This document shows positions 1-64,000 of a DNA stretch of 64,000 nt, one piece after another. Position 1 is the stretch's first letter, and each line of letters starts with the position of its first letter. Both the position numbers and the translations under genes were made by a program. This DNA comes from Petrosia ficiformis. Its lineage: Eukaryota > Porifera > Demospongiae > Haplosclerida > Petrosiidae. The notes below the pieces were generated by a model. The model did not search any database. It was not told where the DNA came from and worked only from the letters and a program-made list of their open reading frames with translations. The stretch lies in contig OX345639.1 of assembly GCA_947044365.1 (NCBI GenBank), positions 4,196,444 through 4,260,443 on the forward strand, written 5' to 3'.

Positions 1-1294
1 ATATAGTGAATATTTGGCATTGTTTAAGAAGACTGTAGCTATGCATGAGATTTTCCTGTTAAGACTAGCTGCTCATCCAGCTTTCAAGGAAGATTATAAT
101 TTTCAAACATTTCTTGAATATGAGGGAGATGTAAGTTATCACATGACTCACTTGACTAATTGATGTAGTGTATGTTGCAGTTACGAGTTCGATCCAAGAA
201 CACACGTGAAAAGTTTGGTAGTTTCTGGAAAGGTTTCTCAAAGAGTATGGATGAGAATATAATTCTCAAGAACCATAAAGACGTTGACCCATGGTTTGAA
301 CAAGAGAAGAAGTTTCTAACTGACTATCATATCCAGTAATACATTATTAATTAACTGTTATAATTATTATTATCTTATATTCCTTATAGAGTAAAAGAAG
401 CTACCAAATTATCTGATAGGATGACTAGAGCTCACAAAAGAGTTGCTGATACATATATTAGTGTGGCGTTTTACATTGGTATACTACCAACATCTAAACA
501 TGATCCTATATCAGGGTAATTAAATACTTGTGTAAAATATCTACATTCATTATAATGATCACAGGTTGTATCGCAAATCAGGTGACACATTTGAAAAGCT
601 AAGGGTAGGTAGAATTGTCACATGATTATCATATGAACTTTACATAATCCATTAGAAACTGGAAGGGCGTGTTTCAACTGATGAGGACTTAAAACTTTCA
701 GATACTTTACGATATTATGAAAGGGATACTCAGGCTGCTTTGGTAAGTCTTCACCATGATGTAATATGACATCACAGTTAATTATAAATAATTAGGATTT
801 GCTGTATCGTCGAATGAGAAGTCTTGCTAATCTAGAATCATCGAATAAGAAACTAGAACAAGCTAAGACAAAGAACAAAGGTGTCACTGAGGTACTACAT
901 TCAACAACTTATTATCATCATAAATTAGTCAATTTTCTTGTAGGCAGAGGCAACACAAAAGAACTGTAATGAAAAGTTTGATGCACTATCTGAACATGGA
1001 AAACAAGGTATTATTACCATATTTGGCAATATCAGTAGTCATTATCATTAATCAGAGTTAACGAGTTTCAAGGGACGTCGTGTGCAAGCATTTAAAAAGA
1101 ACTTAGTGAGCATAGTAGTAATATTTGTAATGTGTATTAATTAATTAATATTATAGGTTGAACTGGCTGAGCTTCAGTTGAAACATGCGAAGGTAAGTAA
1201 TAGTAATCAATACTAATAATAATTACATTTCATTAATTATTAGAGTCAAGTGAATATTTTGAGATCCACTATATCTGCACTCAAAGAACTTTAA
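1..1294 (+). CDS. Sorting nexin, SNX5/SNX6/SNX32 type (5' partial)
   Basis: This is the C-terminal part of a SNX-BAR sorting nexin. These proteins form the membrane-bending half of the ESCPE-1/retromer-linked endosomal coat that returns cargo from endosomes to the Golgi or plasma membrane. The gene enters from the left edge. The first visible exon holds the end of the PX domain ([20 protein letters not shown], then FLEYEGD). Later exons give the BAR coiled coil: [18 protein letters not shown]-like [49 protein letters not shown], and [20 protein letters not shown]. It ends with TISALKEL and a TAA. About nine short exons are separated by introns of 40-60 bases with GT..AG ends. SNX5, 6 and 32 are paralogues within vertebrates, so one invertebrate gene probably represents all three. 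It is tail-to-tail with pecanex, with 117 bases between the stop codons. Confidence 0.9.
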
Positions 1295-1411
1295 ATACAC
1301 ACACACACACACACATACACATACTAGTATGGATATTAACATTTTAAAACATAATTTTATACACAAGCTGATACATGTTCCTAACAGCTAATTAATAGAT
1401 TTTTTCAAAAA
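1295..1411. other. Intergenic region between convergent genes, with short CA repeat
   Basis: A 117-base gap between the sorting nexin and pecanex stop codons. It starts with a short (CA)n run followed by AT-rich sequence. It must carry both 3' untranslated regions; no other feature is visible. Confidence 0.6.
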
Positions 1412-12591
<11,180 letters not shown>

Positions 12592-12950
12592 GTCAGAAAA
12601 ACTGGAAATCACTCTTCAACAATCATTAATTCATACCTATAACATAGAAAATGAATACACAACTCAACAATCATACATACCATGATAAATCCACTAGGTA
12701 ATAAAGAGAACATTATTTTAAGATACTTACGTGGTTAGATCTATAGTTGCTAAGAGGAGAATCCACTATGGAACATGAAACAGCAATTACCCCCTTTTCT
12801 AATATTTCTTGACTGCATCAACAATTTCTGATAAATAGATTGGAATACATAAATAATAGCTAATGACCATATTAGGAGATACTATATTTATGAAATTATA
12901 AATATAATCTCCCTGTCTTGTGGCTAGCATAGTTATTTATAGATGTGCTA
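12592..12950. promoter_or_regulatory. Divergent promoter region, pecanex / MLK
   Basis: The 359 bases between the two divergent start codons must hold both promoters and 5' untranslated regions. It is AT-rich with no CpG island-like patch. I see no clear transcription-factor motif or TATA box that I would defend. Confidence 0.5.
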
Positions 12951-15900
12951 ATGGCTGAGTTAAGTATTACTCGAGGAGGATCAACAGATGAAGACGATCT
13001 CCATGATTTATCAAACACTACTCTGAGACCCACTACTCCTATTGTTGACATTAATAAGACAAATTCAAGTGGATTGAAGAATACTGAACCAACTACTCCT
13101 GTAGACACATCAGCTGTTGCTATTAATGTACCAGCAATGGCTCAGATGAGAAAATGTATTGATGATCCTTCTGATAAATTATTTACCCATTCTTCTAACA
13201 AGTTTCGTCGTTCTAGCTCTCTACGAACAGAATCAAGCTATAAAAATTCATCAAGAAAGAATGTTGGTATAGTTATTGGTGATTTTACACGTATGTATCC
13301 AGATGAGCTTACTTTAACGATTGGAGAACGTATTGAGATAATTTCTAAACATATTGATGTGTCACGAAATATTGGTTGGTGGGTTGGGCGTAATTCAAAG
13401 GGCCAAACTGGTTTATTTCCTGTTAGTTGCGTGAAGGTAATCACTAGCTCAACATCAGACCTTGAAACTAATTCTGATACTCAGGGGCATTATCCAATTG
13501 AGATACCAACAGAACATGTAAAGTTAATGGAAGTTATTGGTGTTGGTGGTTTTGGGAAAGTTCACCGTGCGATATACCAAGGAGAAGAAGTTGCAGTCAA
13601 AGTGGCTCGTCAAACCAGTTTTGACACTGTAAAAATTATCAATGATGTTTTATCCGAAGCAGAAAAGTTTGCTCGATTAGCTCACAATAACGTATGTGCA
13701 CTAGTGGGTGTGTCTCTTGTGAGAGATGTGTATTTAGTGATGGAATATGCAAAAGGTGGCCCTTTGTCTCGAATACTACACGAGAAGAATCTTTATCTAC
13801 CTGTTGATGTTATTTTGGATTGGGGTAGACAGATTGCTGATGGTATGAAATATTTACATCATGAAGCTCTTCCTTGTATGATTCATCGTGATCTAAAATC
13901 TAGTAACAGTAAGTGTAAGCTAATTAAATTCTTTACCATATATGGTGTTTCCTTCTAAACCTATATGTATAGTATATATATAACTACTGTATATAATTAT
14001 TATAATGTATATAATTATAACTATTGTATGTCGTGTAAACATATTTATGCAATATTGTTATTACTAAACATAGTTGAAAGACACTTCATGATATCATTTT
14101 CTATTTTTTCAGTTTTACTCCAGAATATTGTAGATGTCGACAACTTGCATGATAATATTATTAAAATCACTGACTTTGGATTGGCCAGGGAGATTGAGCA
14201 TACTACACATATGAGTGCTGCTGGTACATACCCATGGATGGCACCTGAAGTTATAAGATCTTCAGAATTTTCTCAGAAAAGTGATGTCTGGAGGTCAGTT
14301 GTAAATTTGATTGTAACAACCATTAATTTTATTATCTTAATTAGCTTTGGTGTGGTTATGTGGGAGTTATTGACTGGAGAGAAACCGTACAGTGGTCTCA
14401 ACATGTATGTTGTGGCTTATGGTGTTGGTAGTAACACACTTAATTTACCGATTCCTGAAGATTGTCCTGAGTCAATTTCACAATTATTAAAAGGTAATAA
14501 TTATAGACTTTGTGTGCAGTGTGTAGAGGTCACACAACCCTCCTACTTAATAATTAGTGTATAGAGGTCACACAACCCTCCTACTTAATAATTAGTGTAT
14601 AGAGGTCACACAACCCTCCTACTTAATGATTAGTGTATAGAGGTCACACAACCCTCCTACTTAATAATTAGTGTATAGAGGTCACACAACCCTCCTACTT
14701 AATGATTAGTGTATAGAGGTCACACAACCCTCCTACTTAATAATTAGTGTATAGAGGTCACACAACCCTCCTACTTAATGATTAATGTATCGAGGTCACA
14801 CAACCCTCCTACTCAAGGATTAGTGTATAGTCCCCTCCTACTTAATGATTAGTGTATAATCCCCTCCTACTTAATGATTAGTGTATAGAGGTCACACAAC
14901 CCTCCTACTTAATGATTAGTGTATAGTCCCCTCCTACTTAATGATTAGTGTATAGAGGTCACACAACCCTCCTACTTAATGATTAGTGTATAGTCCCCTC
15001 CTACTTAATGATTAGTGTATAATCCCCTCCTACTTAATGATTAGTGTATAGTCCCCTCCTACTTAATGATTAGTGTATAATCCCCTCCTACTTAATAATT
15101 AGTGTATAATCCCCTCCTACTTAATGATTAGTGTATAATCCCCTCCTACTTAATGATTAGTGTATAGTCCCCTCCTACTTAATGATTAGTGTATAATCCC
15201 CTCCTACTTAATGACTAGTGTATAGAGGTCACACAACCCTCCTACTTAATGATTAGTGTATAGTCCCCTCCTACTTAATGATTAGTGTATAGTCCCCTCC
15301 TACTTAATGATTAATGTATAGTCCCCTCCTACTTAATGAAATATATCACTTCATTTCTTAACATAATTAACACTGAAGTGCCATTTAATTGTGGTTATCA
15401 TTTCCCAAAATAGTAAAGCTATCACTTCCTTTAACAACATTCTTAGAATTGCTAAGGGGATTTCCCATAATATGATGATGATGTCACATGTAGTTAATGT
15501 ATAGTGTAATCATGAAGCTGTTTTTTTGTTTTTGGGTTACAGACTGTTGGCAGAGACGTCATCCTCAACGTCCTAATTTTAATACAATATACAGTATATT
15601 GAGTGACCTACAACACTCAGATTTTTCTCAGACTAGTCATGAAGTATTTAAATCTTTACAATCTACATGGAAACATGAAGTCCAGAAATGTTTTCAGGAA
15701 CTAAAGAAGAATCAATCAGTAAGCTATTAATGTAGTGATATAAGTATCATTTCCTCATAATAAACCGCTGCATAATTATTATTGTGAAATATCATTTGAA
15801 ACTAATAATTAATGATTTATTATAGGAAATTGCTAATAAAGAAAAAGAACTTATTAACAAAGTTACAGTACAGGAACAGAGAGTTAAAGAATTAGAGGAA

Positions 15901-17782
15901 GAAAAAGTAGATCTTGTCAATATAATTGATAAGTTTCGTGATGAATTGAATGAACTTTCAGAAAAGGAAGTAAGTTAATGATATTCATAACTGTAATTGC
16001 TACTTATTACGTATTATTTCTCTCAGAAACGTCCTCCCAGAATTAAAATGTTATCATTTCGGAGAATGATGGATCGATTACTAACATCAAAAGAAACTAC
16101 TAAAATAAAATCGAGTAAAGCTGAAGCTTTAGCTAAAGAAATCGAAAGAAGAATGAAGGCTCTTAGTACTACTGAAGGTGAGTGTCATAATTTAAAATAG
16201 ATACAGTATTTCATATACTACAAATAGATCAAATGAAGAGAGCATATACAAGTCCAACTGGTGGAAAAAGATCGTCCCTCCCAATATCAACCATTGGACA
16301 CAGAAGACAGTCATCAGATACTGTTTTTAGACCTGATCAGGGTATGTATGTATATATCATTATTATATATATATATGTAATATATATAGTACACTTACAG
16401 GTCTTATATACAAAAATATAGACCCGAGGTTTAGTGTCCAAGGATGTGATATAGCCCGAGCCTGCGAGGGCTATATCACATCCGAGGACACTAAACCAAG
16501 GTTTTATATTGTTTTATATAAGAACTGTAAGTGTACTATATACAATATATTGTATGCTGATAGATTAAAGATTCACAGGTCTATATACAAAAATATAAGA
16601 CCTAACCACATCAAACGGTTGCCATGGTAGCATGCTATATATATATATATATATATCATGTACTAATAATTACCATCCCATCAGATGGAGGAGTGCTAGC
16701 TAATGTTAATGCTGATATAGACTCTCCTAATCAACCACCTAAAATGGGACAGAAAAGAGTGCGTTCTTTTATTCATCGGCGTGGTGATCAAAAACAGGGC
16801 GGAAAAGCATTTTCTTCTGTGATATCTCACATAGGATCAAGAGACAGAACAACATCTGATCCATATACAATCCAAAAACAAACATCAGTTCCATCTGGTC
16901 AGTAATATTAATTAATAATTATTATTCATTATAATTATTATTTTAATTACAGTGGACACACCCCCTCGTTCACCTAAACAAAGTTCTATGACTCTACCAA
17001 CACCACAACAACTATCTTTCCATTATTCTCCCTCTATGAAACGAAGTTCAATTGATGGTAGTCCAATCAGTCCAAAATTACCTGGAGACTCTTTTCTACA
17101 TACGCAATATTATGACTCTGGGAAAGATAGCATGACATGTTCAGACACTTCTGGACATTCCACTGGTAGTAGTGATGTTCATAATCTAATAGATTTAGAT
17201 CATTCTGTAACTCTACCTAAACCTGATCCATTTGCTGGTTTAGACCCTCTCAATGAGAGATGGAAAAGTGGATCTATTTTAGATGGTTCTCGTGGTGTAC
17301 CAACTTCTTCTGATTCACTGTTTAGTGATAATATAAGTATGAATAGATTTTCACCTGATCCAACACATCACCAGATATCCCCTCGACAATCTCTAGGTAA
17401 CAGTATATCACCAAGAAATTCCTCAACGCATTTACCTCTAGAACAAGGTACAAATCCTAGTCCTATAATATCAAGACCACGTCCCCGACCAGGTAGTGCT
17501 CATAATATACCTGCAACTGTAACATGTTCTAGTACTAGTGCTCCCACATCTCGTCCAAGTACTCCTACACTGAGTCGTCAAAATACTACCTCTCCAACTG
17601 GATCTGTACACAGTCTTCCGCAATATCCAACTACAAATACTGATGAAAACTTAAGTTTTATGATTGGAATGTCTGATAGCTCTGCTAGTCTTACTAGTTT
17701 TGATGACATTGTCTGGCATGATTCTATTGATATTGACTTTGACAAATTTTCATTTCCGCCAAAATTAAATTTTTTGAATTAG
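12951..17782 (+). CDS. Mixed-lineage protein kinase (MLK, MAP3K9/10/11/21 group)
   Basis: A MAP kinase kinase kinase of the MLK group, which activates JNK and p38 pathways downstream of Rac/Cdc42. After a Ser/Thr-rich N-terminus of about 100 residues comes an SH3 domain ([40 protein letters not shown]). The kinase domain shows the glycine loop [12 protein letters not shown], the lysine in VAVKVA, the catalytic loop [11 protein letters not shown], the DFG motif in [12 protein letters not shown], and WMAPEV. A leucine-zipper-like coiled coil follows ([32 protein letters not shown]), then a Ser/Pro-rich tail. SH3 before kinase separates it from ZAK and DLK. Exon 1 ends at about 13910 within the catalytic loop. 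Start ATG is 12951. The intron at 14494-15542 holds a large minisatellite and the one at about 16340-16683 holds a fold-back element. Confidence 0.93.
14525..15343. repeat. Two-unit minisatellite in MLK intron
   Basis: A tandem array of about 25 copies built from two related units. A 38-base unit (TAGAGGTCACACAACCCTCC then TACTTAATAATTAGTGTA) dominates the left third. A 29-base unit (TAGTCCCCTCCTACTTAATG then ATTAGTGTA) dominates the right. They share the final 24 or so bases, so the short unit looks like a deletion derivative. Mixed order in the middle points to repeated unequal exchange. Confidence 0.92.
16383..16542. mobile_element. Fold-back (palindromic) element in MLK intron
   Basis: A 160-base near-palindrome. 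Perfect 18-base outer arms (TATATAGTACACTTACAG at 16383-16400 and its complement at 16525-16542) enclose inner arms of about 33 bases with two mismatches around GGTTTAGTGTCC and GATGTGATATAGCCC. A second partial copy of the outer part (ACAGGTCTATATACAAAAAT) lies at about 16576-16605. Non-coding, probably a MITE. Confidence 0.8.
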
Positions 17783-18073
17783 CTATGTTATAGTGTGTGT
17801 GTGTGTGTCAAAAATATACACTAATTATTTATTTCATTTTTAAAACCAACACAATTCTATTTAATCACTTTAAAACTCCATTCTGTTTTTGTTTTTGCAT
17901 TTTTAAAACATTTTTGTGTGTATATATATGTATATAAAGAAATATTGTTGATATTGTATATTTTTGATTTTCCTCGTAATGAAACATCAGTACACAAGTT
18001 GTAGCACTAAACATGAAGAATTGTAACCATAGCAATCACATTTGTTCCTTTCTTCACTTCCAAGTACATCCAG
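17783..18073. other. 3' regions of MLK and GPATCH11 (convergent)
   Basis: 291 bases between two stop codons. It contains a short (GT)n run just after the MLK stop and T-rich sequence. Only 3' untranslated sequence is expected here. Confidence 0.5.
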
Positions 18074-19055
18074 TTAATTATCATGATATTCATATGACTC
18101 TCCAGGACATGAAGACATTAACTCTCGTTCATCTTGATATTAATGATTATAGTAATGACATACATGCTAATTATAAAGTTTACCTTCATAAACTGTTCCA
18201 CACCATATACAATAATAATAATTCCTACGTAGATAACTTGTAATTAATAATAATTGATCTATAATCTATTGACAATTAGAATATTAAATACTATATCTAA
18301 AATAGGTATATACCTCTATTTCTTCTTCATCCTCATCTTCTTCATCTAATGAACATGTTGATGCCCAATACCATCTCTCTATAGGTTGTAATATACCCTG
18401 TTGATATTAACAATATTATTATACTGTATCTAATATTTGTATACTAGCACACATGTGTAGTGTCAAGCTGTTCACAAGCCTTCTGACTTTTTATTAAGTC
18501 TGACTTTACTTGACGTAGAGTAGTTACTGATCTCTGATGTTCTTGAAATCTTGTTAAAAATTCAATTTGCTTCATTTTATTAGTTTCTTCCTTCTCTTTA
18601 ACATGCATTTCTCTTCCTAAACCTTGTCTATCTAAATAATATAAAACACACATTCACTACATACATCACAGAATTACTATACATATAATTATATATAATT
18701 ATATAATAATTCGTACCTCCTTTAACACATATTGGTACTGGCTCAGTTTGACCTATACCTATACATCAAGATGCCCATGTCAATTTAATCACATTATAAT
18801 TAAAACACACATACCAGTCTTGCCAAGAGCAGTTCCTGATTTATAACCCATTTTATATAGCATTGAGTAACCTAAGTTATCCCTTGGTATTGGCTTCGAT
18901 AGACCTTCCTTTCTGATTCTTGTTTCTTCTTCTTTCTTTGTACGTTTCACTTCTTTCTTTTTCTCACAAATGGTTCCTCCTTTTCTCTTGATATTTTTTC
19001 GTCCCTTTTGTTCATCATCTTCGAGGAAAATATCTGACATATAATCATCTTCCAT
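18074..19055 (-). CDS. GPATCH11: G-patch domain protein 11 (CCDC75)
   Basis: G-patch proteins bind and stimulate DEAH-box RNA helicases; GPATCH11 is a nuclear protein tied to RNA processing. The first exon starts MEDDYMSDIFLEDDEQKGRK, runs through a basic KKEVKRTKKEEE segment, and gives the G-patch core DNLGYSMLYKMGYKSGTALG. Later exons give GQTEPVPICVKGG, a coiled coil with LIKSQKACEQLDTTH, and QPIERWYWAST followed by an acidic run. The C-terminal DUF4187 zinc-finger-like domain reads YCIWCGTVYE, then across a 51-base intron DERELMSSCPGESYEYHDN and a TAA at 18074. That last exon is too small for simple open-frame searches and was found from the family pattern. The start ATG is at 19055. All family landmarks are in order. 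Confidence 0.92.
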
Positions 19056-19103
19056 ATGTGTAATTAATGGGCGTTGTAATGGGCGTGATTTATCGACTGA
19101 TTG

Positions 19104-19115
19104 TACGCATGCGCA
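19104..19115. promoter_or_regulatory. NRF1-like site upstream of GPATCH11
   Basis: TACGCATGCGCA, 49 bases before the GPATCH11 start codon, differs at one base from the palindromic NRF1 consensus (YGCGCAYGCGCR). A second partial GCGCAGTTG follows at once. CpG-bearing sites are rare in this AT-rich window, which makes it stand out. The function is inferred from the motif only. Confidence 0.45.
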
Positions 19116-19274
19116 GTTGCGCAGTTGTGCATTGTATGTATTTTTACAAGTTTAGTCAAATCAAACAGTAATTATCATTTATTGCAATTAATTTGTAGAG
19201 AAAGGTATACATGTACTTTCATTGGTTTCACAAGATGATAAGTCAAATGGCATCATTGATGTTATTTGGAGAGT

Positions 19275-19613
19275 TCATTTCAGACTACTTTCATCTGTGT
19301 CAAGAAAAGGTGTTGTTGAGATTTACACGTATATATACACATGTATAATAATAATTATAATATATGCTTATCCTGTGATAACAGAAATGGTACTGCCGTT
19401 CTTACATTTTTGCTGGAAATGTCTTTTCTTTCTCAATTTTGTATTATCTGGTTTCTCTGCCATTGACCACTCCACTCGTCCCATTGCATACCGTTCTGCC
19501 TCACTGGAATCAAATACTGTACTATTAAAGGCATTGTTGTGGTGTTTTCTTTCTACACGAGTCCATTCTGCATTTGAATTGCGTTCAACTGTACACCAAC
19601 TCTCTATATTCAT
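19275..19613 (-). CDS. Small uncharacterised basic protein, two exons
   Basis: I do not recognise this gene. Exon 1 runs from 19613 (ATG; MNIESWCTVERNSNAEW) to 19406, where AAAAAT is followed by a strong GTAAGA donor. A 111-base intron ends in TTGACACAG, and exon 2 adds YESSLK and a TGA at 19275. The predicted product is about 75 residues, charged, with AERYAMGRVEWSMAEKP and a basic LRKKRHFQQKY segment. The frame stays open upstream of the ATG to a possible acceptor at about 19651, so an extra 5' exon is possible. The opposite strand is also open here but has a composition unlike protein. It is divergent from the gene at 19733 with at most 120 bases between. Confidence 0.5.
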
Positions 19614-19732
19614 GTCTGATCTGGCCTCAAGCTCAGCAAATGTACACTGTTTCCATAGTAACGTATATTAAATATTGTTTCCATGGTAACATGTGATTAT
19701 TATCCTCATAGTCCAGTCAGCCACATGGTACC

Positions 19733-19891
19733 ATGGCATTAAAAAAGGAGTTTAGCCTTCCTAAACCAGATACAAGACTAGTGATATTTGGAGATGTTGT
19801 ATTCAAACTTAAATACAAAATGAGGTTAATAATTAAGATAACAATAATATTATTAATTTTATAATATAATATATATATATATAATATATAA

Positions 19892-19976
<85 letters not shown>

Positions 19977-20029
19977 TATATATATATATATGTATATATA
20001 TATAATATATATATAATTATATATATATA

Positions 20030-20072
<43 letters not shown>

Positions 20073-21052
20073 ATATATAATATATATAATAATTGTAATT
20101 ATACATTCAGTAGTAGTGATGACCTCTCTCAATCAGACACTGAATTGATGAAAGATCCAGTAATTCAGTGGGATATATTGGTGAGATTAATTATTATAAT
20201 AATTATATTATATATATAATAATTAATGTTAATAAATACAATTATACTAATATCCTGCAGAGAATCACTAAAAGAATTTTAAAACATCAATATGAACATA
20301 ACCAGATGTTTCCTATAAGAAGTGATACTGTTGTATTGTTTCCAGGTTAGAATTATATAATGTACTATTTCTTTGTGTAATTGTATTTATATAGGTACTA
20401 CTCCATGGAGTACTGGTAGAAAATTACAGTTTATTGAGAATAATAAGATCCTCTCGGTTCATCCTAATACTATAATAATGGTAGTGCATTTAATAAAACA
20501 TGATGAATGTTGTAGTATGGATAAATGTGAATGTAAGGTTGTAATAGTTCAGTATTATAATTTGTAATGACTATGTCAATTTACAGTAAAGAGTGGTATA
20601 ATTCATAATCGTAAAAGAATTCTTGAAGACAGTGTGTCTAATTCTGATACTGATCAGTACTTGTTGCCTATTAGTAAGAGATCAAAACATCAGGTTAGTC
20701 TTTTTGTTTATTTGCTGTTACATATTTTATCCAATCTCTTATTTTATAGAATCTTCATATAGAAGGTAAATCATCAATACGTGTTTATTAAAAATATTAA
20801 TTGAATTGTACATTATAGCAAATTATCAAGACACTTCATCTGCTATAGTACATCAGTCATCATCTGATGGTATTATTATAATGTATTACATATTGTATTA
20901 TTATACACTATTTATCATACAGAGTTACCTGTTGGTAGTGTATGGTCATTGATGTATGGGTATGTTATTATGTTGATATCTATCCATGCAAGTAATATTC
21001 TTTTTTCAGGTATATTATTAAACCAATGCTGAAAATATTTCATTATGAATAA
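19733..21052 (+). CDS. Uncharacterised protein, about 240 residues
   Basis: I do not recognise the family. At least eight small exons join with consistent phase. Start at 19733 (MALKKEFSLPKPDTRLVIFG). Further segments: SSSDDLSQSDTELMKDPVIQ, RITKRILKHQYEHNQMFPIR, SDTVVLFPGTTPWSTGRKLQ, VHPNTIIMVVHLIKHDECCS, KSGIIHNRKRILEDSVSNSD, a Ser-rich stretch, then ELPVGSVWSLMYGYIIKPML and the stop at 21050-21052. No membrane segment or signal peptide is apparent. The first intron (about 19825-20109) is almost entirely AT repeat. A KRILEDS..LLPISKRSKH segment could be a nuclear localisation signal, but that is a guess. It converges on the b561-NOX gene with 81 bases between stop codons. Confidence 0.6.
19850..20100. 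repeat. Long (AT)n tract
   Basis: About 250 bases of nearly pure alternating AT with occasional AATT and GTAT interruptions. It fills the first intron of the gene at 19733. It is self-complementary and could extrude as a cruciform. Confidence 0.95.
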
Positions 21053-21133
21053 TAAACAAACTACTCATACATCAATGTAGTGTTTCATGAATATAGTACT
21101 GAATATATATAATTATTATAAATATAAATCTGT

Positions 21134-24100
21134 TTATGTGATGAGGTGACTTAGTTTAAATGTAATATGCCATTCTTGACTTTCAGGTGGTGTAGATTCT
21201 TTGGGAGATGATTGTTTCCTTGATAATGATTAAAATTATAATAGTATAATTTAATACTTCAGTTATATTACCTGTAAGGTGAGTCATCTTTATCTTCTTG
21301 CACAAGTGGTCCTCTCTTTCTTGAACATATTTCAGTGTATTTGCGAAGATTAGAAACCATTGTATAGGGTAGTGTACCAATAGTAAATATTCCACACTCA
21401 ATCTCTTGATCTGATGCAGTTCCTTGTTGCATTGAGACAACTGTGAAAAGAAGACAATAACATTAAATATAATGTAATATTTACATGGAACTCACAGTCC
21501 AGCAATGATTCAAAGTCTGGAACACCATACGATGTATTAGAATATAGTTTACTGAGTTGAGGTTGTGATGGTCTTCTCACAGATAGAGCAGGACCGCCTG
21601 TCTTAAGTGCAAGGTGTAGGAGTGCAGAGGCCAGCTCATCAGGTGGACTGTTGATATTAGTCAGGAAAATTCTAATATCAAGATAACGCTGTACATGTTT
21701 GTCTTCAATAATATCACTCAGAAAATCTGTGAACCACTGTATAATTAACAAGGTTCATAATATTCACTGTATAATGTATTCTGTCACATGTACCTCATAA
21801 TCATTACCGCTTGGTGTTACCCAGATGAAGTATAATTTAGTTAAAGCAGGATGACATCTGTATGTATTAAAAGAATATTCATTATGATATACCACTAATA
21901 GCTCTTACTAACTTACCCACAATGACAACTTGTTGATCGTCTGTACTCCAGGAATCTCTGGATTATATTCCTACATGTGTGAGGACCATCTCCCCCACAC
22001 ACTAGCACAGCAACACGATAATCAAACAGTATATTTACTCCTGGACCAAATCTATGCAATTATGAAATAGTGTGTTATGGATTAGTAATTAGTGTTTAAC
22101 TTACGGTCCAGATATTGTTGCTTTTAATGATGGTTGTATCACTTCTATCTCTCCATTCTTAGGCTTTGGATTCAGAGGATTGGTCTTGAACCTCTGATAA
22201 GATTCTTTCAACCAAACACTACCAGTGTGTGGTAAATACACTTTCAGTTTCTGATAAAAATGAATAAATAACTTCATCAGCATTAAATGTATATGCCCTT
22301 ACTTGTTCCTTGTTGCTTGAGCTAACTGCACAAGATTGCCAATCAAAGTAGCCTGGATAAATGAACATTAAATGAAAGATTATAGTATAATGACTTTTAT
22401 AAACTTACCAATTTCAGGGATGTTAACAGTGATATATTGTCCTGGTAAAGATTTGAAATGTGTAGGTTTATCAAGTTCAACAGATAATACTCTTGATGTT
22501 TCATCATAAGGAAATGCTTTGGTAATGCCAACAGAATAACGTGGCATTATTAGTACTGAGTACAATCTCTCTAACACAAAGACAAAACCAACAACCAGCA
22601 ACCATTTCCAAAAAGATGGATTGTAATTATTAACACCATGAATAATGATAAGAAGATAAAATAACGATAGCCCAATCCAATGTAAACAATGGAATCCAAC
22701 GAAACGACACATTTTACGAAGTGGATTAATTGAGGAAATGCTCATTATTAAAAGAATTAAAATCATTACTAATCCAGTAATCAACGGATTTATGTGAGAC
22801 TTCAAATTAACCACAAAATTATCGGCTTTGCTTGTGGAATTCGATTTATCATCAAATGCAAATGAACCGAAGTGAGTAAATAAATGAACTGCACTCCAAA
22901 ACGTAAGACCTCCAGCAATAATGACATGAAATATTAAAGACTGCATCAGTGGTAGAACCTAATATATAAGTCGAGATAAAATATGATAGAACTACAATAA
23001 AGCTTTACCTTATTAAGAAATATACTCCCTCTCATTATATTAATCAGTCCCCTCATCATTGGTAATAAAATAATAACTGAATTCATACTCAGAACTGGAC
23101 CAGTTCCATATGACCACTTACTCCAGCCTTGTTTACTAGTAGACAAAACTCCAGCCAGCAGTAATATGATGTTTAGTATTACATACAACGAGAGCCAAAC
23201 CACAAAGGAAGTATGCATTGTCAAGAAGCATGATATTTTACTAGAGATTCTCTGCCTCGCATTTAGATTTCCCTCCACACCTTTTGTCTGACCATATTTG
23301 GCTATGAGACCTGAATCACTTATGTACAATCGATGTTTAGCTAACAAATCTATCAATTCTATGAATGTAATTATCCTTGTTTCCTCAGGATCTGCAGCCT
23401 ATTAGAGACATGCAATGTTAAATTGTATAACAACAAATGTAGTACACTACCTGAAGTATTCCATCAACCATTCTTTCTATATCTTCTTTTGGAACCTAAA
23501 GATACAAATTAATCAATGAATTTGGTACAATATATCATTAATGTATTCTACTCACTTCAAATTCTGCTGCAGTTAAACTTGTCTCTAATATGTTGTGAAG
23601 CTCTCTCTATCAAATTAGTAATATATTAAGTTATACTGTATATAGATATTATAATGTTACCTTTGTCATATGCTCAGCACTTCTCAACTTATGAACAATC
23701 TTCATTTGTGCACCAATTGCCATTGCCTATAACATAAATAAAGATTTGATAATTGATTAATTATTATTTGCAAAGTAGTAAACCTTTTGTTGTTTTTCTC
23801 TGATCTCAATTTCAGAACTTAAGCTTGAAGCTGACAATTGACGAGTAAGTCCTTCCCTATTAGTCACCTCAGTAATAATACCAGTGTAGAATATCTCTCC
23901 TTCAATTACAAAACTCGAAACAACTACTTCAACTGGAAATTCTTTTCCTGATTTAGAAATACCAAAAACCTGAAAAAGGATATGTATACTTACTACAGTA
24001 TTGTTCACTTGGATTGATTCCATTACTACATATACCCATTTAACCTGTACTACTATAAATATTTCCCCAAGTATATCTTTGCCAAGATAAGAAAGTGAAC

Positions 24101-27100
24101 TGTAATTATTGTAGTACTCACCGAGTATAGTCTAGCATGTTTCTGTTCTTCTGGAGCAACATGATGTTTTCTAATATGAAAAATAATATAATAAATTATA
24201 TTATCATGAAAGTTAGAGATTTACAAACTTGATATATTCCATTGCATATTCTGTTTTCTTGTTAACACCATTCTGATGTTTCTCCTTAAATCTTTCTGGC
24301 ATTATCATTTGAAGTGAGCTACCAATAGCTTCTCCTGGTGTGTAACCAAACATCTTCACAGCTCCACTACTCCAAAATACCAGCTCTCCACATGCATTAG
24401 CAGAAACTATAGCATCATCTGACATCTGCATTACAGAACGTAATGTATTGTCCACTAGCATTTCTCTTTTCCTATGAAACAATATATTACTATTTAAAAT
24501 TAATAAAAAGGTTGTCTTACTTTCTTGTAAAACTAGGGGAGCGAGATAGACTCCTGGTCCGAGGAAGTAACATTTCTTTCTCAATGTCAGGAGCCTGCAA
24601 ATTTATGGCATTCTTTCTCATTCTTCTCTGATGAAGAGGACCCGAATTGATAGAACCAGATGTGTGAAGTGGGCAAACTCTTGGAAATCCTCCTTCTTCA
24701 TCAGATGGGCTATCTCTCTTTTCAATCTCGCCAGGGGAAGACCTGATGGAAGACTGAAGTGGTGACTCAGAGCGTATTGTAATGGAGGGAGCATCGATGT
24801 GATTTGGTTTTCTGAAACTGTTGCTCCTCTGAAATATTTCAGAAACTTTAGTATGAGCTCTCGAGGAGTGCCTAGTAATACGAAGTGATCCTCCATTAGA
24901 TGGAATACTGCTTAAGCTACAAAGAGAATCACGAATATCATTATTCGATTTCCTCTCATCTTCACTTTCAGATTCATCCTCTTTTTCTTCTGAATTACTA
25001 TCTTCATCAGTATCAACATCTTCTACATAAGTATTCTTTTCACCAAACCCAAAGTTGGTAGCATTTATTTGAGGTGTATCAGGTGCCATAGGTGTAAGAT
25101 TAGCTGCAATAGCTACGGGACCAAAATGTACATTTGAGATTTTACGTCGAGGAATATTTTTATTTGTTCCATTTTCATTTGATAGTTGGGTATTGACTGT
25201 CATCTCTAAAACATCCACTGATTTCTTTCTAATTTGTACAAAATTTGTCTCATTTATCAAATCTTTAGTCAACTTTGAGGGACCAATGGATGACTCGAGT
25301 GAGATCTTATCTTCTCTTGACCAACCTTTGTAACAGGAAGCACATCCTAATTGAAAGCCAAACAATTCTTCTTCTTCCAATTTCTTGGTTTGTTGTTCAT
25401 CACTCTTTATTGCACCAAATATAAGATATACAGCAATAACTAATATGACCCATATACCATATAAAACCTTGATATACAATGGAGTTGTGTTTAGCACCAA
25501 AAAACCCTATATAAAAGAAAACATTCAATATCCTCATGTGTGTTTACATTAGTTTACTTACCAGGAAAATATTACTGAGCCCAAAGAACACTATAGATAT
25601 ACCAATTCTCTTGTGCCATACTTTGACAATTGCATTTTTGATTGGTGTAATATGTAGGAGTTTGAGTCCTGGTTGAATCAGCACACAAGCAATAATAATG
25701 ACCAATCCAATAATACTGTGTAGATGTTGAAAATGTCTCTCATTATTAACCTCTTTATACACAATAGCTAGTATCAGTCCAACCATTGCTAACAATATGG
25801 CAAATATTTGGAAAATCATATGAGGCAAATATTTCTTGTGATTTGCTAGAAGTGCTCCCAGCGGTATAATGAAACCAAATGTCATGGCCATTATTCCTGC
25901 ATGAGTATATATAAGTTGTATATGTGTAATATCAGGTGACGAAGTACATGTTTCATTGGATGGGTTGAGGAGTCTGGAGTAAAGATTGTATAAATCTTCA
26001 GTGATATTACTTGTAGCATTTTCAAGAACTGTTATGGTAGCTAGTGGTTGACACTTTCCACTACATAGTAATTGATAAACTCCTTCCTGTTGAAAATAGT
26101 ATCCTTCTTGAAGCCCTGGATCTAATAATTAAGGAAGTACATATCAGGAAATGGAAATCGAGATCATGAAGATCTCAGGAGCTACTTATTGGCAGCTTGA
26201 TATTGTGTATAAACAAATGAAACCTATTAGAAACTGTTAGCTATTATCACATCAACTCACTTATCATTTGTATGTCACCATAGTCTCTCACAATATCACC
26301 AGAACAACTAGTATTAACTAATTGAAGATTACAGTCAGTAATACCAACAAGAGTCCAGTAAACTACATCACCAGTTAATACTACCAAGTCTTCATTACAA
26401 ATGTCACACAATGTTATTTTGTGTTGTGCAGTAACAACAGAGAATTTTCCTGTTGGATTATTAGTAACAGGACACCAGTAATTATAATCACCAGAAGAGC
26501 TGAACAAGACACCATCACCTAGTGAAGGAAATGCATTAATGTATACATACATACACACATAATGCTTTAAGGTGGGGGTAATTTTTTTTTGATTTCATAA
26601 TTACAAACTGTATATCCACTCCTACTTAACAAAAATTATCTTAAAACTGTTGACTAATTTCGTTATATAACTTTGTTATACATGTGTGATACTTGATTAA
26701 TCTTATAATCCGCAAAATTGTATTATTTTTGTATTCATATGGTAATGTACTCACTGTCTCTATCTACTGGTATGAATCTATACGTATCAAGAGATACTAA
26801 TTCTGTGAAATTGCATTTCAATAAGTTTCCATTTCTGTCTCTCCATTGTGAATGTTCACCCATCAGAATATATGGACTCTCCTGACAAGACTCTAAATAC
26901 AATGTTATGAGATCATAATAATTATACTTACAGTTGATATATGCATGAACATTCCGCATAATAGATAGATAGATAGATAAATGGATAGATAGTAGTGAAA
27001 CTAACCTGGTGATACTGCACTACTGCAAGCACACAGCAGTAATTGAAATAATACTGCATGTACAAGTAGTAGAATACATTGAGGATACAGTATTGTCATC

Positions 27101-27102
27101 AT
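21134..27102 (-). CDS. Cytochrome b561 - PAS - EF-hand-like - NADPH oxidase fusion protein
   Basis: One gene of about 20 exons, coding for roughly 1,300 residues. Domains in order: signal peptide (MMTILYPQCILLLVHAVLFQ, start 27102); a Cys-containing ectodomain of about 200 residues; a cytochrome b561 module with four candidate heme histidines (THAGIM, LPHMIFQ, HLHSIIG, VWHKRIG); a long acidic, Ser-rich cytosolic linker; one PAS domain with its PAC end (DDAIVSANACGELVFWSSGA, SKSGKEFPVEVVVSS, FYTGIITEVTNRE); a degenerate EF-hand (ADPEETRIITFIEL); and a NOX membrane core with two HX13H pairs (LIFH..AVHLF and CLHW..IIHG). The C-terminus resembles the NOX FAD/NADPH domain (LPGQYITVNIPEIG, GPFGPG, LYFIWVTPSGNDYEWFTDFL), but key cofactor motifs are changed. 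One 980-base exon joins the last b561 helix to the linker, and one exon joins the EF-hand to the first NOX helices. Introns between modules are short, so a single gene is well supported. It is divergent from HEATR5. Confidence 0.85.
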
Positions 27103-27238
27103 CAGACTCTTCTTGCTGCAGTTTTGATTGTTTGTATGCAAAACACTTTTTTATAACGGATAAAACTAATTTAGAGTAGTCACACCCATTAATGTCAGTA
27201 GTCACACCCATTAATTACTTGTGGCTGTGGCTGGAAAG
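27103..27238. promoter_or_regulatory. Divergent promoter, b561-NOX fusion / HEATR5
   Basis: 136 bases separate the two start codons. Inside is a 22-base tandem duplication (about 27171-27215) whose unit contains AGTCACACCCATTAAT. CACACCC is the kind of box bound by Krüppel-like factors. Function is inferred from position and motif. Confidence 0.5.
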
Positions 27239-30100
27239 ATGTTACTACTAGATGAAGAGAAGTTGGCAGGTATTTCAGACAGTAAAAGAATAGAAATATT
27301 GCTCCAATGGTTGAAACAACTCCCACATACAATACAGACAACCTCTAGAGTGAGTTAATAGTAGTAGAAAAATGTCTTCTCTAACTGCCACACCCATTTT
27401 ACAGGAACAATTGAAGAAGAACCAACAGACTTTAGTTATACAACTACACAAGTTATTAACAAGATCTCTTCCACCATCGCTACGTTCTCTATTGTCATCA
27501 TCATATGTTTCATTATACTATGCTGGGGATAGTTCTAGTTTATTTGAAACGATTAATAAGTGTAATGATGTCGTTAAAAGCAAAGATGAAACAACAGCTA
27601 ATAAGATGTGTGTTAATTACATTGAATATTATTTGTGGTTATTAATTTATTCACATAGGACTGCATTACAATGTATAGGAGATTTGTATAGACAACATGG
27701 AAGAATGGTTAATTCAATACTTCATTCATCATCTCTACTCATCATTATCTTCTTACCATCCTCCCCCCTCCTCATCTATTAATACTCATCTCATTATCTC
27801 TCCCTCTCCTCTCATCATCTCTTCCCCTCCTCTTCCTCCTTTATTAATCCATTTCCCTCTCATCTCTATCTCTTCTCTCATCACCTCTTCTATGCCCCTC
27901 CTCTCCCCCTCCTCTCCCTCTCCTCTCATCATCTCTTCCCCTCCTCTTCCTCCTTATAATCCATTTCCCTCTCATCTCTATCTCTTCTCTCATCACCTCT
28001 TCCCTACCTCTCCTCTCCCCCTCTTCTTCCTGTCTCTCCCATCTTCCTCCTCCTCATCTCTCACCTCTTTTTCCTCCACTCTCTTTGCCTTAGGCTGGTA
28101 GCTTATTTTTGGATGTTATACAAACCCTATTAAAAGCTGTCAAGTCTAGTGAGGTAATAACAGGGGCTATACCCATACTATTATACTAATGTTTACAATC
28201 CTAATTTACATTTCCTTGTTATAATTCTGTCTTATTTCAATACCTGTCAGTATCGAGGTGATATATTTCATTGTATGGAGTCAATATTATATGGGTTAGG
28301 AACATCGGCATTATCTGCTCATAAAGATATTTATAAATGTATTAAGAATGGACTAACAGACAAACATACATCTGTACGAAGTGTTGCAGCAAAGGTAATC
28401 TGTTAATATTATATTTCTGTTATAATTAATAGTAATTAATAGTTGTATTTGAACAGAATTGTGTGTTTTATAATTATATTTTCATGAATTAAGTCATACA
28501 CCTGAATACACACATAACATTACCACATAACCAAACTATACTACACCATTAACCATTGAATTCATGAGAATGTTATATTGGTTAAAATACTAATAGAATT
28601 ACAATTTGAAATACAGATAAGGGTTACTACAAGAAACATATACATGTACACTCATATAATTTATATATTCTAATACATATATATATATACACAGGAGACC
28701 AATGCTCATATAATGTAATACTTGCATATATATATATATATATATATACAGGCTCATATAATCTATATATTCTAATACATACATATATGTATACATGGGA
28801 GACCAATGCTCATATAATGTAATACTTGCATATATATATATAATATATATACAGGCTCATATAATCTATATATTCTAATACATACATATATATATACACA
28901 GGAGACCAATGCTCATATAATGTAATACTTGCATATATATATTATATATATATATACAGGCTCATTTAATCTATATAATTATTCTAATACATACATATAT
29001 GTATACATGGGAGACACATGTTATACTTAATAATGACACATTTAAATATATACATGAAGTCTTATACATTCCATGTTTATTATACTATATCATTTTGAAC
29101 TGTCGGTTTGTAATGGTTTCTGGTCAGTTCAATCATCAGAATTAAAAATCTGTGGTTAATCTACAATACTATAGTAACTCATGGCTTCATCTATTCTCTC
29201 TCTCTAGTGTGCTCTTGAATTATCCAAACACTCCTCATTCCTGTACTGTCAGGAACTGGACTCAGTCTCTCAAGCTTGTTTAAAATCCTTTGAAGGATCT
29301 ACATATCATGTTCGTTGTTCTGTAGCATGTTTATTGGGATCCCTGTTAGCACTCACACAAAAACCATTACCTGCATATGATAAAGGAAAGGTAATAAACT
29401 AAACTATGAATAATAAATGAGGTGGTAATAATGTGTATATATTAATTTATTAGGTAAAGCTTCCATCATTGGATGATGTTCTGTCAATCCTATCAAACGG
29501 GTTTATTAGAGGTGGTGGAGGTTTCCTAAAGACTGGAGGACCTGAACTGCTAAAAGGAGGGATAGCTAATCGTGATGTTCGTGTTGGTGTAACACAGGTA
29601 TGTACTGTTATTAATAAATGAAGAATGCTCAGTAATAATTATAAACCAAAACTTACTATACTCTTCCATTGAACCCAATATGTGAAGGACTAGTTTACTA
29701 ACTAGACTGGCAGTGGTGACCAGTATAATGTCCGATATATTTCTCCACAGGCTTATGTGTTCTTCCTATCAGAGATGGGTGGAGTCTGGTTGGAGAGACA
29801 TCTTCCATTAATTCTTTGTCACATTTTAGATTTATTGACTCATTCTAAAACTACATCAACTCATATTGATGCAGTGTATTCTAGAAAATGTATAGGATTT
29901 ATCATAAAATCAGTATTCAATAGATTATTAGGAGAGTCGGCTCAACTGGCTGCAACTAAACATCTCTGTTCTCTTATAATACAATACACCAACCATACTT
30001 CATCAAATGGATTATCAAATGAATTAGGTATCTATTTATGTATGTATCTGTCTATCTATCTATGTACGTATGTATGTATATATGTATGTATGTATGTATG

Positions 30101-30153
<53 letters not shown>

Positions 30154-30179
30154 TGTCTGTATGTATGTATGTATGTATG

Positions 30180-30240
<61 letters not shown>

Positions 30241-31692
30241 CATGTATATATGTATGTATGTATGTATTTATGTACGTATGTATGCATGTATGTATGTATG
30301 TATGTATGTTCATTAGGTGATGAAGGAGAGAAGTCAGGTGAGGTAGGAGGAGGAAGTGATAAAGTGGTAGATAAGAATTCTCGTCAACATGTATTAGTGT
30401 GTGGATTAATTGAAATATCATCTCTAATTCTGTCACTCAATACTGCTGCTTCATCACTACTTGTATCTGATAATGGAATAATGGATGGAGATAACCCCTC
30501 CCCTTTAATTGAAGCCATTAGTAATACATTATTACACCCCAGTTTGGCAGCAAGGTGTGTTATATCATTGTTATATCATTAGGTAGTGATACTCTCAGTA
30601 GTAATTAGATGTAGTAATTAAATTCACAATATTCAAACCACATATATATAATTATATTATATGTATACAAACTATAATCTCTATTGGCTTCTTGAGTGGT
30701 TTCACTTAATTGTGTGTTTTCAAGTGTAATTTAATCTCATATACAGTTGCAGCATGTGTATAGCATAACACAATTACATAGACACACACACACGCATAAT
30801 TATAGTATTTTTAATATAATTAATGTGATATCTACAATAAATATTATATTAATTACAAACACAGACTGTTGTCATGGAAATCATGTTCACTTAATTCGTA
30901 GATTGTCTGGTGCTGGATGTATTCACTGTGTAGGATCTTCATTGCCTTCTCTAATAACTCCATTAATAGATTACTTAATGAAGGGGCTTAAAGTTAATAG
31001 GGGTAATTCTGATGGTCTAGTTGGATACTCATATGCTTTGGCCTCATTACTGAGTACTGTACAGTTTAGTGAACTAGGTGTACCATCAGCTAAAGCACAA
31101 GAAGTATTTCTGTTTGGAATGGAACTCATTAAGACTCCAGCAAATGGAGGAAAACTTTCTATAGCTAGTGTGCAAAGCGGATGGGCATTAATTGGAGCTT
31201 ATCTCAGCCTTGGTAAGATATTACATACCAATGTTTATAATTTATTGTCATTGTTATCATCTTATCTAATTATCCATCTCATTATTCATTGTCATTATCC
31301 ATTGTTATCATCTCGTATCCATTGTAATTACCCCTAATTGATTACCCTTCGTTATTCATTGTTATTGCTTTCAGGTCCTGCATATGTCAGATCTAATATT
31401 AGAAATATTCTTACATTGTGGCATGGAGTATTTCCACATTCTCGTCAACAACTCACTGCAGAGATGAAAACAGGAACATCATCGTCATGGAAACACACTC
31501 TTGAAACAAGAGTAGGAGCTCTAACTTGTAAGATATACATTTGTGCCATATGTTTTATATTTCCTGTGTGTGTTTGTGTTTTATAGCTATTGTGGAGTTT
31601 ATATCTTCATGTCAATCATTACTCTCACCTGCTATTACCAAGATCTTAATGTTACCATTAGATTCAGCCCTTGCCATGACATCAGGGTATGT

Positions 31693-31736
<44 letters not shown>

Positions 31737-34700
31737 TGTATGTACATGTATATATTCATAATGTTATTAGACTGGCTGGTCTTGTGAAAGCTCATGGTGT
31801 CCATTTGAAGGGAGCTGGTGCCATGTTAAGACTTAGGTTGTATCAAGGTCTACTTCCTTTATCAGGCAATGCATATGAGAGTGAGTATTATAATCTATGG
31901 TCGTTTGTCATCAATCATCATGCAGTCATCATTAGTCATTATCCATTCACTCATTAATCTATCCATTCACTCATCAATCTATTAACCTATTAATTATTTC
32001 ATATTCACAGGTTGTTTAAACACTCTTCTTAGAGAACTAGTAGCTGAATTCACATTATCAGATAACATGGCATCAACTACCACCTCTCTTCTTCGTTCAA
32101 TGTGTCATAAGGATGATAGCATTCTATTGGGATCATGGCTTGAAGAAACTGATCACAGAGATGTTGAAGAGATGGTAATATAACACGATATAAATAAATG
32201 TTATCATTGTGTTGTGTTTGTAGCTTCAACCAAACAGTGCTGCTGGATCAGGAGCTCTTGAACATGACCCCTCATCGATATATTTGTGTGCTAATAAAGT
32301 AAGATATGGTTACATATTAAACACTATTAGTTCCCTTATCTTTACAGGATGCTACCTTACCTGGACCACTCCCACTTGGAGTAGCTGTGATTGATGCTTC
32401 TATTTCCTTATTTGGTCGTGTATTTCCTCAAGTATCATCCAAACACAGACAACAGTTATTAACACATTTCAAGGAATGTATTAAACAAGCCAAACCTTCT
32501 AATAGACAACTGGCTATACAAATTAATATATTTACTGCATTCTTAGCTGGACTAAAGGTCTTATAACAAAGATTTTAGAAAAATAATTACGTTCCATTTC
32601 TTTAAATAGGGATTAATTGATTCCAAGTCGTCGTTAGGTGATGATGATCTTATCAGTACCGCATATACTCTAATTACAGTAAGTAATTAATTTGTTATAT
32701 TCATAACATTATCTAATATTTAATAGGGCGCTATGTCAAGCCCTGAGCCCATGTTACGATGTGCTGCAGGTGAGGCTCTAGGCCGTCTTTCACAAGTAGT
32801 GGGAGAAGCTGGATTTGTGGCTCAGATAGTTCAAATGAGTGTTGATACATTGAAAACTAGTAAAGATATAAACACACGAACAGGTCATTTATTATCTCTT
32901 GGGTGTCTTCATCGATATGTTGGAGGTATGGGATCTGGTCAACATCTTCAAATCACTGTTACTACATTACAAGAACTAGCTAGTGATACGGATGAACAGG
33001 TATGATAATTAACATTTTGTGGTATACTATCTAAGTAGTACCACCATCACTCAGGCATTGTATTTCCAGTCTGTGGTTATATTTCTACTATTTTAAACAC
33101 CCACTCATTTTATTAATAATAATTAGTTACCTATTAAAAATTATATTTCTTGTTTTTTAATCTAATAACATCATCAATATTTGTCACATCTACTGCCTTT
33201 CAAGATGTCCATAGAGAATATAATTTTAACAAGTAATTTGTCTCACCTGTTTGTGTCCAAGTTAAGATATATATAATTATTATAAAAATGTGTTTACTAA
33301 ACAGCTGTTTAACTGAAATTAATGAAATGTAGTGTTAATATATATCAAAGTCATTGCTGACCAGTAAGAATGTGATTTAATTATTATCTTCAGGTATGGG
33401 CATTACATGCTTTGGGGTTAATAGCAGACAGTGGAGGACCTCTGTTTAGAAATCATGTTGATTCAACTCTCTCTCTTCTTCTATCATTACTAATTAATAC
33501 TCCTAGGGTACATACTCAAATGTACCGTTGCCTTGGTAACTGTTTGAGTGCACTATTGACAACACTTGGTCCTGAGCTACAAATTATGACTAAATCTATG
33601 TCATCAATGAGAGAAACCTGTTTAACATGTTATGCTATTATACAGGTAAGCCTGTCAAACTCGTTTGTACTAAATTTAGTAATATTATCCCTTTCATTAT
33701 GTTTATAGGGTCACCCTGATAGTGTGGTTCAAAGTGCAGCTATCAGCTGTCTGCAGCAATTACAACTATTTGCTCCATCTCTTGTGTCTTTAGAAGGTGT
33801 TGTTCCAGATCTTTACCTTTCTCTAAATAGTTCTCATCTCTTATTGAGGCGAACAGCAGCTAATTGTTTGAGACAATTTAGTCAGCAAGAGCCGCGACGT
33901 ATTTGGGAAATGTTGTGGAAAGATGGGAAAGGATTGGAACACACTGTATTGTCAAAATTAGACATTGAAACTGACGAAAAGTTAAGATTCGATTTGAAGG
34001 AAATAGTCTTTAGTCTGCTGTCATCGTTGGCTCCTAATGATCCAATGAAATGGTTGCTGCTATGTAATGGAGTACTATCTGCTACTGCACAAACAGATGA
34101 TATATCTAAAGATACTGAAGATATAGGGCAGACTGAGGGGACAAGTGGAGTGGAAGTTGATGAAGATATGAAAAGTTTCACTTCAGGAGAGGAGAAACAA
34201 GTTCACACTAATATTACACCAAGATGGCCGACAAAAGTATTTGCTGTAGAATGCTCCAGAAAGATTTACAAAGTTTGTGAGAATAATCCAGCACATTTTG
34301 ATCTAATGTTAGCACAAAAGACCCAACAACAGGATGGAGGTAATTAATTAATTATTGTTTAATGTTGTTAATTAATTATTATTTATTTTCTCATTTATTT
34401 ATTATTATTGGCTATTATTTAATTATTGATTAGGTGACTATTTAGTGATGCATCTGTCAGAATTAGTCAGAACTTCATTCATAGCTGCTACAGCAAGTGT
34501 GGACCAACTCAAATTAGCTGGATATAAAGCTCTTCAGGTCAGTCAGTCCCTAGTCTGTAGTATACTGAATATACATTCTCTCTATAGGATGTAATTGAAT
34601 TGTTTGCTGGTACACCAGACCCTGATTATCCACAACATGTTTTACTGGAGCAGTATCAAGCACAGGTATGTGTAATGGATCTTCATTCTTTCTATTTGAC

Positions 34701-36775
34701 AAAACCTTGGTGGATAGTATTATGTGACTCATTACATACACTAATACACTTGTAAATATATTATCCTCCCTTCTTCAGATCGGAGCTGCTTTGCGTCCTG
34801 CATTTACTAGTGATACTCCCCCACATGTTACAGCTATGGCATGTCAGGTGTGCAGCGAATGGTTAGGAAGTGGAGTATCTCGTGACCCTAGTGACCTTAA
34901 AAGAGTTCAGCAACTCCTAGTATCATCGCTGAAGAAACTACGAAAAGAACAGACCACACCTTCGGTATATGGAGAGGCAGTAGCTACTATGGAAAGTCTT
35001 GCGGTGCTTAAAGCTTGGGCTGAACTTTACATCAAAGTATCTCAAGATGATACTGATAATAGTGATCTGGTATCGCCTCATCTTCCTCTTCTTAGTCACT
35101 ACTGGTTAGCTGCTTTGAGAGACAATGCTTACCTTTCCCTCCCAGCTCAGTTCAACACTCAATTACCCTCGTCAGGTGGTACTTTCTATACTCCATCAAT
35201 GATAGGATTTGTCAAATCATATTATGAATCCAATTGGTCATCACTCCTTCATGCTGCTGCTATTTGGGTTAATAGAACTAAACTCAGTGAGACATATAAA
35301 CCAGAGGAAAGTGTTGCAGTGCCGGCTTTTGCTGCCATGGTGCCATTAACTCCTAGTATAGCCCCACCCACTGATGAGCGTCACGATACATTCCACCTTA
35401 TTCTTGGTCTTGCAATACAAGCATTATGTAATCCATCTATTTATGACTCAATGCATGATGTACAATGTTGCTTATATACACTTTATGAGTTAATTAATAC
35501 CTCATTAGCCAGGACTATATTTAGCAATGAAAATCAATATGTAATTGAAGTATTAAATTTACTTCATCGTGTCCTACTCACTTTACCAGCAAACAATTTG
35601 TGTTTGTTGACCCTCAAAATTGCTATTAGTGTAGCTAAATGTCTGGAGACATCAGAGAAATCACACATTGATGGAGGAATATCAGATACATTACTAGTAG
35701 TAGCTGCTTGTTACTTATTTAAATTTATTCCTCGATTATCAGATCAAGTTCCCTCTATTCGTTCTCCTGTTCATGAAGAAATGATTGCTGTATCTGTGTC
35801 TCTATTACCTATAGTGCTATCATTACATGAAACACAAGATGATATTTTACCATCTCTCTTATATTTGACGCTCTCAGCTATCCAATATCTCTCTACCTCA
35901 TCATCCCAACTAACCAAAACTCTACAAACCTTTAAATTGTTGTGTACCAATACACATAACACTCGAATGACATCATCCATCCTTCATTCTACACTAATGA
36001 GCCTTCTCGTTAGTAATGGTAACACATCTTTCACTGACATACCATCTCACACTAGACTCTTATTAGTATCAATGGTACTGCTGTCTCCTGTTTCTCTCCC
36101 ACCCGATAATATTATGAAAGAGTGGTATGATTTCTGTAGCAATTGTTTACTTGACAATGAGACAAAGGTAATTAAATATCTCATAAACTATTCATGAGGT
36201 ACTTTATCATTATTTGTAACAGGTGCAGATGACTGCATTACAAGTATGTGAGACTCTCTTTACTTGTACCAAGACAGATTTAGCTGTTAATTGTATTCAT
36301 AGTCTTGCACCAGATGTAATAGTTATTATACAGAAGTGGATTAAGAAAGCGCCAGTAGATAGTAATATAGTGATACGTGCTACACAAGTAGTTGAAGTAC
36401 TTCTAAAACAAACTCCTGATATAAAAAGTAAGTATATGTAAGGATATTATTATAGTAATTATTTATAGTTTTATAGAATCCTCAATGATGGGATTAATCT
36501 TACCTCTATTCATATCAACACTAATTAATCCATCACAAACATGTACACAACAACAAAGAAATGTTCATGATCATGTCCTCAACACACTTATCAAGATGGG
36601 ATCATCATATCAACAAGCTTTCAAAAGTGCAATGACCAGCTCACCACACCTAAAAACACGTCTTGAAATGGCTATTAAAGGAAGCAAGGATGCTAGTAAA
36701 CCCGTTTCTAAAACTGGTCAAACCAGTAAACAACCAACTATTAAACTGAAAATGGATTTTAGTAATTTTAAATAG
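27239..36775 (+). CDS. HEATR5: HEAT repeat-containing protein 5
   Basis: HEATR5 (yeast Laa1) is a very long HEAT-repeat solenoid that binds aftiphilin/p200 and AP-1, helping clathrin adaptor sorting at the trans-Golgi and dynein-linked endosome motility. The start at 27239 gives [20 protein letters not shown], matching the family N-terminus. Diagnostic segments run in order: [172 protein letters not shown], and the end [12 protein letters not shown] with a TAG at 36775. About 22 exons; the exon at 34791-36165 is nearly 1.4 kb. Vertebrates have HEATR5A and HEATR5B; this single gene likely precedes that split. Confidence 0.96.
27706..28093 (+). repeat. Pyrimidine-rich HEATR5 intron with internal duplication
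   Basis: The intron between YRQHGRM and [10 protein letters not shown] has one strand made almost wholly of C and T (runs such as CTCCCCCTCCTCTCCC). A block of about 110 bases around CCTTCCTCCTTTA and CCCTCTCATCTCTATCTC is present twice. Open frames over it read only Ser, Pro, Leu and Ile and are not coding. Confidence 0.8.
28630..29020 (+). repeat. About 105-base tandem repeat in HEATR5 intron
   Basis: Three to four copies of a unit containing GCTCATATAATGTAATACTT, an AT run, CAGGCTCATATAATC, and TAATACATACATATATGTAT. It fills the intron after the exon encoding [15 protein letters not shown]. Confidence 0.85.
30035..30316 (+). repeat. (GTAT)n/(AT)n microsatellite in HEATR5 intron
   Basis: Interleaved GTAT and AT runs fill the intron between the exon ending SSNGLSNEL and the one starting GDEGEKSGE. 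Long open frames over it on both strands (Met-Tyr-Val or Ile-His-Thr-Tyr repeats) are artefacts. Confidence 0.93.
31690..31735 (+). repeat. (AT)n microsatellite in HEATR5 intron
   Basis: A pure AT run of about 40 bases in a short intron, between the exon encoding ALAMTS and the one encoding [14 protein letters not shown]. Confidence 0.9.
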
Positions 36776-36842
36776 ATGTCAAGTAACATTTTGGTGTTTT
36801 CTAAACAAATAATTTGCTATGAATATTATATAGATTATGTAT

Positions 36843-37325
36843 TTAATTTCTATCTATTTCTGATTCTTTTTGTTGTGAATTCTTAGTTTCATTTATGTGA
36901 TTGAGAATATCAACAGTTCTTTTCATATCAGATCTTAACTTTGCTTTCTGATATCGACACACTTCCCTATTGTAATGTGTAATAGGTAGTTAACAATAAT
37001 TATGTATATGGTTGCATACCATACAACAAGAGATATAACAGCAAATCCTCCAACAGCAAAGTCACATGACCTCCTTACTACACCTAATAACAACGACATA
37101 AAAGTATGAAGAAAAAAATCACTGAATTCATAATTCATACCAGATTTGAAATAATACAAAATACCAGAAACCCCACCCACTAATATCCCATATATGAGAG
37201 CATTTCGAGCACATGGTGTGTGCCGAACATCAAGATACCACTTTTTCTGTATATGTACAATTCATAATTATAATAATTTATAATTATAATACTATCTATA
37301 CCTTCCTTTCTTCATAGTCTTCCAT
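36843..37325 (-). CDS. COX20: Cytochrome c oxidase assembly protein COX20
   Basis: COX20 is an inner-mitochondrial-membrane chaperone that binds newly made COX2 and hands it to the copper-loading factors SCO1/SCO2. The start at 37325 gives MEDYEERK. The second exon has the family signature KWYLDVRHTPCARNALIYGI and a first hydrophobic segment ending YYFKSG. After a 57-base intron the second membrane segment begins VVRRSCDFAVGGFAVISLVV. The last exon is basic and charged (CRYQKAKLRSDMKRTVDILN) and stops at 36843. The 57-base intron is a multiple of three with no stop, so a naive reading inserts about 19 false residues between the two helices. It is divergent from the gene at 37402, with 76 bases between start codons. 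Confidence 0.92.
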
Positions 37326-37401
37326 AAAGACTCCACCTACATAATCAATATGACCACACCCACATTAAATTTTTTAGGCGGGCCTTCAAATAACCAAAAA
37401 A
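37326..37401. promoter_or_regulatory. Short divergent promoter, COX20 / coiled-coil gene
   Basis: 76 bases shared by two divergent genes. TTTTTTAGGCGGGCCTTCAA at about 37370-37389 resembles an E2F-type GGCGGG site followed closely by a TTCAAA element like the cell-cycle homology region. One ACCACACCCACA box lies to its left. The motif match is by eye only. Confidence 0.35.
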
Positions 37402-38565
37402 ATGGCAGAAAATTCAAATTTTCAAGTTTGTCAAAATGTATTTACTCGTCAATTAGAGACATTTGTTAATGAGAAAGTACATTCAGTGACTGGAAGAGAA
37501 TGTGTCAAAGAAATAGAAAAAGTACTGAAGAGAAAGAGAAAGCAATGGAGAAAAGTATGTCATAAAGGGAACTTGTCTACAGGGTGTTCACAAGCAGTTA
37601 TATGTAAATCATTTCCACCAGGTATGTGTTTATATGTAAATTAGAAGAGGAGTGTATGTACTGTCTGAAAATTATATCTAAATATATATTTATATACAAT
37701 GCAACATGATATGTGTGATGTGTTTGTATGTGTGATTTTATGTAAATCTTAGAATTATTATCAATAATGGAAGACAGGAGTGAGAGATATGAAAATAAGA
37801 TTGAAGAACTTATAGCAACAAGAAAAAGAATAAGAGAGAAAACAAAAGAAATAGAAGAAGAGAAATTGACTAATAAGTTACAAAAAATGGTAAACAATTT
37901 ATGAAATAATCATGATAGCCAATTGAGGTATATATGTTTCTGTTTAGTATACAACTCAATCAGTAATCCAGTCCAATATTCCTGTTACTATATGTGACAA
38001 CATTCAACAAAATAATGATGAACATGACAAGACTATCCAGGAACTAATAGACGTTAGTGAAACTTTACTATCATTAATGATAAGTGTGGGTGGTATAATC
38101 ATAGTAACATTACTTTTCTCTTTGTATGTCCACGTAATTGTCTCAACACTAAGATGTTATATATATTCTATTGCTTTATAGATGCTATCTGATGCTATAA
38201 AAGAATCGAAGACTTTAAAACAACTTCATAAAATAAAACTAAATGTTACTCCGCAATCTTTATTAACAAGGGCCCTACCTGTTCCCATGGAAACAGAGTG
38301 TAATATAGGTCACTGCACTGAAGATGAAAACTCATTTCAAGTACAAACTAATAATAAGTCACAATCATCGGTTGTCATGGCGACTGAAGATGAAAACTCA
38401 TTTCAAGTACAAACTAATAAGTCACAATCATCGGTTGTCATGGCAACTGATAATATGTCTATATCATTAACAGCTAGTGAAGATGATGTAGATTTGAAAC
38501 ATATAGTGGATTATATAACTACACTCACTTCATCACATCATTATGGATTTCATATTAATAAGTAG
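37402..38565 (+). CDS. Coiled-coil protein, unassigned
   Basis: About 280 residues from four exons. Exon 1 gives MAENSNFQVCQNVFTRQLET and EKVLKRKRKQWRKV; exon 2 a clear coiled coil (SERYENKIEELIATRKRIRE, KTKEIEEEKLTNKLQKM); exon 3 a linker (YTTQSVIQSNIPVTICDNIQ, DKTIQELID); exon 4 MLSDAIKESKTLKQLHKIKL and a tail. The tail has an exact internal duplication of about 20 residues (TEDENSFQVQTN.KSQSSVVMA, twice). The KRKQW motif followed by a helical region faintly recalls the kinetochore subunit NSL1, and the promoter has a cell-cycle-like motif, but I would not assign it on that. No signal peptide or membrane segment. Confidence 0.65.
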
Positions 38566-38791
38566 CATTATTATAATTATAAATAGTAATATTTTTTTTA
38601 TTCATAACCAGTAAGTTATAAAAAATTTTTCTGTATTTTTAAAAGTGAATGGGACAGTGAAACAGTGAACTACTTCTAGTCTTAATTTCAAACTGCAATC
38701 CAGTAATTCTACTTGATAATAATATAAATATATATATATAATTATTTAGATAAAATAATTATGTGATAAATAAAAAGCTATTTTAGTTTTT
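38566..38791. other. Intergenic region between convergent genes
   Basis: 226 AT-rich bases between the coiled-coil gene stop and the sirtuin stop. Only 3' untranslated sequence is expected. Confidence 0.5.
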
Positions 38792-40136
38792 TTAATTCCT
38801 TTTTTTATTGAAGTCTATCATTCGTTGGTATCTCTCACTTTCCCAAACCTTTCTTTCTTTATCTATCATTAAATATCTCATTACCTTCTTCATCAAATCA
38901 TCACAGTCACCAAATACCCGTACACCCAGCTCTTCACGATTGTGTTTTTGAGTACATATGTAATCAAATCCAGTTTTCTGTCGATTAACAATCACCAAGC
39001 GATGAGGTTCATGTGACATGAGAACTAAGTCACATGCAGGAGTAACTTGCATTGTCGTTCCAAGACTAAGTATTAAATCTGATTTTGAAGCTTCGGATTT
39101 GGCTGTTGTTAGTATAAGCTCACCAAGATCATCTCCAAAATTTATAATACTGTCGTTTAGGTAACCATGGCAACCTGATTGTTCACACTTTCGACCTGTA
39201 TGATGATTAAGACTACACTGTTTACAATGGACCCCATGAGGAGGCATGGCCAAGTCTGTCACACCTTCTTCATTTAACTCTTCATAATATTGACTAGCAC
39301 TGTCATCAAGTACATAAAAAGGACGATAATACTTATGACCGCATTTCTCACACATCTCTAGGAAAACATTGCCATGTAGCTCTGATAACTTCACTTCTGA
39401 TACTCCTGATAATCCATGAAGTCCATCTCCATTTTGACTGATAATGTGTTTCACCATATCCATTTCAATGAGTTTAGCTAAAGCTTCATGTGTGTATGTT
39501 GGTCTCAACTGTTCATAGGGAACACCATCTTCTTCTTCATCTACCTCTTGCCCTGTGTCTAGCATGCTAGCAGTTGCTTGACGATCTTGTTCAGTCCATT
39601 TACCACCTTTACCCCTGTAATCACCTGGAGATAATTATTATAATTATTATTGTAAGTACTATTAATTATATTGTACCTATTCCAGCTGATGTAGAAATAC
39701 CAGCTCCAGTAAAAGCCACACAATAGTTTGCTTTTCTGATTAGTGATGCTATTTTAAATGCACTCTCATTTAATTTAATCTCAGAGTCATGATATTCTGC
39801 TGTTTTTGCTGCCTCTTTTATCATTAGTTTCTCCTCACTATTTATCAATATGGTGGCATTTTTGGGATTACGAACTCTAGCATTACGTAAAACATTATCC
39901 CAGCATATTCTATGAAACACAGCCTCTCCTCTAACACTCCATGAAACTACATATTTCTTCTTTGTGGTATTCATATTACAAGTCTTCACCTCTACCCTAT
40001 CTTCATTCTCATTAACATTACCACAACAAGATATTAAACAACATTTAGTGGTATCTGTTGCCTCATATTTCCTTTTCTTTTGACCTTCATTTGATCCAGA
40101 ACTAGATCTTTTCTTTATTGATCCCCGTTCGGCCAT
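38792..40136 (-). CDS. Sirtuin with N-terminal Cys/His-rich extension
   Basis: NAD-dependent protein deacylase of about 430 residues in two exons (40136-39677 and about 39626-38792). The Rossmann motif reads CVAFTGAGISTSAGIGDYRG, joined across the only intron, where most sirtuins have GIPDFRG. Then ISQNGDGLH (usually NID or NVD), the catalytic His in ELHGNVF, and a four-Cys zinc site: CEKC and, after HHTGRK, CEQSGC. SIINFGDDL and LILSLGTTMQVTPACDL complete the NAD pocket. The zinc spacing and FGDDL resemble the SIRT6/7 (class IV) side of the family, but I do not assign an orthologue. The first 125 or so residues are an extension with CCLISCC, an isolated Cys, then AVFHRICW, which looks like a zinc-binding fold, after a basic nuclear-signal-like IKKRSSSGS..KKRK segment. 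The start is 73 bases downstream of the KIF6 stop on the same strand. Confidence 0.88.
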
Positions 40137-40209
40137 TACTTCACAGTTCACACCCAAAAAATAAATATTATTCATGAGATAAAAACAATTATTATAATTA
40201 AATCCAACT

Positions 40210-43200
40210 TCATTCCTGACTCTGCAAAAAGAATAAACAAAGTTACTGTTAAAGGACAATGAAACAAATACATAAGTATAATATACATTAACACATAATT
40301 ATAATTGTACATAACATACGTATAACACATACACGTACATATGTATATACATGTACGCATACATTACATAATTATATATATACATGTACATATGTACATA
40401 CGTATATAATACATTACATAATTATATATATATACATGTACATATGTACATACGTATATAATACATTACATAATTATATATATACATGTACATATGTACA
40501 TACGTATACAATAATATGTACATGTACATTCGTATACAATACATTACATAGATATACACATACCCTAGATATAAGTTTTTGCCTTGCTTTATAAAATGCA
40601 ATAATATCTGCATCAGCTCTCATATCACCAGTAAGAGGAATAGCTTGACTAACAGGTTTAACCAGTTTTAACATTTCTCTGTGTTTCCATCTAGTTTGTG
40701 ATATGGGTCTTGTTTCAATGGTATCATTATTAGAACTGGTTAATAGTACATTGTTTCTTTTATGTGTTGAGGATGAGGAAGAGGGTAGTGATGGGAATAG
40801 AGTTGAATCTTGTGATGAAGAAACAGTCTGTATTTATAAAATTAGATAGATAGATAGATATAGGGCCTGTCTGTCATTCTACTCACACTGTGTCTTCCAT
40901 TTGAAGATGATTGTTGAGTCCACCAAACTTCAAAATCTCTTTGTAACTGTACTTTACATTTCTCCATTAAATGCTGTACATGTTCAATTTCAGTTTTAAG
41001 AGTTTTAAGTTGATTGTAGAGCTCCTTAAACCTTTTGAAAGTCATGTGACAACAATGTGATTAATATAATAATTGATATCAATACATACATACTTCTTCT
41101 TTTCAACTTCCATTTCTTTTCTGATGCATTCTTCCTCATCACTGGAAACACCCCCAGATATTAGACCTATCATTAATATTATTAGTTAATTGTTATTGAT
41201 GTATATTATTTACCCTGCGATATCCTATATTTTTCTACTTGAGTTTTTAATTTGTCTACATATAATAACATGTTATAAATGTATTGTAACTTACTAATGT
41301 ATAACATGTTATAAATATATTGTAACTTACTAATGTATAATCTTGTTGTGTTAACTTTATCACCTAATAACTTGGCCTCAGCATATCTATCATATCAATA
41401 ATAATATACAATTATAATATAATTATAGTATAATAATAATAATAATATATATACTTTGATTTTAATACTTTCTTGTGTTCTTCCATTACACTATTATCTA
41501 CTATTTCTCTCCTGTACATATCAAAAGCCTCTTGTCTAGCCTGAGATAATTCTAATAATTATAATTACAATTATAATTATGAAAATTCATTAAATACCAA
41601 CCTGCTCTAATTACATTCCTCTTAGCCCCTATCATTAAATCTTCATTATTTGATGATACAGATACACCTCTAGTATCTATACTACTACATCCACTATCAT
41701 TAGGACTGGACACATCCTCTCTTAATAGTCCATGTATTGGACTAGTCCTACCAAGAATAGGAGTAACTGGACGTGACTGAATCACTCCTCCTTTTGTTAA
41801 TGCCTCAGTTTGAGCCACTTTCTTTCTCTCTTGTTTCAACATTTTTAAAAGAACATCTTAAGAGGTCGAGTTAAGTAAACAGATGACATGATTTACATAA
41901 TTGGCCACATGATTTAGGATACTTATTTCATCATCTCTTTGTTTCAGACGATCTTGTAGTTTTATCAAATCCTCATTGCTAGATGGAGGAGACTCAATTC
42001 TTTTCTCTTTTTGATGTGATTCTGAAGGACTGATCACATGATAAACATCACATGACACAGTCACATGACCCATACATACCTTACAGAATGGGATTTGTCC
42101 AATATCATACGCTGAAAGAATGATATCATATGGTATCCTAAAACACATCACACACTATACCTTCATGATACAAAATCCAAGCTGTATTTTTCTCGTATCA
42201 GGTCCTAACATTAATCTTGAATCTGCATTGACATCATTAATATATGATATCACTGTCTGTTCAACACTGTATGAATATAATAATACTAGAAAGTGTATGT
42301 ACATAACTATGTAGGTAGACACCTTGTCTTCTCATCATTTGTCAGTTCATCAGTTCTTTCTTCTCCAGTTGCCATGATGATTTCTTGTTTGAGGTCGGCA
42401 ACTTGTTGTTGTAGTTTAGCAACCACCTAAAAAAAACATTTACCAAATGAATATCACATGATAATAATTACCAATTTAGGATCCAATTCTTCATTAAGTG
42501 TAGCTTCATTCTTAATAAGAGCAACTCGCTGAGCAAATCGACATGTAGATATTGATTCCTACATATTGCACATTATCGTACATCACAAGTAACATCACAC
42601 ACACACACACACATCACAAGTAACACCACACACACACATCACAAGTAACACCACACATATACACCTATATGTACCTCAATATTTCTCTTTTCAACAGATA
42701 ATGTTGCTATCATAGTTGTCATGCAATTACCACCTAAACTAAATGTAAATATTATTATTATTATTATTATTATTATTATCATTATACCTATCTCTTAATA
42801 CTGATGTCATCATTGAGTTTCTATACGGAATATGGGAACGCGATTTCTCAGATAATGCCACTATTACCTGATTGAGGATCAGTTATACATTAAGTTAGTA
42901 AAAGAGCACACCCACCTGTTCCAGATAGTGTAATGACAAGTTAATATATTTAGCTTCTGTTAATAAAGTTCCGCCCACACCTGATTTAGCAACTCGTTCA
43001 GATCTATGAAGAAATTATAAAAATATTGAATGAATAGTAACAAGTAACTCACCCAGCTAGATCAACAAGATGTAATTTAGCTTTACGTACAGTATGTGAT
43101 CCAGATTCTCTACATGATATATGAATTGTGAATATACAGTGAGAACGTGTTGAGGCCATATTCATTGGAGTCTAAAGAAATGAAAAAAATACAGCAGATA

Positions 43201-44486
43201 TGATGTAATATGATGTCATACCTCAGCTATCATTCTGTTTGTATCTCCAAGAAACAACCAATTAAGAGCTAAATAAATATTAATATACAATAACAGTTAC
43301 ATATATTAATCTTATACCTTCTTCTTCATTGGCAGCTTGATGAAATGACAAGTTCTTTAAACTAATAGTACCTTCAGAATCTTCATATAAACTTACTTTC
43401 CTATTTTAATCATTATTTGAGATTTACATTTCAGTACTCGAAACTTACGGTAAATCCTCTAGTTTTGATGCTTCGTGTTTAGGATCTAATAAATCAAATC
43501 CATTTTCATTATATATTTCAAGATATGATATGTGAGTTGTAAATATAATATCTGGACTCTAGGATAAAGATAATACATATCATAAATACTTGCAATTAGG
43601 GCTGGGAATCAGCTGAGATTCTGAAATCGATTATCACTAACTCCAAGTCAATTGATAATCGATTAAAATCAGCTGAAGTAATTAGGCCAATTAAGTCAAT
43701 TAATACAGGAAACTCCTCCCATTTGATGATCAAAAAGGCTTCCATATTGTACATTATTTGCCGTCACATGCTTGAAAAGTATGTCGTTTGGAATAATTAG
43801 CATAATCGATATCACAGACTTATAATTGATAATCAGAAGAATTTTCAATATCGATTGATTAATTGATTAATCATCCCAGCCCTACTTGTAATATACCTTT
43901 TGATATTGTTCAAATAGATACGATAGTGTTCGTGGTATTATACCTCTATCACTGTACTTTTCAGCTCCACCAGTTATTGTAAACGTTTTGCCAGAACTAG
44001 TCTATACAGATATTCATCATAATTATTAATTATAATAAATACACCGACGTACCTGTCCATATGCAAATATAGTTCCATTATAACCTTCTAAACAACTGTA
44101 AAAGAAAACAACTAGTCACTTATAATTTGTCATATTTACACTAACTTATTAATAACAGGTTGTGCTACTTGTTCAAATACTTCATCTTGTTTTGACTGCT
44201 GATTAAATATTTTATTAAATCTGTAATGAGATATAATAACACGAGTTACTGCTCATATAATTATTAACCTGAATGAAAACACTTCTCTTTTATTATTTAC
44301 AAGCCCACTGGACTCCAAACGAGGAATTATAAATGATAATGATGGAGTACTGTCTTTCTCCTCACCAATTTCATATACCTTTAATGATACAATAAATATT
44401 ATAATAAAAATTCATGTTATTCTTACACCAATTATTTTCTTTGTTGGACGTATTCGAGCAAATATCTTGATACTGTACTTCACCAT
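40210..44486 (-). CDS. KIF6: Kinesin-like protein KIF6, copy A
   Basis: Kinesin-9 family motor linked to motile cilia. Start at 44486, [17 protein letters not shown]. Motor landmarks: [17 protein letters not shown] (P-loop), [56 protein letters not shown] and SHCIFTIH (switch I), [19 protein letters not shown] (switch II), [20 protein letters not shown]. After the neck come [20 protein letters not shown], a Ser-rich linker, coiled coils and [20 protein letters not shown]. The conserved C-terminal [20 protein letters not shown] segment follows. The last donor is after KLISR (40561 region); the last exon adds SQE and a TGA at 40210. About 20 exons. The closely related KIF9 lacks this C-terminal motif, so KIF6 is preferred. 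Confidence 0.94.
40310..40560. repeat. TACATGTACATATGTACATACG repeats in last KIF6 intron, copy A
   Basis: Three to four copies of a unit of about 60 bases built from ACATGTACATATGTACATAC and ATAATACATTACATAATTAT fill the last KIF6 intron. The same array is at 45829-46079 in copy B. Confidence 0.85.
43597..43884. mobile_element. hAT-type MITE in KIF6 intron, copy A
   Basis: A 288-base element with ends TAGGGCTGGGA on both strands. It is flanked by CTTGCAAT (43589-43596) and CTTGTAAT (43885-43892), an 8-base duplication with one difference. The interior is rich in ATCGATT and GATAATC type motifs and is non-coding. Termini and duplication length fit hAT elements. Confidence 0.82.
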
Positions 44487-44628
44487 CACTTTCCCTCCCT
44501 TAGTTACCAATAGCAACAAATAATTATTTCTAATTAAAGCCCATTTTCTCAATTAGAAAGTAGTGGGCTGTAATTAGAATAGTGCATGATTACACCATGG
44601 GCTTCAATTAGAGCTTATTTGAAGAAAG
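44487..44628. promoter_or_regulatory. Divergent KIF6/CHP1 promoter with inverted repeat, copy A
   Basis: 142 bases between two start codons. TTCTAATTAAAGCCCA (44528-44543) is mirrored by TGGGCTGTAATTAGAA (44564-44579), 15 of 16 positions complementary. A third, partial copy (ATGGGCTTCAATTAGAG) lies at 44597-44613. The TAATTA cores look like homeodomain sites. Confidence 0.55.
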
Positions 44629-45567
44629 ATGGGAAGTGCAAGCAGTACTTTATTAACAGAGGAAGATTATACTCAGATCCACACTGAAACTGGATGTAAG
44701 TTAATAACAGAGTAATACCATTCATGTGATGGTATTGAATTTTATTCAGTCACAGAACCTCAGATCAGGAGGTTGTACCAAAGATTTTCACATTTGGACA
44801 AGAGAAGTAAAGGATATTTAACGTGAGTAATTTAGTGTAATGTCAGATGAATTTTGAAATCTTGCTTATATAACATGCAGTCAACAGGACATGATGCTTA
44901 TTCCTGAACTGGCAGTTAATCCATTAGGATCTCAGATTATTGAAGCATTCTTCACTGATGAGTGAGCTAGTTCTAATACCATAGGATATGTAATCAAACT
45001 AATTGTTTCATGTACATATAATGACAGATCAGATCCTAGTCAATCACTGGGTGAAGTAAACTTCAGACAATTTGTTAGAACACTCGCTCGTTTTCGAAAG
45101 AATTCATCAACTCATCCACATGAGATGTGTACAATAAATAAAAAAATTGAATGTAAAGTTTTAAAAAGTAATTAAAAGCCTTTACTAATTATGTGTTAAT
45201 TACAGTTATATTCAGAGTATATGATAAAGATAAAGATGGAATGATATCAAAAACTGATTTGACTCAAGTAAGTCTATTAATATAATATGTTATGAGATTT
45301 ACTGTGTTGGGATGAAGGCTAATTATATAGGGTTTATGAATATTTAACGAGGAATATGTGCCATTTTTAATAGTTATGTATATTAAGTCAATCAAGTATC
45401 CATCCTCGATTGATATTTGTTGTTAGGTATTATCAGCAATGGTTGGTATGAATATACCACAAGAACATGTTCATTCTATTGTCAAGAGAACAATGAAAGA
45501 AGCAGACGAAGACAAAGATAATTTCATATCATTGGAAGAATTTAAAAAGGTATTAAACAACATTTAG
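44629..45567 (+). pseudogene. CHP1: CHP1 copy A, lacking its last exon
   Basis: Same sequence as the intact copy at 50148 up to the exon ending ISLEEFKK. There the duplication junction replaces the intron, so the frame reads on as VLNNI and stops at 45567 instead of splicing to the exon for ALGDIDVCDKMSVSFSRS. A GT still follows the exon (GTATTA instead of GTGAAT), so splicing over the whole KIF6 copy to the last exon of copy B is conceivable. A truncated protein would keep all four EF-hands but lose the last helix. If the duplication is an assembly artefact, this pseudogene does not exist. Confidence 0.8.
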
Positions 45568-45655
45568 TGGTATCTGTTGCCTCATATTTCCTTTTCTTTT
45601 GACCTTCATTTGATCCAGAACTAGATCTTTTCTTTATTGATCCCCGTTCGGCCAT
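45542..45655 (-). pseudogene. Sirtuin N-terminal fragment, copy B
   Basis: The second duplication unit carries only the first part of sirtuin exon 1: MAERGSIKKRSSSG to DTTKCCL. The junction then gives IPF and a stop at 45542. No catalytic domain remains. It keeps whatever promoter lies between KIF6 and the sirtuin. Confidence 0.85.
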
Positions 45656-45728
45656 TACTTCACAGTTCACACCCAAAAAATAAATATTATTCATGAGATA
45701 AAAACAATTATTATAATTAAATCCAACT

Positions 45729-48700
45729 TCATTCCTGACTCTGCAAAAAGAATAAACAAAGTTACTGTTAAAGGACAATGAAACAAATACATAAGTATAA
45801 TATACATTAACACATAATTATAATTGTACATAACATACGTATAACACATACACGTACATATGTATATACATGTACGCATACATTACATAATTATATATAT
45901 ACATGTACATATGTACATACGTATATAATACATTACATAATTATATATATATACATGTACATATGTACATACGTATATAATACATTACATAATTATATAT
46001 ATACATGTACATATGTACATACGTATACAATAATATGTACATGTACATTCGTATACAATACATTACATAGATATACACATACCCTAGATATAAGTTTTTG
46101 CCTTGCTTTATAAAATGCAATAATATCTGCATCAGCTCTCATATCACCAGTAAGAGGAATAGCTTGACTAACAGGTTTAACCAGTTTTAACATTTCTCTG
46201 TGTTTCCATCTAGTTTGTGATATGGGTCTTGTTTCAATGGTATCATTATTAGAACTGGTTAATAGTACATTGTTTCTTTTATGTGTTGAGGATGAGGAAG
46301 AGGGTAGTGATGGGAATAGAGTTGAATCTTGTGATGAAGAAACAGTCTGTATTTATAAAATTAGATAGATAGATAGATATAGGGCCTGTCTGTCATTCTA
46401 CTCACACTGTGTCTTCCATTTGAAGATGATTGTTGAGTCCACCAAACTTCAAAATCTCTTTGTAACTGTACTTTACATTTCTCCATTAAATGCTGTACAT
46501 GTTCAATTTCAGTTTTAAGAGTTTTAAGTTGATTGTAGAGCTCCTTAAACCTTTTGAAAGTCATGTGACAACAATGTGATTAATATAATAATTGATATCA
46601 ATACATACATACTTCTTCTTTTCAACTTCCATTTCTTTTCTGATGCATTCTTCCTCATCACTGGAAACACCCCCAGATATTAGACCTATCATTAATATTA
46701 TTAGTTAATTGTTATTGATGTATATTATTTACCCTGCGATATCCTATATTTTTCTACTTGAGTTTTTAATTTGTCTACATATAATAACATGTTATAAATG
46801 TATTGTAACTTACTAATGTATAACATGTTATAAATATATTGTAACTTACTAATGTATAATCTTGTTGTGTTAACTTTATCACCTAATAACTTGGCCTCAG
46901 CATATCTATCATATCAATAATAATATACAATTATAATATAATTATAGTATAATAATAATAATAATATATATACTTTGATTTTAATACTTTCTTGTGTTCT
47001 TCCATTACACTATTATCTACTATTTCTCTCCTGTACATATCAAAAGCCTCTTGTCTAGCCTGAGATAATTCTAATAATTATAATTACAATTATAATTATG
47101 AAAATTCATTAAATACCAACCTGCTCTAATTACATTCCTCTTAGCCCCTATCATTAAATCTTCATTATTTGATGATACAGATACACCTCTAGTATCTATA
47201 CTACTACATCCACTATCATTAGGACTGGACACATCCTCTCTTAATAGTCCATGTATTGGACTAGTCCTACCAAGAATAGGAGTAACTGGACGTGACTGAA
47301 TCACTCCTCCTTTTGTTAATGCCTCAGTTTGAGCCACTTTCTTTCTCTCTTGTTTCAACATTTTTAAAAGAACATCTTAAGAGGTCGAGTTAAGTAAACA
47401 GATGACATGATTTACATAATTGGCCACATGATTTAGGATACTTATTTCATCATCTCTTTGTTTCAGACGATCTTGTAGTTTTATCAAATCCTCATTGCTA
47501 GATGGAGGAGACTCAATTCTTTTCTCTTTTTGATGTGATTCTGAAGGACTGATCACATGATAAACATCACATGACACAGTCACATGACCCATACATACCT
47601 TACAGAATGGGATTTGTCCAATATCATACGCTGAAAGAATGATATCATATGGTATCCTAAAACACATCACACACTATACCTTCATGATACAAAATCCAAG
47701 CTGTATTTTTCTCGTATCAGGTCCTAACATTAATCTTGAATCTGCATTGACATCATTAATATATGATATCACTGTCTGTTCAACACTGTATGAATATAAT
47801 AATACTAGAAAGTGTATGTACATAACTATGTAGGTAGACACCTTGTCTTCTCATCATTTGTCAGTTCATCAGTTCTTTCTTCTCCAGTTGCCATGATGAT
47901 TTCTTGTTTGAGGTCGGCAACTTGTTGTTGTAGTTTAGCAACCACCTAAAAAAAACATTTACCAAATGAATATCACATGATAATAATTACCAATTTAGGA
48001 TCCAATTCTTCATTAAGTGTAGCTTCATTCTTAATAAGAGCAACTCGCTGAGCAAATCGACATGTAGATATTGATTCCTACATATTGCACATTATCGTAC
48101 ATCACAAGTAACATCACACACACACACACACATCACAAGTAACACCACACACACACATCACAAGTAACACCACACATATACACCTATATGTACCTCAATA
48201 TTTCTCTTTTCAACAGATAATGTTGCTATCATAGTTGTCATGCAATTACCACCTAAACTAAATGTAAATATTATTATTATTATTATTATTATTATTATCA
48301 TTATACCTATCTCTTAATACTGATGTCATCATTGAGTTTCTATACGGAATATGGGAACGCGATTTCTCAGATAATGCCACTATTACCTGATTGAGGATCA
48401 GTTATACATTAAGTTAGTAAAAGAGCACACCCACCTGTTCCAGATAGTGTAATGACAAGTTAATATATTTAGCTTCTGTTAATAAAGTTCCGCCCACACC
48501 TGATTTAGCAACTCGTTCAGATCTATGAAGAAATTATAAAAATATTGAATGAATAGTAACAAGTAACTCACCCAGCTAGATCAACAAGATGTAATTTAGC
48601 TTTACGTACAGTATGTGATCCAGATTCTCTACATGATATATGAATTGTGAATATACAGTGAGAACGTGTTGAGGCCATATTCATTGGAGTCTAAAGAAAT

Positions 48701-50005
48701 GAAAAAAATACAGCAGATATGATGTAATATGATGTCATACCTCAGCTATCATTCTGTTTGTATCTCCAAGAAACAACCAATTAAGAGCTAAATAAATATT
48801 AATATACAATAACAGTTACATATATTAATCTTATACCTTCTTCTTCATTGGCAGCTTGATGAAATGACAAGTTCTTTAAACTAATAGTACCTTCAGAATC
48901 TTCATATAAACTTACTTTCCTATTTTAATCATTATTTGAGATTTACATTTCAGTACTCGAAACTTACGGTAAATCCTCTAGTTTTGATGCTTCGTGTTTA
49001 GGATCTAATAAATCAAATCCATTTTCATTATATATTTCAAGATATGATATGTGAGTTGTAAATATAATATCTGGACTCTAGGATAAAGATAATACATATC
49101 ATAAATACTTGCAATTAGGGCTGGGAATCAGCTGAGATTCTGAAATCGATTATCACTAACTCCAAGTCAATTGATAATCGATTAAAATCAGCTGAAGTAA
49201 TTAGGCCAATTAAGTCAATTAATACAGGAAACTCCTCCCATTTGATGATCAAAAAGGCTTCCATATTGTACATTATTTGCCGTCACATGCTTGAAAAGTA
49301 TGTCGTTTGGAATAATTAGCATAATCGATATCACAGACTTATAATTGATAATCAGAAGAATTTTCAATATCGATTGATTAATTGATTAATCATCCCAGCC
49401 CTACTTGTAATATACCTTTTGATATTGTTCAAATAGATACGATAGTGTTCGTGGTATTATACCTCTATCACTGTACTTTTCAGCTCCACCAGTTATTGTA
49501 AACGTTTTGCCAGAACTAGTCTATACAGATATTCATCATAATTATTAATTATAATAAATACACCGACGTACCTGTCCATATGCAAATATAGTTCCATTAT
49601 AACCTTCTAAACAACTGTAAAAGAAAACAACTAGTCACTTATAATTTGTCATATTTACACTAACTTATTAATAACAGGTTGTGCTACTTGTTCAAATACT
49701 TCATCTTGTTTTGACTGCTGATTAAATATTTTATTAAATCTGTAATGAGATATAATAACACGAGTTACTGCTCATATAATTATTAACCTGAATGAAAACA
49801 CTTCTCTTTTATTATTTACAAGCCCACTGGACTCCAAACGAGGAATTATAAATGATAATGATGGAGTACTGTCTTTCTCCTCACCAATTTCATATACCTT
49901 TAATGATACAATAAATATTATAATAAAAATTCATGTTATTCTTACACCAATTATTTTCTTTGTTGGACGTATTCGAGCAAATATCTTGATACTGTACTTC
50001 ACCAT
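45729..50005 (-). CDS. KIF6: Kinesin-like protein KIF6, copy B
   Basis: Complete second copy of KIF6, with the same exons, start (50005) and stop (45729) as copy A shifted by 5,519 bases, and its own copy of the divergent promoter. Its 3' exon still ends SQE with a TGA. Downstream it meets the truncated sirtuin fragment rather than an intact gene. With no visible divergence, it is either a very recent duplicate or an assembly duplication. Confidence 0.9.
49116..49403. mobile_element. hAT-type MITE in KIF6 intron, copy B
   Basis: Copy of the 288-base element at 43597-43884, carried by the segmental duplication and not by a separate insertion: the flanking target duplications are the same pair. 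Confidence 0.82.
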
Positions 50006-50147
50006 CACTTTCCCTCCCTTAGTTACCAATAGCAACAAATAATTATTTCTAATTAAAGCCCATTTTCTCAATTAGAAAGTAGTGGGCTGTAATTAGAATA
50101 GTGCATGATTACACCATGGGCTTCAATTAGAGCTTATTTGAAGAAAG
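50006..50147. promoter_or_regulatory. Divergent KIF6/CHP1 promoter, copy B
   Basis: Second copy of the 142-base divergent promoter with its TTCTAATTA..TAATTAGAA inverted repeat at 50047-50098. Confidence 0.55.
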
Positions 50148-51172
50148 ATGGGAAGTGCAAGCAGTACTTTATTAACAGAGGAAGATTATACTCAGATCCA
50201 CACTGAAACTGGATGTAAGTTAATAACAGAGTAATACCATTCATGTGATGGTATTGAATTTTATTCAGTCACAGAACCTCAGATCAGGAGGTTGTACCAA
50301 AGATTTTCACATTTGGACAAGAGAAGTAAAGGATATTTAACGTGAGTAATTTAGTGTAATGTCAGATGAATTTTGAAATCTTGCTTATATAACATGCAGT
50401 CAACAGGACATGATGCTTATTCCTGAACTGGCAGTTAATCCATTAGGATCTCAGATTATTGAAGCATTCTTCACTGATGAGTGAGCTAGTTCTAATACCA
50501 TAGGATATGTAATCAAACTAATTGTTTCATGTACATATAATGACAGATCAGATCCTAGTCAATCACTGGGTGAAGTAAACTTCAGACAATTTGTTAGAAC
50601 ACTCGCTCGTTTTCGAAAGAATTCATCAACTCATCCACATGAGATGTGTACAATAAATAAAAAAATTGAATGTAAAGTTTTAAAAAGTAATTAAAAGCCT
50701 TTACTAATTATGTGTTAATTACAGTTATATTCAGAGTATATGATAAAGATAAAGATGGAATGATATCAAAAACTGATTTGACTCAAGTAAGTCTATTAAT
50801 ATAATATGTTATGAGATTTACTGTGTTGGGATGAAGGCTAATTATATAGGGTTTATGAATATTTAACGAGGAATATGTGCCATTTTTAATAGTTATGTAT
50901 ATTAAGTCAATCAAGTATCCATCCTCGATTGATATTTGTTGTTAGGTATTATCAGCAATGGTTGGTATGAATATACCACAAGAACATGTTCATTCTATTG
51001 TCAAGAGAACAATGAAAGAAGCAGACGAAGACAAAGATAATTTCATATCATTGGAAGAATTTAAAAAGGTGAATATATTTAATAATTATTAAAATTATGA
51101 CACATCATTTGCTAGGCACTTGGAGATATCGATGTCTGTGATAAAATGAGTGTCAGTTTTTCAAGAAGTTAA
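50148..51172 (+). CDS. CHP1: Calcineurin B homologous protein 1 (intact copy)
   Basis: CHP1 is a myristoylated EF-hand protein that binds the juxtamembrane tail of Na+/H+ exchangers and is needed for their activity and surface delivery. The start gives MGSASSTLLTEEDYTQIHTE, with Gly2 and Ser6 fitting N-myristoylation. EF-hands: the first, around DKRSKGYLTQQD, lacks several calcium ligands; the second, near EVNFRQFVRTLARF, is degenerate. The third (DKDKDGMISKTD) and fourth (DEDKDNFISLEE) have canonical ligands. That pattern of two dead and two live sites is typical of CHP proteins. Six or seven short exons; the last encodes ALGDIDVCDKMSVSFSRS and stops at 51172. About 195 residues, as in the family. 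CHP2 is a vertebrate paralogue. Confidence 0.93.
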
Positions 51173-51977
51173 TTATCACATTCTTGCTGTCAATAATTGT
51201 ATCACATATTCAATTTGGAAAGTTCATTGATTAATTTTTATTATGTATTACTGCTTTTTATTTCACAAATGAAACACTTGAGACGGTTTAATATTTAAGC
51301 GTATAACAGTGGATCATCTTCACAACATGGTATCATTACATTGGCAAGATTAATAAGTATAGGACCATGTGCATTTATTGCTGTATCTACTATTCTGATG
51401 GGCAAGGTACAAGTATTTTGCATATCTGATGATAGTGTGAAGGTAGTATCACATCAATCTGTGAATATATGACTCAGTTGACCACTTAGGATTAGGCTGC
51501 CTAAGCAACCTCCTTAACATAGATACTACTATTTATACACTGATTTGTAATATCCATTGGTTTCCAAGGATACATAAAGGACTATCACATGGATTTCACA
51601 GGTGTTCTTCTACACTCAAGTCCTTGACTACTTCATTACAATATAGATAAGAAACAATTTATCACTTGAAGGTGTAATGTTCCTCCATATATATGTGACC
51701 ATGTGGACGGGTGCCAAAAATATAATTGCAACGCAATGCACATAAAGTACGCGTAACGAAAAGCCCCCTTGACAAAAAAAACAAAAACAAAAACAAAAAA
51801 ACAACATTGATAGTTGCATACTACATAAAAAAGCAGTTTGATTTGTCAATCAAATACACATTATTAATGTGTACTGCATCGGTTCAGTACCACAAAAAAA
51901 ATAAAAGGAATGATCAGCAAACATGAACACGTGATTATATGGATGATACTATGTATAATATATTAATTATTTACACA
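51173..51977. other. Intergenic region between CHP1 and SOS stop codons
   Basis: 805 bases between convergent genes. It holds AT-rich sequence, an A-rich stretch with AAAAAC repeats at about 51776-51802, and a slightly CpG-richer patch at 51740-51765. Open frames here lack splice support and normal composition. I see no gene. Confidence 0.5.
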
Positions 51978-54900
51978 TTATCTATTTGGTTTTGGAGGAA
52001 TAGGTGGAACAGGGTCAGATATTATTCTCTGACGAGGAACTTGTGGTATTATTTGTCTATTGGGAGAGCTAGATGGTGGTTTTGGAGGGATAGCTGGTGG
52101 GATATTGTTATTATCCCTATTTCTGAAGCCTGGTATTGCATAAAAACCTTGCCCTTGTGTTTGAGAGTTTATTTTTGAATTAGAAACACGAGCATGAAGG
52201 GGTGGTGGTGGAGGTGAGAATGATTTATTAAGAGGAGGAGGAGGGCGAGGAGGAGGAGGTGAAGATGTTCTTTGAAGTGAAGGAGGAGGTGGAGGAGGAA
52301 CAGGTGAGTGAGCTCGACGAGGAATTGGAGGAGCTTCGTTATCATTATTTGGTATTTGTAAATGAGGAGGTTCAGAATTCACAGGCAGAGTGGGTTCCCT
52401 AGGTGGTCTTGGAGGAGGTTGTATGATATCATTATTAGGTATAGGAGGTGGACGATGGGAGTGTGGTTTTTGTGGACGATATGTGACAAAACCATCAGGT
52501 ATTGTCTCTAAAGAATAAGATTCAGGTTTAGGAGGTAATAAAGGTGGTTTGTCAATATAAGTGGAGCCAATATCTAGTGCTGATAATGTTGTATGAAGTG
52601 GTTTGGGTGGAAGAGGAGGAGGTGGTTTTGGAGGTAGTACCTCTTCTTCTGTATTGTCATTATTGAGTATAGTTGATAATGAATTAGGAGTAACAGGAGA
52701 CTGTGGACCACTACCACTAGAATCCTTCACCTGTTGAATCGATCCCTCCACAATTCCTTCTTGCCCTTCAAGCAGAGTTGAGGCAGCATGTTTCTGCCTT
52801 CGAATTGTAGCAACTTCTAAGAAATGTGCTAAAGTACCTGGCTGTGTGCTTGGAGGTCGAAGATCAAACTTGTACTTCCTTGGCTAGATATTATAGGTAG
52901 ATAAATAGATGATAGATACATGGATTGGATGGATGGATAGATAGATGGATAGATAGATAGATAAATAGATGATAGATACGTGGATTGGATGGATGGATGG
53001 ATAGATAGATAGATAGATAGATAGATAAACATACACATTTCTTAGCAGGTTGATCTCTTGGTTCAATATCGACTGATTGATCATACAAAATATCTTCCCA
53101 TTGGTTATGTGGTATATCACCCTGTACATCATGTGACTTCAAAAACTCTTGTATAGTAGACTCAGGTTTCAGACAATATGGAGTATTCTGATACTGTTGA
53201 ATCTCTTGTAATATATTTGCTATCATACGTCTACAAAAAGGATAATGAGTTGATAAATAGATGAGCTGATAAATAGATGAGTGATAAATAGATGGAAGGG
53301 ACAGAGCAATATTAATGAATGAAGATTTTACCTCTTTTTAAAGTTAATAAAGTGATCAGATTTACCCTTTACTCTACCATCATTGCCATCTCTTATGAAG
53401 ACAATCCATGTTAGATACATACCTAGAGAGAGAGAGAGAGAGAGAGATAGGATGTCAGTAATAAATGGGATCTGTACTGACCAAGAAAAGGAACACAAGG
53501 AGGATTGATAGCTCTTAATCGTTCTTTATAGTTTTTATAGCCTTTTTCAGTGCTTGCTAATTGTTGAATTTCCTCAAGAATCTGTTTACGTCTTGGAGTT
53601 AATTCCTGAGGAAGAATTACACAAACATACAGATATATGTAGATGGATAGATTAACAGACAGATCAATTACTTTCATTGTATGTTTAAGTCTATATACTT
53701 GTGAACACTGAAATGCTGCATTGAATGCAAAAAGGGCTGCAAAATTATTCATTTCTTTAAGTTCCTTTGGAAGAAGGGAGGAATAGAGTTAAGAAAAGAA
53801 GAATAATATTTACTTACCAGCATCACATCCACAAGTCTGGAACAAAAGGCAACTCGTTCTTCTATATTCTCCATATTGACAATTGAATGTCTAAGCCAAT
53901 TAGCAATCTAATAAAGGAGGACAAATTTGTATGAGGGACTCATTCCTATGTCATAATATACCTTAGTCTCAAATCGACTCATTCTAAGTAAATTAGGAGA
54001 AAAATTCTCTTTCTTATCATCTTTAGTCCATGAGGCATCAACTAGTTCAGCTGATTGTATAGCTCTACATGGACACAGGAAATGCATATATTAACAATAT
54101 TTATTCTGATTCTTAATATACCTGAATAACTCTGAGAGAATTAGAGTCAATTGTCGAGCAAACTCAATAGGGTGGAGCTACAAATTACATAACAATAATT
54201 TCCTTATATAGTATAATTATAGTAAATATCATACCGTCATAATATGAAATTCTTCTTTGTTTTTTGTGAGATGCCATTCAATGGGTGGAGGTGGTTCAAA
54301 GAATACTGGATTATTTGATAATGCTTGATCGCTCTTAGCCTCTCTCTGCATTAACATGTGACAGTCATGTGATTCAAGTGATCATCTTGTTACAAACCTT
54401 GGCTAAAGCTCGGTGTATAGATGAGACCCACTTCTGTACATTCTTAGCTTTAACAGTACTAACAAACTCTTTCAGTTGATCCAGTAATGAGGTGTCTTGT
54501 TCAAAATCATAATAATGATTTTCTACCCAGTGACGAAAGACATTGAGAACTCTAGAAGAGAAGAGGATGATGAGAAATAGGGTGTGATAAGGAAGAATAG
54601 GGTGTGAGGAAGAATAGGGTGTGATGAGGAAGAATAGGATGTGAGGGGAACAGGGTGTGATGAGGAAGAATAGGGTGTGAGGAGGAAGAATAGGGTGTGA
54701 GGAGGAACAGGGTGTGATGAGGAAGAATAGGATGTGAGGAGGAACAGGGTGTGATGAGGAAGAATAGGATGTGAGGAGGAAAGGGTGTGAACCATGTGAT
54801 GAGGAATAGTGTGGGAAGAAAAGGTTCATATAATTAGCCACACCTCAGTTGAATCGGTGATACATAATTAGCTTTGAATCTCTTGACTGCTTCTCTCTGA

Positions 54901-57900
54901 AGAGGATCTCTTCTTGCATCTAGATCATCAGGATCAAGTGGAGATGGAATGTGATACCGGCTAATTAATAAATTGAGGAGTTCTCCAGGTTTACAAAATG
55001 AACGATACGTCATTAGAAATGTACGAACAAATGTGGGATCTACAGGAGGACACATGATGAAGAGAGGGAGCATGACATTATCAACTACCAATTATACACA
55101 TACCAGCATATTCATGATATGTCAACCTCTCAACTAGTTTATGAATGGTTGCTGCTTTTATTAACACTTGATTATCTCTCTGTTCTTCTTCAAAAATTAT
55201 ATTCTCTTCTGAATCCGGCTCAGCATATCTGAAGACAAAGACAATATGTGAAGATGGCTTTTAGAATCAAGAAAACAATTAAGAATTGAAATTATAACTG
55301 ACTGATATTGTTTGATATCTGGAAACAGAATGGGAATGTGTCTTTCCTCTTCTCTCAATTTAGCATCCAACATACGCTCAAATGTGCTGAAACATAGTGA
55401 TTACATAATAACCACATCTTGTGATTATCACATGACTAACCTTCTTGTCAGTAACCAAGTGAAAGCAGCCATCCATTCATTTTTCTCCAGAGGTGACATA
55501 GTGAAGAATATAAGTCCAGGCTGATCATCAGATCTCAATTCAAAAGCAAACTTGAGATCTGATAACAAGAGAACTGATAATATATGGGATTATAATTGAT
55601 CAACATTATAATAGGACTTGATCAACATTATGATTACAATTGATAGGATTTGATCAACATTATGATTACAATTGATAGGATTTGATCAACATTATGATTA
55701 CAATTGATAGGATTTGATCAACATTATGATTACAATTGATAGGATTTGATCAACATTATGATTACAATTGATAGGATTTGATCAACATTATGATTACAAT
55801 TGATAGGATTTGATCAACATTATGATTACAATTGATAGGATTTGATCAACAATTTAATTACAATTAATATGACTTGATCAACATTATAATAGGACTTGAT
55901 CAACAATATGATTACAATTGATGGAACTTGATCAACCATGTGATTACAATTGATAAGACTTGATATCATATCAAGCTAACCATCTGTATCATCAATATCT
56001 ATTAATTCTATTTTTCTTATATTCATCTTCTCTTTCAATCTGTATTCCGGAGCATTTGTTCCAGACTTCTTCTACTCAAATAGATGTAATAAATAGTGAC
56101 ATCATATTACATCACGACTCACAGTTTTGCAACAGATAATGAGACCATCCAATAAGAACACATAACGTTCTATCTTTGATCTAGAACCCTGATAAATTAA
56201 TTACTGTTTAATAATTATCATATCTAATATAATTACTAGGGACTTACTCGTCTTCCACCTTCTTTGGCAACTGATAATGAACCCTCTAAAACGTGTGTCA
56301 TGTGATAGTATTCATACTCATGTTATACTTACATGGCTTACCTCTGACTAATTCTGTACATTGTGTGTGTATATCAGGACCCTAAAAATGATTAATTGTA
56401 ACTATATATCACACAATTGACTCATCACAACACTCACTTCCCATCCTTCTATTCTGGCTTGTAAATCAACCAATTTCTTCAATGAATATCGATATCTAAC
56501 ACTTCGTCCAAACATACCAACATCCTCTCTAACAGGAAGTAAATAAATGATTATTAAAACCAGTTTCTACGGTAATGTACCTTCTTCTTGGCAGGAAACG
56601 TTGTGATTCTCTTTCAACATACAACTTGTCAGCTAGTGTTCCACTGATAGCCTATATAATATATACATATAATTATATACATATATATATATAATATATA
56701 CATATATATATAATATTTATATATATATACATATATATATATACATATTATATGTATACATAATATATATGTATATATATATGTATAAGTAGATTTATAT
56801 AATAAGTGTCTATTTGAATTTATAATTAATATACAGGTATTTATAACATGCAATCAGTAACCATGGTGATTATGAATCGACTCACAGATTCAAATGCAGT
56901 CTCATCTTCCTCATCTTCTGTAGCTTTGCTCATAGCCTGATATTATAATTATTAATGAATAGTTTATAATTATAAAGTATTAACTCACAGACATGACACT
57001 GAAATAATAAAAGAAATGATATATCGGTTCCATAAGAGCTTTGGGTACCATATACTGCATAGCTTCCTTGAAGAGTTTAGGTAACTTCCCTTCTGTAGAC
57101 AAACGCTATGAGGAGGAGACCCCTATCATTAATAATTATATTATTTTTACATTGTATCTCACTTTGAAGTAACTGATGACTTCGGGATCTTTCAGTAATG
57201 TTTCTAAACTCATCAGAGCTGAACTGAAATTCTGAGTGTAGAATATATATACTGAAAATTCACCATTCTGTGGAGAGAGAGAGAGAGATTAATATTGAAG
57301 AATAATGTACATAATATAATCACCTCAGCAACTTCCTCAAAAGAAAATCCAATTTGAGGATAAAGAGTACCTCCCTCCATTTCACTAGCCATCTCAACCA
57401 TCTCTTCAATAGATGCCAGAAGTTGTACTGATAACTCGTATACATCCATTATAGGTTCAAATATAACAGCCACCTCATCCTCAGGAAATAGATCAGGGTT
57501 ATCCAGAAAAGGAGGATAGAACACCTACATGTACATTAATTAAAATATAATCAGATAAATAATTAATTAACTTTGACAAAATGTTTACCTTCAATATCAG
57601 GTTTAGTTGTCTGATAAATTGAGATTCATGTTCAGTTAGATCTCTCAGTAGTTCATCATACTTCAAAGATCCTCTATCAGGATTTATCTGAGAAGAGAAG
57701 AGATGAAGATTAAATAAAGAGTATAAGAGTTGTTACCTCTACATCACTGATATTAAGAGCACTAATATGTTCTGTTGAGGATTGTAATGGTTTCAACAGT
57801 GCTTGAAGTGCCTGAAATATATAATTAGTAGTCATGTGACTAAATCATGTGATAGCTTACAGGGTCAGCTGACATGGATACTCGTACATCTCTTAATATT

Positions 57901-58432
57901 ATCATCACAGCTGGTTTGTGAGTATTCTTCACAAAATTACCAGCCAACTATAGAAAAATAATAACAATAATAACAATAACAATAACAATATCACACATAC
58001 CTTTAATATATCAGCGGCAACGTAATCAAGTATTCCCATTATAAACTGTATAACACTAATATCAACCTTATATCCCAATACATACTATAATAAAATATAT
58101 AATAATATATAATTATAATTATTAACCAAACCCACCCTGATTAACTGTTGATATATCTTATCTATAGGAAACAGGAACACATTCCTTTTTCTAGCTGCAA
58201 ATCTTTCTAGTTTCTCTTGTGCTTCACTCAGTGACCACACATCAATGGGATAACTGAATGTTGCTTGTACATGAGCTTCAACGTCAGATAATGAATGAGG
58301 CTGTACTGAACATATCTGAGCTAATAATTGATATATTAACATCTCGAGGTATTCTAGAGATTCATCTTCAATATCCAAACGTGGATGAACTTGTTTTTGT
58401 ATCTAAGAGAGAATATATGTATATAATGTAAT

Positions 58433-58463
<31 letters not shown>

Positions 58464-58488
58464 GTATGTATGTATGTATGTATGTATG

Positions 58489-58519
<31 letters not shown>

Positions 58520-58612
58520 TATATGTAACTATATATGTATGTATGTATGTATGTATGTACTATATGTAACTATATATGTATGTATATATCTATGCATGTA
58601 TGTATGTATGTA

Positions 58613-58687
<75 letters not shown>

Positions 58688-59663
58688 ATGTATGTATGTA
58701 TGTAGGTGGTGTGTGATATAATTATAGTGACTAACAATAAATACATGTCTAGTCTGTCACTTATTATAATTATGTATAATGTATTAGTATATAAATATAT
58801 ACACATGGTATGTAGGTATGTATTGGTATTTATTTATGTATGTGGAACATCTGTATTGTGTAGAGCATTTACAGAGGCATATGATATATAATATATAGTA
58901 GTGTATAATATGTATGTATAGTATTATATAGTATAGTGTATATTATGTATGTATGTATAGTTATAGAGTAGTGTATAATATGTATGTATAGTATTATATA
59001 GTATAGTGTATATTATGTATGCATGAATAGTTATAGAGTAGTGTATAATATGTATGTATGTATAGTTATAGAGTAGTGTATAATATGTATGTATAGTATT
59101 ATATAGTATAGTGTATATTATGTATGTATAGTTATAGAGTAGTGTATAATATGTATGTATAGTATTATATAGTATATTATGTATGTATGTATAGTTATAG
59201 AGTAGTGTATAATATGTATGTATAGTATTATATAGTATAGTGTATATTATGTATGTATGTATGTATAGTTATAGAGTAGTGTATACTATGTATGTATAGT
59301 ATTATATAGTATAGTGTATATTATGTATGTATGTATGTATAGTTATAGAGTAGTGTATATTATGTATGTATAGTTATTATGTAAAGTAGTGAGTACTATG
59401 TGAAGTGGTGGTTTGCTGTTGGTTAGATGTTTACAAGTCTAGTACATTAAAATTTAATTTTGAATCCCCAAATAGAGATTGTACTATTCATAGAAAGTTA
59501 CAATATCCTTTCAAAAGAATGTTCAGTTACATGAATGAAACAGAAATATTACATATTATTATACATGTATCATCTTTAATGAATTACTATAATAATGAAC
59601 ACAAGATTTACAAAATATTAACACATACACATACATACACGCACATACATACATACACATACA

Positions 59664-59695
<32 letters not shown>

Positions 59696-60275
59696 CATAC
59701 ATACATACATACATACATACATACACATTAACATATACACACACACAGTATTATGATGATACAGTTTTAACAAACATATATACATGTACTATACATAGAT
59801 ATAAGTTATCACACAACTGATACAATTAACAGTCAACAGTTTTATAAAATGAAAGAATAACATAACTGATATATCATAACTGTATAATTTTATCACGTTA
59901 TGTCAACTGTATATTCTTAACTAATCATTAATGAATGTTTTAATTTTAGTTTTAAGTTATCAAGAGGAATTTGTATTTTCAATATGTTTACACAATATTG
60001 ACTAAACATATCATATAAGATATAGTACAATTTGAAACTATGCCAATATTATAGTTAATTATACCATTCTACTTTAAAACCTTAGTGAGTTTATATATAT
60101 GTTGTTGTGTGTTTTCATGATATGTGTGTTATTTACTAAGACTAAACTCACAAACTATGAATATCAATGAGTCTATCTATCTATAATAGATTACCTTCCT
60201 CAATGCATTATGCAATAGTCCTTGCCACTTCTCTTTATTTTCATCACTGAGAAATTCGTAAACCTGTCCACTCAT
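51978..60275 (-). CDS. SOS: Son of sevenless Ras guanine-nucleotide exchange factor
   Basis: SOS links receptor tyrosine kinases, through GRB2, to Ras activation at the plasma membrane. The start at 60275 gives [20 protein letters not shown]. Domains in order: histone-fold ([20 protein letters not shown]); DH ([20 protein letters not shown]); PH ([34 protein letters not shown]); Ras exchanger motif ([20 protein letters not shown]); the CDC25 catalytic core ([80 protein letters not shown]); and a proline-rich tail with many PPLPPKP and PPIPPKP motifs that would bind SH3 domains. It ends PPKPNR. About 30 exons. Intron 1 (about 58405-60194) is by far the longest and is mostly repeats. All family domains are present, so the gene looks functional. 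Confidence 0.96.
52890..53035. repeat. GATA/GGAT microsatellite in SOS intron
   Basis: Runs of GATA, GGAT and TAGATAGATGGATAGATAGA type sequence, in two half-copies of about 65 bases, fill the intron between the exon ending PAKK and the exon starting [11 protein letters not shown]. The frames over it read Ser-Ile-Tyr-Leu repeats and are not coding. Confidence 0.9.
54550..54830. repeat. 17-21 base purine-rich minisatellite in SOS intron
   Basis: About 14 copies of GAGGAAGAATAGGGTGTGAT and shorter variants in the intron between the exons for SPIQLR and [16 protein letters not shown]. One strand is almost free of C. Confidence 0.9.
55590..55970. repeat. 32-base minisatellite in SOS intron
   Basis: About 11 copies of a unit containing AGGATTTGATCAACATTATG then ATTACAATTGAT. 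The central copies are nearly identical and the outer ones diverged, as expected for recent expansion from the middle. Confidence 0.92.
56650..56790. repeat. AT/ATAC microsatellite in SOS intron
   Basis: Alternating AT and ATAC runs in the intron downstream of the exon for [17 protein letters not shown]. Non-coding. Confidence 0.85.
58415..60190. repeat. Repeat-filled SOS intron 1
   Basis: (GTAT)n and (GT)n arrays at about 58435-58705. Then about nine copies at 58890-59375 of a unit of 60-80 bases containing GTAGTGTATAATATGTATG, TAGTATTATATAGTATAG and TTATAGAGTA. Then an (ATAC)n array at 59625-59745, whose complement matches the first. The remaining sequence to 60190 is unique and AT-rich with no feature I can name. 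Confidence 0.85.
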
Positions 60276-60350
60276 TATACTATAGAAATATGTTATAACC
60301 ACACCCATCTCACATACATATAATTATACTAACACACACACATATATATA
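60276..60350. promoter_or_regulatory. Upstream region of SOS
   Basis: 75 bases between the SOS start codon and a MITE. The SOS promoter is either here or carried by or beyond the MITE. No motif stands out. Confidence 0.3.
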
Positions 60351-60589
60351 CTAGTCTCATAGCCCTGCCCCTTGCCGTAAAAGAGAGGGTGTGGTTCATT
60401 TGTAATGAATTCCAATTCCAGGTAAAATAACACAGGTCCATGTATTAGTACCATGTGAGGAGTGTCATGTGTGGGTGCATGTGGCTCCAATAGATTAGCT
60501 GTGATGTTTTTACAATTGTGTTACAAATGAGTTGATAAGGTTGAGCTAGCCCCTTCTTTTTACAGCGAGGGGATGGAGTACGAGACTAG
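60351..60589. mobile_element. Terminal-inverted-repeat MITE upstream of SOS
   Basis: A 239-base element. The left end is CTAGTCTCATAGCCCTGCCC and the right end, read on the other strand, is CTAGTCTCGTACTCCATCCC; similarity continues through CTTGCCGTAAAAG versus CTCGCTGTAAAAAG, giving about 35-base imperfect inverted repeats. The flanks are TATA and ATA, so a TA target duplication is likely (Tc1/mariner-like or similar). Non-coding. Confidence 0.75.
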
Positions 60590-61016
60590 ATACATTTATT
60601 ATACCACATAATTGTATATTAATCATTACACATTATATAATAATTATAATAATTATAGTGTGTAAAAATAGATTATATATAGCATATATATTACAATGTA
60701 GATAATATATTTATATATTATAGATCCTCTATATATATATATATATATATATAATCTACATTACATATAATTCTGTATATATGTTCATATAATTATTAGC
60801 TGAACAAAATAATATATATATATATTAGTAAAACTCACCAACTATTCGAATGACAATATGAATACAATAATTTTATCACAAGTTAATCAACATACTAGCC
60901 ATGTTAAAAATTCATGAGTTAATTGTCAGTGGTTATATTTCTAGTTATTAATTTCCTGTCTACTAATTAAAAGGAGGGGCTTTAATTATCTAATTAAGTA
61001 ATTATCTCATGTATGA
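60590..61016. other. Intergenic AT-rich region
   Basis: 427 bases between the MITE and the stop codon of the coiled-coil gene. It includes an (AT)n run at about 60734-60757 and scattered ATTATAATTA sequence. I see no gene. Confidence 0.5.
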
Positions 61017-63548
61017 TTAGTTTTGTATCTTAGTTCTAGGTCTTGCCATTTTACTGAGATAGTCAGTAAAGTTAATCATTTCTTGTTCAAATTGTGTTGC
61101 TATCACAGATAACCTATATTATAATATAATATATATATGTAATAAATAAATTATAGATAATTTAGATATGTCGTTTTAAACAACTTACATTTGTAATCTT
61201 TCTTTACAATTTTTATCTAATGTCTCCATTTTCCCTAAACTCACTCTATCACACTCCGAGTAATGCTATATAAAGTAATATTGTATTTACATTATATCAT
61301 TAGAGTATTGCTATATAATACATTACATTACAGCTAGTAATATACATAGTTCATCACATATATATAGTACCTTCGCTAAATCTTGGTTTTCCTTCCATTG
61401 AACTTCCAAAGATTCTAATTGATATAATAATTATAATAATAATAATTATTATTTATTGTACTAACCTTTCATTACCTTTAATTTATTAATTAACATTACT
61501 TCAATTTCAGTACTATTTTCATACATAGCAGATAATCTTGTACAGTCACACTTAAGGTATTCTATAGTCTAATAATAATAATAATTATTATTATTATATT
61601 AATGATCATCATTACCTCATTGAATCTATTACACACAGCAACACAGGTAGATGAATAGTCAGTTATAATAATTATAATAACAAGTGATATACCTTTGGTT
61701 CTCTCTCATTATATATTCCAATTTCTTCTCTCTCTCCCAAACATTTCTCTCCATTTCATCAACTTTTTTTTTTTGATTACATAGAGACAGACGTGTATAT
61801 GCTCGACATGTAAGCGTCTCCATACGTAACATATCCTATTATCAGATATAATAAATACTCATTTTCTCATGATGTCCAATTGTCCATATACCTGTGGAAT
61901 ATACATCTTTTCCAAGTCTCTCTGTAATCGCTGACATGTGTCCTCAAGACCAGATTTCTTGTTCTTTAAACCTACATTGTATTAATAAATGACATACCTT
62001 AGCCTCATACCGAAACTATTAGGGTTTGGGTACGAGTCTAATTATCTTGCATTACCTATCATATCTTTTTTCTTTGATTCATATTGTTCAGATAATAATG
62101 TATATTCATTTTCTAATGTACAACTCTCTGGTTCAAGTTGTAATAACATCTCTGTATGGTCATATAACTCTTCAGTGAGTTCTGCTATATTCTCCTAAAT
62201 AGAAGGAAGTGATGAGAACAAGAGACTTAAAGTACAATACCTCGAGATTTGTAATTTGATATTCCATATCACTTCTAGTATAGTCAAGACTATTAACTGT
62301 TGATTCTAGTTCTTGTTGTAGTCCTATAATGTTATGTTCATAATTTGATACTTCAAGCTCTAATTCAGCACTCTGAAATAGAGATATATTTTATACAGAT
62401 AGATAAACAGACAGATAAATAGATCACTTTGTCAGCCATTTCATTTCTTTGTGTTTTAGATTCATTCATTGTTGCTGTTAAAGATGCTATAACTTCAGAA
62501 TGTTGTGTTAAATGATGTTGAATTGTAATTTGTAAATCATTATAACTCTCTTCAACTGTCTGTCTATAATAACATTATATAATACAGTATATAACATCAT
62601 ATCATAGTAATACTGTACCTTGTTTTTCTTTCTTTTGTTAACTTTTCTCTCAATTCAGCAATTTCTTCTTTAAACAACTGAACATTCACTCTGTCAATAA
62701 TTAATTATGTATAATTAATAATTTAATAATAGGATCTCACTTGTGTGTCTCTCGTAAGGAAATCAATCTATACTCCAGTTCTTTCTTTTCTGTATCTAAT
62801 CTAACGCCATCTTTAGATTCATCCATTAATATTTTCTTTGATGCATCAACACTAATAATAATAGTATTGTATTAACATACAATCATACACAAGACACACA
62901 CACACACAGACAGACATACTCAGACACATAATCACACACATAATCACCTTCTCTTGATATCAGATAATGCACCAGATCGCATATTTGAAATATCATTGGC
63001 TTCTTTTAATTCTAAAATGAGTATTATTAAATTAGTGTATTATATATAACACACTAACTCTTTTTAATCTTCTTTCTAGAATCAATGAGTTTACTATTCT
63101 CTTGTGTTGCTATCTTCACTTCTCTTATCAACTGTTCTATAATTAGCTCACATTCTTTTCTCTTCATTGCAAATGCCAACTTTTGTTCATTCATTTCTGA
63201 TTCAATATCAATTCTATAATAATAATTTGATAATTATTCATATTACATTACAGATTCTAAACTAACTCAATATTTTTCAGTGATTCAATCTCTTTCTCTT
63301 GTTCATGAATAGTGACTTTTAAGTTCTCTTCCATATTAATAAGATGTTTTATTGTAGCCTCTATTTCATGTATATTACGACATGTTTCTTGAAGAGATAA
63401 TTGTGATTCAACTGTCTCATCTTCTAACTCTCTTAATTCCCTAATATAGTATATATAATTATATAGTTTGGAGTGTTTAGTAACATTACTTTTTAGATTT
63501 GAAGTTGTTACGATTCTGTTCATTTAACTTCACCTTAGTGACATCCTG
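61017..63548 (-). CDS. Long coiled-coil protein (5' end beyond window)
   Basis: About 14 short exons encode continuous heptad-like sequence and nothing else: DVTKVKLNEQNRNNFKSKK, ELRELEDETVESQLSLQETC, HEIEATIKHLINMEENLKVT, IDIESEMNEQKLAFAMKRKE, KKIKKELKEANDISNMRSGA, VDASKKILMDESKDGVRLDT, RVNVQLFKEEIAELREKLTK, DMLRMETLTCRAYTRLSLCN, and the end MINFTDYLSKMARPRTKIQN with a TAA at 61017. I do not recognise the family; ciliary and centrosomal CCDC proteins have this look. The first exon placed with confidence starts at about 63548. A short stretch at 63985-64000 (TNLEEI before a GTGAAC donor) may be the next upstream exon, so the gene probably runs off the right edge. An intron at about 61980-62050 holds a small CTCATAC..GTACGAG inverted repeat, possibly a MITE remnant. 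Confidence 0.7.
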
Positions 63549-63780
63549 TTAGATGTATGTATGTATGTATATGTAATTATGTATGTATGTATGTATGTAT
63601 GTATGTATATGTGTGTATATGTATGTATGTATGTACGTATGTATGTATGTATGTATGTATGTATGTACGTACGTACATGTGTACGTACGTATGTGTGTGT
63701 GTGTATGTGTGTGTGTGTGTATGTATGTGTGTATGTGTGTGTGTATGTGTGTGTGTATGTATGTATGTATGTATGTACAG
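63549..63780. repeat. (GTAT)n / (GT)n microsatellite
   Basis: About 220 bases of GTAT and GT repeats with a few GTAC units. Open frames over it are Met-Tyr-Val-Cys repeats and are not genes. Confidence 0.95.
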
Positions 63781-63850
63781 GGCTGTATTTAGGGGGGGGG
63801 CGGGGGGAGCATTGGCCCCCCCTTACTGATATTTCGCCCCCCTTTGAACA
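63779..63850. mobile_element. Probable transposable-element end with G and C runs
   Basis: CAGGGCTGTATTTAGGGGGG is followed by GGGCGGGGGGAGCATTGGCC, then CCCCCC and CGCCCCCCTTTG. The homopolymer runs and CpGs are unlike anything else in the window. A CAGGG-start with long G runs is common at ends of DNA transposons in invertebrate genomes. I could not find a matching second end, so the extent is unknown. Confidence 0.45.
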
Positions 63851-64000
63851 TTGACAAATAATAATTAATGATTTTCAATAACAATCATACATATACCATG
63901 TATTATAGGTACATATCAGTTAGATGTGTTATATGTTAACTAAACAGCTATTCTTCTAGATTTCCTGCTCCATATGTTCACAATTTCTTCAAGATTAGTC

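Follow-up and report, generated by a model that had tools for sequence, protein, structure and literature searches.

A DspNOX gene of the sponge Petrosia ficiformis with replaced flavin and NADPH residues and a possibly NADPH-independent heme relay

The closest described proteins are those named DspNOX by Hewitt and Degnan (2022; PMC9524095; BMC Biol 20:212). In the accessible text of that paper, the architecture is reported from demosponges only, namely the four species Amphimedon queenslandica, Xestospongia bergquistia, Tethya wilhelma, and Ephydatia muelleri, and is viewed as a calcium-regulated generator of reactive oxygen species (ROS), representing a sponge-specific ROS source of an early animal lineage; no examination of the FAD- and NADPH-binding residues was found in that text. 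As to NADPH oxidases (NOX) in general, the oxygen-side signature consists of H101, H119, T178, and G179 (Zhang 2013), and the flavin pocket residues are P339, F340, T341, and R356 (PMC9711523). The present locus lies in a stretch of 64,000 nucleotides of the P. ficiformis genome (GCA_947044365.1, contig OX345639.1, positions 4,196,444 to 4,260,443), referred to as the window.

Gene model and family membership

The coding gene (21134..27102, minus strand, as are all features given below) was hand-spliced from the DNA, with its start at 27102 and its stop at 21134, and its 20 exons were translated into 1502 codons, yielding a protein of 1502 aa with no internal stops. All 19 introns were of the GT-AG type and measured 49-236 bp; retention of 16 of them added a stop, and the remaining three were not multiples of three. 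From the N- to the C-terminus, the domain order is signal peptide, ectodomain, cytochrome b561 core, linker, PAS domain, degenerate EF-hand, NOX heme core, and FAD/NAD dehydrogenase. The domain search proposed in the initial annotation placed Cytochrom_B561 (34.5 bits), PAS_9/PAS, FAD_binding_8, and NAD_binding_6 above the Pfam cut-offs, as well as DUF2427. Exon 5 spans the last b561 helix and the start of the linker, and exon 12 links the EF-hand remnant with the NOX helices. It is extremely improbable that two or three adjacent genes were misread as one. Nothing was found in its favour, and it was rejected on the basis of the continuous in-frame splice model, the stop-adding introns, and the near-full-length relatives, as the single proteins P0001, P0004, and P0005 span 95-96% of the query (P0002 86%, P0003 74%), and full-length DspNOX had already been published, according to the accessible text of PMC9524095. 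The fusion into one gene, as predicted initially, is hence upheld by the spliced frame and the single-protein relatives, insofar as sequences can tell.

The window protein is almost certainly a DspNOX member, encoded by one demosponge gene for one polypeptide, as b561 or DUF2427 helices lie N-terminal to a PAS domain and a NOX core in a single protein. With the published DspNOX, as far as the accessible description goes, it shares the order of the b561/DUF2427 helices, a putatively disordered region, the PAS domain, the EF-hand-like region, the ferric reductase helices with four NOX histidines, and the FAD and NAD domains. The initial statement that no protein with this order had been described is thereby overturned, and P. 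ficiformis is a further DspNOX species beyond the four published ones. Full-length homology was found with Em0019g755a (E 3e-263, 96% coverage) of E. muelleri, one of the named host species; the 'three helices' exception mentioned for this species in the accessible part of PMC9524095 seems to reflect either a splice form or a gene model with a frame shift. The six DspNOX sequences counted below are the window protein and the five relatives P0001-P0005, of which P0001 (1528 aa, encoded on a 4965-base contig) is probably a transcript and P0004 and P0005 are gene models. When the NOX piece was used as the sole query for homologues, none of 7999 scored candidates matched at 1e-8, and this search thus yielded no shorter models of other sponges.

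Ectodomain and heme cores

Exon 1 (27006..27102) encodes a putative signal peptide (about aa 1-26; N-terminal hydrophobic peak of 2.42). The ectodomain (aa 27-230; 25925..27024) is spread over four exons, contains N-glycosylation sequons, and appears cupredoxin-like by eye only; its alignment with the P0004 ectodomain gave 26%. A profile search of this region returned two amicyanin matches (E 0.52, 0.91) and one to nitrite reductase (E 1.5) amid unrelated ones, none being significant, and the assignment of a cupredoxin was dropped. In the accessible text of PMC9524095, E. muelleri is the only species credited with cupredoxin domains, two in number and placed 'at the C-terminal'; judging from the sequences, a cupredoxin-like ectodomain may be general to DspNOX.

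The cytochrome b561 core (aa 231-389; 25393..25924) consists of about five hydrophobic helices and carries the four histidines foreseen initially (H238, H265, H299, and H334), which would provide two potential heme sites. All four were found in P0001 and P0005, and three of four in P0002 and in the gene model P0004; most of the region is missing in P0003. The window protein reached 34.5 bits with PF03188 (cut-off 23) and was the only one of the six DspNOX sequences to match this model, the four relatives having the region resembling DUF2427 instead, P0001 and P0002 below its cut-off. Identity between the window protein and its relatives amounted to 29-40%, placing b561 among the less conserved domains, and a structure model examined for the b561 fold had a mean pLDDT of 63.6 and no Foldseek match at E<=0.001. 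As to electron entry through b561, the restriction of the PF03188 match to the window protein, the low conservation, a Tyr at the H265 column of P0002, and the need to bridge two inner hemes between separate helix bundles are points against it.

The NOX six-helix heme core (aa 941-1162; 22542..23257) is 39-45% identical to those of the five relatives. It contains H1034, H1048, H1052, T1084, G1085, H1116, and H1130, including four heme histidines in the two HX13H pairs initially reported (H1034/H1048 and H1116/H1130); the second pair is HX13H in all six DspNOX sequences versus HX12H in two DUOX proteins. Seven membrane-domain sites were scored, comprising the signature sites of Zhang (2013) and the other heme histidines (H101, H115, H119, T178, G179, H209, and H222 in NOX2 numbering). 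Of 42 cells, 39 held the expected residue and the remaining three fell within a gap of the P0005 gene model, and the superoxide-NOX signature H101, H119, T178, and G179 was present in the window protein.

Dehydrogenase lobes and EF-hand remnant

What is new relative to the accessible content of PMC9524095 is the loss of cofactor residues from the dehydrogenase in all six DspNOX sequences. In the FAD-binding lobe (aa 1163-1280; 22027..22541), the window protein has QSCA (aa 1212-1215; 22327..22338) in place of the NOX motif HPFT, which reads xxCx in all six sequences. Indeed, F340 is replaced by C, T341 is lost, and R356 is replaced by P throughout, P339 being lost in four and kept in two, and H338 kept in three. 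Similarly, the NAD lobe (aa 1281-1445; 21361..22026) has CGGDGPHTC (aa 1290-1298; 21973..21999) in place of GAGIGVTPF; in 6/6 sequences G408 is replaced by C and V413 by P, and T414, P415, and F416 of the NADPH loop as well as the catalytic cysteine C537 are lost. Neither the FAD motif tested (H[PSA]F[TS][LIMV]; Hajjar 2017) nor the NADPH motif from the same source occurred in any of the six, and none ended in the C-terminal Phe. The DUOX of the same genome contains both motifs and this Phe and retains all residues scored as lost; the FAD motif is also found in the C. angaria DUOX P0019, as is the NADPH motif. Furthermore, the genome has another NOX-like gene, read by us as NOX2-like, in which EWHPFTL (L016) and GIGVTP (L014) are retained and the NADPH motif is likewise present.

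Canonical electron entry from NADPH through FAD has, to judge from these replacements, probably been lost in DspNOX. FAD_binding_8 and NAD_binding_6 still score above the Pfam cut-offs in all six sequences, and G410 and G538 (6/6) and G412 (5/6) are kept, both being points against such a loss; the glycines, together with the partly kept H338 and P339, make an unusual binding mode possible. The NAD lobe of the window protein is 58-69% identical to those of the five relatives and thus comes close to the PAS domain in conservation, indicating that the loss of cofactor residues is not decay, although conservation of this strength is also typical of a working enzyme (56% between the DUOX proteins of sponge and nematode). 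Two structure models were uninformative about the cofactor sites and gave no confident structure.

The EF-hand loop of the window protein (aa 896-907, DPEETRIITFIE; 23357..23392) starts with D and retains E at position 12, and the five relatives have N, G, N, N, and N at position 12, an acidic residue thus being absent in 5/5. In the available part of Massari (2022), position 12 is described as invariably occupied by Asp or Glu. EF-hand Pfam models were listed in none of the six proteins, the window protein included, at E<=10, a listing limited by the HMMER filters, which discard most matches above about 0.1. The description of this EF-hand as degenerate was borne out.

The published interpretation, a functional NADPH oxidase under calcium and PAS control that passes electrons from NADPH to FAD, two hemes, and outside oxygen (PMC9524095, as far as accessible), agrees with the four retained NOX heme histidines, H119, and the TG pair, with the FAD and NAD domains above cut-off, and with the D and E of the window EF-hand loop. 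It is nevertheless considered unlikely, since every sequence has substitutions at F340, T341, and R356, at the catalytic cysteine, and in much of the NADPH loop, the terminal Phe is absent, and the EF-hand has no model listed and carries N or G at position 12 in the relatives. The label 'calcium-regulated superoxide-generating NADPH oxidase' is doubtful for DspNOX because of these cofactor and EF-hand losses, and reactive oxygen may well not be made as the published name implies. Alternatively, the heme core may act as an acceptor in trans, receiving its electrons within a mixed complex from a partner's dehydrogenase, for instance that of NOX2 or DUOX. STEAP1 offers a precedent, as it lacks an NADPH-binding domain of its own and promoted iron reduction once fused to that of STEAP4 (PMC7363144, accessible text), and the genome holds DUOX and NOX2-like genes with intact motifs. 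However, STEAP1 dropped its dehydrogenase lobe and DspNOX keeps it, and this alternative seems improbable too. A further reading, held to be very doubtful, starts from the cysteines invariant in 6/6, namely C1214 (flavin Phe position), C1290 (where the NADPH loop has its first glycine), and C1314/C1316/C1318. The flavin and NADPH sites of a rewired oxidase would have been replaced by these fixed cysteines, with electrons arriving via ascorbate and b561 or via a cysteine thiol/metal centre under heme-PAS control; if so, one polypeptide with up to five hemes would combine oxygen sensing with transmembrane electron transfer without NADPH.

PAS domain, electron entry, and known systems

The linker (aa 390-684; 24459..25392) is long, acidic, and Ser-rich and only 23-27% identical to those of the relatives, and contains invariant columns at 442-452, 558-565, and 673-676, three islands with conserved basic-Ser motifs. 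The PAS domain (aa 685-815; 23856..24458) is 63-74% identical to those of the five relatives, and its closest solved structures are the heme sensors FixL (best PDB match, E 7.1e-12) and Dos. His 745 falls at what we take to be the FixL heme-His column, which holds His in all four DspNOX sequences having that column. A heme PAS was not accepted on this ground, as His is common at this position elsewhere (11 of 13 PAS proteins examined) and is not diagnostic.

DspNOX could be a receptor instead of an enzyme, its PAS domain and hemes sensing oxygen or redox state and its dehydrogenase lobe and linker relaying the signal, with no net electron flow. The heme-sensor relatives of the PAS domain, the basic-Ser islands, and a NAD lobe conserved without its cofactor residues fit this proposal, but the heme core keeps the full oxygen-reducing signature, needless for a pure receptor, and the PAS histidine is commonplace; it is hence regarded as quite unlikely.

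The reading favoured here, to which about an even chance is given, is that of a heme relay that works without NADPH and is gated by the PAS domain, the b561 half being the best candidate for electron entry. The dehydrogenase would no longer relay NADPH electrons via FAD and would be conserved as a lobe for regulation or docking, the PAS domain would gate the protein on oxygen, redox state, or a ligand, and the hemes would be fed by another source, the likeliest being cytosolic ascorbate via the b561 half of their own or an adjacent polypeptide. The initial proposal of a donor other than NADPH gains indirect support from the mostly replaced FAD and NADPH residues and the kept oxygen-side signature; the part naming ascorbate, with entry through b561, is tentative and less likely than its opposite. 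If the dehydrogenase cannot hold FAD and NADPH and the EF-hand cannot bind calcium, the published role has to be withdrawn or directly demonstrated, and an unusual, strongly constrained protein coupling two heme relays and a sensor would remain. At stake is a possible switch of electron source in an animal oxidase.

Among known systems, FixL resembles DspNOX in the PAS fold match and in the heme-His column of a putative heme site and differs in the Arg at the presumed distal position, absent from the DspNOX PAS in an alignment read by eye. Compared with b561 and Dcytb (4o6y, 5zle), DspNOX differs by its fusion to PAS and NOX, and its relatives match DUF2427 instead of PF03188, one of them missing one histidine. 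NOX in general has the oxygen-site signature of H119 and TG in common with DspNOX. The best solved relative is NOX5 (6sz5, E 6.7e-37), with the same six-helix two-heme core, upstream EF-hand region, and FAD and NAD lobes; in the alignment, NOX5 carries EWHPFTISS and GAGIGITPF, its EF loop lying in ADADGNGAITFEEL, whereas DspNOX lacks all three and adds b561, the linker, and PAS.

Gene structure and family membership

The gene occupied 27102 to 21134 on the minus strand. When spliced by hand and translated, its 20 exons, all joined by GT-AG splicing, formed a single frame of 1502 codons that started at 27102 and ended in a stop at 21134. The introns measured 49-236 bp, and the retention of any of them, each being checked, led to a stop or a change of frame. 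This bears out the proposal of the initial annotation that cytochrome b561, PAS, and NADPH oxidase (NOX) modules are fused in one gene. Among the domains expected, Cytochrom_B561 (aa 255-353; 34.5 bits, Pfam cut-off 23), PAS_9 and PAS (aa 690-813), FAD_binding_8 (aa 1178-1275), and NAD_binding_6 (aa 1283-1435) were retrieved, except for Ferric_reduct (PF01794), which was absent from the Pfam matches of this protein. In addition, DUF2427 was matched (aa 230-309; 24.3 bits, cut-off 23.8), and phmmer aligned aa 859-1423 to the solved NOX5 structure 6sz5 (E 6.7e-37). Hydrophobic segments comprised a signal peptide, approximately five helices (aa 232-389), and the NOX helices (aa 948-1163). With an N-terminus placed outside and five helices after it, the linker, PAS domain, and dehydrogenase are probably cytosolic, consistent with NOX topology.

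Head to head with this gene, a HEAT-repeat-like gene may lie on the plus strand; assuming that it starts at the ATG at 27372, the gap between the two (27102-27372) would be about 270 bp. Its HEAT match, on a hand-joined piece, was below the Pfam cut-off. A promoter shared by both genes is possible. An adjacent open frame on the minus strand (18789-19151) had a partial G-patch match (PF01585), and long AT-rich simple repeats, with frames of repeated Tyr/Ile codons, were found on either side of the region (19857-20060 and 30023-30330).

About 5.8 billion proteins were searched with the 1502-aa protein; the best 7999 candidates were scored, and at least 18 of them matched. Among those listed, five relatives (P0001-P0005) spanned most of the query (32-40% identity, 74-96% coverage); the other 13 spanned 4-16% and were PAS proteins by their Pfam labels. 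Scoring on aa 940-1460 retrieved the same five relatives and one nematode DUOX (P0019, C. angaria) at E<=1e-10. P0004 and P0005 bear the gene names Em0019g755a and Em0019g766a, whose prefix presumably stands for Ephydatia muelleri; these public gene models conflict over the same exons.

The domain order, for which the initial annotation knew of no described protein, turned out to be published as DspNOX, namely in A. queenslandica, X. bergquistia, T. wilhelma, and E. muelleri; P. ficiformis is not one of these four species (Hewitt & Degnan 2022, PMC9524095). According to the methods of that paper, DspNOX was screened on the four histidines, and the words 'HPFT', 'catalytic', and 'pseudoenzyme' are absent from its main text. 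In the full-text literature, the name DspNOX was found in that paper only, and combinations of b561, NADPH oxidase, PAS, and sponge gave no further relevant paper, as judged by titles.

The same paper ascribes to the E. muelleri DspNOX three extra helices, not five, and mentions two further copies without the histidine motif. The P0004 model has no fourth b561 helix; in its place stands a shifted-frame reading of the P0005 segment (a 21-residue run versus a maximum of 9 among 300 shuffles). The first NOX histidine pair is missing in P0005, and both models miss part of the PAS domain that is present in P0003 (87% identical to P0004). Comparison of these two public models makes a gene-model or splice-form origin of the E. 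muelleri exception more likely than a different protein.

Cofactor and heme sites

For the six DspNOX (the P. ficiformis protein and P0001-P0005), the DUOX of P. ficiformis itself, and the nematode DUOX, the NOX cores were aligned and read at NOX2-numbered sites, whose numbers are presumed ones beyond those given by Zhang 2013, PMC13296129, and PMC9711523. On the membrane side, H101, H115, H119, T178, G179, H209, and H222 were kept in 39 of the 42 cells of the six DspNOX, the remaining three falling in a stretch that the P0005 model lacks. H101, H119, T178, and G179 are a mark of ROS-generating NOX (Zhang 2013). The second heme pair was HX13H in all six versus HX12H in both DUOX.

Residues named for the flavin pocket of human NOX2 are P339, F340, T341, and R356 (PMC9711523). 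In the six DspNOX, these columns read S/P/P/R/R/R, C throughout, A/Y/P/Y/Y/Y, and P throughout, respectively; a T341K mutant of NOX2 does not incorporate FAD (PMC13296129). The NADPH loop GAGIGVTPF was replaced by CGGDGPHTC, CGGNSPHTA, CGGEGPPMA, CGGNGPHAS, and, twice, CAGDGPHAS, the C537 column read I/I/V/L/L/L, and the C-terminal Phe, in a loosely aligned tail, was found in none of the six and was present in the P. ficiformis DUOX. Known disease sites of NOX2 include G412, P415, E568, and F570 (PMC13296129). Retained against the trend were G410 and G538 (6/6), G412 (5/6), H338 (3/6), and P339 (2/6). Around the former flavin and NADPH sites, cysteines 1214, 1290, 1314, 1316, and 1318 (exons 14, 16, and 17) were invariant in all six and absent in both DUOX.

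In a further P. ficiformis gene, EWHPFTLTS and GAGIGVTPF occurred in two exons about 4 kb apart on the same strand; these are taken to belong to one gene, NOX2-like by our reading. The FAD and NADPH motifs of Hajjar 2017 occurred in the P. ficiformis DUOX and in none of the six DspNOX. As the NOX-family controls of P. ficiformis keep the motifs, replacement of the cofactor sites in DspNOX is not a property of genome or method. The DUOX core of this sponge is one unbroken open frame of 1028 codons (1789-4875 of locus L013, contig G000:C11), versus 20 exons for DspNOX. P0019 carried single substitutions (A, S, K, and P at P339, T341, R356, and R513, respectively), its remaining sites being intact; as it tolerates one at R513, this site was left out of the evidence.

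With domain limits set by us, identity of the P. ficiformis protein to its five relatives was 63-74% for PAS, 58-69% for the NAD lobe, 39-45% for the NOX helices, 35-41% for the FAD lobe, 29-40% for b561, 23-27% for the linker, and 24-29% for the ectodomain, where relatives have one. The sponge and nematode DUOX, presumably a working pair, shared 56% (NAD lobe), 42% (helices), and 39% (FAD lobe). Given 56% for this pair versus 58-69%, the DspNOX NAD lobe is constrained about as tightly as that of an enzyme, despite the nucleotide residues being gone, and not in decay.

Calcium and PAS sensing

EF-hand models were absent among the matches of the six DspNOX at E<=10, a range in which the majority of matches with E over about 0.1 are filtered out. 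The loop of the P. ficiformis protein (DPEETRIITFIE) alone keeps E at position 12, where P0001-P0005 have N, G, N, N, and N; this position is described as always Asp or Glu (Massari 2022). The published label 'EF-hand calcium sensitive', from which its authors themselves exempted E. muelleri (Hewitt & Degnan 2022, PMC9524095), thus seems doubtful for P0001-P0005, with EF-hand models absent and position 12 being N or G. For the P. ficiformis protein, the label is uncertain.

In the PDB, the PAS domain came closest to FixL, at E 7.1e-12, and to heme sensors of the Dos type; by name, 13 of its 14 PDB matches were FixL, DosP/YddU (which we take to be one protein), or 'heme PAS' entries. His 745 aligned at what we assume to be the FixL heme histidine column, and His was found there in all four DspNOX having the region. 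Of the 13 other PAS proteins among the listed matches, 11 also had His in this column, as read from the aligned domain with the highest score; His 745 is thus no proof of heme.

Short islands conserved amid the fast-changing linker (aa 442-452, RKKS-D-LE; aa 558-565, SLRxTRHS; aa 673-676, RSxS) look like basophilic kinase sites.

Electron supply

The architecture, the conservation pattern, and the loss of cofactor residues in DspNOX are firm at the level of sequence. The consistency of this loss in six sequences puts the published functional label in question; we encountered no test of such loss in print. Electron entry via NADPH and FAD would be absent, the dehydrogenase may act as a regulatory or docking lobe, the PAS domain may gate the protein, and b561 with ascorbate could be the electron donor. 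This donor is the weakest of these steps, because P0002 has Tyr in place of one b561 histidine, the b561 region of the relatives matches DUF2427 and not PF03188, and both inner hemes would have to be bridged across separate helix bundles. The nearest precedent for an electron acceptor in trans is STEAP1, which has no NADPH domain of its own and works once fused to that of STEAP4 (PMC7363144).
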